Assembly: GCF_021699195.1 (NCBI RefSeq)
Contig: NZ_SSXE01000003.1
Span: 1 to 64,000, forward strand
DNA from: Nonomuraea sp. MG754425
GTDB lineage: Bacteria > Actinomycetota > Actinomycetes > Streptosporangiales > Streptosporangiaceae
Reading direction: 5' to 3'
Length of the DNA stretch: 64,000 nt
Of the stretch, positions 1 to 64,000 are shown in pieces. The notes under the pieces were generated by a model. That model did not search any database, was not told the origin of the DNA, and was given only the letters and a program-made list of their open reading frames with translations. Numbering within the stretch: position 1 is the stretch's first letter; every line of letters starts with the position of its first letter. Made by a program: the position numbers and the translations under genes.

Positions 1-1350
1 CAGGTTCACGAACATCGCGTTCACGTTCGACCGCAACCGCGCTTCCTCACCCGCCAACCGCACCGCCTCACGGTGCACCTCGTCGAACGCCCGCGCCACC
101 TCACCGATCTCGTCGTGGGTGTCGACGCCGATCGGCTGGACGGGGCCGACCGTGCCCTCACCGCTCTCGCGGAGCTGCTGGACGGTCTCGGGCAGGCGCT
201 GCCCGGCGATGTCGAGCGCCTCGCGGCGCAGCCGGCGCAGCGGCCGGATGAGCGAGCGGGCGATGAGCGAGATGATCGCGGTCACGACGACGAGCAGGAG
301 CAGGATGAGCCCGCCGGAGATCATCGCCGAGCGGTTGGCGCCCTCCTCCAGGGCCCTGGCGCGCAGGATGACGGAGGCGGACAGCTCCTTCTCCACACTC
401 CGCAGGGCGTCGATCTTGCCGGTGCTGACCTCGAACCAGGTCGCGACGTCCCGGTCGGGCTGCACGCCGATGCTCAGCTCCTTGCCCTCGGCCGACTGGG
501 CCATGGCGCGCAGCCTGAACAGGTCGGTCTGGTCGACGTCGCGGCCGACCACGGTGTTGCGGTAGAGCTCAAGCTGTTCGAGGTCGGCCAGGACGCCGAA
601 CAGCGTCTCCTCGCTCTGCTCGCGCGACTTGGCGTCGGTGAGGGCGTCGAGTTCGCCGCTGTCGAAGCCCTTCTTGTCCAGCGCGCTGGCCAGGATGCCG
701 CGCTGCTTGGATGCCTGTTCCTTGGCCCGTGCGATGGCGGCCATGGCGCTGGCGGCGTCGGCGACCTGGTCGTCCACCGCGACCTGGCCGACCTGGTCGT
801 GGAACTGCAGCAGCCGCGCGATGATCTGCGAGTACTTCTGGATCATCGGCAGGGGCTGGATCTTGCCGTTGACGGCCGTCTCGCGCAGCGTCGGGATCTC
901 CTCCAGCCGGCGCAGCACGGGCCGTACGGCCTCGGCGTGCGTCTCGCCGAGCGCGACCGCGCGCCGCTTGGCCTCCTCGATGAGCCCGTCGACCCCGCTG
1001 TAGGTGGTGCGGAGCTGGGCCTCGCGGGTCTCCGGCCGCCCTTGGGCGATGTAGAGGGCGGTCTCGTCACGTTCGAAGGACAGTTCCTGGGTGACGGCGC
1101 CGATCTGCTCGCTGAGCTCGGCCACCTCTCTGAGGGTCTGGTACGTGTTGGCGTCACTGAGTGAGGTGACGACGTTCAGCCCGCCCAGGCCCACGGCGAC
1201 GGCCGTCGGAACGACGATCAGCGCTATCAGGCGCGACCGCACGTGCCAGTTGCCCAATCCGAACCTCTTGGAGGGGGGATCGGACAGCCGTCGCTTCTGA
1301 TGGCCGTGCGGCTCGCGGTCAGCGGAAGCTTCAGCGCTCTGCGTTCTCAC
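1..1350 (-). CDS. cvnA: CvnA-type sensor kinase, N-terminal part (cut by window edge)
   Basis: This is the first member of a conservon: a membrane sensor with a nitrate/nitrite-sensing-like (NIT) extracellular domain. Reading leftwards there is a basic N-terminus, a first membrane helix near residues 41-60 after GLGNWHVRSRL, a helical extracellular domain, a second membrane helix (GLILLLLVVTAIISL), then a HAMP region ending in DEIGEVARAFDEVHREAVRL. The ATPase domain lies beyond the edge. It aligns well with the three complete CvnA proteins at 8343-11678, 22688-25459 and 36882-39800. The GTG at 1350 is chosen because a 15-base motif sits exactly 6 bases before it and before the matching GTG of conservon 1. 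In-frame ATGs at 1425 and 1449 are alternatives. Partner cvnB, C and D genes should lie left of the window. Confidence 0.88.
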   Translation of the reverse strand, partial: MRTQSAEASADREPHGHQKRRLSDPPSKRFGLGNWHVRSRLIALIVVPTAVAVGLGGLNVVTSLSDANTYQTLREVAELSEQIGAVTQELSFERDETALYIAQGRPETREAQLRTTYSGVDGLIEEAKRRAVALGETHAEAVRPVLRRLEEIPTLRETAVNGKIQPLPMIQKYSQIIARLLQFHDQVGQVAVDDQVADAASAMAAIARAKEQASKQRGILASALDKKGFDSGELDALTDAKSREQSEETLFGVLADLEQLELYRNTVVGRDVDQTDLFRLRAMAQSAEGKELSIGVQPDRDVATWFEVSTGKIDALRSVEKELSASVILRARALEEGANRSAMISGGLILLLLVVVTAIISLIARSLIRPLRRLRREALDIAGQRLPETVQQLRESGEGTVGPVQPIGVDTHDEIGEVARAFDEVHREAVRLAGEEARLRSNVNAMFVNL

Positions 1351-1861
1351 TTGCCTTCGCAACCTCTCGCCCTGAGGGAAATTCTCGGTGACGTGCGGAG
1401 TTTCACGTGCGGCAATTTTGTCCATCGAATAAGCGCCATTTGAGCACATGGGTCGACCACCGCCAACCACCACTAGTGCCCCGATGAGGTGTTTATACCT
1501 AGATGTCCAGAAAATGCGGCAGAATCGGTAGATGGCCTTCTACCTGGCAAGACGAGGCAATGGGCGACCGTTCCGCGAGCCCCGTCCTGACTCACAGAAA
1601 AGATCGAATGAACGCCACACGAGTAACCTATGTTCCCGCAAACACCTCCTTTCCCAAATCGGACAAATCTCAACTTGCTTGCAGTCTTCAAATTTTCACG
1701 ATAGAGCGGCAACCGGACATTGCAACTGCAAGTGTTATCTTTCCCGATAATGGACACCCAATTGGTGCTACGGTCGATCTCTGTTGTGCGTCAGGCACAC
1801 AGCCCCCGGGAGCAGAAGCCACCCGGTTCCCCCCTGGCTCCACCCGAAGGGAGTCCCTGAC
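1351..1861. other. Intergenic region, comparatively AT-rich
   Basis: About 510 bases separate the divergent cvnA and ABC importer genes. Base composition is clearly more AT-rich than the surrounding genes, especially 1480-1760. Short open frames exist but none has a convincing start, ribosome site or recognisable protein. A small palindrome with arms TTGCA/TGCAA lies near 1721-1732, and GATAAT near 1745 could be a -10 element for the rightward operon, but no matching -35 is convincing. The region presumably holds the promoters of both flanking units. Confidence 0.5.
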
Positions 1862-2860
1862 ATGAGGGTTGGCCGTTCCGCCAGAGCCGCCATCATCGGG
1901 TTCGCTTTGACACTCGGCACCGTGGCGTGCAGCGCGGGCACCGCAACGACAGCCAGTGCGCCACCGTCCGCCTCCGCCGGCGGCCTGGAGAAGACGAAGA
2001 TCAAGATCGCCACCCTGCCCGCCATCGACAGCGCGGCCATCTATGTGGCGATCGACCAGGGTTTGTTCGAGAAGGAGGGCCTCGACGTCACGCCCGAGGT
2101 CGTCCAGGCCGCCCCTGAGGCCATTCCCATGCTCGTCAAGGGCGAGATCGACGCGATGTTCGGCAACTACGTGTCGATGTTCGCCGCCCATGACAAGCAG
2201 GCGCTGAAGCTACGCATCCTGGCCGAGGGCTCTCGCGCGGCCCCCGACTCGCTCAGCATCATGGCCCTGCCCAATTCCCCCATCAAGACGCCCAAGGACC
2301 TGGAGGGCAAGACGATCAACGTGAACGTCCTGCACAACTTCCAGGAGCTGGCGCTCACCCAGGTTCTCAAGGCCAACAACGTCGATCCGGCCACCATCAA
2401 ATACGTGCAGGTGACCTTCCAGAACATCATGCCCTCGTGGAAGGGCGGCCAGATCGACGCCGCCTACCTGGGCGAGCCCATGGTCACCGCCGCCACCGCC
2501 ACCATGGGAGCCCGCAAGATCCTCGACCCCGCCTCCGGCCCCGCCGCCGAGTTCCCCATCTCGGGCTACGTCAGCACCCAGGAGTGGTACGACAAGAACC
2601 CGCGGACGGCGGCCGCCTTCCAGCGCGCCATCCACAACGCGGCCAAGCTCATGGAGAACAACCGTGAGGTGGTGGCCAAGGTGCTGCCCACCTTCACGCA
2701 GATCGACGCCGCCACCGCGGCGACCGTGACCTTCCCCTTCTTCTCCAGCAGTGACAACTCGGTCCGCCTCCAGCGGGTGGCCGACTGGATGTGGGAAGCC
2801 AAGTGGCTGACCAAGCAGATCGACGTCAAGTCACTCATGTCGCCCACCGCGTCCGGGTGA
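1862..2860 (+). CDS. ABC transporter substrate-binding lipoprotein, NMT1/SsuA type
   Basis: A secreted, lipid-anchored solute-binding protein of the nitrate/sulfonate/taurine/NMT1 group, 332 residues. The start is ATG 1862 with GAAGGGAG just upstream. A signal peptide ends in lipobox TVAC with the anchored cysteine near residue 23. The mature part begins KIKIATLPAIDSAAIYVAID, the usual start of the first lobe, followed by GLFEKEGLDV and GEIDAMFGNY, hallmarks of this family. It is followed by two permease genes with a 4-base GTGA overlap, so it is the first gene of an importer operon. The ligand cannot be read from the sequence. The family covers sulfonates, nitrate, pyrimidines and aromatic compounds. 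Confidence 0.9.
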   Translation: MRVGRSARAAIIGFALTLGTVACSAGTATTASAPPSASAGGLEKTKIKIATLPAIDSAAIYVAIDQGLFEKEGLDVTPEVVQAAPEAIPMLVKGEIDAMFGNYVSMFAAHDKQALKLRILAEGSRAAPDSLSIMALPNSPIKTPKDLEGKTINVNVLHNFQELALTQVLKANNVDPATIKYVQVTFQNIMPSWKGGQIDAAYLGEPMVTAATATMGARKILDPASGPAAEFPISGYVSTQEWYDKNPRTAAAFQRAIHNAAKLMENNREVVAKVLPTFTQIDAATAATVTFPFFSSSDNSVRLQRVADWMWEAKWLTKQIDVKSLMSPTASG

Positions 2861-3672
2861 GCAGTCAGACGCTGCCCCGCGTCCGCCCGGCGTCCTCCGC
2901 GACCCGCTGGTACCGCCGGGCGGCCGGGGCTCTCGCCTTCGCCGCCCTGATCGAACTGCTCAGCAGGACCGGCCTGGCCGACCCCGAGTTCCTGCCCCCC
3001 GCCTCCGAGATCGTCGGCCGCGCCGTGCTGCTGCTGCTCGACCCGGCCTTCCGCGGGCACGCCCTGACCAGCCTGCTCGCCTGGGCGATCGGGCTGTCCA
3101 TCGCGGCCCTGCTCGCCGTACCGCTCGGCCTGCTGCTCGGCAGCGTGCCGGTCGTCGACGCGGCCATGCGCTCGGTCGTGGAGTTCCTGCGGCCGATCCC
3201 CTCCGTCGCGCTCATCCCGCTGGTCGCCCTGGTGATCGGCACCGGCCTGCAACACCGCGTGGCGCTGGTCGTCTACGCCTCCCTGTGGCCCCTGCTCTAC
3301 AACACGATGTACGGCCTGCGCGGCGTGGACCCCCTGGCCAAGGAGTCCCTGCGCGCCTACGGCTTCGGCCCCCTGGCGGTGCTGCTGCGCGTCTCGCTGC
3401 CGGCGTCGGCGCCCTTCATCGCCACCGGCCTGCGCCTGGCCGCCGGGGTGGCCCTCATCCTGACCGTCAGCACCGAGATCGTGGCCGGCCGCGGCGAGGG
3501 CATCGGCGTGTTCGTCTTCTTCGCCGGCATCGCCGTGCCCGCGCGCATGACCGACATCCTGGCCGGCGTCTTCTGGGTGGGACTGTTCGGCGTGGCCGTG
3601 AACGCGCTGCTGGTGGCCGCCGAACGACGGGCGTTCCGCTGGCACCACGCCCAGTGGGGGGAGCGGCCATGA
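2857..3672 (+). CDS. ABC transporter permease, SsuC/TauC type (first)
   Basis: An inner-membrane permease of about 271 residues for the importer begun by the preceding lipoprotein. The GTG at 2857 overlaps the previous stop by four bases, indicating translational coupling. Multiple hydrophobic helices are visible. The cytoplasmic EAA-like loop that contacts the ATPase reads ESLRAYGFGPLAVLLRVSLP at about residues 168-187. Its end overlaps the second permease. Two non-identical permeases suggest a heterodimeric channel, as in related importers. Confidence 0.88.
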   Translation: MSSQTLPRVRPASSATRWYRRAAGALAFAALIELLSRTGLADPEFLPPASEIVGRAVLLLLDPAFRGHALTSLLAWAIGLSIAALLAVPLGLLLGSVPVVDAAMRSVVEFLRPIPSVALIPLVALVIGTGLQHRVALVVYASLWPLLYNTMYGLRGVDPLAKESLRAYGFGPLAVLLRVSLPASAPFIATGLRLAAGVALILTVSTEIVAGRGEGIGVFVFFAGIAVPARMTDILAGVFWVGLFGVAVNALLVAAERRAFRWHHAQWGERP

Positions 3673-4472
3673 GGAGGCGAGGAATGCGCACCACCGTCTT
3701 CCGCGCGCTGGTGCTGGTCGTGCTGCTCCTGCTCTGGGAGATCGCCACCCGGCTGGCGGGCAACACCTTCTTCCCCCCGCCCAGCGTGATCGTGACCCGG
3801 ATGCACGCGATGTGGTTCTCGGGGCCGCCCGGCACGTTCTTCCTCACCGACCTGGCCATCGGGAACATCCTGCCGAGCCTGGGCCGGATGGCGCTCGGCT
3901 TCGCCGGGGGCGCGCTGGCCGGGGTGCTGCTCGGGCTGGCCGTGGGATTGTCGGCGCGGGCGTACGACTATCTCGACGGCGTGCTGCAGTTCCTGCGCGC
4001 GATCCCGCCGCCCGCGCTGGTGACCGTCTTCCTCGTGGTGTTCGGGTTCGGGCTGCGCATGCAACTGGCGTTCATCGTGTTCAGCATCGTGTGGCCGGTG
4101 CTGCTCAACACCGCCGACGGGGCCCGCTCGGTGGAGCCGCTGCACCTGGAGACCTGCCAGGCGTTCCGGCTGTCGCGGGCCGAGCGGCTGCTGCGGGTGG
4201 TCCTGCCCTCGGCGCTGCCCAAGATGTTCGCCGGGCTGCGGCTGGCTCTGTCGTTGTCCCTGATCGTGATGGTCTTCTCCGAGTTGCTGCCCGGCACCAC
4301 GAACGGCATCGGCTTCCAGCTCACCGACGCCTACGCCACCTTCGACCTGCCCGCCATGTGGGCCGGGATCGTGCTCCTCGGCGTGCTGGGCTACCTGCTC
4401 AACGAGGTGTTCCTGATCGTCGAGCGGCGCGTGCTCGGCTGGCACCACGCCGCCCAGCGGCTGGTCGATTAG
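3669..4472 (+). CDS. ABC transporter permease, SsuC/TauC type (second)
   Basis: The partner permease, 267 residues. ATG 3669 overlaps the previous stop as ATGA. A second ATG at 3684 has a better spaced AGGAGG and could be the real start, removing five residues. It has an N-terminal helix (VLVVLLLLWEIATRL), further helices, and the EAA-type loop ETCQAFRLSRAERLLRVVLP. It shares the fold of the preceding permease but differs substantially in sequence. It is followed after 39 bases by a flavin monooxygenase rather than the expected ATPase, which comes at 5905. Confidence 0.88.
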   Translation: MRRRGMRTTVFRALVLVVLLLLWEIATRLAGNTFFPPPSVIVTRMHAMWFSGPPGTFFLTDLAIGNILPSLGRMALGFAGGALAGVLLGLAVGLSARAYDYLDGVLQFLRAIPPPALVTVFLVVFGFGLRMQLAFIVFSIVWPVLLNTADGARSVEPLHLETCQAFRLSRAERLLRVVLPSALPKMFAGLRLALSLSLIVMVFSELLPGTTNGIGFQLTDAYATFDLPAMWAGIVLLGVLGYLLNEVFLIVERRVLGWHHAAQRLVD

Positions 4473-4511
4473 AGTCGGCCGCGGGGACGGCATCGCGTCT
4501 TGGGGGGCACC

Positions 4512-5744
4512 GTGAGAACGATGATCGTGGGTGGTGGCATCGGAGGGCTCAGCACGGCGTTGAGCCTGCGTGCCGCGGGGCTGGAGTGCGTGGTCGTGGA
4601 GGCGGCCCGTACGCTGCGGCCCCTCGGGGTGGGCATCAACCTGCAGCCGCACGCCGTACGCGAGCTGACCGAGCTCGGGCTCGGGCCGGTGCTGGCGGAG
4701 CTGGGCGTGGAGACGAGCTTCATGTCGTTCGCCGACCGGCACGGCAACCTGATCATGGACCTGCCGCGCGGGCGGTCGGCCGGCTACCGCTGGCCGCAGT
4801 ACAGCGTGCACCGGGGCGAACTGCAGATGGCGCTGCTGGCCGCGGTCGAGGAGCGCGTCGGGCCGGTGCGCACCGGCGTCCGGTTCGAGGACTTCGAGCA
4901 GGACGGCGACGAGGTGCTCGTCACCCTCCGGCAGGACGGGCGGGTGCTGCGGGAGCGGGTGGACGTGCTCGTCGGGGCCGACGGGGTGCAGTCCGCGGTG
5001 CGGGCCCGGTTGTGGCCGTCCGGCGATCCGCTGCGGTGGGACGGGATCCGGATGTGGCGCGGGGTCGCCGAGGCCGACCGGGTGCTCGACGGGGCCACGG
5101 TGCTGGTCGGCGGCTCGAACACCGCCGCCAAATTCGTGACTTATCACATCTCGGCCCGCAATCCGCGGCTGCTCAACTGGGTCGCGGAGGTGAAGGTGGC
5201 CGAGCCCGGGATCGTCGCCGAGGCCGACTGGTCACGTGTGGGCCGCTTCGCCGACGTGCACCGCCATTTCGCGTCATGGAAGTACCTTCCGGTGAACATC
5301 ACGGAATTACTGGCCGCCACGGATCGCATACTCGAATATCCGATGGTGGACCGCGACCCCCTCCCCCGGTGGGGCCGGGGCCGGGTGACCCTGCTCGGCG
5401 ACGCCGCCCACCCCATGTACCCGATCGGCTCGAACGGCGGCTCCCAGGCCGTGCTCGACGCCCGGTTCCTGGCCCGCTGCCTGGCGACGCACGCCGACCC
5501 GGGCACGGCGCTGACGGCGTACGAGGAGGGGCGGCGACCGCCCACGTCGGAGCTGGTGCTGGCGCACCGGTCGCTGCCCATCGAGAAGACGATCGCGCTG
5601 GTGAGCGAGCGCGCCCCCGGCGGGTTCACGAGCATCGCCGACGTGCTCACCCCGGAGGAGCTGACCGCCATGCAGGCCGCCCAGCGCGGATTGTCCGACA
5701 GCGACGTCCGGGCGCTGAACGAAAGGCCGTCATGGAGTGTTTGA
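4512..5744 (+). CDS. FAD-dependent aromatic-type monooxygenase, PhzS-like
   Basis: A 410-residue group A flavoprotein monooxygenase. The N-terminal Rossmann motif is IVGGGIGGLSTALSLRAAGL. The DG motif reads LVGADGVQSAVRARLW around residue 155. The second FAD motif reads GRVTLLGDAAHPMYPIGSNG around residue 300, a form typical of the PhzS-like subgroup. Such enzymes use NAD(P)H and oxygen to hydroxylate or decarboxylate aromatic substrates. The GTG at 4512 follows a G-rich ribosome site; a TTG at 4500 is the alternative. Its place between permeases and ATPase suggests it acts on the imported compound (inference). The codon at 5307-5309 is TTA, rare in such genomes and read by the bldA-type tRNA in Streptomyces. 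Confidence 0.85.
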   Translation: MRTMIVGGGIGGLSTALSLRAAGLECVVVEAARTLRPLGVGINLQPHAVRELTELGLGPVLAELGVETSFMSFADRHGNLIMDLPRGRSAGYRWPQYSVHRGELQMALLAAVEERVGPVRTGVRFEDFEQDGDEVLVTLRQDGRVLRERVDVLVGADGVQSAVRARLWPSGDPLRWDGIRMWRGVAEADRVLDGATVLVGGSNTAAKFVTYHISARNPRLLNWVAEVKVAEPGIVAEADWSRVGRFADVHRHFASWKYLPVNITELLAATDRILEYPMVDRDPLPRWGRGRVTLLGDAAHPMYPIGSNGGSQAVLDARFLARCLATHADPGTALTAYEEGRRPPTSELVLAHRSLPIEKTIALVSERAPGGFTSIADVLTPEELTAMQAAQRGLSDSDVRALNERPSWSV

Positions 5745-5904
5745 CCGTGCGCCTTACCTGGCAGGCACGATTGTGCGAGAGTAAGATCGCGGCAGATTAA
5801 GGTTACCTGACCGACATGTCCAGCTTTTTACCGCTCCGCCAGAGTCGTTTCCGGCTCCGGAAGAGTCGCCGCGCTGTCCGCGGTCTCGCCCCCTAGGATT
5901 TCCA
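5745..5904 (+). promoter_or_regulatory. Gap before the ATPase gene with small palindromes
   Basis: This 160-base gap interrupts an otherwise tight operon. It holds AGGTTACCT near 5798 and a perfect inverted repeat TTCCGG-CT-CCGGAA at 5849-5862, flanked by two direct copies of AGAGTCG. These could be an operator or a weak internal promoter for the ATPase gene. No regulator can be assigned. Confidence 0.3.
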
Positions 5905-6675
5905 TTGCTCGAGATAGACAACCTCTCCCATGTGTACGGCGGCGGCACCCCCAACGAGCACCACGCCATCGACGGACTCAACCTGAGCGTCGCCGAGGGC
6001 GAACTGCTCTGCATCGTGGGCCCCTCGGGCTGCGGGAAGTCGACGCTGCTGCGCTCCATCGCCGGGCTCATCCAGCCGACGGGCGGCCAGGTCAAGGTCG
6101 AGGGCGAGGTCGTCAGGCAGACGCCCGACAACCTCGCCGTGGTCTTCCAGGACTACAGCCGCTCCCTGTTCCCGTGGATGTCGGTCGCCGACAACGTGGC
6201 GCTGCCGCTGCGGCGTAAGAACATGGACAAGAAGCAGCGCCGCGAGGCCGCGGCCGAGGCGCTGGAGTCGGTGGGCCTGGAGAACGCCGGGCGCAAGTAC
6301 CCGTTCCAGCTCTCCGGCGGTATGCAGCAGCGGGTCGCGATCGCGCGGGCGCTGGCCTACCGGCCGACGCTGATGCTCATGGACGAGCCGTTCGGCTCGG
6401 TGGACGCCCAGACCAGGGAGGACCTCGAGGACCTCGTGCTCCAGGTCCGCGGCCACCACCAGATGACGATCGTGCTCATCACGCACGACATCGACGAGAG
6501 CGTCTACGTCGGCGACCGCGTGGTGGTGCTGTCCAAGGCGCCCGCGAACGTGGTGGGCGACCTGAAGGTGGACCTGCCCGCGCCGCGCGACCAGATCACC
6601 ACCCGCGAGCACTCCGACTTCGTGCACCTGCGTGCCGAGGTCGGCCGGCTCGTCCGCGGCCACGCCACCGTCTGA
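5905..6675 (+). CDS. ABC transporter ATP-binding protein, SsuB/TauB type
   Basis: The 256-residue ATPase that should power the permeases at 2857-4472. Walker A reads GPSGCGKST near residue 39, the Q-loop lies at VFQDYSRSLFPW, the signature is [15 protein letters not shown], Walker B is LMLMDEPFGSVD, and the switch histidine is in LITHDIDESV. The aromatic Q-loop region and DEPFGSVDAQTR are typical of nitrate/sulfonate/taurine importers. The start used is TTG 5905 after AGGAT; I see no better in-frame start. It is separated from its partners by the monooxygenase. Confidence 0.9.
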   Translation: MLEIDNLSHVYGGGTPNEHHAIDGLNLSVAEGELLCIVGPSGCGKSTLLRSIAGLIQPTGGQVKVEGEVVRQTPDNLAVVFQDYSRSLFPWMSVADNVALPLRRKNMDKKQRREAAAEALESVGLENAGRKYPFQLSGGMQQRVAIARALAYRPTLMLMDEPFGSVDAQTREDLEDLVLQVRGHHQMTIVLITHDIDESVYVGDRVVVLSKAPANVVGDLKVDLPAPRDQITTREHSDFVHLRAEVGRLVRGHATV

Positions 6676-6936
6676 GCGCCGCGCGGAACCGGGTCCGGTA
6701 CCGCGCGTCGGTGAGTCTCGGCGGCCGGACGACGGTCTGGTCGTGGGACGCCGGTGCGCGCTGCCCAGGCACGACGGCACCGCGTCGTACCCCGCCAGGG
6801 CCTGCCGCCACTCGCCGAGTTGTTCGACGCCGCCGAGAGCGCCTGCCGCGAGGGGGCGTCGAGGGCCGTTTCGCAGGCCCGTGATGAGAGGGTGCCGCCT
6901 GGGCCGGTCGGCGGGCGGCACCCGTGAGGAACGCCT
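6676..6936. terminator. Convergent intergenic region with hairpin terminator
   Basis: About 260 GC-rich bases between the ATPase gene (plus) and conservon 1 (minus). A strong inverted repeat, GGGTGCCGCC at 6890-6899 and GGCGGCACCC at 6914-6923 with a 14-base loop, probably ends transcription from both sides. The rest has an uninterrupted frame on the minus strand with no recognisable protein, so I see no gene. Confidence 0.6.
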
Positions 6937-7515
6937 TTAGACCGGGGTGTGCATGTGCCGGGTCAGGGCGTGCTCCACCAAAGTGATGAGGGTGGATTTA
7001 ACCGATTCGCGCTGACGGGCGTCCAGCCGCACGATCGGGATGTGGCCGCCGATCGACAGCGCTTCCCTGAGCTCGTCCTCGGCGTGCGCGAACTGGCCGT
7101 CCCAGCCGTTGATGCCGATGACGAAGGGCAGTTTCGCCTCTTCGAAGTAGTCGATGGCGGGGAAGCTGTCCGCCAGGCGGCGGGTGTCGACCAGGACGAC
7201 CGCGCCGATGGCGCCGCGTACCAGGTCGTCCCACATGAACCAGAAGCGGTGTTGTCCGGGGGTGCCGAACAGGTAGAGGATCAGATCCCGATCGAGGGAG
7301 ACCCGGCCGAAGTCCATCGCCACGGTCGTGGTCGTCTTGTTCGGCGTGAGCGAGACGTCGTCGACGTGCGCCGAGGCGTCCGTCATGACCGCTTCCGTGG
7401 TGAGCGGCAGGATCTCCGAGACCGCACCCACGAACGTCGTCTTGCCCACGCCGAAGCCCCCAGCCACGACGATCTTCGTCGAGGTTAGGCCGGGGCTAGA
7501 GCCTGCGAAGTCCAC
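6937..7515 (-). CDS. cvnD: CvnD, small GTPase-like ATP/GTP-binding protein (conservon 1)
   Basis: Fourth gene of conservon 1, 192 residues, related to small Ras-like GTPases. The P-loop is GGFGVGKTTFVGAVSEI near residues 19-35. The switch II equivalent is LFGTPGQHRFWFMWDDLVRG. The G4 region reads VIGINGWDG instead of a classical NKxD. Known CvnD proteins bind guanine nucleotides and work with the membrane sensor CvnA. Its ATG overlaps the end of cvnC by 20 bases, an arrangement repeated in all three conservons here. It is the last gene of the operon. Confidence 0.93.
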   Translation of the reverse strand: MDFAGSSPGLTSTKIVVAGGFGVGKTTFVGAVSEILPLTTEAVMTDASAHVDDVSLTPNKTTTTVAMDFGRVSLDRDLILYLFGTPGQHRFWFMWDDLVRGAIGAVVLVDTRRLADSFPAIDYFEEAKLPFVIGINGWDGQFAHAEDELREALSIGGHIPIVRLDARQRESVKSTLITLVEHALTRHMHTPV

Positions 7516-7903
7516 TGAGAACCCTTTCGAGCAAGTTGAGGTCCGGCTTTCCCGCGTCCAGCGCTGGCTGGTGCACGCGGATCAGGCCCTCCGACGCCAT
7601 GTCGGCGATCAGCACCCGGACCACACCCAGAGGCTGGCGTAAGAGGGCGGAGATCTCGGCAACCGACCGGACGTTCCGGGTCAGGTTAATGATCGCCTGA
7701 TACTCCGGACTTAGTAGGGAAATGTCTTGGTATTCCGACGTCACGGAGGACACGAGTGCCTCCATGGCGAACTTCATCCGCGGAGCGGTGCGCCCTCCGG
7801 TGACGGCATAGGGCCGTACCAAGGAGCTCTGCTTCTGCGGACGGGGAGCCGCCGGATGCGGCGGAGTGCTATCACCAGCCCAACCCTGCTGACCTGACAC
7901 CAT
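7496..7903 (-). CDS. cvnC: CvnC, DUF742 protein (conservon 1)
   Basis: A 135-residue DUF742 protein with a winged-helix-like core. The proline-rich N-terminus is followed by LVRPYAVTGGRTAPR and the conserved segment SVAEISALLRQPLGVVRVLI, ending LLERVLSGLRRL. CAGGAGA precedes the ATG. It is the third gene of the conservon. The family is thought to bridge the sensor complex and the GTPase. The extra proline-rich N-terminal stretch is longer than in the other two copies here (122 and 120 residues). Confidence 0.92.
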   Translation of the reverse strand: MVSGQQGWAGDSTPPHPAAPRPQKQSSLVRPYAVTGGRTAPRMKFAMEALVSSVTSEYQDISLLSPEYQAIINLTRNVRSVAEISALLRQPLGVVRVLIADMASEGLIRVHQPALDAGKPDLNLLERVLSGLRRL

Positions 7904-7923
7904 GTTCTCCTGTCACCGCCCTG

Positions 7924-8346
7924 CTAGCGGGGGCGGGCCGCTTGCAACTCAGCGCGTACGGCCGGAGTCAGTACCTGACCCGCCCGCTCGACCAGCAAGG
8001 TCATCTGGTACGCGACCAGACCCATGTCACAGTCGGGAGCGGCCAGAACCGCCAAGCAGGATCCATCACTGATCGACATGATCATCAAGAGCCCACGCTG
8101 CATTTCGATCACGGTCTGCGTCACCATACCGCCTTCGAAGACCCGTGCGGCACCCTGGGTCAGGCTGATCACGCCCGAGGCGACCGCGGCGAGCTGGTCG
8201 GCCCGGTCCTTGGGAAATCCCTCGGAGAAGGCCAGCGGCAACCCGTCAGACGACACCACGACCGTGTGGGCGACGCCCGGCACGTTGTTCACGAAGTCCG
8301 TGATCAACCAACTGATGCCGCGCGCACCCTGGCTCATTTCTCTCAT
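7924..8346 (-). CDS. cvnB: CvnB, roadblock/LC7 domain protein (conservon 1)
   Basis: A 140-residue roadblock/LC7 protein, the family that regulates small GTPases. Recognisable stretches are ISWLITDFVNNVPGVAHTVV, DRADQLAAVASGVISLT and DGSCLAVLAAPDCDMGLVAY. It starts with ATGA overlapping the cvnA stop by four bases, so sensor and roadblock protein are translationally coupled. A second in-frame ATG lies three codons on. It is followed by cvnC after 20 bases. Confidence 0.93.
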   Translation of the reverse strand: MREMSQGARGISWLITDFVNNVPGVAHTVVVSSDGLPLAFSEGFPKDRADQLAAVASGVISLTQGAARVFEGGMVTQTVIEMQRGLLMIMSISDGSCLAVLAAPDCDMGLVAYQMTLLVERAGQVLTPAVRAELQAARPR

Positions 8347-11300
8347 TTGTCCTCCTCATTCTCTTGCCCGCGGGTGAACGCCCGGCCTTGCCGAACACCC
8401 TGCTGGAAGCTGGAGAGCCGGCTGCGCAACCGCTCGGGCGAGATCTGCGGCGCCGGTGACGAGGCCTGGGGCTCGGCGAGGCTGGCCGTACCGGGCACCA
8501 GGTTGGCCTTGGGGACCCGCCGGGGCAGGCCGGACGGCGTCGTCCCGGACTGCTGGGGCTGGGCGGCCGCCTGCGCGGCCTGGAAGCCGGAGTCGGCGGG
8601 CGACGACCAGGCCGGGCCGGTGTACGACTGGCCGGGCTTGCGCTGCGGCAGCCCGGACGCCGTGCTCTGGTGCTCCGGCGGCCCGGACAGCGGGGCGGCG
8701 GGAGGCATCGCGCCCGGCGGCGGGTCGGCGGGCACAGCCGGGTGCACGGCGGTGATCTCCGGCTCGGCCTCGTACTCGTGACGCCCGGCATCGGGGTCGG
8801 GCCGCCGGAACCAGTCGGACCCGACCGACGAGAAGATCGGCAGGAACTCGTCGCCCTGCTCCTCCATCGGCGAGTTGCGCACGACGGGGAGCGGCCCGGT
8901 CATGTCCTGGGAGGTGTAGTCGCCGGGACCGAACGGGTTGTAGCCGGAGCGGCCGTTCTGCTCGAACTGGTCGGCGGGCTTGGGCTCCTCGGCGAACGGC
9001 GAGTTGTAGCTCTCGCCGAACTGCGGGCGCACCCGGTCCTCGGACTCGAACAACGACCTGCGCGGCAGCGGGTCCGCGAACGACGACCAGCGCGACTCGT
9101 CCTGCTGCTGCGGCGGCGTCTGCGGCTGCGGCGGGGGTGGCTCGGTCGCGAAGGACGGCCAGCGCGGCTCGCCGTCCTGCATGGGCGGTGGCTGCTCGGC
9201 GAACGACGGCCACCTGCTGTCCCCGAAGGAGGAGGACTCGGGGGCGGCGGCGGAGTCGTCGGAGAACGACGGCCAGCGCTGCTCGCCGAGGGCGGAGGGC
9301 TGCTGCGGCACGGCGGGCGAGTCGTCGGAGAAGGACGGCCAACGGGGCTCGTCGGCCTGCGGCTGCTCGCCGAAGCCGGTCGGCTGCCGATCGCCGTAGG
9401 CGGGCTGCTGCTCACCGAAGCCCGGCTGCCCGGTGGCCGCGGGCGGCTCGCCGAAGGTGTCGCCGAACACCGACGGCTGGTCGCCGAAGGAGGACGGCTG
9501 CGGGTCGGGGGCGGCGGCCGGCTGCTCGCCGAACGGAGGCCAGTTCCCGCTGCCCGGCGCCGGCAGCGAGCCGGGCCACTGGGTGTCCGCGGGGCCGGGG
9601 AGGTCGTCGAAGGAGGGGTGCGAGCCGTTGCGCGACGGCTGCTGGAACATGCTCGGGTCGAACGAGGTGAACGCCTCGTACTGCCCGCCCTGCTGCGGCA
9701 GGCCCTGGCCGTTGCTGATGAGCATGTCGGGCATGAACACCAGGGCGCTCAGGCCGCCGGTCTCCCGCATGCTGAGCTGGACGCGGACGCCGTGGCGCAG
9801 GGCCAGGCGGCCGACCACGAACAGGCCCATGCGCCGCGAGACGGACACGTCCACGACGGGCGGGTTGGCCAGGCGCCAGTTGGCCTCGCCCAGCTCCTCC
9901 TGGCTCATGCCGATGCCCTGGTCGTTGATCGTCACCATCACGCCGCCCTCGGCGGGGGTGCTGGTCACGTTGACCTTGCTCTCGCGCGGGGAGAAGGAGA
10001 TGGCGTTCTCGATCAGCTCGGCGAGCAGGTGGACGGCGTCGGTGACGGCGGGGCCGACGATGAGCGTGCCGGACGCGATCTGGATCTGGACCCGCTCGTA
10101 GTTCTCGACCTCCGACAGCGAGGCGCGGGCGATGTCGACCAGCGGCACCGGCTCGCTCCACTTGCGCGCGGCCTCCTGGCCGGCGAGGACCAGGAGGTTC
10201 TCGCTGTTGCGGCGCATGCGGGTGGCCAGGTGGTCGAGGCGGAAGAGGTTGGCGAGCCGCTGCTCGTCCTCTTCACCCTGTTCCAGGCCCTCGATGAGCT
10301 GAAGTTGCCGCTCGACCAGCGTCTGGCTGCGGCGGGAGAGGTTGACGAACATCGAGTTGACGTTGGCCCGCAGTTTGGCCTCGTCACCGGCCAGCCGGAT
10401 CGCCTCGCGGTGGACCTCGTCGAAGGCCCGCGCCACTTCACCGATCTCGTCGCGGGTGTTGATGCCGATCGACGGCACCTCGGGCACCTGGGCGCCTTCG
10501 CCGGACTCACGCAGCACGCGGACGGTGTCGGGCAGCCGGCTCGTGGCGACCTGGAGCGCCTCGGCGCGCAGCCGCCGCAGCGGGCGGACGAGCGAGCCGG
10601 CCACGCGGGTGGTGATGATCAGGACGAGCAGCAGCAGGACGAGGATGAGCGCGCCGGAGATGATGGCGTTGCGCTGCTCGGTGTTGCTGAGGTCCTGGGT
10701 CCTGAGCACGATCTTCGTGGCCAGGTTGTCCTCGACCTCGCGCATGGCGTTGACCGCCACCGTGGTGCTCTTGAACCAGTTGTTGAGGTCGCGGGTGAGG
10801 GTCGGGGTGGTGACGTCGAGGTCGCCGATGCTGTTGCTCTGGCGTACCTGGGCGAGCGCGCGCTGGCGCATGGCGTCGGCGAGGTCCACCTGGAACCCGC
10901 GCATGCCCTGCTGGTACGCCTTCAGCTCGTCCGACTTGGCGTTCTGCTGGAAGGAGGCCAGCTCCGCCTGCTGCTTGCTCCAGGAGCCCAGGAAGTCGGC
11001 CCAGTCGGCGCTGTCCACCCGGCGCTGGATGAGCGTCACGATGAGGATGATCTGCTGCCGCGAGACCTCCTCCTTCATCTTCTGGAGCGAGCCGAGCGCG
11101 GCCACGTCACCCTGCAGGCTGTCGTCGTTGACGCCGTCGCCCAGGTCGGCCTGGATGGTCGAGAAGACCTCGATCATCGTGGTGTACGTGCTGATCGCGG
11201 CGCGCGGCGGCACCTTCGCGACCATGGAGTCGCGCAGGCTGTCCAGGCCCTCCAGCCAGCGGCGGGTGTTGCCGACGCCCTGGTTCACGCGCGCGGAGTG

Positions 11301-11678
11301 GGAGGCGTCGATGGCCGCGGCGGCGTTGACCACCTGCTGCTTGGCCTTGTTCGTCTCCGCACGCTGGTTCTTGAGGTCGACGAAGCGCCCGCCCCTGCGG
11401 GGTTCGGCGACGTACCACGCGGTGAGCGTGCGTTCCTTGCCGAGCTCGTGGTTGAGCGCACCGATGCGCTGGACCAGCTCGGCCACCTGGGTGAGCCGGC
11501 GGTACTCGGCGCTGGTGCCGATGGCGTCGGCGAGCTGGACGCCGGCGAGCAGCACACCCACGACGGTGGGGATGAGGATCAGCGCGACCAGCCGGGAGCG
11601 CACACGCCAGTTCGCCAGCCGGAACCGTCCGCCTGTGTACTCCCCTGACCTCGTGTGCCTGGGGTCTTTCGTCCTCAC
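8343..11678 (-). CDS. cvnA: CvnA, NIT-HAMP sensor kinase with long repeat tail (conservon 1)
   Basis: A membrane sensor of about 1111 residues. Order: short basic N-terminus, membrane helix (LVALILIPTVVGVLLAGV), helical NIT-type sensor domain, second membrane helix (SGALILVLLLLVLIITTRV), HAMP, a helical segment with LDHLATRMRRNSENLL, and a HATPase domain with ELIENAISFSP, NDQGIGMS and GLFVVGRLALRHG. The last 400 or so residues are low-complexity, with five RWPSF-like repeats, and end in PKANLVPGTASLAEP and a helical tail. The GTG at 11678 is favoured by its conserved upstream context; ATG 11738 and an ATG at 11798 are in frame. It shares a conserved upstream block with conservon 2. Confidence 0.92.
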   Translation of the reverse strand: MRTKDPRHTRSGEYTGGRFRLANWRVRSRLVALILIPTVVGVLLAGVQLADAIGTSAEYRRLTQVAELVQRIGALNHELGKERTLTAWYVAEPRRGGRFVDLKNQRAETNKAKQQVVNAAAAIDASHSARVNQGVGNTRRWLEGLDSLRDSMVAKVPPRAAISTYTTMIEVFSTIQADLGDGVNDDSLQGDVAALGSLQKMKEEVSRQQIILIVTLIQRRVDSADWADFLGSWSKQQAELASFQQNAKSDELKAYQQGMRGFQVDLADAMRQRALAQVRQSNSIGDLDVTTPTLTRDLNNWFKSTTVAVNAMREVEDNLATKIVLRTQDLSNTEQRNAIISGALILVLLLLVLIITTRVAGSLVRPLRRLRAEALQVATSRLPDTVRVLRESGEGAQVPEVPSIGINTRDEIGEVARAFDEVHREAIRLAGDEAKLRANVNSMFVNLSRRSQTLVERQLQLIEGLEQGEEDEQRLANLFRLDHLATRMRRNSENLLVLAGQEAARKWSEPVPLVDIARASLSEVENYERVQIQIASGTLIVGPAVTDAVHLLAELIENAISFSPRESKVNVTSTPAEGGVMVTINDQGIGMSQEELGEANWRLANPPVVDVSVSRRMGLFVVGRLALRHGVRVQLSMRETGGLSALVFMPDMLISNGQGLPQQGGQYEAFTSFDPSMFQQPSRNGSHPSFDDLPGPADTQWPGSLPAPGSGNWPPFGEQPAAAPDPQPSSFGDQPSVFGDTFGEPPAATGQPGFGEQQPAYGDRQPTGFGEQPQADEPRWPSFSDDSPAVPQQPSALGEQRWPSFSDDSAAAPESSSFGDSRWPSFAEQPPPMQDGEPRWPSFATEPPPPQPQTPPQQQDESRWSSFADPLPRRSLFESEDRVRPQFGESYNSPFAEEPKPADQFEQNGRSGYNPFGPGDYTSQDMTGPLPVVRNSPMEEQGDEFLPIFSSVGSDWFRRPDPDAGRHEYEAEPEITAVHPAVPADPPPGAMPPAAPLSGPPEHQSTASGLPQRKPGQSYTGPAWSSPADSGFQAAQAAAQPQQSGTTPSGLPRRVPKANLVPGTASLAEPQASSPAPQISPERLRSRLSSFQQGVRQGRAFTRGQENEEDK

Positions 11679-11684
11679 TGAGTC

Positions 11685-11699
11685 TCGCAACCTCTCGCC
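11685..11699 (-). promoter_or_regulatory. 15-base motif before cvnA start (conservon 1)
   Basis: On the minus strand, GGCGAGAGGTTGCGA ends exactly six bases before GTG 11678. The identical 15-mer stands at 1357-1371, again six bases before the GTG of the left-edge cvnA. It contains GAGAGG, which could serve in ribosome binding, although it is farther from the GTG than usual. It might instead be coding if translation starts upstream, because the frame reads GERLR in both. Confidence 0.45.
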
Positions 11700-11758
11700 G
11701 GTACGTGCTCGAAGAAAATAGACACGCGTGTGGCGCATGGGATTCTGTCCGGCTGGGT

Positions 11759-11799
11759 AATTGGAACACAACCCGTACCAGATCGGCCAACCGAACATA
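11759..11799 (-). promoter_or_regulatory. Conserved conservon upstream block (copy 1)
   Basis: About 32 of 41 positions match a block at 25532-25571 at a similar distance (about 75-80 bases) from the cvnA start of conservon 2. The best conserved parts, as written on the plus strand, are AATTGGAACACA, GGCCAA and CGAACATA. The minus-strand TATGTT could be a -10 element, but I see no good -35. A shared promoter or activator site is the likely meaning. Confidence 0.5.
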
Positions 11800-11811
11800 T
11801 CCCATCACACA

Positions 11812-11836
11812 CACCCAAAGAGGCACTTTGGGTGTA
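11812..11836 (-). terminator. Hairpin terminator after the aldehyde dehydrogenase
   Basis: A perfect inverted repeat, ACACCCAAAG / CTTTGGGTGT with a five-base loop, begins 17 bases after the stop of the aldehyde dehydrogenase gene. There is no long T-run, as is common in actinomycetes. It would insulate the conservon 1 promoter from upstream transcription. Confidence 0.65.
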
Positions 11837-11852
11837 TTTCGCCACACGCGTT

Positions 11853-13250
11853 TCAGGCCGGACGGAAAGAATCCCGTGCCGCGGGCGCCGCGTGCTTCAC
11901 CATCAGGTGCCGCGTCACCGAATACTCCTGCACCGCCTCCTGGCTCATGTCCTTGCCGAACCCGCTGCCCTTCACGCCGCCGTGCGGCGCCTCGCTGGCG
12001 ATGGGCAGGTGGTCGTTGACCCAGGTCACTCCCACGTCGAGCCGATGGGAGACCCGCATCGCGCGGCCCACGTCGCGCGACCACACCGACGAGGCCAGGC
12101 CGTAGCGGGTGTCGTTGGCCAGCCGGACCGCCTCGTCCTCGCCGTCGAACGGGAGCGCGACCAGCACCGGGCCGAACAACTCGCCCTGCACGATCTCGCT
12201 GTCCTGCGCGACGTCCACCACCAGCGTGGGCGGGTAGAAAAAGCCGGGGCCCCCGATCGGGGAGCCGCCGTGCAGCACCCGTCCACCGGCCCGCGAGACG
12301 AACCCGTGCACCCGGTCCCGGTGCGCCGCGGAGATCAGCGGGCCGATGTCCGTCGCCGGGTCCCAGGGGTCGCCCACGGTGATTTCGGCAAGAGTTGCCC
12401 GAAGCGCCTCCACGGCCTCGCCGTAGACCTCGCGGGCGATGTAGACGCGGGTGGCCGCCGTGCAGTCCTGCCCCGTGTTGTACGTCGCCCCCATGGCCAC
12501 GCCATGGGCCATCTCCGCCAGGTCGGCGTCCCCGAACACCAGCGCCGGCGCCTTGCCGCCGAGTTCGAGGTGCACCCGCTTGAGCGTGCCGGCCGCGCCG
12601 CTCATCACGGCACGGCCGGTCTCGGTGGAGCCGGTGACGCTGACCATGTCCACGCCCGGGTCGGTGACCAGCGCCTGGCCGCCCTCGGCGGCGCCGGTGA
12701 CCGCCTGGACGAGATGGTCGGGGGCGCCCGCCTCGGCGAACAGCTCCGCCAGCCGCAGCGTCGTACGGGGCGTCTGCGGCGCGGGCTTGATCACCACGGC
12801 GTTGCCCGCGGCCACCGCCGGGCCGACCTTCCAGACGGCCATGACGAAGGGGAAGTTCCACGGCGCGATCGACCCCACCACCCCGACCGGGCGGCGCAGC
12901 AGCACCGAGGTGTAGCCGGGGCTGAACACCCCGGCCCCCGAGCCGTCCAGCGAGCGGGCGGCCCCGGCGAAGAAGCGCAGGTTGTCGGCGGCGAACGGCA
13001 GCTCGCCGTCCCTGAACACCGCCGCGGGCTTGCCCGTCTCCTCCACCTCGAGCCTGGTCAGCTCCTCGGCGTCGGCCTCGACGAGATCGGCCAGACGCAG
13101 CAGGAGCCGCTGCCGCTCCGCGGGGGTGGTCTGCGACCACTCCTCGAACGCCGAGCGGGCCGCCCGGACGGCCGAGGCCACGCCCTCCACCGGCGTATCC
13201 GGAATTTCGGCACAGGGAAGGCCGGTGGCGGGGTTGATCAATTCGCGCAT
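11853..13250 (-). CDS. Aldehyde dehydrogenase, aminobutyraldehyde/betaine-aldehyde type
   Basis: A 465-residue NAD(P)-dependent aldehyde dehydrogenase. The cofactor-binding stretch contains GSIAPWNFPFVMAVWKVGP and VSVTGSTETG. The general base is the glutamate of LELGGKAP and the nucleophile is the cysteine of YNTGQDCTAA. Features resemble gamma-aminobutyraldehyde dehydrogenases (PatD/PuuC-like), which oxidise the aldehyde formed from putrescine to GABA. It lies 28 bases after the glycosyltransferase gene on the same strand. The neighbouring PotABCD-like operon supports a polyamine role, but substrate specificity in this superfamily is hard to judge from sequence. Confidence 0.88.
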   Translation of the reverse strand: MRELINPATGLPCAEIPDTPVEGVASAVRAARSAFEEWSQTTPAERQRLLLRLADLVEADAEELTRLEVEETGKPAAVFRDGELPFAADNLRFFAGAARSLDGSGAGVFSPGYTSVLLRRPVGVVGSIAPWNFPFVMAVWKVGPAVAAGNAVVIKPAPQTPRTTLRLAELFAEAGAPDHLVQAVTGAAEGGQALVTDPGVDMVSVTGSTETGRAVMSGAAGTLKRVHLELGGKAPALVFGDADLAEMAHGVAMGATYNTGQDCTAATRVYIAREVYGEAVEALRATLAEITVGDPWDPATDIGPLISAAHRDRVHGFVSRAGGRVLHGGSPIGGPGFFYPPTLVVDVAQDSEIVQGELFGPVLVALPFDGEDEAVRLANDTRYGLASSVWSRDVGRAMRVSHRLDVGVTWVNDHLPIASEAPHGGVKGSGFGKDMSQEAVQEYSVTRHLMVKHAAPAARDSFRPA

Positions 13251-13278
13251 CAGGAAGACTTCATCTCTCAGGGTCGTG

Positions 13279-14544
13279 CTACTGGCCGAGCTGCTCGATC
13301 AGGTCGGCGGCCTTGCGCAGGCCGTCGCGACGCCGGATCTCCTCGCCCGCGGCGGCGAGGCGCGCGCGCAGTTCGGTGTCGCCGAGCAGCCGCGCGACCG
13401 CCCCCGTGAGCTCTTCGTCGGTGAAGGTGTAGGTGGAGAGCCTGACACCATAGCCGAGTTCATCGACCCGCTGGGCGTTGTCGTACTGGTCCCAGAACAG
13501 CGGCAGCAGGATCATCGGCTTGCCGAAGTGCAGCGCCTCGGTGGTCGTGTTGTTGCCGCCATGGGTGATGACCAAGTCACACAGTGGGATGATCTTAGTC
13601 TGCGGAAGGAACTCCGCGCCCCACATGTTGTCGGCAAGCTTGATCTCCTCGTGCAGCGGGCCCTTGGAGACGATGTACTGGTTCGGGGTCGTGGCCAGCA
13701 CGTCGATCACCCGCTGCATCAGCGCCACGTCGGAGGAGCCGAGCGAGCCGAGCGAGAAGTAGACCAGCGCGCCGTCGTTGCGCTCGAAGGGCAGCGTGAA
13801 GTCCTCGTCGGTCTCACGTACGGAGGAGTCGAGGCGATGCCAGGTCGGGCCCAGCGGGCGCTCGGCGACGTAGTCGAGGATCTCCGGGTAGACGTAGAGG
13901 TTCAGGTCGCCCTCGTGGATGAACTCGAGGTCGGGCAGCGGGGCCGTGCCCTGCTCGACGCACCACTCGTTGTAGGCGCTCCACACCTCGCGGTGGGTGC
14001 GCTCGTACTCGGCGCGGAAGGCGTCCCAGCCGGAGCGGTCGCCCGTGGGCAGGCCGGAGAAGACGGGCGGGACGTTCTCGCCGTTGACCTCGAGGGGCTG
14101 GCAGGAGACGATGCGGACGAACTTCTTGCCCGTCGTGAGCAGCGCCGGGAACGTGATCACGTTGTCCTCGACGATCACGTCGGGGTTCACCCGCTCGATG
14201 ATGGCCTTGAGCTGCGGCTCGCAGTACTTCGCGCCGTCGATCAGCCCGTCCCAGATGGGCTTGGTGACGGTCTCCTGCTGCTCCAGGGTGCTCTTGCGGT
14301 ACTCCGGCGCGGTCTCGCGGATGAAGTCCTTCCAGAACTGGCCGGGGTCCTGCTCCCCCTCCGCCGGCGGGGCCAGGTCGACGAGGTCCTCCTCGAAGCC
14401 GAGCGCTTCGAGCTTGCCCTTCCACGACGCCTCGGCGGCGAAGACGACGCGGTGGCCGCGGCGGCGCAGAATATCGCCGATGCCGATGGAGTTGTTGGTG
14501 GGACCGTAGGCGCTTTCCGGCATGAACAGGAACGTGAGAGACAT
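13279..14544 (-). CDS. Family 1 (UGT/MGT-like) glycosyltransferase
   Basis: A 421-residue GT-B fold enzyme of the UDP-glycosyltransferase/macrolide glycosyltransferase group. The N-terminal half opens MSLTFLFMPESAYGPTNNSI with an acceptor-side domain. The C-terminal half has LVYFSLGSLGSS and the donor-binding signature LVITHGGNNTTTEALHFGKP, LPLFWDQYDNAQRVDELGYG. CCGGAG precedes the ATG. It is the first gene of a two-gene unit with the aldehyde dehydrogenase and is divergent from the TetR gene. No biosynthetic cluster surrounds it, so the acceptor is unknown. Self-protection by glycosylating a toxic compound is one possibility. Confidence 0.87.
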   Translation of the reverse strand: MSLTFLFMPESAYGPTNNSIGIGDILRRRGHRVVFAAEASWKGKLEALGFEEDLVDLAPPAEGEQDPGQFWKDFIRETAPEYRKSTLEQQETVTKPIWDGLIDGAKYCEPQLKAIIERVNPDVIVEDNVITFPALLTTGKKFVRIVSCQPLEVNGENVPPVFSGLPTGDRSGWDAFRAEYERTHREVWSAYNEWCVEQGTAPLPDLEFIHEGDLNLYVYPEILDYVAERPLGPTWHRLDSSVRETDEDFTLPFERNDGALVYFSLGSLGSSDVALMQRVIDVLATTPNQYIVSKGPLHEEIKLADNMWGAEFLPQTKIIPLCDLVITHGGNNTTTEALHFGKPMILLPLFWDQYDNAQRVDELGYGVRLSTYTFTDEELTGAVARLLGDTELRARLAAAGEEIRRRDGLRKAADLIEQLGQ

Positions 14545-14653
14545 CGCGACTCCGGGGAGCTCGTCAATTTGAAGATGAATTCAAAAACTGATCTAGCGTG
14601 AAGGTCAACTTAAGTGCACTATGGTCACGGCTAACTGAACAGCAGCCAAACGA
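14545..14653. promoter_or_regulatory. Divergent promoter region between glycosyltransferase and TetR genes
   Basis: About 110 bases, more AT-rich than the flanks. It contains an inverted repeat TTTGAA-n6-TTCAAA near 14568-14585, placed where a repressor could block the leftward promoter. It is a plausible operator for the adjacent TetR protein, by position only. Confidence 0.4.
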
Positions 14654-15267
14654 GTGAAGGTGGTGAGGGTGGCTCAGCGCAAAAGCCGCAGCGACCGGCG
14701 GCTCGATCTGATCGAGGCCGCACGCAGGGCCATCATCCGCCATGGCATCGACGGTGTACAGCTCTCGCACGTCGCCGAGGAGGCGGGCCTGACCTCGGGC
14801 GCCGTCCTCTACCACTACCCCGACCTGAGCGAGTTGCTGGTCGAGGCGCAGCACGCGGGCATGGAACGTTTCTACGAGCAGCGGCTGCGCCAGCTCGCCA
14901 CCTTCACCGACCCCGTCGAGAAGCTGGTGGTCACGATCAGGTCGGGGCTGCCCACCGGGCCGCTCGACCCCGATGTGCGCCTGCTCAACGAGCTGGGCGG
15001 GGCCGCCGGCCGCAACCGGGTCTACGGCGTGCTGCTCACCTCCCTCTACGACCGGCAGGTGTCGATGTACCAGGCGATCCTGGACACGGGGTCCGCTCTG
15101 GGGGTGTTCAGGCTGAGCGCCGACTCGGTGACGATCGCGCGCAACCTGGTGGCCTTGGAGGACGCCTACGGCTACCGCATCACGGCCAGGCATCCGCTGA
15201 TCGGCCCCGAGGAGGCGGCCGAGCTGATCCTGTCCTACGCGCGCGCGGCCACCGGTAACGATCTCGC

Positions 15268-15274
<7 letters not shown>
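14654..15274 (+). CDS. TetR family transcriptional regulator
   Basis: A repressor-type protein of about 206 residues. The N-terminal helix-turn-helix spans roughly residues 15-60: LIEAARRAIIRHGIDGVQLS, then VAEEAGLTSGAVLYHYPDLS, which is the TetR recognition helix pattern. The rest is a helical ligand-binding domain. Several GTG codons (14654, 14660, 14663, 14669) are possible starts; 14669 has GAAGG upstream. It is divergent from the glycosyltransferase/dehydrogenase unit and its stop overlaps the end of the convergent potA by seven bases, so it could control either polyamine unit. Confidence 0.9.
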
Positions 15275-16303
<1,029 letters not shown>

Positions 16304-16317
<14 letters not shown>

Positions 16318-17086
16318 GCGACTCCCCGATCTTGGTCAGGCGCTGGCCGGCGATCACCGCCGTGAAGCTCACGAGGAGCAGGATCGCGGCCAGCGCGTTG
16401 ATCTTCGGGGTGACCCCGAAACGGATCATTGAGTAGATGACGATCGGCAGCGTCTGGTCGTTGTTGCCGATCGTGAAGAACGCGATGACGAACTCGTCCA
16501 GCGACAGCGTGAACGCCAGCAGCGCCCCCGCCACGATGCCCGGCATGAGCTGCGGCAGCGTGATCTTCACGAACGTCACCACCGGGCCCGCGCCCAGGTC
16601 TCTCGACGCCTCCTCCAGCGAGGTGTCCGTGCCGGTCAGCCGGGTGCGCACCACCGCCGCGACGAACGCCATGGCGAACAGGCCGTGGGCCAGCACCACG
16701 GAGTACAGGCCGAGCGTGAGCTGGATCGTGCCGTACAGGACGAGCAGGCCGATGGCCAGCACGAGGTCGGGCAGCACGGCCGGCATCAGCGTGAGCGCGT
16801 CCATGACCTTGGACCTGGTGTACCTGGCCAGGCCGACGGCCATCATCGTGCCGAGCACCGTGGCGACGACCGTGGCGCCCGTGGCCACGATCAGCGTGTT
16901 GACCAGGCCGTCCCTGATCCGCTCGTCCTCGGCCAGCACGCCGTACCACTTGAGGCTGAAGCCGTCGAAGGTGTAGGCGGACTCGCCGGAGTTGAACGAC
17001 ATGACGACGAGCACGACGATCGGCAGGTACAGGAAGACGTACGTGAGCCAGAACGGCACGTACAGGAGCCGGGGTCTGCTACGCAC
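16304..17086 (-). CDS. potC: Polyamine ABC transporter permease, PotC type
   Basis: A 260-residue inner-membrane permease. The N-terminus reads PFWLTYVFLYLPIVVLVVMS with FNSGESAYTFDGFSLKWYG, typical of PotC. The EAA loop is EEASRDLGAGPVVTFVKITL followed by PQLMPG. GTG 17086 overlaps the end of potB by eight bases. Confidence 0.9.
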
Positions 17087-17945
17087 GGCGGGCCGCCCAT
17101 GCCTGGACGATGAGCAGCACGACCAGCACCGCGATGAGCGCCAGCGACAGCGTGGCGCCGAACGGCCAGTCGCGCGCCGCCAGGAACTGGTTCCTGATGA
17201 GGTTGCCCACCATGATCGACTTGTTGCCGCCCAGCATCTCGGGGATGACGAAGTTGCCGAAGCTCGGCACGAACACGAACAGGCACCCGGTCAGCACCCC
17301 TGGCACCGTGAGCGGCAGCGTGACCTTGCGGAAGGTGGCGAACCCGGACGCCCCCAGGTTGGCCGACGCCTCGCGGAGCTGCGGGTCGAGCCGCTCGATC
17401 GCGGCGTACAGCGGCAGCACCATCAGCGGCAGGTACGAGTACAGCAGCCCCGCCACGATCGTGCCCTGGTTGTAGAGCAGTTCCAGGGGGCCCAGCCCGA
17501 TCTTGGCCAGGGCCGAGTTCACCAGCCCCGGCCCGCTGAGCAGGATCGTCCAGGCGTAGACCCGGATGATGAAGTTCGTCCAGAACGGCAGCACGACCGC
17601 CACCAGCGCCAGCGTCTTCCACTTCTTCGGGAGCTGCGCGATCAGGTAGGCCGTCGGATAGCCGACGAGCAGCGCGATCAGCGTCGTGAGCGCGGCGATC
17701 TTCAGCGAGTCCAGCACCACGCTGAGATAGAGCGGGTCGAAGAGCCGCTCGAAGTTCTCGGTGGTGAACTCGTAGACCACCCCGCCGAAACGGCCGCGCT
17801 GGAAGACGGTGTAGCTGAACACCAGCGCCAGCGGCACCAGCATGAGGACGACCAGGTAGGCCAGCCCCGGGGACAGGAAAACGAACGCGCCCAGCCAGCG
17901 TCCCGGGGAGCGGGGCACTGGCTGGGTCTCGACTTCAGACTTCAC
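17079..17945 (-). CDS. potB: Polyamine ABC transporter permease, PotB type
   Basis: A 288-residue permease. A first helix (FVFLSPGLAYLVVLMLVPLA) is followed by a periplasmic segment with TTENFERLFDPLYLSVVLDS and the EAA loop EASANLGASGFATFRKVTLP. It starts with GTG 17945, 12 bases after the binding-protein stop, and pairs with PotC. Confidence 0.9.
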   Translation of the reverse strand: MKSEVETQPVPRSPGRWLGAFVFLSPGLAYLVVLMLVPLALVFSYTVFQRGRFGGVVYEFTTENFERLFDPLYLSVVLDSLKIAALTTLIALLVGYPTAYLIAQLPKKWKTLALVAVVLPFWTNFIIRVYAWTILLSGPGLVNSALAKIGLGPLELLYNQGTIVAGLLYSYLPLMVLPLYAAIERLDPQLREASANLGASGFATFRKVTLPLTVPGVLTGCLFVFVPSFGNFVIPEMLGGNKSIMVGNLIRNQFLAARDWPFGATLSLALIAVLVVLLIVQAWAARRA

Positions 17946-17957
17946 TGTGACACTGGC

Positions 17958-19079
17958 TCAACTGGCCGTGACGTCCTGCGCCAGCCGGGTGTACTTCGTG
18001 GACGCCTGGCCCAGGTCGATGGCGGCCTCGCCGTTGAGCAGCTCCGCCGGGGTGGTGCCGAGCAGGGAGCCCTTGGCGATCTTGACCTGCTCCATGGCGG
18101 CCTTGTTGGGCACCTTGTAGTTGATGTTCTCGGCGGCCCAGCCGTGGATCTCGGGGCTGAGGATGTAGTTGAGCAGGGCGTGCGCGGCCTCCTTGTTCTT
18201 GGAGGACTTCATGATCACCATGGTGTCCACCCAGAGGTCGCTGCCCTCCTTCGGCACCGTGAACTTGATGTTGCCCTTGGGGTCGGTGGTCGGGCACCAG
18301 CCGTCCCACGCCTCGACCATGATGGCCTCGCCGGACACGAGCCGGTCGCCGAAGGTGGTGTCGTCATAGCGCAGCAGGTGCGGCTTCTGCGCCATGAGCA
18401 GTTCCTTGGCCTTCTCGATCTCCTCGTCCTTGTCGGTGTTGATCGAGTAGCCGAGCGACTTGAGCGCGGGCAGCGCGAGCCAGCGCTCGGTGGCGAGCAT
18501 GGTGACCTTCTTCTCGGCCCAGGCAGGGGGCTTGAGGAGATCGTTCCAACTCTTCGGCTCGCTCTTCACCAGGTCACTGCGGTAGCAGATACCCGTCGTG
18601 CCCCAGGTGTAGGGCACGGAGTAGTTGTTGCCCTTGTCATAGGAGAGCTGGGTGGCCTCGGGGTAGAGGTTGGCCAGGTTGGGGATCAGCTCTTTGTGGA
18701 TCGGCTCCAGCAGGCCCTGCTCGTTGAGCGCCTGGGCGTACTGGCCGGACACGAACGCCACGTCGATGCCGCTGTCACCGGGCGCGGTGAGCTTGGTCAT
18801 CGCCGTCTCGTTGGTGTCGTGCGTCTGGATCTGCACTTCCTTGATCTTGAGCTCCGCCTTGGCCTTCTCGGGGAGCTCCTTGGGCGTGTAACCGTCCCAG
18901 ACCGTGATGTCCAAGGTCTGCTGCGACAGGTCCGCGTCGGGCTTGAGCTGGTCGGCCGCCGCCGGCGCCGCCCCGCTTGAGCTTGACGACGACTCACCCC
19001 CGCACGCCGCTACGGCAAGCGCGAGTCCGGCCGCCGCCGCGGCGGCCGGGAGACGACGGGTGAACCGGGTACGGGACAC
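17958..19079 (-). CDS. potD: Polyamine-type ABC transporter substrate-binding lipoprotein
   Basis: A 373-residue exported solute-binding protein. The signal peptide ends in a lipobox near LALAVAACGG, followed by a serine-rich linker. The mature domain has LDITVWDGYTPKELPEKAKA, VPYTWGTTGICYRSD and IMVEAWDGWCPTTDP, patterns of the spermidine/putrescine group. AAGGAG lies eight bases before GTG 19079. As first gene it probably carries the operon promoter in the 112-base gap shared with the divergent kinase gene. Exact polyamine preference is not visible. Confidence 0.9.
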   Translation of the reverse strand: MSRTRFTRRLPAAAAAAGLALAVAACGGESSSSSSGAAPAAADQLKPDADLSQQTLDITVWDGYTPKELPEKAKAELKIKEVQIQTHDTNETAMTKLTAPGDSGIDVAFVSGQYAQALNEQGLLEPIHKELIPNLANLYPEATQLSYDKGNNYSVPYTWGTTGICYRSDLVKSEPKSWNDLLKPPAWAEKKVTMLATERWLALPALKSLGYSINTDKDEEIEKAKELLMAQKPHLLRYDDTTFGDRLVSGEAIMVEAWDGWCPTTDPKGNIKFTVPKEGSDLWVDTMVIMKSSKNKEAAHALLNYILSPEIHGWAAENINYKVPNKAAMEQVKIAKGSLLGTTPAELLNGEAAIDLGQASTKYTRLAQDVTAS

Positions 19080-19191
19080 GGTCGCTACTCCTTCTGCAAT
19101 TTGTGCGGTTTGAGGGGTCGCGCGACCTTACCGGACACAGCGGACCAGAGCAGGAGTGTTGCAGCAGAAATCAACATGAGCAAGACTTTTG

Positions 19192-20376
19192 ATGACATTG
19201 CTACCTGGAAGTTTGGTCCAAGAGTTGAATTGGGATTCAATAAGCGATCGCTTGATCTCTCTCGGTGAGAGGCCACTCACCGCGCGAGATCGGGGGCTCA
19301 CGGCCGCGCTGCTGACCCGGCTGGGGGGCGAGGTGCCGCCGCCGTTCGCCGTACGACGCTTCCTCCCGCTGCCCACCCTCTCGCACGGTCCTGGAGATCT
19401 CCACACTGGGGCCCCAGGTGAGCGCGATTTCGGCCCGCACGTGGACCAGACGAACTACTCGGTGGTGGTGGACGAACAGGTCGTGGTCAAGTGGCTCACG
19501 CCGCCCGTACCCCTCCCGCACCCCACTCCGGAGATCTTCGCGCACCTCGTTGACTCGGGGTTCAACGACACCGCGCCCCCTTACGCGGCTCTGACAGGCG
19601 TGTTCGACGGCCGCGAGCACCTCCTGGCGTTGGTCACGGGCTACCTCCCGCAGGCCCGCGACGGCTGGGAGTGGTGCGTGGACGAGGCCGAGGCGAGCAC
19701 GTTCTCGTTCGCCGCCCGGCTCGGCCGGCTGGCCGCCGACCTGCACCTCGCCCTGTCCACCTTCCCCGCCGCGCGCGGCCAGGCGGACGTGCGCACCGAG
19801 CCCGCGGCCAGGGCGGAAGCGGCGCTGGCCGAGGCGCTGGAGCTGACCGGCGGAGCGGACGGCGAGTGGCTGGCCACCAGGGCGGCGGCCATGCGCCGCG
19901 AGCTGGCCGCCCTGGGCACCCCCGTCGCCGGCCCGCTGATCAGGATCCACGGCGACCTCCACGTGGGCCAGATCCTCAGGTGGCGCGACGGCTACGCGAT
20001 CATCGACTTCGACGGCAACCCCACGGTCACCGACGCCCAGGCCCGCCAGCCGGCCGCAAGGGACGTGGCCCAGCTCACCACGAGCCTCGAACACGTGGCC
20101 CAGGTGGCGATCAGGAGAAGAGGCGCCCCGCCCGCCCACGCGGCGGCCTGGGCCCGGCAGGCCCGCGCGGCCCTCCTGACCGCCTACCGGGCCCGCCTGG
20201 CGGACGCCCACCGGCCGGACCTGCTGGACGAGCGGCTGATCCGCCCGTTCGAGGTGGAGCAGGAGTGCCGCGAACTGATCTACGCCGCCCGCCACCTCCC
20301 CCGCTGGCGCTACGCCCCCATGGGCGTCCTGCGCACCTGGTACGGAGACGAAGACCTTGAGGAGACCCACCCGTGA
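19192..20376 (+). CDS. Maltokinase-like sugar kinase, probably glucosamine kinase
   Basis: About 394 residues with an aminoglycoside-phosphotransferase/maltokinase fold. The catalytic loop is IRIHGDLHVGQILRW and the metal-binding site is YAIIDFDGNP, with a preceding helical domain. Actinobacterial maltokinase-like proteins of this type include characterised glucosamine kinases. The tight link to a SIS-domain sugar isomerase gene by a 4-base overlap supports a role in amino-sugar phosphorylation (inference). The start is uncertain: ATG 19192 follows a TTG and has no clear ribosome site, and a shorter start is possible. Confidence 0.8.
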   Translation: MTLLPGSLVQELNWDSISDRLISLGERPLTARDRGLTAALLTRLGGEVPPPFAVRRFLPLPTLSHGPGDLHTGAPGERDFGPHVDQTNYSVVVDEQVVVKWLTPPVPLPHPTPEIFAHLVDSGFNDTAPPYAALTGVFDGREHLLALVTGYLPQARDGWEWCVDEAEASTFSFAARLGRLAADLHLALSTFPAARGQADVRTEPAARAEAALAEALELTGGADGEWLATRAAAMRRELAALGTPVAGPLIRIHGDLHVGQILRWRDGYAIIDFDGNPTVTDAQARQPAARDVAQLTTSLEHVAQVAIRRRGAPPAHAAAWARQARAALLTAYRARLADAHRPDLLDERLIRPFEVEQECRELIYAARHLPRWRYAPMGVLRTWYGDEDLEETHP

Positions 20377-21332
20377 ACGCTGACCTCTTTCTCGCCGACC
20401 TGGAGTCCAAGCCGGAGGCCCTGGCGGCGCTGGCCGACGGGCTGCGCGGGGCGGACCCGTTCCAGGCCCTGCCGGCGGACGTCGAGCGGGTCCTGTTCCT
20501 CGGCATGGGCAGCTCGCGCTACGCCGCGGGCGTGGCGGCCCGGCGGCTGCGGGCACAGGGGGTCGACGCCCACGCCGAGTACGCCTCCGCCGCCACCGGC
20601 TTCCCGAACACCGCAGGCACCCTGGTCGTCCCGATCTCGGCCACCGGCGGCAGCCGGGAGACCCTCGACGCCGTGACCAGGTACGCCGGCGGCCCGGCCC
20701 ACGTGGCGGCCCTCACCAACGACCCGGGCTCCCCGCTCGCGCAGGCGGCCGGCCTGGTGGTCGAGCTGCGGGCGGGCGAGGAGCGCGGCGGCGTCGCGTG
20801 CCGCACGTTCCAGCACACGCTGGCCCTGCTCCTGGCCCTGGAGTCGCGGCTCACCGGCCGCGCGGGCGACCTGCCCGCGCTGCTCGACAGGGCCGCCAAG
20901 GCGTCGGCCGACCTGCTCGACCGCAGGGACGAGTGGCTCCCCCTGGTGATGGAGCTGCTCGACGGCCCGCACGGCGTCTACACGATCGCGCCCGCCGAGC
21001 GGCTGTCGTCGGCCGAGCAGTCGGCGCTGATGTTCCGCGAGGGCCCGCGCCGCCCGGCCGACGCCTGCGAGAGCGGCGACTGGTCGCACGTGGACGTGTA
21101 CCTCACCAAGACGCTCGACTACCGGGCGCTGCTCTTCCCCGGCTCCCGCTACGACGGGCAGGCCATGGACTGGGTGCGCGAGCGCGGCTCCACGGTGATC
21201 GCCGTCGGCGCGGAGGTCAGGGACGCGGCGGCCACGATCCGCTACGCCCACGACGACGACCCGGATATCGCCCTGCTCACCGAGACGCTGGTGGCGGAGC
21301 TGGTGGCCGCCTACTGGTGGGCGGCACAGTAG
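20373..21332 (+). CDS. SIS-domain sugar isomerase/deaminase-like protein
   Basis: A 319-residue protein with two SIS halves like the isomerase part of GlmS and AgaS. The first half reads VERVLFLGMGSSRYAAGVAA, with the serine motif VVPISATGGSRETL; the second has DGPHGVYTIAPAERLSSAEQ. No glutamine amidotransferase domain is present. GTG 20373 overlaps the kinase stop as GTGA. It would convert the product of the kinase, for example glucosamine 6-phosphate to fructose 6-phosphate (inference). The stop lies five bases from the convergent conservon 2. Confidence 0.82.
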   Translation: MNADLFLADLESKPEALAALADGLRGADPFQALPADVERVLFLGMGSSRYAAGVAARRLRAQGVDAHAEYASAATGFPNTAGTLVVPISATGGSRETLDAVTRYAGGPAHVAALTNDPGSPLAQAAGLVVELRAGEERGGVACRTFQHTLALLLALESRLTGRAGDLPALLDRAAKASADLLDRRDEWLPLVMELLDGPHGVYTIAPAERLSSAEQSALMFREGPRRPADACESGDWSHVDVYLTKTLDYRALLFPGSRYDGQAMDWVRERGSTVIAVGAEVRDAAATIRYAHDDDPDIALLTETLVAELVAAYWWAAQ

Positions 21333-21337
21333 GTCCG

Positions 21338-21904
21338 TCAGTGCGAGCGCACGGTCAGCGCGTGCTCGACCAGGGTGACCAGGGTGTGCTTGACGGCCTG
21401 CCGCGAACGCGCGTCCGTGCGCACGATCGGCACGTGCGCCGAGAGCGTGAGCGCCTCCCGCACCTCGCTCTCGATGTGCGGGAACTCGCCTTCCCACCCG
21501 TTGAGCCCGATCACGAACGGGATCTTGGAGTCCTCGAAGTAGTCGACGGCGGGGAAGCTGTCGGCCAGCCGCCGCGAGTCCACCAGCACCACGGCCCCGA
21601 TGGCTCCGCGCACGATGTCGTCCCACATGAACCAGAACCGCCGCTGCCCGGGGGTGCCGAACAGGTAGAGGATCAGGTCCTGGTCGAGGGAGAGCCGGCC
21701 GAAGTCCATGGCGACGGTCGTGGTCGTCTTGGCCGGGGTGGGGCCGAGGTCGTCCACGCCCTGCGAGGCGTCCGTCATCATCGCCTCGGTGGTCAAGGGC
21801 ATGATCTCGGACACCGCCCCCACGAACGTGGTCTTCCCCACGCCGAACCCGCCCGCCACGACGATCTTCGTGGCGGCGAGCCCGCTAGAGCCTGCGAAGT
21901 CCAC
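21338..21904 (-). CDS. cvnD: CvnD, small GTPase-like protein (conservon 2)
   Basis: A 188-residue GTPase-like protein close to the other two CvnD copies. The P-loop is GGFGVGKTTFVGAVSEI, switch II LFGTPGQRRFWFMWDDIVRG, and the G4 position VIGLNGWEG rather than NKxD. The last gene of conservon 2, it overlaps cvnC by 20 bases. Compared with copies 1 and 3, some acidic and aromatic positions differ (for instance EDSKIPFV for EEAKLPFV), so the partners may be specific to each set. Confidence 0.93.
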   Translation of the reverse strand: MDFAGSSGLAATKIVVAGGFGVGKTTFVGAVSEIMPLTTEAMMTDASQGVDDLGPTPAKTTTTVAMDFGRLSLDQDLILYLFGTPGQRRFWFMWDDIVRGAIGAVVLVDSRRLADSFPAVDYFEDSKIPFVIGLNGWEGEFPHIESEVREALTLSAHVPIVRTDARSRQAVKHTLVTLVEHALTVRSH

Positions 21905-22253
21905 TCAACACCCTTTCGAGCAGGCCCCTGTCGGGAAGCCCTGCCTCAAGCTGCGGCTGGTACACCTTGACCAGTCCGTCGGCCTCCATGTCGGCGATCA
22001 GCACCCGCGCCACACCCAGTGGGACGCTGAGCAGGGCCGAGATCTCCGCCACGGAGCGCACCTGCCTGCACAACTCGCTGATGGCGCGGTACTCGCGCGC
22101 GTAGGTGGTGCCGAGCTGCGCCGAGGTGGCAGACGATACCAGTGCCTCCATGGCCAGGTCCGTGCGCGGAGCGGTGCGGCCGCCGGTGACGGCGTACATG
22201 CGGACGAGCGAACTGCGCTCGGGCTCCTGCTCCCCGTTGTGCCACGATGCCAT
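21885..22253 (-). CDS. cvnC: CvnC, DUF742 protein (conservon 2)
   Basis: A 122-residue DUF742 protein: SSLVRMYAVTGGRTAPRTDL, then RSVAEISALLSVPLGVARVL and the shared ending LLERVLSGLRRL. It starts 15 bases after cvnB. The N-terminal extension is much shorter than in conservon 1. Confidence 0.92.
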   Translation of the reverse strand: MASWHNGEQEPERSSLVRMYAVTGGRTAPRTDLAMEALVSSATSAQLGTTYAREYRAISELCRQVRSVAEISALLSVPLGVARVLIADMEADGLVKVYQPQLEAGLPDRGLLERVLSGLRRL

Positions 22254-22268
22254 GGTTCACTCCCCCAT

Positions 22269-22691
22269 TCACCACTGGCGCGTGGCGGAGAGCTCCGCCC
22301 GTACGGCAGGGGTGAGCACCTGCCCCGCGCGCTCGACCAGGATCGTCATCTGGTAGGCGACCAGCCCCATGTCGCAGTCGGGCGCGGCCAGCACCGCCAG
22401 GCAGGATCCGTCGCTGATCGACATCACCAGCAGCAGGCCGCCCGCCATCTCGATGAGGGTCTGGGTCACCCCGCCGCCCTCGAAGACCCGCGCCGCTCCC
22501 CCGGTGAGGCTGACCAGGCCGGCCGCGATGGCGGCGAGCTGGTCGGCGCGGTCTTTGGGAAAGCCTCTGGAGAAGGCCATGGGCAGGCCGTCCGCGGAGA
22601 CGACCACGGCGTGCGCCACGCCGGGAACCTCGTCCACGAAACCGCTGACCAGCCAGTTGATGTCCCTGGCGGCCTGGCTCAGCTCCTTCAT
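22269..22691 (-). CDS. cvnB: CvnB, roadblock/LC7 domain protein (conservon 2)
   Basis: A 140-residue roadblock/LC7 protein with INWLVSGFVDEVPGVAHAVV, DRADQLAAIAAGLVSLTGGA and DGSCLAVLAAPDCDMGLVAY. The ATG overlaps the cvnA stop by four bases (ATGA), as in conservon 1. Confidence 0.93.
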   Translation of the reverse strand: MKELSQAARDINWLVSGFVDEVPGVAHAVVVSADGLPMAFSRGFPKDRADQLAAIAAGLVSLTGGAARVFEGGGVTQTLIEMAGGLLLVMSISDGSCLAVLAAPDCDMGLVAYQMTILVERAGQVLTPAVRAELSATRQW

Positions 22692-25459
22692 GAGTCCTCC
22701 TCGAGCTCCGCGCGCCCCTTGCGCACGCCCTGCTGGTAGCTGGCCAGCCTGTTGCGGAGCCGGTCGGGGGACACCGGAGGCCCGGGTGAGGGCGGCGGCG
22801 GCTTCGGGTTCGGGCTCGCGGTGCCCGGTACCAGGTTGGCTTTCGGTGTCCGCTTGGGCAAGCCGGAGATCGTGGTCCCGTTGTTGACGGGCTCCGCGAC
22901 CGCGTCGGCGGCCTGCCATGCCTGGTCGGCCGGGGTTGACCAGGAGGTGTCGCGGTGGTCGGCGGTCGGCGTGGACCTGCTGAACCAGCCGCTCTCCTCG
23001 ACGGCGGCGAAGATCGGCAGGTACTCGTCCCCGGCGGGCGGCGACGCGGGCGCGCCCGGCGGCGGGAACGACGTGCCGAGGCCGGGTGGCGGCTGCACGG
23101 CCGGGCGCGTCGAGCTGAACCAGGACGACGGCTCGGGGGCCACGGAGTCGAACGACGGGTGCCCGGACGCCGGCGCGGTGAAGTCGAACCCGACCGAGTC
23201 GAAACCGGAGGAGTCGAACCCCGACGAGTTGTACCCGGCGGAGCCGAACCCTGAGGAGGTGGACGCTGAGGAGGTGAACCCCGAGGAATTGGACGCCGGC
23301 GAGCTGAGGCTGGAGGGGTCGAGCCCCGCAGGGCCGGCCGGGTCGAAGCCGGTGGAGTCGAACGCGGCGGAGTTGAACGACGGGTGCCCGGACATCGGCC
23401 GGGGCACGGAGCCCGGCCGGGGCACGTCGAGCGCGTCCGGCTGCGGCCCGCCCTGGTACGCCGGGCCGGCCCCCTGCCTGGGCACCTGCACCCGCTGGTC
23501 CGGCACGGCGGTGAGCAGCATCGGCGGGATCAGCACCATGGCGGTCAGCCCGCCGATGTCCTGCCGCCTGAGCTGCACCCGGATGTTGTGCCGCAGCGCC
23601 AGCCGCCCGACCACGAACAGCCCCATCCGCCGCGACACCGACACGTCCACGACCGGCGGGTTGGCCAGCCGCCAGTTGGCCTCGCCGAGTTCGTCCAGCG
23701 CCATGCCGATGCCGTGGTCGGTGACCGACAACATCAGGCTGCCGCCGTCGATGCGGCTGCTGGAGATGACCACCTTGGTGTCGCGGGAGGAGAACGACAC
23801 GGCGTTCTCGACCAGTTCGGCCAGCAGGTGCACCGCGTCGGTGACGGCCTGACCGGCGATGGCGACGTCCGACTGGACCTGGATGCTGACCCGGTCGTAG
23901 CTCTCGACCTCGCCGAGCGCGGCCCGGACGATGTCCATCAGCTCGACCGGCTCGCTCCACTTGCGCGCGGCCTCCTGCCCGGCGAGGACGAGGAGGTTCT
24001 CGCTGTTGCGCCGCATGCGGGTGGCCAGGTGGTCGAGCTTGAACAGGTCGCCGAGCCGGGTGTCGTCGCGCTCGCCCTTCTCCAGCCGCTCGATGAGGGT
24101 GAGCTGCCGTTCCACGAGCGTCTGGCTGCGGCGGGAGAGGTTGACGAACATGGCGTTGACGTTGGAGCGCAGTTTGGCCTCGTCGCCCGCCAGCCGCACG
24201 GCCTCGCGGTGCACCTCGTCGAAGGCGCGGGCGACCTCGCCGACCTCGTCCCTGGTGAAGATGCCGATGGGCGGGACCTCCGCGGTGATCTCGCCGTCGC
24301 GCGACTCCCGCAGGTGCTGGACGAACTCGGGCAGCCGGCGGCCGGCGATCTCCAGGGCCTCGCCGCGCAGGCGGCGCAGCGGCCGGACGAGCGACCTGGC
24401 CACGCCGGTGGTGATCAGCAGCACGACGACGAGCAGCGCCAGCACGGCGCCGGCGGTGACGAAGGCGGCGCTGCGCTCGTTGGCGCTGAGCGCCTCGCTG
24501 CGGGCCACGATGCCGTCGGCCTGGCGGCGCTCGACCTCGCGCATGGAGTCGACGACGACGTCGGTCGCGTCGAACCACTCTTTGGCGTCGTCCTTCCTGG
24601 CCTGGTCGAGTCCGCGCAGCGGCAGCCCCGTGGTGGCTCTGATCAGCACCAGCTCTCGCAGGAACAGCATGCGGTCGGCGGATCTGCCGTTGACGGTCTC
24701 GTCGAAGTAGCGGCGCTCGTCGGCGGTGGCCTCGGCGGCGAAGCCCTTGCGCTCGGTGCTCTCCACGGACTGCTCGCCGAGGAAGCGCTTGAGCTGGTCC
24801 TGGTCGAACGTGCCCTCGACGAGGACGACGGTGACCAGCGCCTGCTGGTAGGAGACGCTCTCCTTGGCCCGGGCCAGGCCGTCGAGCATGCTCGTCTGGC
24901 GGAACAGCTCGTCGTCCACGCTGCCCTTGACCAGTTCGTTGTGCACGGAGAGCAGGTCGCTGATGACCGTGGTGTACAGCTCGACGGCCGGGCCGGGCAG
25001 CAGGTTGGCCTCCAGCGCCTGCTGCCGCAGGGAGGTGAGGTCGTCGAGGCGGTTGAGCAGGTTCTCCAGTTGGTCCGCGGTACGGCCGGTGGACTCGGTC
25101 ATGAGCTGGCCGGCGATGCCGCGTACCTGTCGGGTGGCCTCGTCCACCTGGTCCATCTGGGCCTGCACCTCGGCCAGGCCGTCGGCGGGCCGGTCGCGGG
25201 CGATGTACCAGGCGGTCCTGGCGCGTTCGCCGGAGACCAGGTGGGTGAGCCCGCCCAGTTCGGCGGACAGGCGGGCGAACTGGTTGGTCCGCGCGTAGTC
25301 GGACGCCGCGGACGTCGAGGAGAGCACCTGGATGCCGCCGAGCAGCACGGCCGCCGCGGTCGGGACCATGATGAGAGCGACGAGCCGCGCCCGGACACGC
25401 CAATTACGCAGCCGCCAGCGACCTTCGCCGGCCTGCTTGACGCCCAGCTCTGTACTCAC
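22688..25459 (-). CDS. cvnA: CvnA, NIT-HAMP sensor kinase (conservon 2)
   Basis: About 923 residues from GTG 25459. It has a membrane helix after RLRNWRVRARL (LVALIMVPTAAAVLLGGI), a helical NIT-like domain, a second helix (VTAGAVLALLVVVLLITTGV), HAMP, LDHLATRMRRNSENLLVLAG, and a HATPase domain with ELVENAVSFSSRD and VTDHGIGMALDELG. The C-terminal third is low-complexity, with repeats of the type SSGFDSSGFDS, then PKANLVPGTASPNP and a helical tail. An in-frame ATG at 25540 would add 27 residues, but it overlaps the upstream block conserved with conservon 1, so GTG 25459 is preferred. Confidence 0.92.
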   Translation of the reverse strand: MSTELGVKQAGEGRWRLRNWRVRARLVALIMVPTAAAVLLGGIQVLSSTSAASDYARTNQFARLSAELGGLTHLVSGERARTAWYIARDRPADGLAEVQAQMDQVDEATRQVRGIAGQLMTESTGRTADQLENLLNRLDDLTSLRQQALEANLLPGPAVELYTTVISDLLSVHNELVKGSVDDELFRQTSMLDGLARAKESVSYQQALVTVVLVEGTFDQDQLKRFLGEQSVESTERKGFAAEATADERRYFDETVNGRSADRMLFLRELVLIRATTGLPLRGLDQARKDDAKEWFDATDVVVDSMREVERRQADGIVARSEALSANERSAAFVTAGAVLALLVVVLLITTGVARSLVRPLRRLRGEALEIAGRRLPEFVQHLRESRDGEITAEVPPIGIFTRDEVGEVARAFDEVHREAVRLAGDEAKLRSNVNAMFVNLSRRSQTLVERQLTLIERLEKGERDDTRLGDLFKLDHLATRMRRNSENLLVLAGQEAARKWSEPVELMDIVRAALGEVESYDRVSIQVQSDVAIAGQAVTDAVHLLAELVENAVSFSSRDTKVVISSSRIDGGSLMLSVTDHGIGMALDELGEANWRLANPPVVDVSVSRRMGLFVVGRLALRHNIRVQLRRQDIGGLTAMVLIPPMLLTAVPDQRVQVPRQGAGPAYQGGPQPDALDVPRPGSVPRPMSGHPSFNSAAFDSTGFDPAGPAGLDPSSLSSPASNSSGFTSSASTSSGFGSAGYNSSGFDSSGFDSVGFDFTAPASGHPSFDSVAPEPSSWFSSTRPAVQPPPGLGTSFPPPGAPASPPAGDEYLPIFAAVEESGWFSRSTPTADHRDTSWSTPADQAWQAADAVAEPVNNGTTISGLPKRTPKANLVPGTASPNPKPPPPSPGPPVSPDRLRNRLASYQQGVRKGRAELEEDS

Positions 25460-25531
25460 CCAACGCACCTCGCCCGAATCGGCGTATATGAGGAGGCTGT
25501 GCTCCGGGGGGAAATCAGCAAGTGCCGGTAA

Positions 25532-25571
25532 TTGGAACACATCCCATGGCTCGTGGCCAAGCGAACATAAC
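25532..25571 (-). promoter_or_regulatory. Conserved conservon upstream block (copy 2)
   Basis: This matches 11759-11799 upstream of conservon 1 at about 32 positions, including AATTGGAACACA, GGCCAA and CGAACATA on the plus strand. It begins 73 bases from the chosen cvnA start, against 81 in conservon 1. Neither conservon 3 nor the left-edge cvnA shows the block. Confidence 0.5.
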
Positions 25572-25743
25572 GCGACAAAAGATGTCTCGCGTGGCTCATG
25601 AGGATAGAACCTGGCGCTCCATCATGGAAGCACCCTAGACACGAAATAATCCTTTAACAGAATAAATGTCCGCTAATGGGCGTTTGACTCGTTCCAAGCG
25701 CGTAACGCGGCCGACGCGTGGTGATCACCGGACAGTCACGGCG

Positions 25744-25773
25744 TTGAGAATCCCGCTATTGGCGACATATGTT
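25744..25773 (+). promoter_or_regulatory. Candidate promoter of the betaine importer operon
   Basis: TTGAGA at 25744-25749 and TATGTT at 25768-25773 with an 18-base spacer form a plausible housekeeping promoter 27 bases before the importer start. A strong ribosome site, GGAGG, follows at about 25790. Confidence 0.35.
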
Positions 25774-25799
25774 GAGCGACGTCAATCGAGGAGGCGAGT

Positions 25800-26857
<1,058 letters not shown>

Positions 26858-26861
<4 letters not shown>

Positions 26862-28771
26862 GCTCCACGGTCGTCAGCACCTCGTCCGGGTTACGGCTGC
26901 CGAGGTGGGCGGCCCCCGCGGGGGTGGCGGTCCTGTTCGTGGCGGCGTACGTGGTCTTCCGCGGCACGGGGACGCTGCCGCACGACAAGGAGGCGCCGCA
27001 GTTCCTGGCCGTCACGGAGCTGCGCGAGTGGATCGACGACCACCGCAACGACAACCCGCTCTTCCTCTACTTCCTCAACTACATCCGGCTGTTCGTGGCC
27101 TGGCTCTACGACCTGTTCCAGACCGGCCTGTCCGCGCTCGGCTGGCCCGGCATCACCGGCGTCATGGGCGCGCTGGCCTGGCTGGCGGGCGGCCGGCGGA
27201 TCGCGCTGCTCGCGCTCGGCGGCGTGAGCGCGTTCGGCGTGCTGGGGTTGTGGGAGTCGAGCGTCGACACGCTGGCCCTGGTCGCGGTGGCGGTGCTGCT
27301 CTCGCTGGCGATCGGGATCCCCGTCGGCGTCTGGGCCGGGCTCTCCGTACGCGTGCGGCGGGCGATCACCCCCGTCCTGGACGTCATGCAGATCATGCCG
27401 ACGTTCGCCTACCTGGCCCCGCTCGCGCTGTTCTTCCACATCGGCGCGCCCGCCGGGGCCATCGCGACGATGATCTACTCGATCCCGCCCGCCATCCGCA
27501 TCACGGCGCTGGCCGTCTCCGAGGTCTCCCCCACCGCGGTCGAGGCGTCCGCCTCCCTGGGGGCCACCCGCTGGCAGACGCTGTTCAAGGTGCACCTGCC
27601 GCTGGCCAGGTCCACGATCGCGCTGGCGATCAACCAGACGATCATGATGGCGCTGTCCATGGTCGTCATCGCGAACCTGATCTCGGCCCCCGGCCTGGGC
27701 GGCGACATCATCCGCGGCCTGTCTCGGGCCCAGGTCGGCATCATGTTGCCGGCCGGCGTCGCCGTCGTGGTCATGGCCGTGCTGCTCGACCGGATGATGA
27801 CGGCCGTGGCCAGGCGCGACCCGCACGCGAAGCGCGGCAGGACCGACCTGCTCGCCGCCGGCGCGCTGGCCGCCGCCGGCCTGGCGCTCATCCCCGTGCT
27901 GCCGAAGGTCTGGCCGGAGACGCTCACGATCAACGTGGTCGCCGAGGTGAACGACGCCGTGCGCTGGGCCGAGGACAACTGGTTCACGGTGACGACGTGG
28001 ATCAAGGACACGACCTCCCTCGTCCTGCTCAACCCGCTGGAGTCGCTGCTCACCTCCGCGCCGTGGTGGCTGGTCGCGCTGGCCGTGCTGGTCGTGGCCT
28101 GGCGGGTCAGCGGCCTGCGTCCCGCGCTCGTCGCGCTGGCCTGCCTGCTGGCGATCGCGCTGCTCGGGGTGTGGGAGCACACCATGCAGACGATGACCAC
28201 GGTGGCCGTCGCGGTGCTGGTCGCGCTCATCATCGGCCTGCTGCTGGGCGTGGCCGCGGCCCGCTCGCCACGCTGGTCGGCCGTCCAGCGGCCACTGCTG
28301 GACGCCGCGCAGACCATGCCCGCGTTCGTGTACCTGCTGCCCGCGCTGGCACTGTTCGGGACGACCCGGTTCACCGCCATCTTCGCCTCCGTCATCTACG
28401 CGGTGCCGCCGGTGGTGCGCCTGGTCGAGGACGGCCTCAAGGCCGTGCCCGCCACGGTCGTCGAGGCGGCCGTCTCCGCCGGCTCCACCCCCGGCCAGCT
28501 TCTGTGGAAGGTGCAGTTGCCGATGGCCAGGCGGGCCATCCTGCTCGCGGCCAACCAGGGCATCGTGATGACGCTGGCCATGGTGGTCGTCGGCGCCCTG
28601 GTCGGGGCGGGGGCCCTCGGTTACGACGTGGTCACCGGGTTCTCCCAGCGGACCGACTTCGGGATGGGCTTCGTCGCGGGCATCGCGACCGTGCTCCTCG
28701 GAGTCATGCTCGACCGCATCACGCAGGGCGCCGACAGGCGTCCGTCCCCCCGAAAGAGGAAGTTCACATGA
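26858..28771 (+). CDS. Betaine-type ABC permease, tandem duplicated (ProW-ProW fusion)
   Basis: A 637-residue membrane protein containing two permease domains in one chain. The first EAA loop is [20 protein letters not shown] near residue 230 and the second [20 protein letters not shown] near residue 540. Each follows a helix block that contains a [16 protein letters not shown] / [17 protein letters not shown] motif. The family norm is about 300 residues and a homodimer, so here the dimer is covalent. ATG 26858 overlaps the ATPase stop, and the next gene overlaps its stop. Confidence 0.9.
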
Positions 28772-29742
28772 AGATTCGCCTGCTCGCAGGCTTCGTCGTT
28801 CTTGGGCTCGCCGCCGTGGGTTGTGGCGGCGCCACGGTCGATGCGACCTCCACCGCCTCGGCCCCCGCGGCCGGCTCCACCGCCTCCGCGTCCGGTGGCG
28901 GCACGGTGAAGATCGCGATCAACCCGTGGGTGGGGTACGAGGCGAGCGCGAACGTCGTCGCGTACCTGCTGAAGAACGAGCTCGGCTACACCGTCGAGCT
29001 GCCCGAGATCAAGGAGCAGCTCGCCTGGGAGGGCTTCCAGACCGGCGACGTGGACGTGATCATCGAGAACTGGGGTCACCCCGACCTGAAGAAGCAGTAC
29101 ATCGAGGAGAAGAAGGTCGCGCAGGAGGCGGGCTCCACCGGCAACAAGGGCGTGATCGGCTGGTACATCCCCAAGTGGATGGCCGACGAGCACCCCGACA
29201 TCACCGACTACAAGGGCCTGAACAAGTACGCGGAGCTGTTCAAGACCTCGGAGTCGGGTGACAAGGGCCAGCTCCTGTTCGGCGACCCGTCGTACGTCAG
29301 CAACGAGGAAGCCCTGATCAAGAACCTCGAGCTGAACTACAAGGTCGTCGTCGGCGGCAGCGAGGCGGCCCTGATCAAGAGCGCCCAGCAGGCGCAGACG
29401 CAGAAGAAGGCGCTGCTGTTCTACTTCTGGGACCCGCACTGGCTGTTCAGCAAGACCCCCCTGGTCCGGGTCAACCTGCCTGCCTACACCGAGGGCTGCG
29501 ACGCCGACCCCAAGAAGGTGGCCTGCGACTACCCGGAGATGGACCTCGACAAGATCGTGAGCACGAAGTTCGCGCAGACCGGCGGGAAGGCGTACGAGCT
29601 GGTCAAGAACTTCTCCTGGACCAACGAGGACCAGAACGCCGTCGCCGACGACATGACCAACAACGGCCTGAGCGGTGAGGACGCCGCCAAGAAGTGGGTC
29701 GAGGCGAACACCGCCAAGTGGCAGTCCTGGATCCCCAAGTGA
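28768..29742 (+). CDS. Glycine betaine/choline-binding lipoprotein, OpuAC/ProX type (first)
   Basis: A 324-residue lipoprotein. The lipobox is AVGC with cysteine near residue 19, followed by a Ser/Thr/Ala linker. The mature domain starts VKIAINPWVGYEASANVVAY and includes [20 protein letters not shown] and LLFYFWDPHWLF. The tryptophan-rich ligand pocket is typical of quaternary ammonium binders. GAGGAAG precedes the ATG, which overlaps the permease stop as ATGA. A second, related binding protein follows with a GTGA overlap. Confidence 0.92.
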   Translation: MKIRLLAGFVVLGLAAVGCGGATVDATSTASAPAAGSTASASGGGTVKIAINPWVGYEASANVVAYLLKNELGYTVELPEIKEQLAWEGFQTGDVDVIIENWGHPDLKKQYIEEKKVAQEAGSTGNKGVIGWYIPKWMADEHPDITDYKGLNKYAELFKTSESGDKGQLLFGDPSYVSNEEALIKNLELNYKVVVGGSEAALIKSAQQAQTQKKALLFYFWDPHWLFSKTPLVRVNLPAYTEGCDADPKKVACDYPEMDLDKIVSTKFAQTGGKAYELVKNFSWTNEDQNAVADDMTNNGLSGEDAAKKWVEANTAKWQSWIPK

Positions 29743-30749
29743 TCAGCTCGCGACCGCGGCCCCGCCCGGCGGGGCCGCGTGCCACCTGGGTCAGCGACAC
29801 CTGGGTCGGCGTCACCTGGGTCAGGGCGCTCGCGGGGCCGCTGGCCGCGGCCCTGCTCCTGGCGGCCTGCTCCAGCGGCGAGCCGGCGACCACGGCCAAG
29901 GCCAAGGGCACGGTCAACATCGACATCCACGGCTGGGTCGGGTACGAGGCCCAGGCGGCGGTGCTGGCGTACCTGCTGGAGCACGAGCTGGGTTACAAGG
30001 TCAGCACGCGCCCGATGAAAGAGGAGCAGTCCTGGCGGGATTTCGAATCCGGCAAGGTCGATGTGATCGTGGAAACCTGGGGTCACAACGACCTGAAGAA
30101 GCAGTACATCGAGGAGAAGAAGGTCGCGTTGTCCGCCGGGCTGACCGGAAACAAGGGCGTGATCGGTTGGTACGTCCCCGAGTGGATGGCCAAAAAGTAT
30201 CCCGATATTACGGACTACCGAAACCTCAATAAGTACGCGAGTCTCTTCCGGACCGAAAAGACCGGAAATCTCGGCCAGGTATTGGACGGCGACCCCTCAT
30301 TCGTCACCAATGACGAGGCGCTCGTCCGGAACCTCAAGCTCAATTACAAGGTCGTCTACTCCGGCAGCGAGGACGCGCTCATCAAGGCGGCCCAGGCGGC
30401 GACGAAGAATCGGACGCCGCTGCTCATGTATTTCTACGAACCGCAATGGCTGTTCACCAAGGTCAAGCTCGTCAAGGTCGCGCTGCCGCCCTACGCCCTG
30501 GGCTGCGACGACGACACGGTCAGGGTCGCCTGCGACTACCCGCCGTACCTGCTGGACAAGATCGTCAGCCGGCGGTTCGCGGAGACGGGCGGGCAGGCGT
30601 ACGAGCTGGTGCGCAACTTCAACTGGACCAACGACCACCAGAACACCGTGGCCAGCGACATGATCAACGAGAAGCTGAGCGCCGAGGACGCCGCACGGAA
30701 GTGGGTGGCGGAGAACAAGATCGTGTGGAAGGACTGGATCCCCCGGTGA
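29739..30749 (+). CDS. Glycine betaine/choline-binding lipoprotein, OpuAC/ProX type (second)
   Basis: A paralogue of the preceding protein, 336 residues. It keeps [40 protein letters not shown] and [10 protein letters not shown]. Cysteines in [14 protein letters not shown] match the pair in the first copy. GTG 29739 is the only start codon in frame before the lipobox LLAACS (cysteine near residue 44), giving an unusually long n-region. That region includes a 15-base tandem repeat encoding TWV three times. Codons between about 30000 and 30440 use more A and T in third positions than the neighbours, which suggests a different history. Confidence 0.9.
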
Positions 30750-32371
30750 GGTTCGACTTCGTCATCGTGGGCGGCGGCTCGGCCGGCTGCGCCCTGGCCA
30801 ACCGGCTGAGCGCCGACCCCTCGACGTCCGTGCTGGTGCTGGAGGCGGGACGGCCCGACTACCTGTGGGACGTGTTCATCCACATGCCGGCCGCGCTGAT
30901 GTTCCCGATCGGCAGCCGGTTCTACGACTGGAAGTACGAGTCCGAGCCCGAGCCGCACATGAACGACCGGCGCGTCTACCACGCCCGCGGCAAGGTCCTC
31001 GGCGGCTCCAGCAGCATCAACGGCATGATCTTCCAGCGCGGCAACCCGCTCGACTACGAGCGCTGGGCCGCCGATCCCGGCATGGAGCGCTGGGACTACG
31101 CGCACTGCCTGCCGTACTTCAAGCGCATGGAGAACTGCCTGGCCGACCCGGACACGCCCTTCCGCGGCGGGCGCGGCCCGCTGAAGCTGGAGCGCGGGCC
31201 CGCGCGGGGGCCGCTGTTCGAGGCGTTCTTCGAGGCGGTCCAGCAGGCCGGCCACCCGCTGACCGACGACGTCAACGGCTACCGCCAGGAGGGCTTCGCC
31301 GCCTTCGACCGCACCATCCACCGCGGCCGCCGCCTCAGCGCCGCCCGCGCCTACCTCCACCCCGTGCGGCACCGTCCCAACCTGACGGTCAGGACCCGGG
31401 CCTTCGTGGAGAAGGTGCTCTTCGACGGCACCCGCGCGGTCGGCGTGGTCTGCGACGGCCGGCGCGTGGACGCCTCGGAGGTCATCCTCTGCGGCGGGGC
31501 GATCAACACCCCGCAACTCCTCCAGCTCTCGGGGGTGGGCCCGAAGGCGCTGCTGGAGCCGCTGGGCATCGACGTCGTGCACGACCTGCCGGGCGTGGGC
31601 GAGAACCTCCAGGACCATCTGGAGGTCTACGTCCAGCACGCCTGCGGGCAGCCGGTCTCCCAGCAGCCCTCGCTGGCCAGGTGGCGACGCCCGTTCATCG
31701 GCGCGGACTGGCTCTTCCGCAGACGCGGCCCTGGGGCCACCAACCACTTCGAGGCCGGCGGCTTCATCCGCTCGAACGACGCCGCCGCCTACCCGAACCT
31801 GATGTTCCACTTCCTGCCGATCGCCGTCCGCTACGACGGCTCGGCCCCGGCGGGCGGGCACGGCTACCAGGTGCACATCGGCCCGATGTACTCCGACGCC
31901 CGCGGCTCGGTCCGCGTCGTGTCCGCCGACCCGCGCCGCAAGCCCGCCCTCCGCTTCAACTACCTGTCCACCGAGCAGGACCGCAGGGAGTGGGTGGAGG
32001 CGATCAGGCACGCCCGCGCGATCCTGTCGCAACCGGCGTGGGCCGGCCTGGACGCGGGCGAGATCTCACCCGGCCCGTCGGTGCGCACGGACGAGGAGAT
32101 CCTCGCCTGGGTCGCCAAGGACGGCGAGACCGCCCTCCACCCGTCGTGCACCTGCGCGATGGGCACCGGCGAGACGGCGGTGGTGGACCCGGACACGATG
32201 CGCGTGCACGGCCTCGACGGGCTGCGCGTGGTGGACGCCTCGGCCATGCCGTACGTGACGAACGGCAACATCTACGCCCCCGTCATGATGCTGGCCGAGA
32301 AGTCCGCCGACCTCATCCTCGGCAACACCCCGCTGCCGCCCGAGCCGGTGGAGTTCTACCGGCACGGGTGA
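30746..32371 (+). CDS. GMC family oxidoreductase, choline dehydrogenase-like
   Basis: A 541-residue FAD enzyme of the glucose-methanol-choline family. The FAD motif [17 protein letters not shown] is at the N-terminus and the GMC signature [15 protein letters not shown] near residue 87. The C-terminal catalytic region reads HPSCTCAMG with the later [17 protein letters not shown] 30746 overlaps the previous stop as GTGA. The operon context of betaine-type uptake fits oxidation of choline to betaine aldehyde. No dedicated betaine aldehyde dehydrogenase follows; the enzymes at 11853 or 57346 might serve. Other alcohols are possible substrates. Confidence 0.88.
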
Positions 32372-32376
32372 GCCGC

Positions 32377-33192
32377 TCAACGGTCCAGGCGCTGGTAGCG
32401 GCGTACCGACAGGACGAAGAACACCACCGTGATCAGCGCCGGCCACACCACGGCCATCGGCAGCGCGTGCCGGGCCACCCACGAGTCGCCGCCCCATCCG
32501 GGGTTGCCGAACAGCTCCCTGGCCGCCGCCACCGTGGACGACAACGGGTTCCACTCCGCGACGGCCCCCAGCCAGCCCGGCATCGTGCCGGGGGCGACGA
32601 AGGCGTTCGACAGGAAGCCGATCGGGAACTCCAGCGTCTGCACCGCCACCACCGCGCCCGGGTCCCTGGTGAGCAGGCCCAGGTACATGCCGGCCCAGAG
32701 CAGCGCGAAGCGCAGCAGCAGGAGCAGGCCCACCGCCCCGAGCGTGCCCGAGAGGGTGGCGGGCCGCCAGCCGACCGCCAGACCGCAGGCCAGCAGCCCG
32801 GCCAGGACGACGACCGAGTGCAGCAGGTCGGCGATGGCCCGGCCGATCAGGACCGCCGAGGGGGCCATGGGCATCGAGCGGAAGCGGTCGGTGACGCCCT
32901 TGGAGGCGTCGGTGGCGACGGCGATCATGGTGCTGCTCAGGCCGAACAGCATCGTCATGCCGTACATGCCGGGCATGAGGAAGGCGAAGTAGTCCGCCCC
33001 GTCGGGCACCTTCACCGCCCCGCCGAACAGGTAGCCGAAGGCGAGGGTGATGACGACGGGGAAGACGACCCCGAAGACGACGGTCATGGGCTGGTTGGCC
33101 CAGTGGATCAGGTCGCGGCGGGCGACCGTCCAGCCGTCGGCCAGCGCCCATCGCGCTCGCGTCACGGGGCTGTCCAGGGTGGTCACGGTCAT
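32377..33192 (-). CDS. ABC-2 type exporter permease, DrrB-like
   Basis: A 271-residue membrane protein with an N-terminal cytoplasmic segment (VARRDLIHWANQPMTVVFGV) and about six helices, ending SVRRYQRLDR. It has the DrrB-like pattern around MPGMYGMTMLFGLSSTMIAV and KGVTDRFRSMPMAPSAVLIG. The ATG overlaps the stop of the ATPase gene. With the ATPase it forms a drug/antibiotic-type exporter. Confidence 0.9.
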   Translation of the reverse strand: MTVTTLDSPVTRARWALADGWTVARRDLIHWANQPMTVVFGVVFPVVITLAFGYLFGGAVKVPDGADYFAFLMPGMYGMTMLFGLSSTMIAVATDASKGVTDRFRSMPMAPSAVLIGRAIADLLHSVVVLAGLLACGLAVGWRPATLSGTLGAVGLLLLLRFALLWAGMYLGLLTRDPGAVVAVQTLEFPIGFLSNAFVAPGTMPGWLGAVAEWNPLSSTVAAARELFGNPGWGGDSWVARHALPMAVVWPALITVVFFVLSVRRYQRLDR

Positions 33193-34127
33193 GGGCGGAC
33201 GCCTCCGGCTTCGGTGAGGTTCAGGAAGACTTCGTCGAGGGTCGGGCGGCGGACGGCGACGTCCTCGGCCTCGATGCCGGCCGCCGCGAGCGCGGTGAGC
33301 ACCTCGGTGAGGGACCGCACCCGCTCGTTCACCGGCCCGCGCACGTGCCGGGTGTCCCGGTCGAGCTCCACCGGCCCCGACGCCACCCCGCCGATGATCT
33401 CGGCGGCCCGCTCCAAATGCTCCGGATCGCGGACGACCACGTCGAGCTGGTCGCCGCCGATCCGGGACTTGAGTTCGTCGGGCGTGCCCTCGGCCACCAC
33501 CCGGCCGGCGTCGATCACCGAGACGCGGTCGGCGAGCTGGTCGGCCTCCTCCAGGTACTGGGTGGTCAGCAGCACCGTGGTGCCGTCGGAGACCAGCTCG
33601 CGCACCGACCGCCAGACCTCGGCGCGGCTGCGCGGGTCGAGGCCGGTGGTCGGCTCGTCGAGGAACAGCACGGGCGGCGCGAGGATCATGCCGGCCGCCA
33701 GGTCGAGGCGGCGGCGCATGCCGCCCGAGTACTCCTTGGCCGGGCCCGGGTGCTCCAGGCCGAACCGTTCCAGCAGCTCGGCCGCCCTCGACCGGGACTG
33801 GACCGCGCTCAGGTGGCAGAGCCGGCCGAACAGCTCCAGGTTCTGCCGCCCGGTGAGCAGCTCGTCCACCGCCGCGTGCTGGCCGACCAGCCCGATGTTG
33901 CGGCGTACCTGGCGGGGCTGGGTGGTCACGTCGAACCCGGCCACCTCCGCGCGCCCGCCCGACGGGCGCAGGAGCGTGGTCAGGATGCGCACGGCCGTGC
34001 TCTTGCCTGCCCCGTTGGGGCCGAGCAGGCCGCGGACCGTGCCACGGCGCACGTCCAGATCGATGCCGTCCAGCGCCGCCTTCTCGCCGTACGACTTGCG
34101 CAGACCCTGCGCGAGTACCGCTGACAT
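33189..34127 (-). CDS. ABC exporter ATP-binding protein, DrrA-like
   Basis: A 312-residue ATPase of the daunorubicin-resistance group. Walker A is GPNGAGKST, the signature YSGGMRRRLDLAAGMI, Walker B LFLDEPTTGLDPRSR, and the switch LLTTQYLEEAD. The C-terminal DrrA extension includes RRPTLDEVFLNLT. AGGGAGG precedes ATG 34127. It is divergent from a TetR gene across a 78-base region with two near-identical palindromes, so it is very likely repressed by that protein. Confidence 0.92.
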   Translation of the reverse strand: MSAVLAQGLRKSYGEKAALDGIDLDVRRGTVRGLLGPNGAGKSTAVRILTTLLRPSGGRAEVAGFDVTTQPRQVRRNIGLVGQHAAVDELLTGRQNLELFGRLCHLSAVQSRSRAAELLERFGLEHPGPAKEYSGGMRRRLDLAAGMILAPPVLFLDEPTTGLDPRSRAEVWRSVRELVSDGTTVLLTTQYLEEADQLADRVSVIDAGRVVAEGTPDELKSRIGGDQLDVVVRDPEHLERAAEIIGGVASGPVELDRDTRHVRGPVNERVRSLTEVLTALAAAGIEAEDVAVRRPTLDEVFLNLTEAGGVRP

Positions 34128-34145
34128 GCAGCCTCCCTGTGAATC

Positions 34146-34161
34146 GTACGGCGTACCGTAC
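34146..34161. promoter_or_regulatory. TetR operator candidate 1
   Basis: GTACGGCGTACCGTAC is an inverted repeat with one mismatch: arms GTACGG(C) and (A)CCGTAC around GT. It is nearest the DrrA-like gene. Its centre is 40 bp from the centre of the second copy, about four helical turns. Confidence 0.75.
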
Positions 34162-34185
34162 ACAATACGGACGATCCTGGCAACC

Positions 34186-34201
34186 GTACGGTGTACCGTA
34201 C
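34186..34201. promoter_or_regulatory. TetR operator candidate 2
   Basis: GTACGGTGTACCGTAC is a perfect inverted repeat with 7-base arms around GT, ending five bases before the TetR start codon at 34206. Its position would allow autoregulation together with control of the exporter. Confidence 0.78.
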
Positions 34202-34205
34202 GAGG

Positions 34206-34976
34206 GTGACTGTTGAGTACCCGGGGCGCGGCGACCCCGCGCGCAGCCTGGCGCTGCTCTGGCGGACCAGCGAGCGCACCAGCCGCAAGGGCAAACCGGA
34301 GCTGAGCGTCGACCGCATCGTGCGCGCCGCCATCGCGCTGGCCGACGCCGAAGGGCTGGCGGCGCTGTCCATGCGCCGCGTGGCCGAGCGCCTGGGCGTC
34401 GGGACGATGTCGCTCTACACGTACGTGCCGGGCAAGCCGGAACTGCTCGACGTCATGCTCGACGAGGTCTACGGCGAGACTCCCCGGCCGGAGGACGTGC
34501 CGGGCTGCTGGCGCGGCAGGCTGGAGCGGATCGCCAGGGAGAACTGGGCCCTCTACCTGCGCCACCCGTGGTTGCTGCAGGTGGCCGCGGCCCGCCCGGT
34601 GCTCGGCCCCAACGCCACGGCCAAGTACGACTACGAGCTGCGCGCGATCGACGGCATCGGCCTGTCGGACCTGGAGATGGACTCGGTGATCACGCTGATC
34701 ACCGGCTTCGTGCACGGCACGGCGCGGGGCGCGGTGGAGAGCGCGCAGGCCGAACGCGTGACGGGGATCAGCGACGAGCAGTGGTGGGCCGCGCACGCGC
34801 CCTTCCTCAGCCGGATCGCCGACGCCACCCGCTACCCCACGGCCTCCCGGGTGGGCCAGGCCGCGGGCGAGGAGCTCAACGCGGCCTACAGCCCCGAGCA
34901 CGCCTTCGAGTTCGGGCTACGCCGCGTGCTCGACGGCATCGAGGCCCTGATCGACCAGCGCGACCCCACCACCTGA
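34206..34976 (+). CDS. TetR family regulator of the DrrAB-like exporter
   Basis: About 256 residues with an extended N-terminus, then the DNA-binding domain ELSVDRIVRAAIALADAEGL and MRRVAERLGVGTMSLYTYVP, with a TetR_C-type ligand domain behind. This pattern resembles regulators of DrrAB-type exporters in actinomycetes. The GTG at 34206 is chosen because an upstream GTG at 34191 lies inside the operator. It probably binds the two palindromes at 34146 and 34186. The inducer is unknown, possibly the exported compound. Confidence 0.9.
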   Translation: MTVEYPGRGDPARSLALLWRTSERTSRKGKPELSVDRIVRAAIALADAEGLAALSMRRVAERLGVGTMSLYTYVPGKPELLDVMLDEVYGETPRPEDVPGCWRGRLERIARENWALYLRHPWLLQVAAARPVLGPNATAKYDYELRAIDGIGLSDLEMDSVITLITGFVHGTARGAVESAQAERVTGISDEQWWAAHAPFLSRIADATRYPTASRVGQAAGEELNAAYSPEHAFEFGLRRVLDGIEALIDQRDPTT

Positions 34977-35009
34977 CAGCCCATTTCGCGAACGGGCGGC
35001 GGGCGCGTC

Positions 35010-35459
35010 TCAGGCTGACAGCGCGTTCTCGTAGGCGAGCATCGTGTCCACGAACAGGCGGCGCTGCTGCGGCGTGAGCGGCTCCAGCGCGCGCCGCCAC
35101 GCCTGGGCGCCGTAGCCGAGCCACTCGTTGATCGCGTCCTGGCGCCGCTCGGCGATGCTGACGATCGTCCGGCGGCGGTCGGCGTCGTCCTCGCGCCGCT
35201 CCAGCACGCCCTTGCGGCTCAGCTCCCCCACCATCAGGCTGACCGTCGCGGGCGCCACCTCCAGCCGCCCGGCCAGTTCGTTGACCGTCATCGGGCCGTC
35301 GAACAGCAGGTACGACAGCAACGACAGGTGCCGGGGCGCCAGCGACAATGACTGCAGTTCCTCGGGCACCTTCAGCCGCTTGGCCCGCCCCACCATGCGC
35401 GGCATCAGCAGCAGCAACGTCCTGATCCCGTCGTCCACGCCCAAGCCGTCAGTCGCCAT
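35010..35459 (-). CDS. MarR family transcriptional regulator
   Basis: A 149-residue winged-helix protein. The DNA-binding part reads RHLSLLSYLLFDGPMTVNEL, AGRLEVAPATVSLMVGELSR, then the wing REDDADRRRTIVSI. The ATG at 35459 lies 29 bases after the stop of cvnD of conservon 3 on the same strand, so it could be the last gene of that operon. It is convergent with the TetR gene. Confidence 0.9.
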   Translation of the reverse strand: MATDGLGVDDGIRTLLLLMPRMVGRAKRLKVPEELQSLSLAPRHLSLLSYLLFDGPMTVNELAGRLEVAPATVSLMVGELSRKGVLERREDDADRRRTIVSIAERRQDAINEWLGYGAQAWRRALEPLTPQQRRLFVDTMLAYENALSA

Positions 35460-35488
35460 GCCCACAGGATAGTGACCGGTGGACGTCC

Positions 35489-36067
35489 CTAGTGGACGGC
35501 CGACGAGCGCAGCCGTACGACGTGCTCGACCAGCGAGATCAGCGTCGCCTTGACCGACTCCCGGTTGCGCGCGTCGGTACGCACGATGGGCACCTGCGGC
35601 GACAGCGCGAGCGCCTCCCTGACCTCCCCGTCGGAGTGCGGGAACTGGCCGTCCCAGCCGTTGATGCCGACCACGAACGGCAGCTTGGCCTCTTCGAAGT
35701 AGTCGATGGCCGGGAAGCTGTCGGCCAGGCGGCGCGTGTCGAGCAGCACCACCGCGCCGATCGCGCCGCGTACGAGGTCGTCCCACATGAACCAGAAGCG
35801 GTGCTGACCGGGCGTGCCGAACAGGTAGAGGATCAGGTCGCGGTCGAGCGAGAGGCGGCCGAAGTCCATCGCCACGGTCGTGGTCTGCTTGTTCGGCGTC
35901 AGGCCGAGGTCGTCGATGCCCGCGGACGCGTCGGTCATGACCGCTTCGGTCGTGAGCGGGAGGATCTCGGACACCGCCCCCACGAACGTCGTCTTGCCGA
36001 CGCCGAAGCCGCCGGCGACCACGATCTTCGTCGAGGTGAGGCCGGCGCTAGAGCCTGCGTAGTCCAC
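35489..36067 (-). CDS. cvnD: CvnD, small GTPase-like protein (conservon 3)
   Basis: A 192-residue GTPase-like protein, closest in sequence to the conservon 1 copy. The P-loop is GGFGVGKTTFVGAVSEI, switch II LFGTPGQHRFWFMWDDLVRG, and the G4 position VVGINGWDG. It begins MDYAGSS where the other two have MDFAGSS. It overlaps cvnC by 20 bases. A MarR gene follows. Confidence 0.93.
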   Translation of the reverse strand: MDYAGSSAGLTSTKIVVAGGFGVGKTTFVGAVSEILPLTTEAVMTDASAGIDDLGLTPNKQTTTVAMDFGRLSLDRDLILYLFGTPGQHRFWFMWDDLVRGAIGAVVLLDTRRLADSFPAIDYFEEAKLPFVVGINGWDGQFPHSDGEVREALALSPQVPIVRTDARNRESVKATLISLVEHVVRLRSSAVH

Positions 36068-36410
36068 TGAGCACCCTTTCGAGCATGTTGAGGTCTGGCT
36101 GCCCCTGGCTGAGGCGTGGCTGGTGCAGGCGGACGAGCCCTTCGTCGGACATGTCCGCCACGAGCACCCTGGCCACGCCCAGCGGGACGCGGAGCAGGGC
36201 CGAGATCTCGGCGACCGACCGGAACGACCTGCACAGTTGCATGATGGTCGCCTGCTCGGGGGTGAGCAGGGCCATCTCGTCGTCCGGGATCGACATGGAC
36301 GAGATCAGCGTCTCCATCGCGATCTGGTAACGCGGCTCCGATCGGCCGCCCGTCATCGCGTAAGGACGGAACAGGGGTTCTTCGTCCCCGGTCCCGTCAG
36401 AGCCGTACAC
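36048..36410 (-). CDS. cvnC: CvnC, DUF742 protein (conservon 3)
   Basis: A 120-residue DUF742 protein: EEPLFRPYAMTGGRSEPRYQ, then RSVAEISALLRVPLGVARVL and LLERVLSGLRRL. It starts 27 bases after cvnB. Confidence 0.92.
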   Translation of the reverse strand: MYGSDGTGDEEPLFRPYAMTGGRSEPRYQIAMETLISSMSIPDDEMALLTPEQATIMQLCRSFRSVAEISALLRVPLGVARVLVADMSDEGLVRLHQPRLSQGQPDLNMLERVLSGLRRL

Positions 36411-36437
36411 GGCCCGCTCCCCTCAGTTCCATCACAT

Positions 36438-36860
36438 CTACCGGGTCCTGGCGGCCTGGAGTTCCGCGCGCAGGGCGGGCGTGAGCGCTTGCCCAGCCCT
36501 GTCTACCAGCAACGTCATCTGGTATGCCACCAGGCCCATGTCACAATCCGGACCCGCCAGAACCGTCAGCACGGACCCGTCGCTGATCGCCATGACCAGC
36601 AGCAGGCCGCGCTGCATCTCCACGACGGTCTGCGTCACCGCGCCGCCCTCGAACACCCTGGACGCACCGACGGTCAGGCTCAGCAGGCCGGCGGAGACCG
36701 CGGCGAGCTGGTCGGCCCGGTCCGGAGGGAAGCCCTCCGAGGTGGCCAGGCAGAGCCCGTCCGCGGAGACCACGACGGCGTGCGCGACTCCGGGCGTGTT
36801 ACGGACGAAGTCGGTGATCAGCCAGTCGAACTTGTGCGCCTCATGGCTAAGGGTTGTCAC
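36438..36860 (-). CDS. cvnB: CvnB, roadblock/LC7 domain protein (conservon 3)
   Basis: A 140-residue roadblock/LC7 protein with FDWLITDFVRNTPGVAHAVV, DRADQLAAVSAGLLSLTVGA and DGSVLTVLAGPDCDMGLVAY. GGGAGGA precedes GTG 36860. Unlike conservons 1 and 2, it does not overlap cvnA; a 21-base gap separates them. Confidence 0.93.
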   Translation of the reverse strand: MTTLSHEAHKFDWLITDFVRNTPGVAHAVVVSADGLCLATSEGFPPDRADQLAAVSAGLLSLTVGASRVFEGGAVTQTVVEMQRGLLLVMAISDGSVLTVLAGPDCDMGLVAYQMTLLVDRAGQALTPALRAELQAARTR

Positions 36861-36881
36861 GCATCCTCCCCGGCGGGACGC

Positions 36882-39800
36882 TTACTCACTCTTGTCCTCC
36901 TGTCCACGTACTTCCTGGCGGCCCCGTCGCACACCCTGCTGGAAGCCGGCCATCCGGCTGCGCATCCGGTCCGCTGAGACCGGAGGCACCGGTGCCTGCG
37001 GCTGCGGCTGCTGCTGCGCGGGCCGGCTGGCCGTGCCCGGCACCAGGTTGGCCTTGGGGGTGCGCTTGGGGAGCCCGGCGGCGGTGACGCCGCCGAGGCT
37101 GGGCTCGCTGGCTCTGGCCGCCGCCTGCCATCCGGCGTCGGCGGCCGTTCGCCACGATTCCTCCCCAGAGGGTACGGCCTGCGCGGGTGTGGAATGATCC
37201 ACACCCTCGGGCTGCTCCGCGTCCGCGTTCTCCGGCTTGCGGAACCAGGCCGACTCGACCGCCGCGAAGATCGGCAGGAACTCCTCCTGCTCCTGCTCGA
37301 GCGCGGACACCTCCACGGCCGGTATCGGCTCGGACCGGCGGACGTCGTTCGTCGGATACGACGGAGCCGGCGTCTGGAACGCGCCATTACCAGACGGGAG
37401 GGAAGGCGAGCTGGGGTACGAGAGGTAGCCCTGGGAGTCGTGGGAGGCCGGCCGGCTGCGGTAGGAGCCGCCGTCGGTGTCGGCGGTGAAGCCGGCGATC
37501 CCGGCGCGGCCGGGGTCGGAGTGGAACGAGGGGGGCCGGGGCGTGCCGGGCGTGCTGTCGTAGGTCCGGCCGGGCGTGCCCGGCGCGGGCGGGACCCCGT
37601 CGGACCCGCCGGGCCCGGACGGCGCTCCCGCGTGCCGGGGCCGCCCGCCCTCGAACGGCCCCTGCCCGCCGGCCGCGGCGTCGAAGGAGTCGAAACTGGC
37701 GAACGACCTGAACGTGCCGTTCGAGCCCGGGGCGGGGGCCGGCGTCGAGGACGTGAGCGGCCCGGAGCGGCCGGGCACGGTGCCGCCGCCGAACGCGGGC
37801 CGCTGCGGCAGCGGCTGCTGTGTCCCGTCGGCGATGAGCGCGGGCGGCAGCAGCACCATGGCGACCAGGCCGGCGCCCTCGTTCTTGCGCAGGTGCACCC
37901 GGATGCCGTGCCGCAGCGCCAGGCGGCCGACCACGAACAGGCCCATGCGCCGGGAGACCGACACGTCCACGACGGGGGGTTCGGCCAGGCGGCGGTTGGC
38001 CTCGGCCAGTTCGTCCTCGGTCATGCTGATGCCGGTGTCGCTCACCGCGAGCATCGCGCCGCCGCCCTCGACGAGGCTGCTGGTGACCACGACCTGGGAG
38101 TTGCTCGGGGAGAACTGGATCGCGTTCTCGACCAGCTCGGCGACCAGGTGGACCAGGTCGTTGGCGCTGCTCCCGAGCACGGACGTGGCACGGTGCACCT
38201 TGATCTGGACGCGCTCGTAGCCCTCGACCTCCGACAGCGCGGCGCGTACGACGTCGACCAGCTTGGCCGGCTGGCTGCGCCGGCGGGTGGCGTCGTGGCC
38301 GGCCAGGACCAGCAGGTTCTCGGAGTTGCGGCGCATGCGGGTGGCCAGGTGGTCGAGCTTGAACAGGTCGGCCAGCCGGCCGCCGTCCTGCTCGCCCTTC
38401 TCCAGGCCGTCGATCAGCGAGATCTGCCGCTCGACCAGCGTCTGGGTGCGGCGCGAGAGGTTGACGAACATCGAGCTGATGTTGCTGCGCAGCTCGGCCT
38501 CCTCACCCGCCAGGCGCACGGCCTGCCGGTGCACCTGGTCGAAGGCGCGGGCCACCTCGCCGATCTCGTCGTTGCCCTCGATCTCGATCGGCCGCACGTC
38601 GCGCACGGTCGCGTCGCCGCTGACGCGCAGCCGGCGCACCACGTCGGGCAGCCGGAACCCGGCCACCTCCAGCGCCTCGGTACGCAGCCGGCGCAGCGGC
38701 CCGACCATGGAGCGGGCGATGGCGACGGTGAGCAGCAGCACGACGATCAGCAGCGCCACGATCAGGGAGCCCGCGATGATCGCGTTGCGCGACTCGGCGG
38801 AGCGCAGCTCCTGGCTGCGCAGGCCCACCCGTTCGGCCAGGTCCTTCTCGATACCCTGCAGCACCTCGATCGCGGCGGTGTTGTCCTTGAACCACTCCTC
38901 GCGCTCCGCCCTGGCGGAGATGAGGTTGTCCGTGATGCGGGCGCCCGGCGCCCGGCCGCTGACCAGCACGACCGCGCGCGCCTTGGTGAGCTGGACGCGG
39001 ACGTACTCCTGCTTGGAGGTCAGCGCCTTGGACAGCGCCAGCCCGAACTCGACGCCGGCCTCGGCCCCGACGGTGGCGATCTCGGCCTGCTGGCGGGCGT
39101 TGGAGGCGATGAACTGTTCGACGTCCTTGGCGTCGGCGCTGTTGGGGTTATAGGAGTTCTGGATGAGCTGGACGCGCTGGCGGGACATCTCCTCCTTGGC
39201 CGCGGCGAGCGCGCTCAGGGCGCGGAACTGGCCGACGATCTGGGAGTCGTCCGACATCAGCGCCAGCTCGTCGTGCAGGTTGAGCAGGGTGTCGGTGAGG
39301 AAGTCGTACCGGATGGTGTCGGTCTGGCCCTCGATCCTGATCTTGGGCAGCCGGCTCAGGTCGTACTTCGCCTGGGCCGCGGCCTTGACCACGCGGGGGC
39401 CGTAGGCGTCGTCGATGGCGTCGAGGTCGGTCCGTACGGTCTTGACCAACCCGTCCACGGCCGCCTTGCGCTGCGTGAGGTCGTCGGCGAGTTGCTTGCG
39501 CAGCGCGCGGTTGGCGCCGATCCAGCCTCCCGTGTCACGCTCCAGCCCGATCGCCTGCACCAGGTCGCGGATGCGGCCGGCCTGCTCGGCCGCGATCGCC
39601 GTCCGGTCGTGGACGTCGATGGTCTGCACCGACTCCACCACGCGTGTTCCCCCGAGCACGACGGCGGCGATGGTGGGCACCAGGATCAGCGCTGTGAGTC
39701 GCCACCGCACCCGCCAGTTCCGCAGGCCGAGCCGTGACAGCGACCGTTTTCCGCGCATTCGCCGCGCGGCTGGGTCGCCGCCCGCATTCCCCGTAGTCAC
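36882..39800 (-). CDS. cvnA: CvnA, NIT-HAMP sensor kinase (conservon 3)
   Basis: A 972-residue protein starting at GTG 39800. It has a membrane helix after LRNWRVRWRL (LTALILVPTIAAVVLGGT), a NIT-like sensor domain of about 300 residues, a second helix (IIAGSLIVALLIVVLLLTVA), HAMP, LDHLATRMRRNSENLLVLAG, and a HATPase domain with ELVENAIQFSPSNSQVV and VSDTGISMTEDEL. The ATPase motif is DTGIS where the other copies have DxGIG. The low-complexity tail lacks the repeats seen in copies 1 and 2 but ends in the same PKANLVPGTAS motif and helical tail. Confidence 0.92.
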   Translation of the reverse strand: MTTGNAGGDPAARRMRGKRSLSRLGLRNWRVRWRLTALILVPTIAAVVLGGTRVVESVQTIDVHDRTAIAAEQAGRIRDLVQAIGLERDTGGWIGANRALRKQLADDLTQRKAAVDGLVKTVRTDLDAIDDAYGPRVVKAAAQAKYDLSRLPKIRIEGQTDTIRYDFLTDTLLNLHDELALMSDDSQIVGQFRALSALAAAKEEMSRQRVQLIQNSYNPNSADAKDVEQFIASNARQQAEIATVGAEAGVEFGLALSKALTSKQEYVRVQLTKARAVVLVSGRAPGARITDNLISARAEREEWFKDNTAAIEVLQGIEKDLAERVGLRSQELRSAESRNAIIAGSLIVALLIVVLLLTVAIARSMVGPLRRLRTEALEVAGFRLPDVVRRLRVSGDATVRDVRPIEIEGNDEIGEVARAFDQVHRQAVRLAGEEAELRSNISSMFVNLSRRTQTLVERQISLIDGLEKGEQDGGRLADLFKLDHLATRMRRNSENLLVLAGHDATRRRSQPAKLVDVVRAALSEVEGYERVQIKVHRATSVLGSSANDLVHLVAELVENAIQFSPSNSQVVVTSSLVEGGGAMLAVSDTGISMTEDELAEANRRLAEPPVVDVSVSRRMGLFVVGRLALRHGIRVHLRKNEGAGLVAMVLLPPALIADGTQQPLPQRPAFGGGTVPGRSGPLTSSTPAPAPGSNGTFRSFASFDSFDAAAGGQGPFEGGRPRHAGAPSGPGGSDGVPPAPGTPGRTYDSTPGTPRPPSFHSDPGRAGIAGFTADTDGGSYRSRPASHDSQGYLSYPSSPSLPSGNGAFQTPAPSYPTNDVRRSEPIPAVEVSALEQEQEEFLPIFAAVESAWFRKPENADAEQPEGVDHSTPAQAVPSGEESWRTAADAGWQAAARASEPSLGGVTAAGLPKRTPKANLVPGTASRPAQQQPQPQAPVPPVSADRMRSRMAGFQQGVRRGRQEVRGQEDKSE

Positions 39801-39932
39801 CGCTCCCGCTACCCCTCAATCGTCCCGCCCGCGACGGGTCATGAATCGTCCACAACGTATCCGGCGTACCTGACTTATCAGGCATATCGGACATAATCGT
39901 TACAAACGTGACCGGTAGTCGTGTGCTGTTGG

Positions 39933-42158
39933 TTATCGCAGTGCGGCAAGGACTTGATCGCGGACTTGCGCCCTCTGCGCGTCGTCGGTGAGGGGGCGAC
40001 CAGCGCGGTCCACGACGTAGAAAACGTCCACTGCCTCCGCGCCGAGAGTCTCCACGCGGGCGGCCCTCACGTCAAGACCACACTCACCGAACGCCCGTCC
40101 AATACGCCACAGAAGTCCCGGCCTGTCATGGGCCCTGACTTCCACCACCGTGGCGGTCGCGGAGGCGTCATCGACCAACGTCACCCGGGGTGGAGCGACG
40201 GGCACCCGCGGCGGCCTGAGCGAGCGGGTACGGCGGGCCAGCCGCTGTTCGATGTCAAGACGCCCAGCAAGGACGAGACGGAGATCGGCCTCCAGGGTCG
40301 CGGGATCGGGCGGGGACCCGTACTCGGGGATGACGGAGAACTCGATCACCGCCGTGGACCCGGCGGAGGCGGACGAGGCGGAGCGCACGACGAGCCGGTG
40401 CGCGGACAGCACACCCGCCGCGCTCCACAACAGGCCCACGCGGTCGGGCGCGACGACCGTGACCGCGCCCCCGTTCACGCGGACCGCGCCGCCGCCGTGC
40501 CGGGCCAGCGACGCCTGCTCGGCCGACAGGGTGGGCGGCTTGGGCGGCGGAGACCCCGCCAGCACCGACCTGACGCGGCGCACCAGGTCGGCCACCAGGC
40601 CGGCCTTCCAACTGTTCCAGGCGGCCGGGCCCGTCGCGTGCCCGTCGGCGACCGCCAGCGCGGCCAGCAGGTCGAGCACCTCACGCGAGCCGACGGTCGC
40701 CGCGACCTTCTCGATCGTGACGGGGTCGTCGAGATCCCTGCGGGTAGCGGTCTCGGGCAGCAGCAGGTGGTGGCGTACGACGGTGGCCAGCGTCTCGACG
40801 TCGGGGGCCGGCAGGCCGATCCTGGTCGCGATGTCGCGCACCACGACCTCGCCGGTCGCCGAGTGGTCACCCGGCCAGCCCTTGCCCACGTCGTGCAGGA
40901 GCGCCGCGATCAGCAGGAGGTCGGGACGGGAGACCTCGCGGGTGTGGCTGGCGGCGTTCGCGGCGGCCTCGATCAGGTGGCGGTCGACCGTGAAGCGGTG
41001 GATCGGGTTGCGCTGCGGGCGGTGGCGCACCCGCTCCCAGTCAGGGAGCAGCTTGACAAGGATGCCCGCCTGGTCGAGCTCCTCCCACACGGGCACGGCG
41101 GCGCGGCCCGCGCCGAGGATCGACACCAGCGCGTCACGCGCCTCCTCCGGCCACGGCACCGGCATCGGCGGCGACTGAGCTGCGAGCATCGAGACGGTGG
41201 CGGGCGAGAGCGGCAGCCCGGAATCGGCCGCCGCGGCGGCGGCGCGCAGCACCAGGACCGGGTCCTTGCGCGGGTTGACCCCCCTGGCCAGCACCACCTC
41301 CCCGGCGTGCTCGACCACGCCGTCGGCCAGCGGGCGGCGGCCACGCGGGGCCGGCCCTGACACCAGCCTGTCAACGGTGCGCCAGGTGGCGTCGAAAGCG
41401 TGGGAGACGGTGCGGCCGGCCTCGGCCAGCCTGCGCATCAGCGCCTCGGCGTCCAGCAGGCCGAGCAGCCCGGCGACCGCGTCCTGCTCCTGCAGCACCA
41501 GCCGGTCGGTGCCGCGGGCGGTGACGACGTGCAGCGCGTGCCGCACGTCGAGGATGAACTCGTACGCCTCCCGCGCCCGGGGGCCGGGGGCCGAGGCGAC
41601 CCAGGCGGCGGCCACGGCCTGCATCGCCTGCACGTCGCGCAGCCCGCCGCGGCCGTCCTTGAGATCGGGCTCCAGCAGGAAGGCCAGCTCGCCGCTGTTC
41701 TGGGCCCGCTTGTCGGCCGCGTCACGCAGTTCGCCGAGCCTGCGCCGGGAGTCGGCGCGCCACTCGGCCAGCACCGCTTCCCTGGCCTTCCTGGTCAGGT
41801 CGGGGTCGCCGGCCACGTGCCGGGCCTGGATGAGGCCGAGCACGGCCTTGAGATCCTGCCGGGCGACCGAGACCGCCTCTTCCACCGTGCGTACGGAGTG
41901 GTCGAGGTTGGCCGCCGAGTCCCAGATCGGATACCAGATCCGGTCGGCGATCCGGGCCACGTCCGCCCGGCCGTTGTGCAGCAGCACCAGGTCGAGGTCG
42001 CTGCCGGGCGCCAGCTCGCCCCTGCCGAGACTTCCGACGGCGACCAGCGAGACGTGGTCTCCGTCGCTCGCCGTGCGGAACAGATCCTTGAGCCAGCGAT
42101 CGGTGTCCGCGGTCCGCTCCTTGCGGGCCGCGGCGTACGAACGGGCCTCTCCCCTCAC
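39933..42158 (-). CDS. glnD: PII uridylyltransferase/uridylyl-removing enzyme
   Basis: About 741 residues from GTG 42158. The nucleotidyltransferase motif is GSLGRGELAPGSDLDLVLL near residue 45, followed by the GlnE/GlnD helical part (LEPDLKDGRGGLRDVQAMQA). The HD hydrolase site is LLIAALLHDVGKGW. Two C-terminal ACT domains sense glutamine (VTVVAPDRVGLLWSAAGVL and VEVRAHDRPGLLWRIGRAFG). It modifies the PII protein encoded just upstream; in actinobacteria GlnD is known to adenylylate PII. In-frame ATGs further upstream lie inside a hairpin, so the GTG after AAGGGGG is preferred. Confidence 0.93.
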   Translation of the reverse strand: MRGEARSYAAARKERTADTDRWLKDLFRTASDGDHVSLVAVGSLGRGELAPGSDLDLVLLHNGRADVARIADRIWYPIWDSAANLDHSVRTVEEAVSVARQDLKAVLGLIQARHVAGDPDLTRKAREAVLAEWRADSRRRLGELRDAADKRAQNSGELAFLLEPDLKDGRGGLRDVQAMQAVAAAWVASAPGPRAREAYEFILDVRHALHVVTARGTDRLVLQEQDAVAGLLGLLDAEALMRRLAEAGRTVSHAFDATWRTVDRLVSGPAPRGRRPLADGVVEHAGEVVLARGVNPRKDPVLVLRAAAAAADSGLPLSPATVSMLAAQSPPMPVPWPEEARDALVSILGAGRAAVPVWEELDQAGILVKLLPDWERVRHRPQRNPIHRFTVDRHLIEAAANAASHTREVSRPDLLLIAALLHDVGKGWPGDHSATGEVVVRDIATRIGLPAPDVETLATVVRHHLLLPETATRRDLDDPVTIEKVAATVGSREVLDLLAALAVADGHATGPAAWNSWKAGLVADLVRRVRSVLAGSPPPKPPTLSAEQASLARHGGGAVRVNGGAVTVVAPDRVGLLWSAAGVLSAHRLVVRSASSASAGSTAVIEFSVIPEYGSPPDPATLEADLRLVLAGRLDIEQRLARRTRSLRPPRVPVAPPRVTLVDDASATATVVEVRAHDRPGLLWRIGRAFGECGLDVRAARVETLGAEAVDVFYVVDRAGRPLTDDAQRAQVRDQVLAALR

Positions 42159-42182
42159 TGTCGTGCCCCCTTGCCCGGCTCC

Positions 42183-42204
42183 GCCCGGACGCCGTCGTCC
42201 GGGC
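42183..42204 (-). terminator. Hairpin between glnB and glnD
   Basis: A perfect inverted repeat, GCCCGGACG / CGTCCGGGC with a four-base loop, lies just before the glnD start. It may be an attenuator or RNA-processing site that lowers glnD expression relative to amtB-glnB. Confidence 0.55.
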
Positions 42205-42241
42205 ATCGCCACGGATCCGTGGTGGAGTCCCTGCCCTGCCT

Positions 42242-42265
42242 CGCCAGGACGCCGTTGTCCTGGCG
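42242..42265 (-). terminator. Second hairpin after glnB
   Basis: CGCCAGGAC / GTCCTGGCG with a six-base loop lies 18 bases after the glnB stop, followed by a shorter palindrome CCTCGT-A-ACGAGG. Partial termination after amtB-glnB is likely. Confidence 0.55.
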
Positions 42266-42282
42266 CGGCCTCGTAACGAGGG

Positions 42283-43944
<1,662 letters not shown>

Positions 43945-43981
43945 TTACATGTGACGTGTTGCCACAGCGTGTTCGCCCGGG

Positions 43982-44019
43982 GTTTCGTGGCTCGACCAGG
44001 TGTGTTTCACATTCGTGAA
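43982..44019 (-). promoter_or_regulatory. GlnR-like box upstream of amtB
   Basis: On the plus strand GTTTC (43982), CGACC (43993), GTTTC (44004) and GTGAA (44015) are spaced by exactly 11 bases. Read on the minus strand this is TTCAC-n6-GAAAC-n6-GGTCG-n6-GAAAC, close to the actinomycete GlnR pattern of alternating gTnAC and GaAAC elements with six-base spacers. Both GAAAC elements are exact and one gTnAC half is poor. Two more GTTTC elements at 44035 and 44046 keep the same 11-base spacing between them. Confidence 0.6.
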
Positions 44020-44100
44020 TCTCGCCACACTGGTGTTTCGGGTGCGTTTCGGGCATCTCACAGGGCCATTTTCCGCAATGCCAAACGGCTCATGCCATAC

Positions 44101-44119
44101 TTAGGCTTGCCTTACCTAA
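44101..44119 (+). promoter_or_regulatory. Iron box (IdeR/DmdR type)
   Basis: TTAGGCTTGCCTTACCTAA matches the 19-base iron box consensus TTAGGTTAGGCTAACCTAA at 15 positions. It lies 17 bases before the start of a siderophore-binding lipoprotein, with CATACT just upstream as a possible -10. Repression by iron-loaded IdeR/DmdR is expected. Confidence 0.82.
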
Positions 44120-44136
44120 CCGATCAAGGAATGCCC

Positions 44137-45063
44137 ATGCGCCTCCGCCTGGCGATCGCCGCCATGCTTCCCGTACTCGCCCTCACCGCGTGCGGGACCT
44201 CGTCCACCACCGAGGACGCGGGTCCCACCCGCACCGTCAAGCACGCCATGGGCGAGACCAAGGTGCCCATGGCCCCGAAACGGGTCGTCGTGCTCGACAC
44301 CGACAAGCTCGACACGATGGTCTCCCTCGGCCTCGTCCCCGTCGGCGCGGCGCAGGCCCAGGAGAACCAGACCTGGCCCGACTACCTCGGCCCGAGCCTG
44401 TCGGCCACCAAGCCGGTTGGCACCCTCCAGCAGGTCAACATCGAGGCCGTCATGGCGCTCAAGCCGGACCTCATCCTCGGCTCCAAGTTCCGCCAGGAAG
44501 CCTTCTACGACAAGCTGTCCAAGATCGCGCCGACCGTCTTCACCGAGCGGGTCGGCGTGACGTGGAAGGAGAACTTCCTGCTCGACGCCGAGGCGCTGGG
44601 CAAGAAGGACCAGGCGCAGCAGCTCATGACCGGCTACGAGACACGGGCCAAGGAAGTGGGCGCCAAGTTCTCGAAGCTCGAGGTCGGCATCGTGCGCTTC
44701 ATGCCGACCGAGATCCGCCTGTACGGCCCCGAGTCGTTCAGCGGCATCGTGGTGGGCGACGCCGGCATCCCGAGGCCGCAGCCGCAGCAGCTCGCCGACC
44801 AGGACGACAAGCGCTTCGGCAAGATCAGCCAGGAGAACATCGCGAAGGGCGACGCCGACGCGATCTTCTACAGCGCGTACGGCGAGGCGGCGGCCAAGTC
44901 GCAGGCCGAGGTCACCGGCGGGCCGCTGTGGAAGAACCTCGGCGCGGTCAAGTCGGGCCACGCCTTCAACGTGGACGACGAGATCTGGATGCTCGGCATC
45001 GGCGTCACCGCGGCCGGCAAGATCCTCGACGACCTGGACAAGCACCTGACGGCGCTCGCCTGA
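44137..45063 (+). CDS. Iron-siderophore ABC transporter substrate-binding lipoprotein
   Basis: A 308-residue FecB/FepB-type binding protein. The lipobox is LTAC with cysteine near residue 19. The mature domain has PKRVVVLDTDKLDTMVSLGL, a glutamine-rich loop, and LQQVNIEAVMALKPDLILGS, the helical backbone of class III binding proteins. ATG 44137 is preferred over ATG 44131 because AAGGA is better spaced. No permease or ATPase gene adjoins it, so it probably feeds an importer elsewhere. The iron box upstream supports a siderophore role. Confidence 0.92.
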   Translation: MRLRLAIAAMLPVLALTACGTSSTTEDAGPTRTVKHAMGETKVPMAPKRVVVLDTDKLDTMVSLGLVPVGAAQAQENQTWPDYLGPSLSATKPVGTLQQVNIEAVMALKPDLILGSKFRQEAFYDKLSKIAPTVFTERVGVTWKENFLLDAEALGKKDQAQQLMTGYETRAKEVGAKFSKLEVGIVRFMPTEIRLYGPESFSGIVVGDAGIPRPQPQQLADQDDKRFGKISQENIAKGDADAIFYSAYGEAAAKSQAEVTGGPLWKNLGAVKSGHAFNVDDEIWMLGIGVTAAGKILDDLDKHLTALA

Positions 45064-45241
45064 CCCGCGAGCCGAAACCCGGCCGACACGCGGCCTGCAC
45101 CCGGCCGACCTCCGCCGGCCGGGTCACGCCCGGCCTGACGGCCGGCGGTACCTGGCCCGGTCGGCCTCCGCCGGCCGAGACGCCCGCCTGACAGCCGGCG
45201 GCTGACACGCGACGCCCGGCCGAGCCGCGCCCCGGGTGGGG
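45064..45241. repeat. GC-rich intergenic region with two imperfect ~55-base repeats
   Basis: Between the convergent lipoprotein and sigma factor genes. CCTCCGCCGGCC occurs at 45109 and 45165, and CCTGACgGCCGGCGG recurs with one change about 53 bases later, so two imperfect copies of a unit of about 55 bases lie in tandem. Many GGCCGGC palindromes could form terminator-like structures. Confidence 0.5.
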
Positions 45242-46183
45242 TCAGGCGGCGGCGGTGGCCATCTTGCGGAGCCGGGCCAGCGCGTCGCGCTCGATGCGCC
45301 GGGCGCGGTCGCGGCCGATGCCGTAACGCTCGCCGACCTCGGTCAACGTGTGCTCGCGGCCGTCGACGAGCCCGTAGCGCCAGCGCAGCATCTCGCTCAT
45401 CGGGCCGTCGAGCCCGGTCAGCCACTCCTCGAGCCGCTCGCGCTCCAGGATGTCGATGGCCTGCTGCTCGGGGTCGGCCCACGTCTCGTCGGCGATCATG
45501 TCGCCGAGCTCGGTCTCGTCCTCGTCGCCCACCCCGAGTTGGAGGGACACCGGGTCGGACGCCCAGCGCCGCAGCTCGCGGACCCGCTCGATGGGCAGGT
45601 CGAGCATCCCGGCGAGGTCGTCGTCGGTGGGCTCGGCGTCGAACTCCGCCAGCATGTCCCGGCGGACCCGCATCAACCGGGTCATCTGCTCCCCCGCGTG
45701 CGTGGGCAGGCGGACCGGACGGGCCTGTTCGTGGATGGCCCGGCCGACCGACTGCCTGATCCACCACGTGGCGTAGGTGGAGAACTTGTACCCCCGGCGG
45801 TAGTCGAATTTCTCCACCGCGCGGACCAGGCCCAGGTTCCCCTCCTGGACCAGGTCGATCAGCGGCATCCCCCGCCCCGAGTACTTCCTGGCCACCGCCA
45901 CCACCAGGCGCAGGTTGGCCTGGATGAACTCGTCCTTGGCCCGCTGGCCCGAGATGGCCAGCCGCTCGAGCTCCTCGTCGGCCGCGTCCCCGATGCGCGG
46001 CTCCGAGCCCCCGCCGTCGAGCAACTGCTCCGCGAAGAGACCCGCCTCTATCCGCTTGGCGAGCTCCACCTCTTCCTCTGCCGTGAGCAGTGGGACCCGG
46101 CCGATCTCGGCCAGGTATGTCCCCAGCAGATCGCGGTCAGCGACGTGCTGCTCCTGCGTGCGACTCCCCGTAGGCCTTGCCAT
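45242..46183 (-). CDS. RNA polymerase sigma factor, RpoD/HrdB family (group 2)
   Basis: A 313-residue sigma-70 protein. Region 1.2 is DLLGTYLAEIGRVPLLTAEE. Region 2 is IQANLRLVVAVARKYSGRGM, LIDLVQEGNLGLVRAVEKFD, YKFSTYATWWIRQSVGRAI. Region 3 follows around RLPTHAGEQMTRL, and region 4.2 is LTEVGERYGIGRDRARRIER. The lack of a long N-terminal region 1.1 and the length point to a non-essential HrdB-like factor rather than the principal one. No anti-sigma gene adjoins it. Confidence 0.92.
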   Translation of the reverse strand: MARPTGSRTQEQHVADRDLLGTYLAEIGRVPLLTAEEEVELAKRIEAGLFAEQLLDGGGSEPRIGDAADEELERLAISGQRAKDEFIQANLRLVVAVARKYSGRGMPLIDLVQEGNLGLVRAVEKFDYRRGYKFSTYATWWIRQSVGRAIHEQARPVRLPTHAGEQMTRLMRVRRDMLAEFDAEPTDDDLAGMLDLPIERVRELRRWASDPVSLQLGVGDEDETELGDMIADETWADPEQQAIDILERERLEEWLTGLDGPMSEMLRWRYGLVDGREHTLTEVGERYGIGRDRARRIERDALARLRKMATAAA

Positions 46184-46425
46184 CCCCAGGCACCTCGTTC
46201 CGCAGCTCCGTACTTACCCGGCCAACGTCCGGCCAGGGGCAAAGATTCCCTAAAGCACTACGTCTGCGGGATGGTTCTGGATGTCCTCCTCAAGGAGGAG
46301 AGCACGACGAAAGACCTGGTGAGCAAGGAAAAGCGGGTGCGGAACGCGGGGAACGGGCGGGCCGGCGCGCTGCGACGAGCCTACGTCCGTGCCGCGCCGC
46401 GCGCGGCCCCCGGCGGGTCTTCTCC

Positions 46426-47112
46426 TCAGTCGACCCGGCCGCCCCTGGGCCGCAGGGTCAGCTCGGTGAGGTGGGCGTCGGGCCCGGCGGTGAGGACGCC
46501 GAGCACCGCCCTGGCCACGGTCTGCGGCGTGAGGTACTTCTCGGGCTCGAACGCGCCGCCCTCGAAGGCGCGGACCTCGCGCTGCATGTCGGTGGCGGTC
46601 CGGCCCGGGTAGACGGTGGTGACCCGGAGCGCGGGCTCCTCGAGCCGCAGCGCGTCGGCGAACGCCTTGAGCGCGAACTTGCTGGCCGCGTACGAGGCCC
46701 AGTCGGGGTTGGCCCGCTGGCCGGAGCCCGAGTTGACGCACACCACGTGCCCGCCGGCCGACCGGAGGGCGGGCAGCAGGAGCCGGGTCAGCTCGGCCAC
46801 CGCGACCACGTTCACCTCCAGGGTCTGACGCCACACGTCGGCGTTCTGGTCGGCGATCCGGCCCAGGACGCTGACTCCGGCACTGTGCACGAGCACGTCG
46901 AGCCGCTCGATGCCCTCGACGTCGGCCGCCGTGACCCGGGTCAGCTCCACCGGCCAGGGCCGCGCGCCGGGCAGTCCGGCGGCCAGCGCGGCCAGCGCCG
47001 CCTCGTCGCGCCCGCCGAGGAGCACGTCATGGGTCGGGGCGAGGGCCGTGGCGACGGCCGCGCCGACGCCTTTGGAGGCGCCGGTGACCAGCGCCTTCGG
47101 TCGATCAGTCAT
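46426..47112 (-). CDS. Short-chain dehydrogenase/reductase
   Basis: A 228-residue SDR. The cofactor motif is ALVTGASKGVGAAVATAL, the NAG-like motif appears as LVHSAGVS, and the active site tyrosine and lysine lie in YAASKFALKAFADAL, with the catalytic serine in CVNSGSG. Substrate is unknown. The gene stands alone; the 242-base gap to the sigma factor gene holds only a short TCCTCCT-CA-AGGAGGA palindrome that I can see. Confidence 0.88.
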   Translation of the reverse strand: MTDRPKALVTGASKGVGAAVATALAPTHDVLLGGRDEAALAALAAGLPGARPWPVELTRVTAADVEGIERLDVLVHSAGVSVLGRIADQNADVWRQTLEVNVVAVAELTRLLLPALRSAGGHVVCVNSGSGQRANPDWASYAASKFALKAFADALRLEEPALRVTTVYPGRTATDMQREVRAFEGGAFEPEKYLTPQTVARAVLGVLTAGPDAHLTELTLRPRGGRVD

Positions 47113-47214
47113 GGGAGGCAGCTTATTGAGGCCGGGCGGCCGGCGCGGCCGTCGGCAGGGCAGCTCGGTGCCCGGCGGGGCGGCGGGGCGGCGCGGTCGC
47201 CGGCGGGGCGGCGC

Positions 47215-48060
47215 TCACTGGGGGAGGTCGCCGGGCAGGAAGGTGCCGGTCTCCTCGGTCATCCGCTCGTACTCGTCGAGTCTGGCCCGGGTGCGCAGCG
47301 GGGCGGCGTCGGCCATCGCCTCGACCAGGGCCATGGCCAGCGCCAGCGGCGCCGCGTGCGAGTCGAACACGAGCCGGTCGCCCACGGGTGCGTCCAGCAC
47401 GATCTCGGCGGGGAAGTCGGGCCTGTCGGTGATGGCGACGATGCGCAGCCCGAGCTTGGCGGCGTACTCCAGCCCGTGCAGCGCCTCCGCCGGGTAGCGC
47501 GGCAGCACCACGGCCACCGCCCACTCAGCTCCCGCCCGGCGGGCCGCGTGCAGCCCGTCGGTCAGCTCGGAGCCGCCGTGGGTGAACAGCCGCACGTCGG
47601 GGTGGATGCGGCGGGCGTAGTAGGCGAAGGTGGTGGCCAGGCCGCACGAGACGCGCAGCCCGAGCACGGGCAGCGGCTCGGTCGCGGCGAGTTGCTCGCC
47701 CAGCTCCTTGAGCGGCAACGCCGCCAGGCGCTCCCTGACCCGGGCGAGGTTGCGGATCTCGCAGTCGATGGCGCCGCGCAGCAGCGTGTCCCACGGCGCC
47801 TCGGCTCCGCCCAGCACCATCGGCCGCAGCGCCTGCCGCATCTCGGGGTAGCCGGTGAAGCCCAGCACCATGGCGAACCGGGTCACGGAGGGCTGGCTGA
47901 CCCCCGCCCGCTCGGCCAGCTCGACGCTGGACAGGAAGATCGCCTCGTCCAGGTGCTCGCTGAGGTACTGCGCGATCCTGCGTTGCACGGGTGACAGGCT
48001 CCGGCCGTCCAGGAGCAAGTCGAGCCCACCGTGATATCCGTCCGCCACGCCACGCTTCAA
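47215..48060 (-). CDS. MurR/RpiR family transcriptional regulator
   Basis: A 281-residue regulator. The N-terminal helix-turn-helix spans LSPVQRRIAQYLSEHLDEAI and ELAERAGVSQPSVTRFAMVL. The C-terminal SIS domain, which binds sugar phosphates in relatives, starts about LPVLGLRVSCGLATTFAYYA. TTG 48060 is the outermost start; GTG 48048 is an alternative. It is unlinked to an obvious sugar operon here, although the SIS/kinase pair at 19192-21332 would be a possible target. Confidence 0.9.
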   Translation of the reverse strand: MKRGVADGYHGGLDLLLDGRSLSPVQRRIAQYLSEHLDEAIFLSSVELAERAGVSQPSVTRFAMVLGFTGYPEMRQALRPMVLGGAEAPWDTLLRGAIDCEIRNLARVRERLAALPLKELGEQLAATEPLPVLGLRVSCGLATTFAYYARRIHPDVRLFTHGGSELTDGLHAARRAGAEWAVAVVLPRYPAEALHGLEYAAKLGLRIVAITDRPDFPAEIVLDAPVGDRLVFDSHAAPLALAMALVEAMADAAPLRTRARLDEYERMTEETGTFLPGDLPQ

Positions 48061-48118
48061 CGTCGCCGGCCCGGCATTCTCATCCCGGCCGGTCGGGGGG
48101 ACCGGCCGGGGAGCGGGG

Positions 48119-49825
48119 TCAACCGGTCAGGAACTGGGTGGCGGCCAGCTCTCGGTACAGTTCGTCGGCGCCCACGAGTTCGTCGTGGGTGCCCGTCGCC
48201 CGTACGCCGCCGCCCTCCATGACGACGATCCGGTCGGCGCCGGTCACCGTGGACAGGCGGTGCGCGATGACCAGCACGGTGGTCTCCTCGGCGACCTCGG
48301 CGATGACCTCGCGCAGGCGCAGCTCGTTGACCGCGTCGAGCTGCGAGGTGGCCTCGTCGAGCAGCAGCAGCCTGGGCTTGCGCAGCAGCGCCCTGGCGAT
48401 GGCCACGCGCTGCCGCTCGCCGCCCGACAGCAGCACGCCGCGGTGCCCGACCGCCGTGTCCAGGCCGTCCGGCAGCCTGGACACCAGGTCGTCGAGCCGG
48501 GTGCGCGCGACGGCCCTCAGAAGTTCCTCCTCCGTCGCGTCCCGGGCGGCGAAGAGCAGGTTCTCCCGCAGGGTGCCGGCCAGCACGGGCGCGTCCTGCT
48601 CGACGTAGCCGAGCGCGGCGCGCAGCTCGCCGAGCGGCCAGTCGCGGATGTCCCTGCCGTCGATGCGGATCGTGCCGGACTGGTGCTCGTAGAAGCGTTC
48701 GAGCAGGGCGAACACCGTGGACTTGCCCGCGCCGGACGGCCCCACCAGCGCGGTCAGCCCGCCGGGCGGCACCTCGAAGCTCACGCCGTCGTGCACGACG
48801 GGCCGGTCGTCGCCGTAGCGGAAGACCACGTCCTGGAAGGTCAGCCCGGCCGGTCGCCCGGCGCCGGGCGTCTCGGTGGTCGCCGCCTCGGCGGGCAGGT
48901 CCTCGATCTCCTTGATCCGCGCCAGTGCGGCCAGCCCCTGCTGCAACTGCACCCCGCCCTGGACGAGCTGCCCGATCGGCGGCACCAGGTAGAACAGGTA
49001 CAGCAGGAACGCGATCAGCGACGACACCTCCAGCGTGCCGGCGGCGACCCTGGAACCGCCCACGGCCAGCACGGCCAGGAACGCGATCTGCACCGACATC
49101 CACGTCGCCACCCCCGCGAGCGACGTCCAGCCGGCCACCTGCAGACCGCGGTCGCGGGCGCGCGCGGCGGCCTCGCCGACCACGGCGATCTCCCGCTCCT
49201 CCGCGCCGCTGGCCTTGACCGTCCGGTACGCCTGCAACGCCCGGTCCAGCACCGCGCCCATCTCGCCCACGGCCTCCTGGGCGTGGGCTTGCGCCCGCTG
49301 GATCTTCGGCATGATGAGCGCGACCAGCCCGCCGATCACCACCACAATCAGCAGGGTGACCAGCAGCAGCACGCCGTCCATGGTCGCCATCATGACGACC
49401 GCGCCGACCAGCATGAACGCCGCGCTGACGGACTCGACGATGCCGTTGGTCAGCACGGCGCGCAGCAGGGTCGTGTCACCGGTCACGCGTGACAGCAGGT
49501 CGCCCGGCTTGAGCCGGTCCACGTCGGCGACCTTGAGCCGCAACATGCGATCGACGAGCCTGCGCCGGGCGCCGAGCACGATGCCCTCGCCGGTGCGCTC
49601 CATCAGGTAGCTGCCCCCGGCCGAGACGACCGCGCCGACCAGCACGGCCACGGTCAGCCAGAGCAGCGGCCCGGCCATCGACCGGTCCTGGCCGAAGGCG
49701 TCCACCACGTACTTGGCCAGCAGCGGCATCGACAGGCCCGCCGCCGAGCCGATCAGGCTCAGTAACCCGCCCAGGACGAGGATCTTCCGGTGCACGCGGA
49801 CATAACCGAGCAGTTCCTTGACCAC
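48119..49825 (-). CDS. ABC multidrug/lipid exporter, fused membrane and ATPase domains
   Basis: A half-size exporter of about 568 residues with six helices (about residues 15-300) and a C-terminal ATPase. Walker A is GPSGAGKST, the signature LSGGERQRVAIARAL, Walker B LLLLDEATSQLD, and the switch VIAHRLSTV. It probably works as a homodimer for drugs, lipids or peptides. The GTG at 49825 follows AAGGGAG; an upstream in-frame start at 49888 is less likely. A strong promoter overlapped by two inverted repeats lies upstream. Confidence 0.9.
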   Translation of the reverse strand: MVKELLGYVRVHRKILVLGGLLSLIGSAAGLSMPLLAKYVVDAFGQDRSMAGPLLWLTVAVLVGAVVSAGGSYLMERTGEGIVLGARRRLVDRMLRLKVADVDRLKPGDLLSRVTGDTTLLRAVLTNGIVESVSAAFMLVGAVVMMATMDGVLLLVTLLIVVVIGGLVALIMPKIQRAQAHAQEAVGEMGAVLDRALQAYRTVKASGAEEREIAVVGEAAARARDRGLQVAGWTSLAGVATWMSVQIAFLAVLAVGGSRVAAGTLEVSSLIAFLLYLFYLVPPIGQLVQGGVQLQQGLAALARIKEIEDLPAEAATTETPGAGRPAGLTFQDVVFRYGDDRPVVHDGVSFEVPPGGLTALVGPSGAGKSTVFALLERFYEHQSGTIRIDGRDIRDWPLGELRAALGYVEQDAPVLAGTLRENLLFAARDATEEELLRAVARTRLDDLVSRLPDGLDTAVGHRGVLLSGGERQRVAIARALLRKPRLLLLDEATSQLDAVNELRLREVIAEVAEETTVLVIAHRLSTVTGADRIVVMEGGGVRATGTHDELVGADELYRELAATQFLTG

Positions 49826-49897
49826 CACATCTCCCTTCACGATATTTCGCGTCTTCTCCAACGAACGAAGGAGAGCGATCCGTGCCACCCGGATGGC

Positions 49898-49940
49898 GTC
49901 AACTTAGATTGACGACTTAAGTATGTCAACTTTGGTTGAC
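49898..49940 (-). promoter_or_regulatory. Promoter with twin operators before the ABC exporter
   Basis: On the minus strand TTGACA (49929-49924) and TAAGTT (49906-49901) with a 17-base spacer form a near-consensus promoter. Two inverted repeats overlap it: GTCAACTTAGATTGAC at 49898-49913 and GTCAACTTTGGTTGAC at 49925-49940. One covers the -10 and one the -35, a typical repressor layout. The regulator is not evident nearby. Confidence 0.7.
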
Positions 49941-50056
49941 GCATATTCCCGGGAGGACGACCGACATCCGGAGGCGGCCCGCGGACGAATAGGGCGTCGA
50001 GGAACCCCGGCCGGAACCTCGTCCGTCACGATCAGCCCTTTCCGAAAGGACCGAAC

Positions 50057-51433
50057 ATGGAGCTCCGGACCAACCGGCGCGCTCTGGTCGGACTCGGCCT
50101 CGCCGCGGCGCTCGCCATCACGTCGGCGGCCGCGCTCCGCACCGACTCCGGCACGGCTTCCTCGCATCGCGAAGCGCCGATGATCTCGGGGGACCCGCAG
50201 CACGACAACACCGACGTGTACGCGTTCGTCAGCCCCGACAAAGCCGGCACCGTGACCCTGCTGGCCAACTGGATCCCGTTCGAGGAGCCGCAGGGCGGCC
50301 CGAACTTCTACCCGTTCGCCACCCGGTCCCGGTACAACATCAAGATCGACAACAATGGTGACGGCAAGACCGACATCACCTACCAGTGGGTGTTCCGCAA
50401 CGAGGACAAGCGCGGAACCACCACGTTCCTCTACAACAACGGCCCCGTCACCTCGCTGGACGACCCCAACCTGCTCTTCCGCCAGCGCTACACGCTCAAG
50501 CGGATCACCCCCGGCGGCTCCAAGACGCTGGTGGACGACGGCGTCGTCGCACCCAGCAACGTCGGCGCCGCGTCGATGCCCGACTACGGCGCGCTGCGCG
50601 GCCAGTCCATCAAGAGCCTGCCGGGCGGCGGCAAGTCCTTCGCCGGGCAGTCGGACGAGGCGTTCTTCCTCGACCTGCGGGTCTTCGACCTGCTCTACGG
50701 CGGCGACCTGTCCGAGGTCGGCCAGGACACCGCCAAGGGCTACAACGTCAACACCGTGGCCCTCCAGGTGCCGCAGTCGGAGGTGGCGCTCAAGGGCGAC
50801 GCCAAGCGCAACCCCGTGATCGGCGTCTGCTCCACCACCGACAAGTTCAACGGCCGCTCGTACGTGCAGGTCTCGCGCCTGTGCAACCCGCTGGTCAACG
50901 AGGTCGTCGCGCCCGCCGGGCTGAAGGACGCCTACAACGCCCTCGACCCGTCGCAGGACGCGGACGTGAAGGCGCTGGTCGACCGGGTCACCGACCCGGA
51001 GGTGGCCAGGCTGCTCCAGGCCCTGTACGGCATCAAGGCGCCCGCGACCCCGCGTACCGACCTGGTGGAGATCTTCCTGACCGGCATCGCCAAGCAGAAC
51101 GGCCCCATCAAGGCCGACCTGAACTCGCAGGTGCTCAACAAGGACGCCGGCAAGCTGCGCCCCTCGGAGCAGTTGCGGCTGAACATGTCCGTCCCGCCGG
51201 CGAAGGACCCGAACAGGCTCGGCGTCCTCGGCGGTGACCTGCAGGGCTTCCCGAACGGCCGGCGGCTCGCCGACGACGTCGTGGACATCGCGCTGCAGGC
51301 GGTGGCCGGCGCCGCGCAGAGCGGCAAGCTCATCCCCGGCCTGACCGACAAGGTGGACGGCAACGACAAGCCCATCGGGCAGTCGTTCCCCTACATCCCG
51401 CTGCCCGGCAACGTCGCAGTCAACCAGCGATAA
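50057..51433 (+). CDS. DUF4331 family exported protein
   Basis: A 458-residue exported protein with an N-terminal signal segment (RALVGLGLAAALAITSAAAL) and the typical DUF4331 opening SSHREAPMISGDPQHDNTDV then YAFVSPDKAGTVTLLANWIP. The function of the family is unknown. GAAAGG precedes ATG 50057. It is followed by a TPR protein and a nickel/cobalt-type transporter, which suggests a cell-surface or metal-related role (inference). A hairpin follows the stop. Confidence 0.88.
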   Translation: MELRTNRRALVGLGLAAALAITSAAALRTDSGTASSHREAPMISGDPQHDNTDVYAFVSPDKAGTVTLLANWIPFEEPQGGPNFYPFATRSRYNIKIDNNGDGKTDITYQWVFRNEDKRGTTTFLYNNGPVTSLDDPNLLFRQRYTLKRITPGGSKTLVDDGVVAPSNVGAASMPDYGALRGQSIKSLPGGGKSFAGQSDEAFFLDLRVFDLLYGGDLSEVGQDTAKGYNVNTVALQVPQSEVALKGDAKRNPVIGVCSTTDKFNGRSYVQVSRLCNPLVNEVVAPAGLKDAYNALDPSQDADVKALVDRVTDPEVARLLQALYGIKAPATPRTDLVEIFLTGIAKQNGPIKADLNSQVLNKDAGKLRPSEQLRLNMSVPPAKDPNRLGVLGGDLQGFPNGRRLADDVVDIALQAVAGAAQSGKLIPGLTDKVDGNDKPIGQSFPYIPLPGNVAVNQR

Positions 51434-51440
51434 CCGTCCT

Positions 51441-51473
51441 GACCGGCCGGTTCCCTCTCCAGGCCGGCCGGTC
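51441..51473 (+). terminator. Hairpin after the DUF4331 gene
   Basis: GACCGGCCGG at 51441-51450 pairs with CCGGCCGGTC at 51464-51473 across a 13-base loop, starting 7 bases after the stop. It probably reduces read-through into the TPR gene 117 bases further on. Confidence 0.6.
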
Positions 51474-51589
51474 CACCCCGGCGGCAGGCCACCCGTCTCC
51501 CACCGTCTGCCGCCGTCGCAAGGGCCGGCCGGCCGTGTTCTCCCCGTCACGGCCGGCCGGCTCCGTCTCCCAGTTCTGGAGCCCTGGAC

Positions 51590-52801
51590 ATGCGCGCGTT
51601 CGCGATATTCGCCGGCCTCGCCCTCCTCACGGCGACGCTCTTCACGATCGTCTCCTTCTCCTCCTCGCCGGTGACCCCGCCCGCGGCCCTGTCTCCGCAG
51701 GACCCGCCGGGCCGCGAAAGCCTCCAGGAGCGGCTCAGGCGCGTGCCCGGCGACCACCGAGGCTGGGCCGAACTCGCCCTCCACTACGTGGACCAGGCCA
51801 GGCTCACCGGCGACCCGATGTACTACACGAAGGCCGAAGGCGCCCTGGCCACCGCCGCCGGGCTCGACGGCCGCGACGACACCGTCCTGGCCGGGCAGGC
51901 CGCGCTGGCCGCCGGCCGCCACGAGTTCGCCGACGCGGTCCGCCTGGCCGAACGCGCCGTCGAGGCCAACCCGTACGGGCTCGCGGCCTACGGCGTGCTG
52001 GCCGACGCCAGGACGCAACTCGGCGACCTGGACGGCGCGCAACGGGCCGTGGACCGGATGATGGACCTGCACCCGGGAGTGGCCGCCTTCTCCCGCGCCT
52101 CCTACGCGGCGGAACTGCGCGGCGACCGGGACGGAGCACGCAGGTACCTCGAATACGCCCACGCCGACGCCTGGACGCCGGCCGACCTCGCCTACAGCCG
52201 CTACTACCTGGGCGAGCTGGCCCTGCACGCGGGCGACCTGAAGACGGCGGCCGGCTGGTACGCCGAGGCGCTGCGCGCCTACCCCGCCTACCCGCCCGCC
52301 CTCGCCGGCCAGGCCAGGGCCGCGGCGCTCGGCGGTCGTCTCGACGAGGCGCTCGACCTCTACGACACCGTGGTCCGGCGGCTGCCCCTGCCCCAGTACC
52401 TCATCGAGCAGGGCGAGACCCGGATCAAGGCCGGCGGGCGCGCCGACTGGACGCTGCTCAGGGCCCAGCGCGATCTCTACCGGGCCGCGGGCGTGCGCGA
52501 CGACCTGACGTGGGCCGAGTTCGAGGCCGACCACGGCGACCCGGACCTGGCCGTCGGCCACGCCAGGGCCGAGTACGCCCGCAACCCGAACCTCGTCGCC
52601 GCCGACGCCCTGGCCTGGGCCCTGTACCGGGCCGGCGAACCGGCCGAGGCGCTGCGGTACGCCAAGGAGGCGACCGCCACCGGCTGGCGGAACCCGCTGC
52701 TCGCCTACCACCGCGCGAAGATCGAGCAGGCCCTCGGCCGTCCCGCGCGGGTGGACCCTGGATTCGACCCGACGCTGTCGTCACTGGCGAGGTTCTCATG
52801 A
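51590..52801 (+). CDS. Membrane-anchored tetratricopeptide repeat protein
   Basis: A 403-residue protein with one N-terminal membrane helix (FAIFAGLALLTATLFTIVSF) and a chain of TPR helical pairs, such as DTVLAGQAALAAGRHEFADA, LAAYGVLADARTQLGDLDGA and YYLGELALHAGDLKTAAGWY. It is probably a scaffold outside the membrane. Its stop overlaps the next start as ATGA, so it is coupled to the NicO-type transporter. Confidence 0.85.
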   Translation: MRAFAIFAGLALLTATLFTIVSFSSSPVTPPAALSPQDPPGRESLQERLRRVPGDHRGWAELALHYVDQARLTGDPMYYTKAEGALATAAGLDGRDDTVLAGQAALAAGRHEFADAVRLAERAVEANPYGLAAYGVLADARTQLGDLDGAQRAVDRMMDLHPGVAAFSRASYAAELRGDRDGARRYLEYAHADAWTPADLAYSRYYLGELALHAGDLKTAAGWYAEALRAYPAYPPALAGQARAAALGGRLDEALDLYDTVVRRLPLPQYLIEQGETRIKAGGRADWTLLRAQRDLYRAAGVRDDLTWAEFEADHGDPDLAVGHARAEYARNPNLVAADALAWALYRAGEPAEALRYAKEATATGWRNPLLAYHRAKIEQALGRPARVDPGFDPTLSSLARFS

Positions 52802-54279
52802 GAGTGTTCCGGCTCGGCCTGCTGTCGGCCCTGGCGGGCCTGCTGCTCGCGTTGTGCGCGAGCGTGCTGCTGAGCGGCGCCGCCTCGGCCCATCCGCTCG
52901 GCCGGTTCACCGTCAACCACTACAACGGACTGCGGGTCTCGCCCACGCAGGTGACCAGCCTCGCCGTCGTCGATCTGGCCGAACTGCCCACCCTCCAGGC
53001 CAGGGCGGAGGTGGACGCCTCGTACGCGGCCCGCCGCTGCGCCGCCCTGGCCGCCGCCCAGCGGCTGGAGGTGGCCGGGCGGGCGACGCCGTGGCGGGTG
53101 ACGAGCTCCGCCTTCGCCTACGCCCCCGGCGAAGGGGGCCTGGAGACCAGCCGCCTGTCCTGCCGGCTCGTGGCCGAAGTCCGCGCCGCGGGGGCCATGA
53201 GGTTCACCGACGGGTTCGACCAGGACAGGATCGGCTGGCGTGAGATCACCGTGGCCGGGGACGGCGTGCGGCTGAGCGGCTCGTCGGCTCCGGCGGCGAG
53301 TGTCAGCCGGGAGTTGCTGGCCTACCCCGACGACCTGCTGTCGGACCCGCTCGACCAGCGCACGGCCACGTTCACCGTCGCGGGCCCGGCCCTGGGACCG
53401 CCGTCCGGGTCCGGCGCGGCGGCGGGGGGCACGCCGTCCGGGGGCCTGGACGCCGGGATCGGCGGCCCGCTCGGCACGGCGCTGGCCGCGCTGGAGCGCA
53501 CGTTCACGGGGCTGATCGGCTCGGACGCGCTGACGGTTCCGCTGGGGCTGCTGGCGGTGGGGCTGGCCGTGGTGCTCGGGGCGGGGCACGCGCTCATCCC
53601 GGGGCACGGGAAGACCGTCATGGCCGCGTACCTGGCCGGGCGGCGGGGCCGTCCGCGCGACGCGCTGGTGGTGGGCGCGACGGTGACGGTCACGCACACG
53701 GCCGGGGTGCTGGTGGTGGGGCTGCTGCTGTCGGCGTTCACGACGCTGGCCGGGGAGTCGGTGCTGGCCTGGCTGGGGGTGGCGGGCGGCGCGCTGATCG
53801 CCGTCGTCGGCCTCCGCCTCCTGCGCGACGCCCGCCGCCCGGCCCTGCACGATCACGGGCACGGGCACGGGCACGGGCACGGGCACGGGCACGGGCACGG
53901 GCACGATCATGGTCATGGTCATGGGCACGGGCACGGGCACGACGGCTCCGCGCCCGGCAGGCGGGCGGGGCTGGTCGGGCTGGGAGTGGCGGGCGGCCTC
54001 GTCCCCAGCCCTTCGGCCCTGATCGTGCTGCTCGGCGCGATCGCCCTGGGCCGGACGTGGTTCGGCGTGGCCCTGGTGACCGCGTACGGCGTCGGCATGG
54101 CCGCCACCCTCACCGTCACCGGCCTGCTCCTGGTCAGGCTCGTGGACCGCCTGGAGGCGCGCGCCTCGGCCGGTCGCCGGCTGGCGGCCAGGGTCTCGGG
54201 CCTGGCTCCCGTGGGCACGGCGGCCATGGTCGTCCTGCTGGGCGCGGGCCTGGCCCTGCGCTCAGTGGCATCCCTCTAG
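52798..54279 (+). CDS. NicO/RcnA-type nickel-cobalt transporter with extracellular domain
   Basis: A 493-residue protein. The signal peptide ends near SGAASAHPLGRF, followed by an extracellular domain of about 200 residues with HPLGRFTVNHYNGL. The membrane part begins about residue 245, with AVVLGAGHALIPGHGKTVMA and AYLAGRRG, the metal motif of the NicO family. A loop at about residues 350-382 alternates histidine with glycine or aspartate (16 histidines) and is expected to bind Ni, Co or Zn. Helices follow to the end. The direction of transport (export or import) cannot be told from the sequence. Confidence 0.85.
   Translation: MRVFRLGLLSALAGLLLALCASVLLSGAASAHPLGRFTVNHYNGLRVSPTQVTSLAVVDLAELPTLQARAEVDASYAARRCAALAAAQRLEVAGRATPWRVTSSAFAYAPGEGGLETSRLSCRLVAEVRAAGAMRFTDGFDQDRIGWREITVAGDGVRLSGSSAPAASVSRELLAYPDDLLSDPLDQRTATFTVAGPALGPPSGSGAAAGGTPSGGLDAGIGGPLGTALAALERTFTGLIGSDALTVPLGLLAVGLAVVLGAGHALIPGHGKTVMAAYLAGRRGRPRDALVVGATVTVTHTAGVLVVGLLLSAFTTLAGESVLAWLGVAGGALIAVVGLRLLRDARRPALHDHGHGHGHGHGHGHGHGHDHGHGHGHGHGHDGSAPGRRAGLVGLGVAGGLVPSPSALIVLLGAIALGRTWFGVALVTAYGVGMAATLTVTGLLLVRLVDRLEARASAGRRLAARVSGLAPVGTAAMVVLLGAGLALRSVASL
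53848..53943 (+). repeat. GGGCAC hexanucleotide repeat encoding a histidine-rich loop
   Basis: The hexamer CACGGG (Gly-His codons) repeats about a dozen times with a few GAT/GGT interruptions, encoding 16 histidines within 32 codons inside the NicO-type transporter. The tract may vary in copy number by slippage. Confidence 0.85.
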
Positions 54280-54302
54280 CGGGGAGCCGCGGCGGGCGTG
54301 CG

Positions 54303-55055
54303 TCAGGTGTGCCGGCGTCCGCGCCGGGTGGACGGCAGGTCGTGACGTCCGGACAGGAACTCCTGGAACGCGATCTTCGCCCTGATCGCCGGCCGCCGCC
54401 ACCGCTCCTCGCGGTGGATGGCTTTGGCCATCTTGCGCGGCGACTGCCCGGCGAAGAACCAGCGGGCCCACGGCGAGCCGGGCCGTGCCAGCCGGATCGC
54501 CCCCACCAGCAGCATGGGCGGCACGAACAGCCCGGCCATGCCCGTCCAGATCTTGCCCTTGAGCAGCGTGACGACGGCTAAGGCCAGATTGGCCACGATC
54601 AGCGCGGCGGGGTTGACGGGGGTGCCGTAGTTCCAGGTGAGGGGGCGCAGGCCGATGAGGAGCAGGCCGGTCACGGCGACCGCGATGAAGACCGCGTCCA
54701 CCGAGGTGCGCCCCTCCTCCTCCCAGTAGACGTCGTGCAGGTGCAGGATGAGCGCGAACTCGTCGAGCACCAGCGCCGAGCCGACGCCGAAGACGGAGGC
54801 CGCGACGGCGGTCCCGGCCTGCGAGCTGGGCGAGACGATGAGCGTGACCCCGCCGACCAGCATCAGCACCACGCCGAACACCACGTGGTGGATGTGCATC
54901 TCCCCCACGTTGATATTGCGGAACCAGCCGATCTTCGCCCTGATCAGCCGGACGTTGATCCGGGTGGCGATGAAGGCGGCGATGAGCATGACGAAGTAGC
55001 AGAACAGCGGCAGCCGTCCTGTGGCGATGATGCTTTGCTGAAACCAGTCCCTCAT
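54303..55055 (-). CDS. Conserved integral membrane protein, function unknown
   Basis: A 250-residue protein with about six hydrophobic helices. Notable are the histidine cluster MHIHHVVFGVVLMLVGG and the conserved acidic stretch VLDEFALILHLHDVYWEEEG. Such histidine and glutamate residues suggest a metal or redox site, but I recognise no characterised family. The C-terminus is basic and cytoplasmic in composition. It is convergent with the NicO-type gene, with only 23 bases between them. Confidence 0.75.
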   Translation of the reverse strand: MRDWFQQSIIATGRLPLFCYFVMLIAAFIATRINVRLIRAKIGWFRNINVGEMHIHHVVFGVVLMLVGGVTLIVSPSSQAGTAVAASVFGVGSALVLDEFALILHLHDVYWEEEGRTSVDAVFIAVAVTGLLLIGLRPLTWNYGTPVNPAALIVANLALAVVTLLKGKIWTGMAGLFVPPMLLVGAIRLARPGSPWARWFFAGQSPRKMAKAIHREERWRRPAIRAKIAFQEFLSGRHDLPSTRRGRRHT

Positions 55056-55136
55056 GGCACTGGTTCCGATGGTATGAGGAGATCGCCTGTTCCAGGTGCT
55101 TTGCCACTCCCGGACGGCCCGCGCCGCGCCCGCCGC

Positions 55137-55883
55137 TCAGGCCAGGAACGCCCGTAGCAGGGCCGCCGTCCCCTCCAGGTGCTCCACGACCGCCCGCCTG
55201 GCCGCCTCGGGGTCGCCGGCGAGGATGGCGTCCACGATGGCCTGGTGCTGCGCGACGGCGTGGTCCAGGTTGACCTGGAGCATCGGGATGGCGTTCAGCA
55301 GGTCGCTGACCCGCGAGCGGGCGTCCGCGCAGGCCGTGGCGAGCAGGGTGGAGCCGGTCAGCTCGGCGATCGACAGGTGGAAGGCGGTGTCGAGGCGGCG
55401 GTAGTCCTCCAGCCCCGCCTCGTTGAGCTCGGCGAGCCGGCGTACGAGCACGGCGCGCCTGTCCTGCGTCAGCTCGGACGCGGCCAGCACCTGGGCGGCC
55501 CCGCACTCCACGGCCAGTCGGAAGGTGAGCGCGTCCGTCAGTTCGGCCGTGCCCATCTTGTTGACCGCCTGGCGCAGGTCGCCGGCGTCCGGCCGGGGCG
55601 GCACGTACGTGACGAACGCGCCGCCGTAGCGGCCCCGGCGCACGTCGAGGTAGCCCGCGTCCGACAGGGCGCGGATGGCCTCGCGCAGCGTGACCCTGCT
55701 GATGCCGAGCCGCACGGCGAGCTCGCGCTCGGGGGGCAGTTTCCGACCGGGCGGGACGACGCCCAGTTTGATCGCCTGGAGCAGCCGTTCCACCGTCTCC
55801 TCGAAGGCGTTGCCCGCTCTGACCGGGCGCAACACCGTCATCAAACGCGCCGACTCGTCCAACGTGTCCTCAGGTCTTGACAA
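55137..55883 (-). CDS. FadR/GntR family regulator with FCD domain
   Basis: A 248-residue regulator. The winged helix comprises LGVVPPGRKLPPERELAVRL, GISRVTLREAIRALSDAGYL and DVRRGRYGGAFV. The C-terminal FCD domain has the metal-binding pattern DTAFHLSIAELTGS and AVAQHQAIVDAILAGD. It is divergent from the gamma-glutamylation operon, which it probably represses, like other FCD regulators placed next to catabolic genes. The start is uncertain: TTG 55883 is the outermost, and ATG 55841 is possible. Confidence 0.9.
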   Translation of the reverse strand: MSRPEDTLDESARLMTVLRPVRAGNAFEETVERLLQAIKLGVVPPGRKLPPERELAVRLGISRVTLREAIRALSDAGYLDVRRGRYGGAFVTYVPPRPDAGDLRQAVNKMGTAELTDALTFRLAVECGAAQVLAASELTQDRRAVLVRRLAELNEAGLEDYRRLDTAFHLSIAELTGSTLLATACADARSRVSDLLNAIPMLQVNLDHAVAQHQAIVDAILAGDPEAARRAVVEHLEGTAALLRAFLA

Positions 55884-55918
55884 GCGATCCCGCCATACAC
55901 ATCAATGGTCTGAGACTA
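55877..55918 (+). promoter_or_regulatory. Candidate promoter and operator of the gamma-glutamylation operon
   Basis: TTGACA at 55877-55882 and ATCAAT at 55901-55906 with an 18-base spacer could be the promoter. The imperfect palindrome TGGTCTGAGACTA (55906-55918) overlaps its start side and resembles sites of FadR-type regulators. Confidence 0.4.
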
Positions 55919-55965
55919 GCCCAATTAACGGGAAAGCGCTTCAGGCCAGATCGGAGCTGCACAGC

Positions 55966-57336
55966 GTGAGCGATCGAGCGAGCACCGGGTACCTGTCCGT
56001 CTCCGAGTTGCGCGCCGACGTGGCGGCGGGCCGGATCGACACCGTCCTGCTCGCGATCGCCGACATGCAGGGCAGGTTGCAGGGCAAGAGACTGTCGGCG
56101 CGCTACTTTCTCGACGAGGTGCTGCATCACGGCTCCGAAGGCTGCAACTACCTGCTGGCGGTGGACGTGGACATGAACACCGTCCCCGGCTACGCGATGT
56201 CGTCCTGGGAGCGGGGCTACGGCGACTTCGTGATGCGGCCCGACCTCGCCACGCTGCGCCGGGTCCCCTGGCACGAGGGGACCGCGATGCTGATGGCCGA
56301 CCTGGGCTGGGAGGACGGCCGCGACGTGACCCCCTCCCCGCGCCAGATCCTGCGCGGGCAGCTCGCCCGCCTGGCCGAGCGCGGCCTGACCGCCTACGTC
56401 GGCACCGAGCTGGAGTTCGTGGTCTACGACGACAGCTACGAGGACGCCTGGCGGCGCGCCTACCGCGACCTGACCCCGGCCAACCTCTACAACGTAGACT
56501 ACTCGCTGCTCGGCACGGCCCGCATCGAGCCGCTGCTGCGCCGGATCAGGCGCGAGATGGAAGGCGCCGGCCTCTACGTCGAGTCCGCCAAGGGCGAGTG
56601 CAACCTGGGCCAGCACGAGATCACCTTCCGCTACGACGAGGCGCTGCGCACGTGCGACAACCACGTCATCTACAAGACCGGCGCCAAGGAGATCGCCGCC
56701 CAGGAGGGCCGGTCGATCACGTTCATGGCCAAGCCGAACCAGCGCGAGGGCAACTCCTGCCACATCCACATCTCGCTGCGCGGCGGCGGGGACGAGCCGG
56801 TGATGGCGGGCACGCAGCCGTACGGGCTCTCGCCGCTCGGCGCGGGCTTCGTCGCCGGCCAGCTCGCCCACCTGCGAGAACTGACCCTCCTGTACGCCCC
56901 CAACATCAACTCCTACAAGCGCTACGTGCCCGGCAGCTTCGCCCCCACGGCCGTCAAGTGGGGCGTGGACAACCGCACCTGCTCGCTGCGGCTCGTCGGC
57001 CACGGCAGCTCGCTGCGGGTGGAGAACCGCGTGCCGGGCGGCGACGTGAACCCGTATTTGGCGGTGTCGGCGCTGATCGCGGCCGGGCTGCGCGGCATCG
57101 ACGCCGAACTGGCGCTGGAGGACCCGTACGAGGGCAACGCCTACACCTCCGGCGCCGAGACCGTGCCGCACACCCTGCGCGACGCGCTGGCCCTGTTCGA
57201 GGCGTCGGAACCGGCCCGCGAGGCGTTCGGCGCGGACGTGGTCGAGCACTACGCGAACAACGCGCGGGTGGAACTGGCCGCCTACGACGCGGCGGTGACG
57301 GACTGGGAGATGTTCCGTGGTTTCGAGCGGATGTGA
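55966..57336 (+). CDS. Glutamine synthetase-like gamma-glutamyl ligase (polyamine/amine type)
   Basis: A 456-residue ligase with the glutamine synthetase fold. Metal/ATP motifs are LTAYVGTELEFVVYDD, AKGECNLGQHEITFRYDEAL and KPNQREGNSCHIHISL; NRTCSLRLVGHGSSLRVENR is the glutamate and phosphate site. The operon with an aldehyde dehydrogenase and a PuuD-like hydrolase marks it as a gamma-glutamylpolyamine or amine synthetase, not the housekeeping enzyme. The start is taken as GTG 55966 after GGAG. The specific amine cannot be read. Confidence 0.88.
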   Translation: MSDRASTGYLSVSELRADVAAGRIDTVLLAIADMQGRLQGKRLSARYFLDEVLHHGSEGCNYLLAVDVDMNTVPGYAMSSWERGYGDFVMRPDLATLRRVPWHEGTAMLMADLGWEDGRDVTPSPRQILRGQLARLAERGLTAYVGTELEFVVYDDSYEDAWRRAYRDLTPANLYNVDYSLLGTARIEPLLRRIRREMEGAGLYVESAKGECNLGQHEITFRYDEALRTCDNHVIYKTGAKEIAAQEGRSITFMAKPNQREGNSCHIHISLRGGGDEPVMAGTQPYGLSPLGAGFVAGQLAHLRELTLLYAPNINSYKRYVPGSFAPTAVKWGVDNRTCSLRLVGHGSSLRVENRVPGGDVNPYLAVSALIAAGLRGIDAELALEDPYEGNAYTSGAETVPHTLRDALALFEASEPAREAFGADVVEHYANNARVELAAYDAAVTDWEMFRGFERM

Positions 57337-57345
57337 CGTGAGCGC

Positions 57346-58689
57346 ATGAAGATCGTCAACCCGGCGACGGAGGACGTCCTCGCCGATGTGGAGTTGGCAG
57401 ACGCGGCCGAGGTGGACCTGGCCGTGGAGCGTGCCAGGAAGGCGCAGGCGGCCTGGCGCGAGGTGGCGCCGGGCGAGCGGGCGCGGCTGCTGCGCCGCTT
57501 CGCCGGCCTCGTGGACGAGCACGGTGAGGAGCTGGCGCGGCTGGAGGTGGCCAACGCCGGGCACACGATCGGCAACGCCCGCTGGGAGGCCGGCAACGTA
57601 CGCGACGTGCTGCACTTCTACGCCGGCGCCCCCGAACGCAACCACGGCAAGCAGATCCCGGTGCCCGGCGGGGTGGACCTGACCTTCCAGGAGCCTCTGG
57701 GCGTCGTCGGGATCATCGTGCCGTGGAACTTCCCCATGGTGATCATGATGTGGGGCGCGGCCCCGGCGCTGGCGGCGGGCAACACCGTGATCGTCAAGCC
57801 GGCCGAGTGGACTCCGCTGACCGCGCTGAGGCTGGCCGAGCTGGCCCTGGCGGCGGGCCTCCCCGAGGGGGTGCTCCAGGTGCTGCCTGGAGCAGGGGAG
57901 GTCGCGGGGGCCCGCCTGGTGGCGCATCCCGGCGTGGCCAAGATCGTGTTCACCGGCTCGACCGAGGTCGGCAAGGAGATCGCCGCCAAGGCGGCGAGCC
58001 AGGTCAAGCGGGTCACGCTGGAGCTGGGCGGCAAGTCCGCGAACATCGTCTTCGCCGACGCCGACCTCGCCAGGGCCGCGAGCAGCGCGCCCTACGCCGT
58101 CTTCGACAACGCCGGCCAGGACTGCTGCGCCAGGTCCAGGATCCTCGTCCAGGCCGCCGTCCACGACGAGTTCATGGAGCGCCTGGCCGGAGCCGTGCGC
58201 GGGGTCGTGGTCGGCGACCCGCTCGACGAGGCCACCGAGATGGGCCCGCTGATCAGCGCCGAACACCTCGAACGCGTGCGCGGCTTCGTCGAGGGCGAGC
58301 CCTACCTGCGCGGATCCTGCCCCGAGGGCAAGGGGTACTGGTTCCCGCCGACCGTGCTGACCCCCGAGGTCACCGACCGGGCGTTCACCGAGGAGATCTT
58401 CGGGCCCGTCGTGTCGGTGGTGCGGTTCGAGGACGAGGCGCAGGCCGTCCGGATCGCCAACGACACCCCGTACGGGCTGAGCGGCTCCATCTGGACCCGC
58501 GACGTGGGGCGGGCGCTGCGCGTGGCCAGGGCTGTCGAGGCGGGCGCGCTGTCGGTGAACTCCCATTCCTCGGTCCGCTACTGGACCCCGTTCGGCGGCT
58601 TCAAGCAGTCCGGCCTCGGCAGGGAACTCGGCCCTGACGCGCTGGCGGCGTTCACCGAGACCAAGAACGTCTTCATCTCAACGGAGTGA
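57346..58689 (+). CDS. Aldehyde dehydrogenase, PuuC/gamma-glutamylaminobutyraldehyde type
   Basis: A 447-residue NAD-dependent aldehyde dehydrogenase with VVGIIVPWNFPMVIMMWGAA, IVFTGSTEVGKEIAAKA, the general base in TLELGGKSAN and the nucleophile in NAGQDCCARSRI. It starts nine bases after the ligase stop. In the pathway it would oxidise gamma-glutamyl-aminobutyraldehyde. It is only distantly similar to the dehydrogenase at 11853. Confidence 0.9.
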   Translation: MKIVNPATEDVLADVELADAAEVDLAVERARKAQAAWREVAPGERARLLRRFAGLVDEHGEELARLEVANAGHTIGNARWEAGNVRDVLHFYAGAPERNHGKQIPVPGGVDLTFQEPLGVVGIIVPWNFPMVIMMWGAAPALAAGNTVIVKPAEWTPLTALRLAELALAAGLPEGVLQVLPGAGEVAGARLVAHPGVAKIVFTGSTEVGKEIAAKAASQVKRVTLELGGKSANIVFADADLARAASSAPYAVFDNAGQDCCARSRILVQAAVHDEFMERLAGAVRGVVVGDPLDEATEMGPLISAEHLERVRGFVEGEPYLRGSCPEGKGYWFPPTVLTPEVTDRAFTEEIFGPVVSVVRFEDEAQAVRIANDTPYGLSGSIWTRDVGRALRVARAVEAGALSVNSHSSVRYWTPFGGFKQSGLGRELGPDALAAFTETKNVFISTE

Positions 58690-59462
58690 GTGGGCACATG
58701 CAGCGGTTGCAGGATAGGGTGGCGGTCATCACCGGCGCGGCCAGCGGGATCGGGCTGGCCACGGCCCGCCGCTTCGCCGACGAGGGCGCCCGGGTGGTCT
58801 GCGTGGACGTGGACGAGGAGGCGGGCGTCAAGGCGGCCGACGGCGTCGGCGGCCTCTTCGTCAAGGCGGACGTGACCAGCGAGGACGACGTCGCCCGGAT
58901 GTTCCGCACGGCGTACGACACCTACGGGAGCGTGGACGTCGCCTTCAACAACGCCGGCATCTCGCCCCCCGACGACGACTCGATCCTGGAGACCGGCCTC
59001 GACGCCTGGCGCCGTGTCCAGGAGGTGAACCTGACGAGCGTCTACCTGTGCTGCAAGCACGTCATCCCGTACATGCGCCGTCAGGGCAAGGGGTCGATCA
59101 TCAACACGGCGTCCTTCGTGGCCGTCCTGGGGTCGGCGACCTCGCAGATCTCCTACACCGCGTCCAAGGGCGGGGTGCTGGCGATGTCGCGGGAGCTGGG
59201 CGTGCAGTTCGCCAGGGAGGGCATCCGGGTCAACGCGCTGTGCCCGGGGCCGGTGAACACGCCGCTGCTCCAGGAGTTGTTCGCCAAGGACCCGGAGCGG
59301 GCGCAGCGGCGGCTGGTGCACGTGCCCGTGGGCCGCTTCGCCGAGGCGTCGGAGATCGCGGCCGCGGTGGCGTTCCTGGCCAGCGACGACTCCTCGTTCA
59401 TCACGGCCAGCGAGTTCCTGGTGGACGGCGGCATCTCCGGCGCCTACGTCACCCCGCTCTAG
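58686..59462 (+). CDS. SDR family oxidoreductase in the gamma-glutamylation operon
   Basis: A 258-residue SDR. The cofactor motif is VITGAASGIGLATARRFADE, then FNNAGIS, and the active site SYTASKGGVLAMSREL. GTG 58686 overlaps the previous stop as GTGA; ATG 58698 is an alternative. The classical Puu pathway begins with an amine oxidase (PuuB) that is absent here; this SDR may act on an alcohol or amine intermediate instead (inference). Confidence 0.9.
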   Translation: MSGHMQRLQDRVAVITGAASGIGLATARRFADEGARVVCVDVDEEAGVKAADGVGGLFVKADVTSEDDVARMFRTAYDTYGSVDVAFNNAGISPPDDDSILETGLDAWRRVQEVNLTSVYLCCKHVIPYMRRQGKGSIINTASFVAVLGSATSQISYTASKGGVLAMSRELGVQFAREGIRVNALCPGPVNTPLLQELFAKDPERAQRRLVHVPVGRFAEASEIAAAVAFLASDDSSFITASEFLVDGGISGAYVTPL

Positions 59463-59471
59463 GAGGACGGC

Positions 59472-60164
59472 ATGGGTCCCGTCATCGGCATCACGTGTTA
59501 CGTCGAGACCGCCTCGTTCACGGTGTGGCAGGACACCCCCGCGGCGCTGCTGCCGTACGCGTACGTGGAGCGGGTGGTGCGCGCGGGCGGCCAGCCGGTC
59601 CTGCTGCCGCCGGCCGGCGCGCCCGCCGGGCTGGTGCGCCGGCTCGACGGGCTGATCCTGGCCGGGGGCGGCGACGTCGACCCGGCGCGGTACGGAGCGG
59701 AGCCGCACGAGCAGAGCGGCTACGTCCGGAAATTTCGTGATGACGCGGAGTTCGCCGTCATTTCGGCGGCGCTCGACGCCGGGCTGCCCTTCCTGGGCGT
59801 CTGCCGCGGCCTCCAGGTGCTCAACGTGGCCCTCGGCGGCAGCCTCCACCAGCACCTGCCCGACCTGGTCGGGCACACCGGCCACTGCCCGGGGCCGGGG
59901 CGCTTCGGGCACCTGCCCGTCACCCCCGCCCCCGGCACCCGCCTGGCCAAGGCGCTGGGCGAGCAGCCGGTGACGGTCGCGCACTACCACCACCAGGCCG
60001 TGGACCGCCTCGCCCCCGGCCTGACCGTCACCGCCGCCACCGGCGACGGCACGATCGAGGCCGTCGAGACGGACGCCTCGGAGGCGTTCACCATGGCCGT
60101 GCAGTGGCACCCGGAGACGGCCGACGACCACGCGCTGTTCGAGGCGCTGGTCCGGGCCTGCTGA
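59472..60164 (+). CDS. puuD: Gamma-glutamyl-gamma-aminobutyrate hydrolase
   Basis: A 230-residue class I amidotransferase-like hydrolase. The nucleophile elbow is LGVCRGLQVLNVALGGSLHQ and the catalytic His-Glu is in VQWHPE. The family removes glutamate from gamma-glutamyl-GABA at the end of the pathway. GGAGGA precedes the ATG. A strong hairpin follows its stop. Confidence 0.92.
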   Translation: MGPVIGITCYVETASFTVWQDTPAALLPYAYVERVVRAGGQPVLLPPAGAPAGLVRRLDGLILAGGGDVDPARYGAEPHEQSGYVRKFRDDAEFAVISAALDAGLPFLGVCRGLQVLNVALGGSLHQHLPDLVGHTGHCPGPGRFGHLPVTPAPGTRLAKALGEQPVTVAHYHHQAVDRLAPGLTVTAATGDGTIEAVETDASEAFTMAVQWHPETADDHALFEALVRAC

Positions 60165-60170
60165 CACCGC

Positions 60171-60203
60171 TCAGGCCGGCCGGGGCTCACCCGGCCGGCC
60201 TGA
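60171..60203. terminator. Bidirectional hairpin terminator
   Basis: TCAGGCCGGCCGGG pairs perfectly with CCCGGCCGGCCTGA (14-base arms, five-base loop). It starts seven bases after the PuuD stop and extends into the last codons of the convergent lipoprotein gene, so it can serve both. Confidence 0.85.
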
Positions 60204-61023
60204 ACGCCCCCTCTATCGAGATGGCCTCGGCCCCGTACCTGTCCTCCAGGCGGCGGCGCAGGTCGTCGCTCACCACCCAGACGCTGACGTTCACCCGGTT
60301 CGTGACGGGGTCGGGCGAGGTCGCGAGGATCCCGGCGTCCTTCTCCTCCCCCAGGTCCCGCTGGATCGCGAGCAGTTCGGCCTCCGTGCGCTCGGCCGGG
60401 GTCAGGCACAGCGGGCCGCCCCACACCTCGCGGATCCACCGCTCCCGCGCTGCCAGGTCACCCGTGAAGCGCAGGTTGACCACGTGGCGCGCGGCGTCGA
60501 TCGGCTCCTCCCGCACGGGGGTCGGTGCCGGGTCGAGCCGGTCGAACCAGGCCCCCGCGAAGTCCTCCGCCGTGCGGGCCCGCTCGACGGCCTTGTTCAT
60601 CGCCTTCTCCGTGGTCGTGGCCTCGTCCACGGCCCGCCAGCCGCCTTCGGGAGCGGGACACGGGGTGTCGAGCCTGCCCGGTTCCCGCGCCGGGGTCGCC
60701 TCGGGCTCGCCGGGCGGCTCCGTCAGCGTCAGCCGCCTGCCGTCCCAGGTGCCGACCAGCCGGTACCGGCCCCATTTCACGCCGCCGCTCGACTCGTGCG
60801 CCACCTCGGCCCAGTCCAGGCCGACGACGTCGGGGCCGTCGCACTGGGGCGGGTCCGACGTCATGACGGCGTAGCAGAGCTGGGGGCCGTGGCCGCCGCC
60901 TTCGAGCACGGTCATGCTGGCCGTGTGACGAGCCGGCTCCGGTGCGGCGGCCGGGCGGGCGCCGCAGGACGCCACCGCCGACAGAGCGGCCACCAACGCC
61001 AGGCTTCCCGTCAACCGATGCAT
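60187..61023 (-). CDS. Putative lipoprotein, function unknown
   Basis: A 278-residue protein with a signal peptide (LTGSLALVAALSAVASC, lipobox cysteine near residue 19). Pairs of cysteines at PQLCYAVMTSDPPQCDG suggest an exported fold. No known domain is recognised. The ATG is almost touching AGGAG, so the start may be imperfect; an in-frame start at 61071 would add 16 residues. The 5' neighbour is the glycine riboswitch region, divergent. Confidence 0.75.
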   Translation of the reverse strand: MHRLTGSLALVAALSAVASCGARPAAAPEPARHTASMTVLEGGGHGPQLCYAVMTSDPPQCDGPDVVGLDWAEVAHESSGGVKWGRYRLVGTWDGRRLTLTEPPGEPEATPAREPGRLDTPCPAPEGGWRAVDEATTTEKAMNKAVERARTAEDFAGAWFDRLDPAPTPVREEPIDAARHVVNLRFTGDLAARERWIREVWGGPLCLTPAERTEAELLAIQRDLGEEKDAGILATSPDPVTNRVNVSVWVVSDDLRRRLEDRYGAEAISIEGAFRPAG

Positions 61024-61124
61024 ACTCCTATGACGTGATCGCGCCCCGCGCGGTTCACATCGGGCCCGCAACGCGACAACAACCCCGTAACGGCACTAGG
61101 CTGACGAACATCACCGTCGAAACC

Positions 61125-61310
61125 GTGCGGGAGAGCACCCTGACAGCCGGTCAGGGTCCCTGAAGGAGCAAGCCCTCCCCGCGAACCTCTCAAGGCAAAG
61201 GACCGCACGGACGAGGTGTCCTCTGGAAAGCAGGCCCATGGGCCTCGCCGAAGGTGAAAGTCCGGCAAAAGCCGGGCGAAGCTCTCAGGCATCGATGACA
61301 GAGGGGGAGG
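61125..61310 (+). ncRNA. Tandem glycine riboswitch
   Basis: Two glycine aptamers in series precede gcvT. The first includes GGGAGAGC, GAAGGAGCAAG and CCTCTCAAGGCAAAGGACCG; the second includes GAAGGTGAAAG, GCTCTCAGGC and GACAGAGGGGG. These blocks are diagnostic of the family, which turns on glycine cleavage genes when glycine is high. It ends about 35 bases before the gcvT start, leaving room for an expression platform. Confidence 0.9.
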
Positions 61311-61345
61311 ATCCTGGCATCCACTCCTGTCCTGAGGTGCGCCCA

Positions 61346-62431
61346 ATGTCCCGACCGACACCGCTACGAGACGTTCACGAGAGCCTCGGTGCCACGCTCA
61401 CCGACTTCGCCGGATGGCTCATGCCCCTCCGGTACGGCAGCGAGTCCGCGGAACACCGGGCCGTACGCGAGGCCGCCGGGCTGTTCGACCTCTCGCACAT
61501 GGGCGAGATCTTCCTGACCGGCCCGCAGGCGGGCCAGGCGCTGGACTACGCGCTGGTCGGGCACCTGTCGGCGCTGGCCCCCGGCCGCGCCAGATACACC
61601 ATGATCGTGAACGAGCGCGGCGGGGTGCTCGACGACCTCATCGTCTACCGGCTCGGGGACGAGGAGTTCATGGTCGTGGCGAACGCCTCGAACTACGAGA
61701 CGGTCGCCCACGAGCTGCGCGGCCGGGCGAAGGCGTACGACACGGTGGTCGAGGACCGCTCCGACCAGTACGCGCTGATCGCCGTCCAGGGCCCGCGCTC
61801 CCAGGAGATCCTCGCCACGCTCACCGACGCCGACCTCGGCGGGCTCAAGTACTACGCGGGCCTGCCCGGCCTGGTGGACGGCCGGCAGGCGCTGATCGCC
61901 CGGACCGGCTACACCGGCGAGGACGGCTTCGAGCTGTTCGTGGCCAACCAGGACGCCGTCCCCCTCTGGCACGCGATCGCGGCGGCCGGGCAGCCGTACG
62001 GGCTCACGCCCGCGGGCCTGTCGAGCCGCGACACGCTCCGGCTGGAGGCGGGCATGCCCCTGTACGGCAACGAGCTCAACGCCGAGCTCACCCCGTTCGA
62101 CGCGGGGCTGGGCAGGGTGGTGAAATTCGACAAGCCGGGTGACTTCGTCGGCAGGTCGGCGCTCGAGGCGGTCAGGAACGACCCCCCGCGGCGCGGGCTC
62201 GTCGGCCTGGTCGCGCGGGGCCGCCGGGTGCCGCGTCACGGTTACCCGGTCACCAAGGACGGCGTCGTCGTCGGCGAGGTCACCAGCGGTGCGCCCTCCC
62301 AGACCCTGGGAAAGCCCATCGCGATGGCCTACGTCGACACCGGCGCCGATTCAGGCCTGGCTGTGGACATCCGGGGCAGCCATGAACCTATGGACCTGGT
62401 CGAGCTGCCCTTTTACAGGAGGAACAAGTGA
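61346..62431 (+). CDS. gcvT: Glycine cleavage system aminomethyltransferase (T protein)
   Basis: A 361-residue folate-dependent enzyme. It starts [20 protein letters not shown] then [20 protein letters not shown] and has [24 protein letters not shown] and [13 protein letters not shown], all typical of GcvT. GAGGTG precedes ATG 61346. The gcvH start overlaps its stop. Confidence 0.96.
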
Positions 62432-62817
62432 GCAACATCCCTGACGACCTGAGCTACACCAAGGAGCACGAGTGGGTGGCCGGCCTCGACGACGGCCTCG
62501 TGGTGACCGTCGGCGTGACGGCCTTCGCCGCCGAGCAGCTTGGTGACGTCGTCTACGTGCAGCTCCCCGAGGTCGGCGCGAACGTCGAGCGGGGCGACTC
62601 GGTCGGCGAGGTGGAGTCGACCAAGTCGGTGAACGAGATCTACGCCCCCGTCGGCGGTGAGATCACCGAGGTGAACCAGGTCGTCGTGGACGACCCGGGC
62701 CTCGTCAACAGCGACCCGTACGGCGATGGCTGGATGTTCAAGGTGCGCGTGGCAGGCGACCCTGAGGACCTGCTCTCGCCCGAGGAGTACACCGCACTCA
62801 CCTCAGGCGAGTCCTGA
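62428..62817 (+). CDS. gcvH: Glycine cleavage system H protein
   Basis: A 129-residue lipoyl carrier. The lipoylation site is the lysine in [20 protein letters not shown]. It begins [12 protein letters not shown] and has [23 protein letters not shown] 62428 overlaps gcvT as GTGA. A GC-rich hairpin follows the stop. Confidence 0.97.
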
Positions 62818-62826
62818 CCTTCACCG

Positions 62827-62851
62827 CCGGGGCCCCGCTCGGGGGCCCCGG
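62827..62851 (+). terminator. Strong hairpin between gcvH and sdaA
   Basis: CCGGGGCCCC at 62827-62836 and GGGGCCCCGG at 62842-62851 form ten base pairs with a five-base loop, 26 bases before the sdaA start. It could terminate or attenuate the gcvT-gcvH transcript. Confidence 0.65.
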
Positions 62852-62877
62852 CCCCGCACCATGAGGGGCGCACATCA

Positions 62878-64000
<1,123 letters not shown>

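Follow-up and report, generated by a model that had tools for sequence, protein, structure and literature searches.

What might a predicted exported protein of DUF4331, a curated family without function, do beside a TPR protein and a metal-type permease? In the 64,000-nt stretch of Nonomuraea sp. MG754425 DNA that we analysed (the window), the three are encoded on the + strand at 50057–51433 (458 aa), 51590–52801 (403 aa) and 52798–54279 (493 aa), open reading frames that confirm a first-pass annotation of three genes encoded together, the last two overlapping by the four bases ATGA (52798–52801). Two of the three proteins are apparently cut to put a histidine at or near the N terminus, which suggests an undescribed form of surface metal capture and transfer. 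The locus is probably an envelope module, or relay, for one transition metal, whose binding, identity and direction of movement we infer.

The first two genes are separated by a 156-bp spacer (51434–51589, + strand) with three strong RNA hairpins. Folding of 51425–51600 gave a minimum free energy of −95.5 kcal/mol (z −5.0), and z was −2 or lower in 53 of the 75 DUF4331–TPR spacers folded from 96 suitable ones (25 shuffles each); nothing in an Rfam search of 49000–55500 reached the gathering score. This spacing with strong hairpins speaks for the three genes being unrelated neighbours by chance, an explanation that we nevertheless regard as extremely improbable, since the neighbourhood is kept across Actinomycetota and partly in other phyla, and since 34 of the 35 genomes with an ectodomain permease also have a DUF4331 match, against a background of 58/296 (P = 8e-28, with kinship not removed). 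The permease start codon lies at the four-base TPR overlap in 108 of 112 TPR–permease pairs, and the shared ATGA may couple translation of the two proteins.

Gene order, overlap and co-occurrence, like the N-terminal rules below, are established from sequence. Checking the conservation of the three-gene order had been proposed in the first-pass annotation, and the genes did not prove to be rare neighbours: long-type DUF4331 loci in 296 Actinomycetota genomes had a TPR gene nearby in 39/50 and a permease gene in 28/50, as counted with search profiles built on the very 60 loci of this first draw. Those loci comprised 50 DUF4331 matches of more than 300 columns besides that of the window, plus ten short-type ones, and left out shorter DUF4331 pieces (for example, G117:C81, G205:C1 and G007:C8). 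Loci from the species collection gave 74/80 and 63/80, respectively. In the pooled set, exported long-type DUF4331 genes with at least 4.5 kb downstream had a TPR gene in 125/134 and a NicO-type permease in 104/134; forms without a signal peptide had neither beside them (0/23). The limits for a neighbour (4 kb for TPR, 6 kb for the permease, either side, either strand) were of our choice. At least some of the 30/134 exported forms without a nearby NicO-type permease have HupE instead and, judged from sequence, an ABC transporter follows the TPR gene at one locus (L047) and a solute:sodium symporter-like gene at another (L128).

Ni-SOD genes occur in 27/35 genomes with an ectodomain permease and in 57/261 others, a difference that favours a metal role but is confounded by kinship, and Ni-SOD and urease are also associated with each other. 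The association of urease with the module is likewise positive (58 of 82 genomes kept, E below 1e-10), a hint from which kinship was not removed. Separately, a class F sortase-like family lies near 11/91 less-redundant loci, and a merged ECF-sigma/anti-sigma-like cluster, some of whose frames are spurious, near up to 20/91; both, labelled from sequence, were rejected as module parts as too patchy.

The DUF4331 protein of the window matches PF14224 over the whole model (1–421 of 421; 494.7 bits, cut-off 27; E = 3.7e-148). A 34-codon signal peptide is predicted (50057–50158), with cleavage at GTA↓SSH, so that the mature protein would begin Ser-Ser-His (50159–50167). This X-X-His sequence is of the ATCUN type, a motif that binds Cu or Ni at the N terminus of proteins such as albumin, hepcidin and Hpn-like. 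Like those proteins, DUF4331 is predicted to have a free N terminus followed by X-X-His; unlike in them, the motif is nearly invariant across a large bacterial family, in exported and non-exported forms alike.

The rule, a new observation of the present analysis that rests on predicted N termini, is that a histidine stands exactly two residues after the free amino terminus, both where signal peptidase would create that terminus (A↓SSH) and where the start codon sets it (M-SSH, M-SHH and M-SNH). Among 226 DUF4331 homologues, retained once we had removed matches that spanned fewer than 250 columns of the model and proteins whose 250-residue core was a duplicate, it holds in 173 exported and 48 non-exported proteins, classes that depend on hydrophobicity cut-offs and Shine–Dalgarno words of our own choice. 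In the exported proteins, the residue three before the histidine (H-3) is Ala in 167, Ser in 3, Gly in 2 and Thr in 1, and H-5 is A, S, G or V in 168/173, with H-4 free. Where no hydrophobic stretch lies upstream, the start codon falls exactly at H-3 in 16/16 long-type and 31/36 short-type homologues, and the two subfamilies that obey the distance are about 23–28% identical where aligned. Five homologues fall in neither class: L035 (cut by the contig start), L205 (ambiguous), the short-type L204 and L206, in which Asp replaces His3, and L230, which the search pattern missed and which reads A↓TSH. The annotated start of the Rhizobium leguminosarum protein lies 18 codons upstream of M-SHH. Cleavage at SS↓H instead of A↓SSH would also be allowed by the −3,−1 rule; it is disfavoured because it leaves unexplained the A/S/G/V bias at H-5 with H-4 free, as well as the M-SSH and M-SHH starts. 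Given that the N-regions contain RR in 107/173 and a loose Tat motif in only 11, Sec export is assumed.

Structure searches leave the function of DUF4331 unassignable from its fold. The AlphaFold2 model of the mature protein (pLDDT 86.8, pTM 0.92; low mean confidence of 64 over the first ten residues) had no Foldseek match at E ≤ 0.001, the 50 VIA-align matches shown all had Z below 6 and were nearly all antibody chains, and PDB sequence searches returned no matches. This lack of any relative of known function by fold or PDB sequence would suit an ordinary surface protein without a metal role, in which Ser-Ser-His is part of a structural SSHREAP motif and the permease moves something else. Such an account appears quite improbable to us, as it must accommodate an exact His3 distance kept in exported forms, non-exported forms and two subfamilies, and partner permeases that are of metal type and come from three families.

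For the permease, the first-pass annotation of a NicO transporter needs qualifying. All 27 aligned permeases, including that of the window, match NicO at E ≤ 0.01 (best 8e-15), but the window protein scores 19.9 bits against PF03824, below the cut-off of 27.7, and is thus a divergent NicO member or a relative; it also falls short of the nickel/cobalt efflux model NF007454 (77.8 bits, cut-off 195). It shares with NicO/RcnA (PF03824, NF007454) the membrane domain (53530–54276), the motifs HALxPGHGKT and THTxGV (here HALIPGHGKT and THTAGV) and a His-rich loop, and differs in its predicted signal peptide and in an ectodomain of about 166 residues, as well as in scoring below the Pfam and NCBIfam cut-offs. 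H233, G238–K241 and H269 are invariant in the alignments, among named proteins the membrane part stands closest to RcnA, and in a structure comparison the modelled membrane part resembles CcdA (Z 8.0). The loop between membrane helices (53845–53955), counted as 16 histidines in agreement with the first-pass annotation, is probably cytosolic by the positive-inside rule; residues 320–353 have pLDDT below 50, and a PDB sequence search with the permease gave weak matches (E 0.07 and worse), mostly to this loop.

The large extracellular domain described earlier is, more exactly, about residues 1–166 of the predicted mature protein (52891–53388), behind a predicted 31-codon signal peptide (52798–52890; cleavage at ASA↓HPLG). 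The mature ectodomain is thus predicted to start with His1-Pro-Leu-Gly. Its HP motif is at the expected place in 118/119 homologues with an ectodomain, and position −1 is Ala in 108 of 116 homologues found by means of the motif. In the model, strands 8–16 and 20–29 precede helices 31–40 and 45–56 and further strands, which fits the anglerase pattern of a beta-sandwich with helices joining the second and third strands. The top PDB match by Foldseek is Cu-bound RbAng-1a (9gce; E = 1.8e-3, probability 1.00, TMt 0.39; no match at E ≤ 0.001), and VIA aligns 135 residues with Z 8.6, rmsd 4.1 and 13% identity, a Z tied by ZrgA (8f1b, Z 8.4) in a program whose own note places a best Z of 7–8 within the usual range. 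The predicted resemblance to Ang-1 is therefore the best found, yet modest. Sequence profiles did not add to it: hhalign gave a probability of 1.2% between NicO-type and HupE ectodomains (small alignments of 13 and 5 sequences) and no link between whole NicO-type and HupE permeases (45 and 4 sequences), and PF13795 (HupE/UreJ-2) is absent from the families matched by the 27 aligned permeases.

Anglerases, the subject of a single paper in the open-access literature searched, were described in 2025 as domains with an N-terminal histidine that feed a Ni-type permease, for HupE/UreJ permeases (PMC12537917). The window permease is predicted to share with Ang-1/Ang-2 the order of signal peptide, mature ectodomain with N-terminal His and Ni-type permease, and it departs from them in having a NicO/RcnA-like rather than a HupE/UreJ-2 permease, in being co-encoded with DUF4331 and TPR proteins and in an ectodomain that the comparison of small profiles did not link to HupE ectodomains. 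The first-pass view of an undescribed system thus stands in one respect, as the open-access literature searched yielded no paper on DUF4331 or PF14224, and yields in another, as the pairing of an N-terminal His with a Ni permease has been published (PMC12537917, in which neither DUF4331 nor tetratricopeptide occurs). The permease motif HPLGNF appeared in no paper among the matches listed from the open-access literature.

The full set or part of it is also present outside Actinomycetota. Nostoc has DUF4331 with TPR and a NicO-like permease of the same ectodomain type, and in other phyla the neighbours are HupE/UreJ, NixA/HoxN or TPR, varying by genome. Most of the transporters seen beside DUF4331 belong to Ni/Co families (NicO, HupE/UreJ and NixA/HoxN). 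In Proteobacteria the permease is HupE/UreJ: a HupE-type protein with an N-terminal His fills the slot of the NicO-like permease, and in the HupE-type DUF4331 partners that we read, His directly follows the signal peptide (9/9). On a Pseudomonas aeruginosa plasmid, DUF4331, HupE and DUF4198 stand in one gene row; DUF4198, Ni-binding according to the anglerase paper (PMC12537917), resembles DUF4331 as an N-terminal-His protein beside HupE, and differs in being a separate family with His1 rather than His3. On three Rhodobacterales plasmids DUF4331 belongs to a type II secretion cluster that lacks a transporter, an arrangement that speaks against the relay.

These partners bear on the direction of transport. 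The module might export metal and load it onto secreted DUF4331 as a surface metalloenzyme or metalloprotein, metal being brought to whichever compartment holds DUF4331. RcnA, the closest relative of the membrane part, is a Ni/Co exporter; Rhizobium DUF4331 forms that appear cytosolic adjoin NixA/HoxN or HupE, families known as importers, so that metal would in both cases flow to the DUF4331 compartment; and DUF4331 is large, with 69 invariant positions in an alignment of 56 sequences, beyond what a chelator needs. Export with loading is the main alternative to uptake, and we hold it the less likely of the two, because exported proteobacterial DUF4331 pairs with HupE/UreJ, thought to be uptake permeases, and because export does not require two extracellular binding sites. 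Uptake, against which the exporter activity of RcnA also counts, is slightly preferred because two extracellular sites in series suit capture.

In the preferred uptake relay, DUF4331 would be secreted and cut to begin Ser-Ser-His, and His3 would form a tight Cu/Ni site together with the free N-terminal amine and two backbone amides, with or without other ligands from the fold. The TPR protein, which matches PF13428, PF14559 and PF13432 above their cut-offs and starts with a hydrophobic anchor before its repeats (an N-terminal hydrophobic segment is found in 133/137 homologues), would be held in the membrane and face outward as a scaffold, giving DUF4331 a docking place beside the permease. The ectodomain, with His1 on an Ang-1-like beta-sandwich, would take the metal from DUF4331 and pass it to the NicO/RcnA-type membrane domain, and the 16-His loop on the inner side may buffer it. 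The metal is most likely Ni2+, with Cu2+ or Co2+ possible.

More broadly, DUF4331 may be an unrecognised, phylum-spanning metalloprotein family whose X-X-His is made by maturation, by signal peptidase outside the cell and by methionine aminopeptidase inside it, and whose secreted form carries metal in a relay with TPR and an anglerase-like NicO permease, a combined proposal that we hold tentatively, at slightly short of an even chance. If true, it would carry the anglerase concept of 2025 over to another family of permeases and add two partner proteins, and the gene set that Streptomyces and Nonomuraea share with other actinobacteria of soil would be explained as a metal system on the surface of Gram-positive cells.

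The DUF4331 protein, the TPR protein and the permease that the first-pass annotation grouped as a surface metal-handling set are encoded where it placed them. The DUF4331 gene (50057–51433, + strand; full-model match to PF14224, 494.7 bits) is followed by the TPR gene (51590–52801, +) and, through an ATGA overlap, by that of a NicO/RcnA-like permease with an ectodomain (52798–54279, +). Within this 11.3-Mb genome, the trio lies between a divergent ABC exporter-like gene (48119–49888, −) and a gene facing it downstream without a Pfam match (54303–55055, −), and its DUF4331 protein shares 84–85% identity with the DUF4331 proteins of Nonomuraea zeae, N. cypriaca, N. sp. SYSU D8015 and [Actinomadura] parvosata, which probably places the genome in Nonomuraea. 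Between the DUF4331 gene and the exporter, an inverted repeat, GTCAAC-N4-(A/G)TTGAC, occurs twice (49898–49913 and 49925–49940); it resembles an operator for a regulator of the MarR or TetR type and probably serves the exporter.

The three-gene order is conserved. Among 296 evenly drawn Actinomycetota genomes, 58 had a DUF4331 match, and 60 loci from this draw were searched with profiles grown from the window proteins. Long-type loci, which carry one of two DUF4331 subfamilies (L031–L080), had a TPR homologue in 39 of 50 cases and the permease in 28; the 11 without TPR include three lacking a signal peptide (L036, L067 and L079) and four in which the contig ends close behind DUF4331 (L064, L066, L078 and L080). 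The pair was found in one of ten short-type loci (L089 among L081–L090). Of 80 further loci (best per species, one genome each), among them loci of Nonomuraea, Streptosporangium, Actinomadura, Lentzea, Saccharothrix, Actinoplanes, Nocardioides and Streptomyces, 74 have the TPR gene and 63 the permease; of the six without TPR, five stop close behind DUF4331. The prevailing arrangement is DUF4331–TPR–permease on the same strand, with few exceptions (L100, L102, L139, L140, L146 and L158), and the permease start codon lies at a 4-base overlap in 108 of 112 TPR–permease pairs. At one locus, the usual permease behind TPR is replaced by a short protein with a His-rich stretch, which from its sequence looks like a different NicO/NixA-type transporter (L075:675–1580, −).

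The association extends to gene content. Thirty-five of the 296 genomes encode the permease with its full ectodomain; 34 of them have a DUF4331 match (hypergeometric P = 8 × 10−28, kinship not removed) and one, G017, has none. Among the 34 co-occurrences, one match is a fragment (G205) and one is short-type (G160), and the two genes lie on separate contigs in five genomes (G022, G084, G149, G189 and G267).

The N-terminus of DUF4331 follows a predicted rule, centred on His3 of the mature protein (SSH in the window). In a pool of 226 distinct sequences from all loci, 184 are long-type, with a hydrophobic stretch before the motif in 168 and absent in 16; a start codon placed exactly three residues ahead of the His (MSSHREAP) is found in all 16 without the stretch and in 0 of the 168 with it. 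The same spacing is seen in 32 of 42 short-type forms (MSHH, MSNH, MADH, MSDH and similar), and five are exported by pattern (A↓SDH twice, A↓SHH, G↓ADH and T↓SDH, the arrow marking the supposed cut). The remaining five comprise a contig-truncated sequence (L035), one outside the pattern (L230, A↓TSH), an ambiguous one (L205) and two in which Asp replaces the otherwise fixed His (L204, S-I-D; L206, S-T-D), which may be natural variants that have lost the putative metal site. The annotated start agrees in five of six annotated non-exported forms, that of Rhizobium leguminosarum lying 18 codons earlier, and a Shine–Dalgarno word precedes the start at this position in 28 of 48 non-exported forms versus 127 of 1,508 control places. 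Across the 173 exported forms, position −1 relative to the presumed cut is occupied by Ala in 167, Ser in 3, Gly in 2 and Thr in 1, and position −3 by Ala in 83, Ser in 44, Gly in 33, Val in 8 and other residues in 5, with −2 unconstrained; this is the classic signal-peptidase pattern, with a predicted cut leaving X-X-His. Taken with the start codons, the pattern suggests that the N-terminus is kept exactly two residues before the His, through two maturation routes and in two subfamilies. At a free N-terminus, X-X-His constitutes an ATCUN site for Cu2+ and Ni2+.

Linkage follows export. Where at least 4.5 kb of downstream sequence was covered, exported long-type forms have TPR in 125 of 134 cases and the NicO-type permease in 104 of 134, in a pool uneven by species, and forms without a signal peptide have either in 0 of 23. 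Among short-type forms, the pair accompanies three of the six that are exported (L089, L182 and L230), is missing from the other three (L180, L210 and L211) and occurs with none of the non-exported ones. Thus, TPR and the NicO-type permease accompany secreted DUF4331, not the whole family. In L230, from the same genus as the window, a diverged exported DUF4331 (A↓TSHWDAP) has the same two genes behind it, so the partner pair tolerates both subfamilies.

Related sets occur in other phyla and on plasmids. Nostoc encodes DUF4331–TPR and a homologue of the window permease (E = 1 × 10−152; HPLGNFTIN after the signal peptide), whose annotation as 'sulfite exporter TauE/SafE' is probably wrong (L182:8465–9955, ectodomain present). 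DUF4331–TPR also occurs in Adhaeribacter and in Miltoncostaea, an actinobacterium of another class. Plasmids of Comamonadaceae, Lichenicola, Marinobacter and Pseudoalteromonas carry DUF4331, one to three more genes and HupE/UreJ; a gene in between is matched by the TPR profile in Comamonadaceae and Marinobacter, with no such match in Lichenicola and Pseudoalteromonas. Two Paraburkholderia plasmids and one from Variovorax encode a TPR homologue and a protein read as HupE-type, unannotated there. HoxN/NixA adjoins a short DUF4331 in Rhizobium bangladeshense, as does HupE in R. leguminosarum, and Pseudomonas aeruginosa plasmid pAFM-PA19-3158 (L180) encodes, in a single row, DUF4331, cytochrome c, DUF4198 and HupE/UreJ. 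On this plasmid, a His lies at the predicted mature N-terminus, or close to it, in all three of DUF4331, DUF4198 and HupE. Counting against the set, no Ni-type transporter lies in the stretch with DUF4331 and a small type II secretion cluster in Sulfitobacter, Paracoccus and Jannaschia; none was found within the 3–6 kb examined in Methylocystis, Mycobacteroides, two Streptomyces plasmids, strain SC52 and Aliiroseovarius. On these three Rhodobacterales plasmids (L173, L184 and L214), the genes around DUF4331 include one for a prepilin peptidase (A24) as well as type II secretion genes, and DUF4331 may be cargo of a dedicated secretion system.

The permease ectodomain has a His-Pro at the expected place in 118 of 119 homologues (116 through the motif and two, L227 and L139, on inspection), the remaining one (L032) being seemingly out of frame; Ala is at −1 in 108 of the 116 found by motif. 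An AlphaFold2 model of the permease, from the window sequence and 44 from named records, has a mean pLDDT of 80 and a pTM of 0.52, with block means of at least 90 over residues 11–140. In the PDB, the model is best matched by 9gce, the Ang-1 domain of the anglerase RbAng-1a with bound Cu (Foldseek E = 1.8 × 10−3, probability 1.00, TM-score by target 0.39). For the ectodomain part, the top entries of the VIA list are 9gce (Z = 8.6, r.m.s.d. 4.1 over 135, 13% identity), the zinc-binding protein ZrgA, level with it at Z = 8.4, and PA4063 (Z = 7.2). For the membrane part, the likeness is to CcdA (Z = 8.0). The modelled likeness to Ang-1 is modest, and small sequence profiles gave no link between the permease ectodomain and HupE ectodomains. 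According to the anglerase paper, Ang-1 has its nearest relative in ZrgA, and RbAng-1a binds Cu through His1 and Asn41 (PMC12537917); invariant Asp28 and Glu31 of the window permease are candidate ligands. The permease would work like an anglerase, but we do not file it as one because the HupE/UreJ-2 domain, an anglerase feature, is missing.

A hydrophobic N-terminal segment in 133 of 137 TPR homologues makes an outward, membrane-held scaffold likely. The DUF4331–TPR spacer in the window contains three strong hairpins, and of 96 suitable spacers, 75 were folded and 53 had z ≤ −2. Such hairpins fit a single transcript yielding more DUF4331 than TPR–permease, an excess that would be expected if DUF4331 were a carrier. 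A C-terminal membrane segment is present in 83 of 167 exported long-type DUF4331 proteins and absent in that of the window. A gene that looks class F sortase-like from its sequence lies directly behind DUF4331 at nine loci (L054, L060, L100, L130, L132, L147, L152, L247 and L248), about 1.3 kb behind the DUF4331 middle; a clear LPxTG motif was not seen at the DUF4331 C-termini of these nine. ECF sigma and anti-sigma-like frames, some spurious, lie no more than about 6 kb away in up to 20 of 91 less-redundant loci, and in Pseudoalteromonas (L175) genes annotated as sigma factor and anti-sigma factor directly precede DUF4331; these genes are a possible metal-responsive regulator.

The partner transporters belong to Ni/Co-type families, and analogy with ATCUN and Ang-1 chemistry points to Ni or Cu as the metal. 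Within the 296-genome draw, Ni-SOD is found in 27 of 35 genomes with the permease versus 57 of 261 without (odds ratio 12), a stronger association than that with urease (14 of 35 versus 44 of 261). Because Ni-SOD and urease also associate with each other, kinship may explain part of the permease–Ni-SOD association. As for direction, RcnA exports, and HupE and NixA import; RcnA is the nearest named transporter to the permease, and the two predicted outer binding sites suit capture.

On the genome evidence, the proposal that the trio may be an undescribed metal system of the cell surface holds up well, although the proposed system does not come from nothing, the permease being anglerase-like. 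What is new is the coupling of DUF4331 to a TPR protein and a NicO permease, the spread of this set across phyla and the predicted N-terminal rule of DUF4331.
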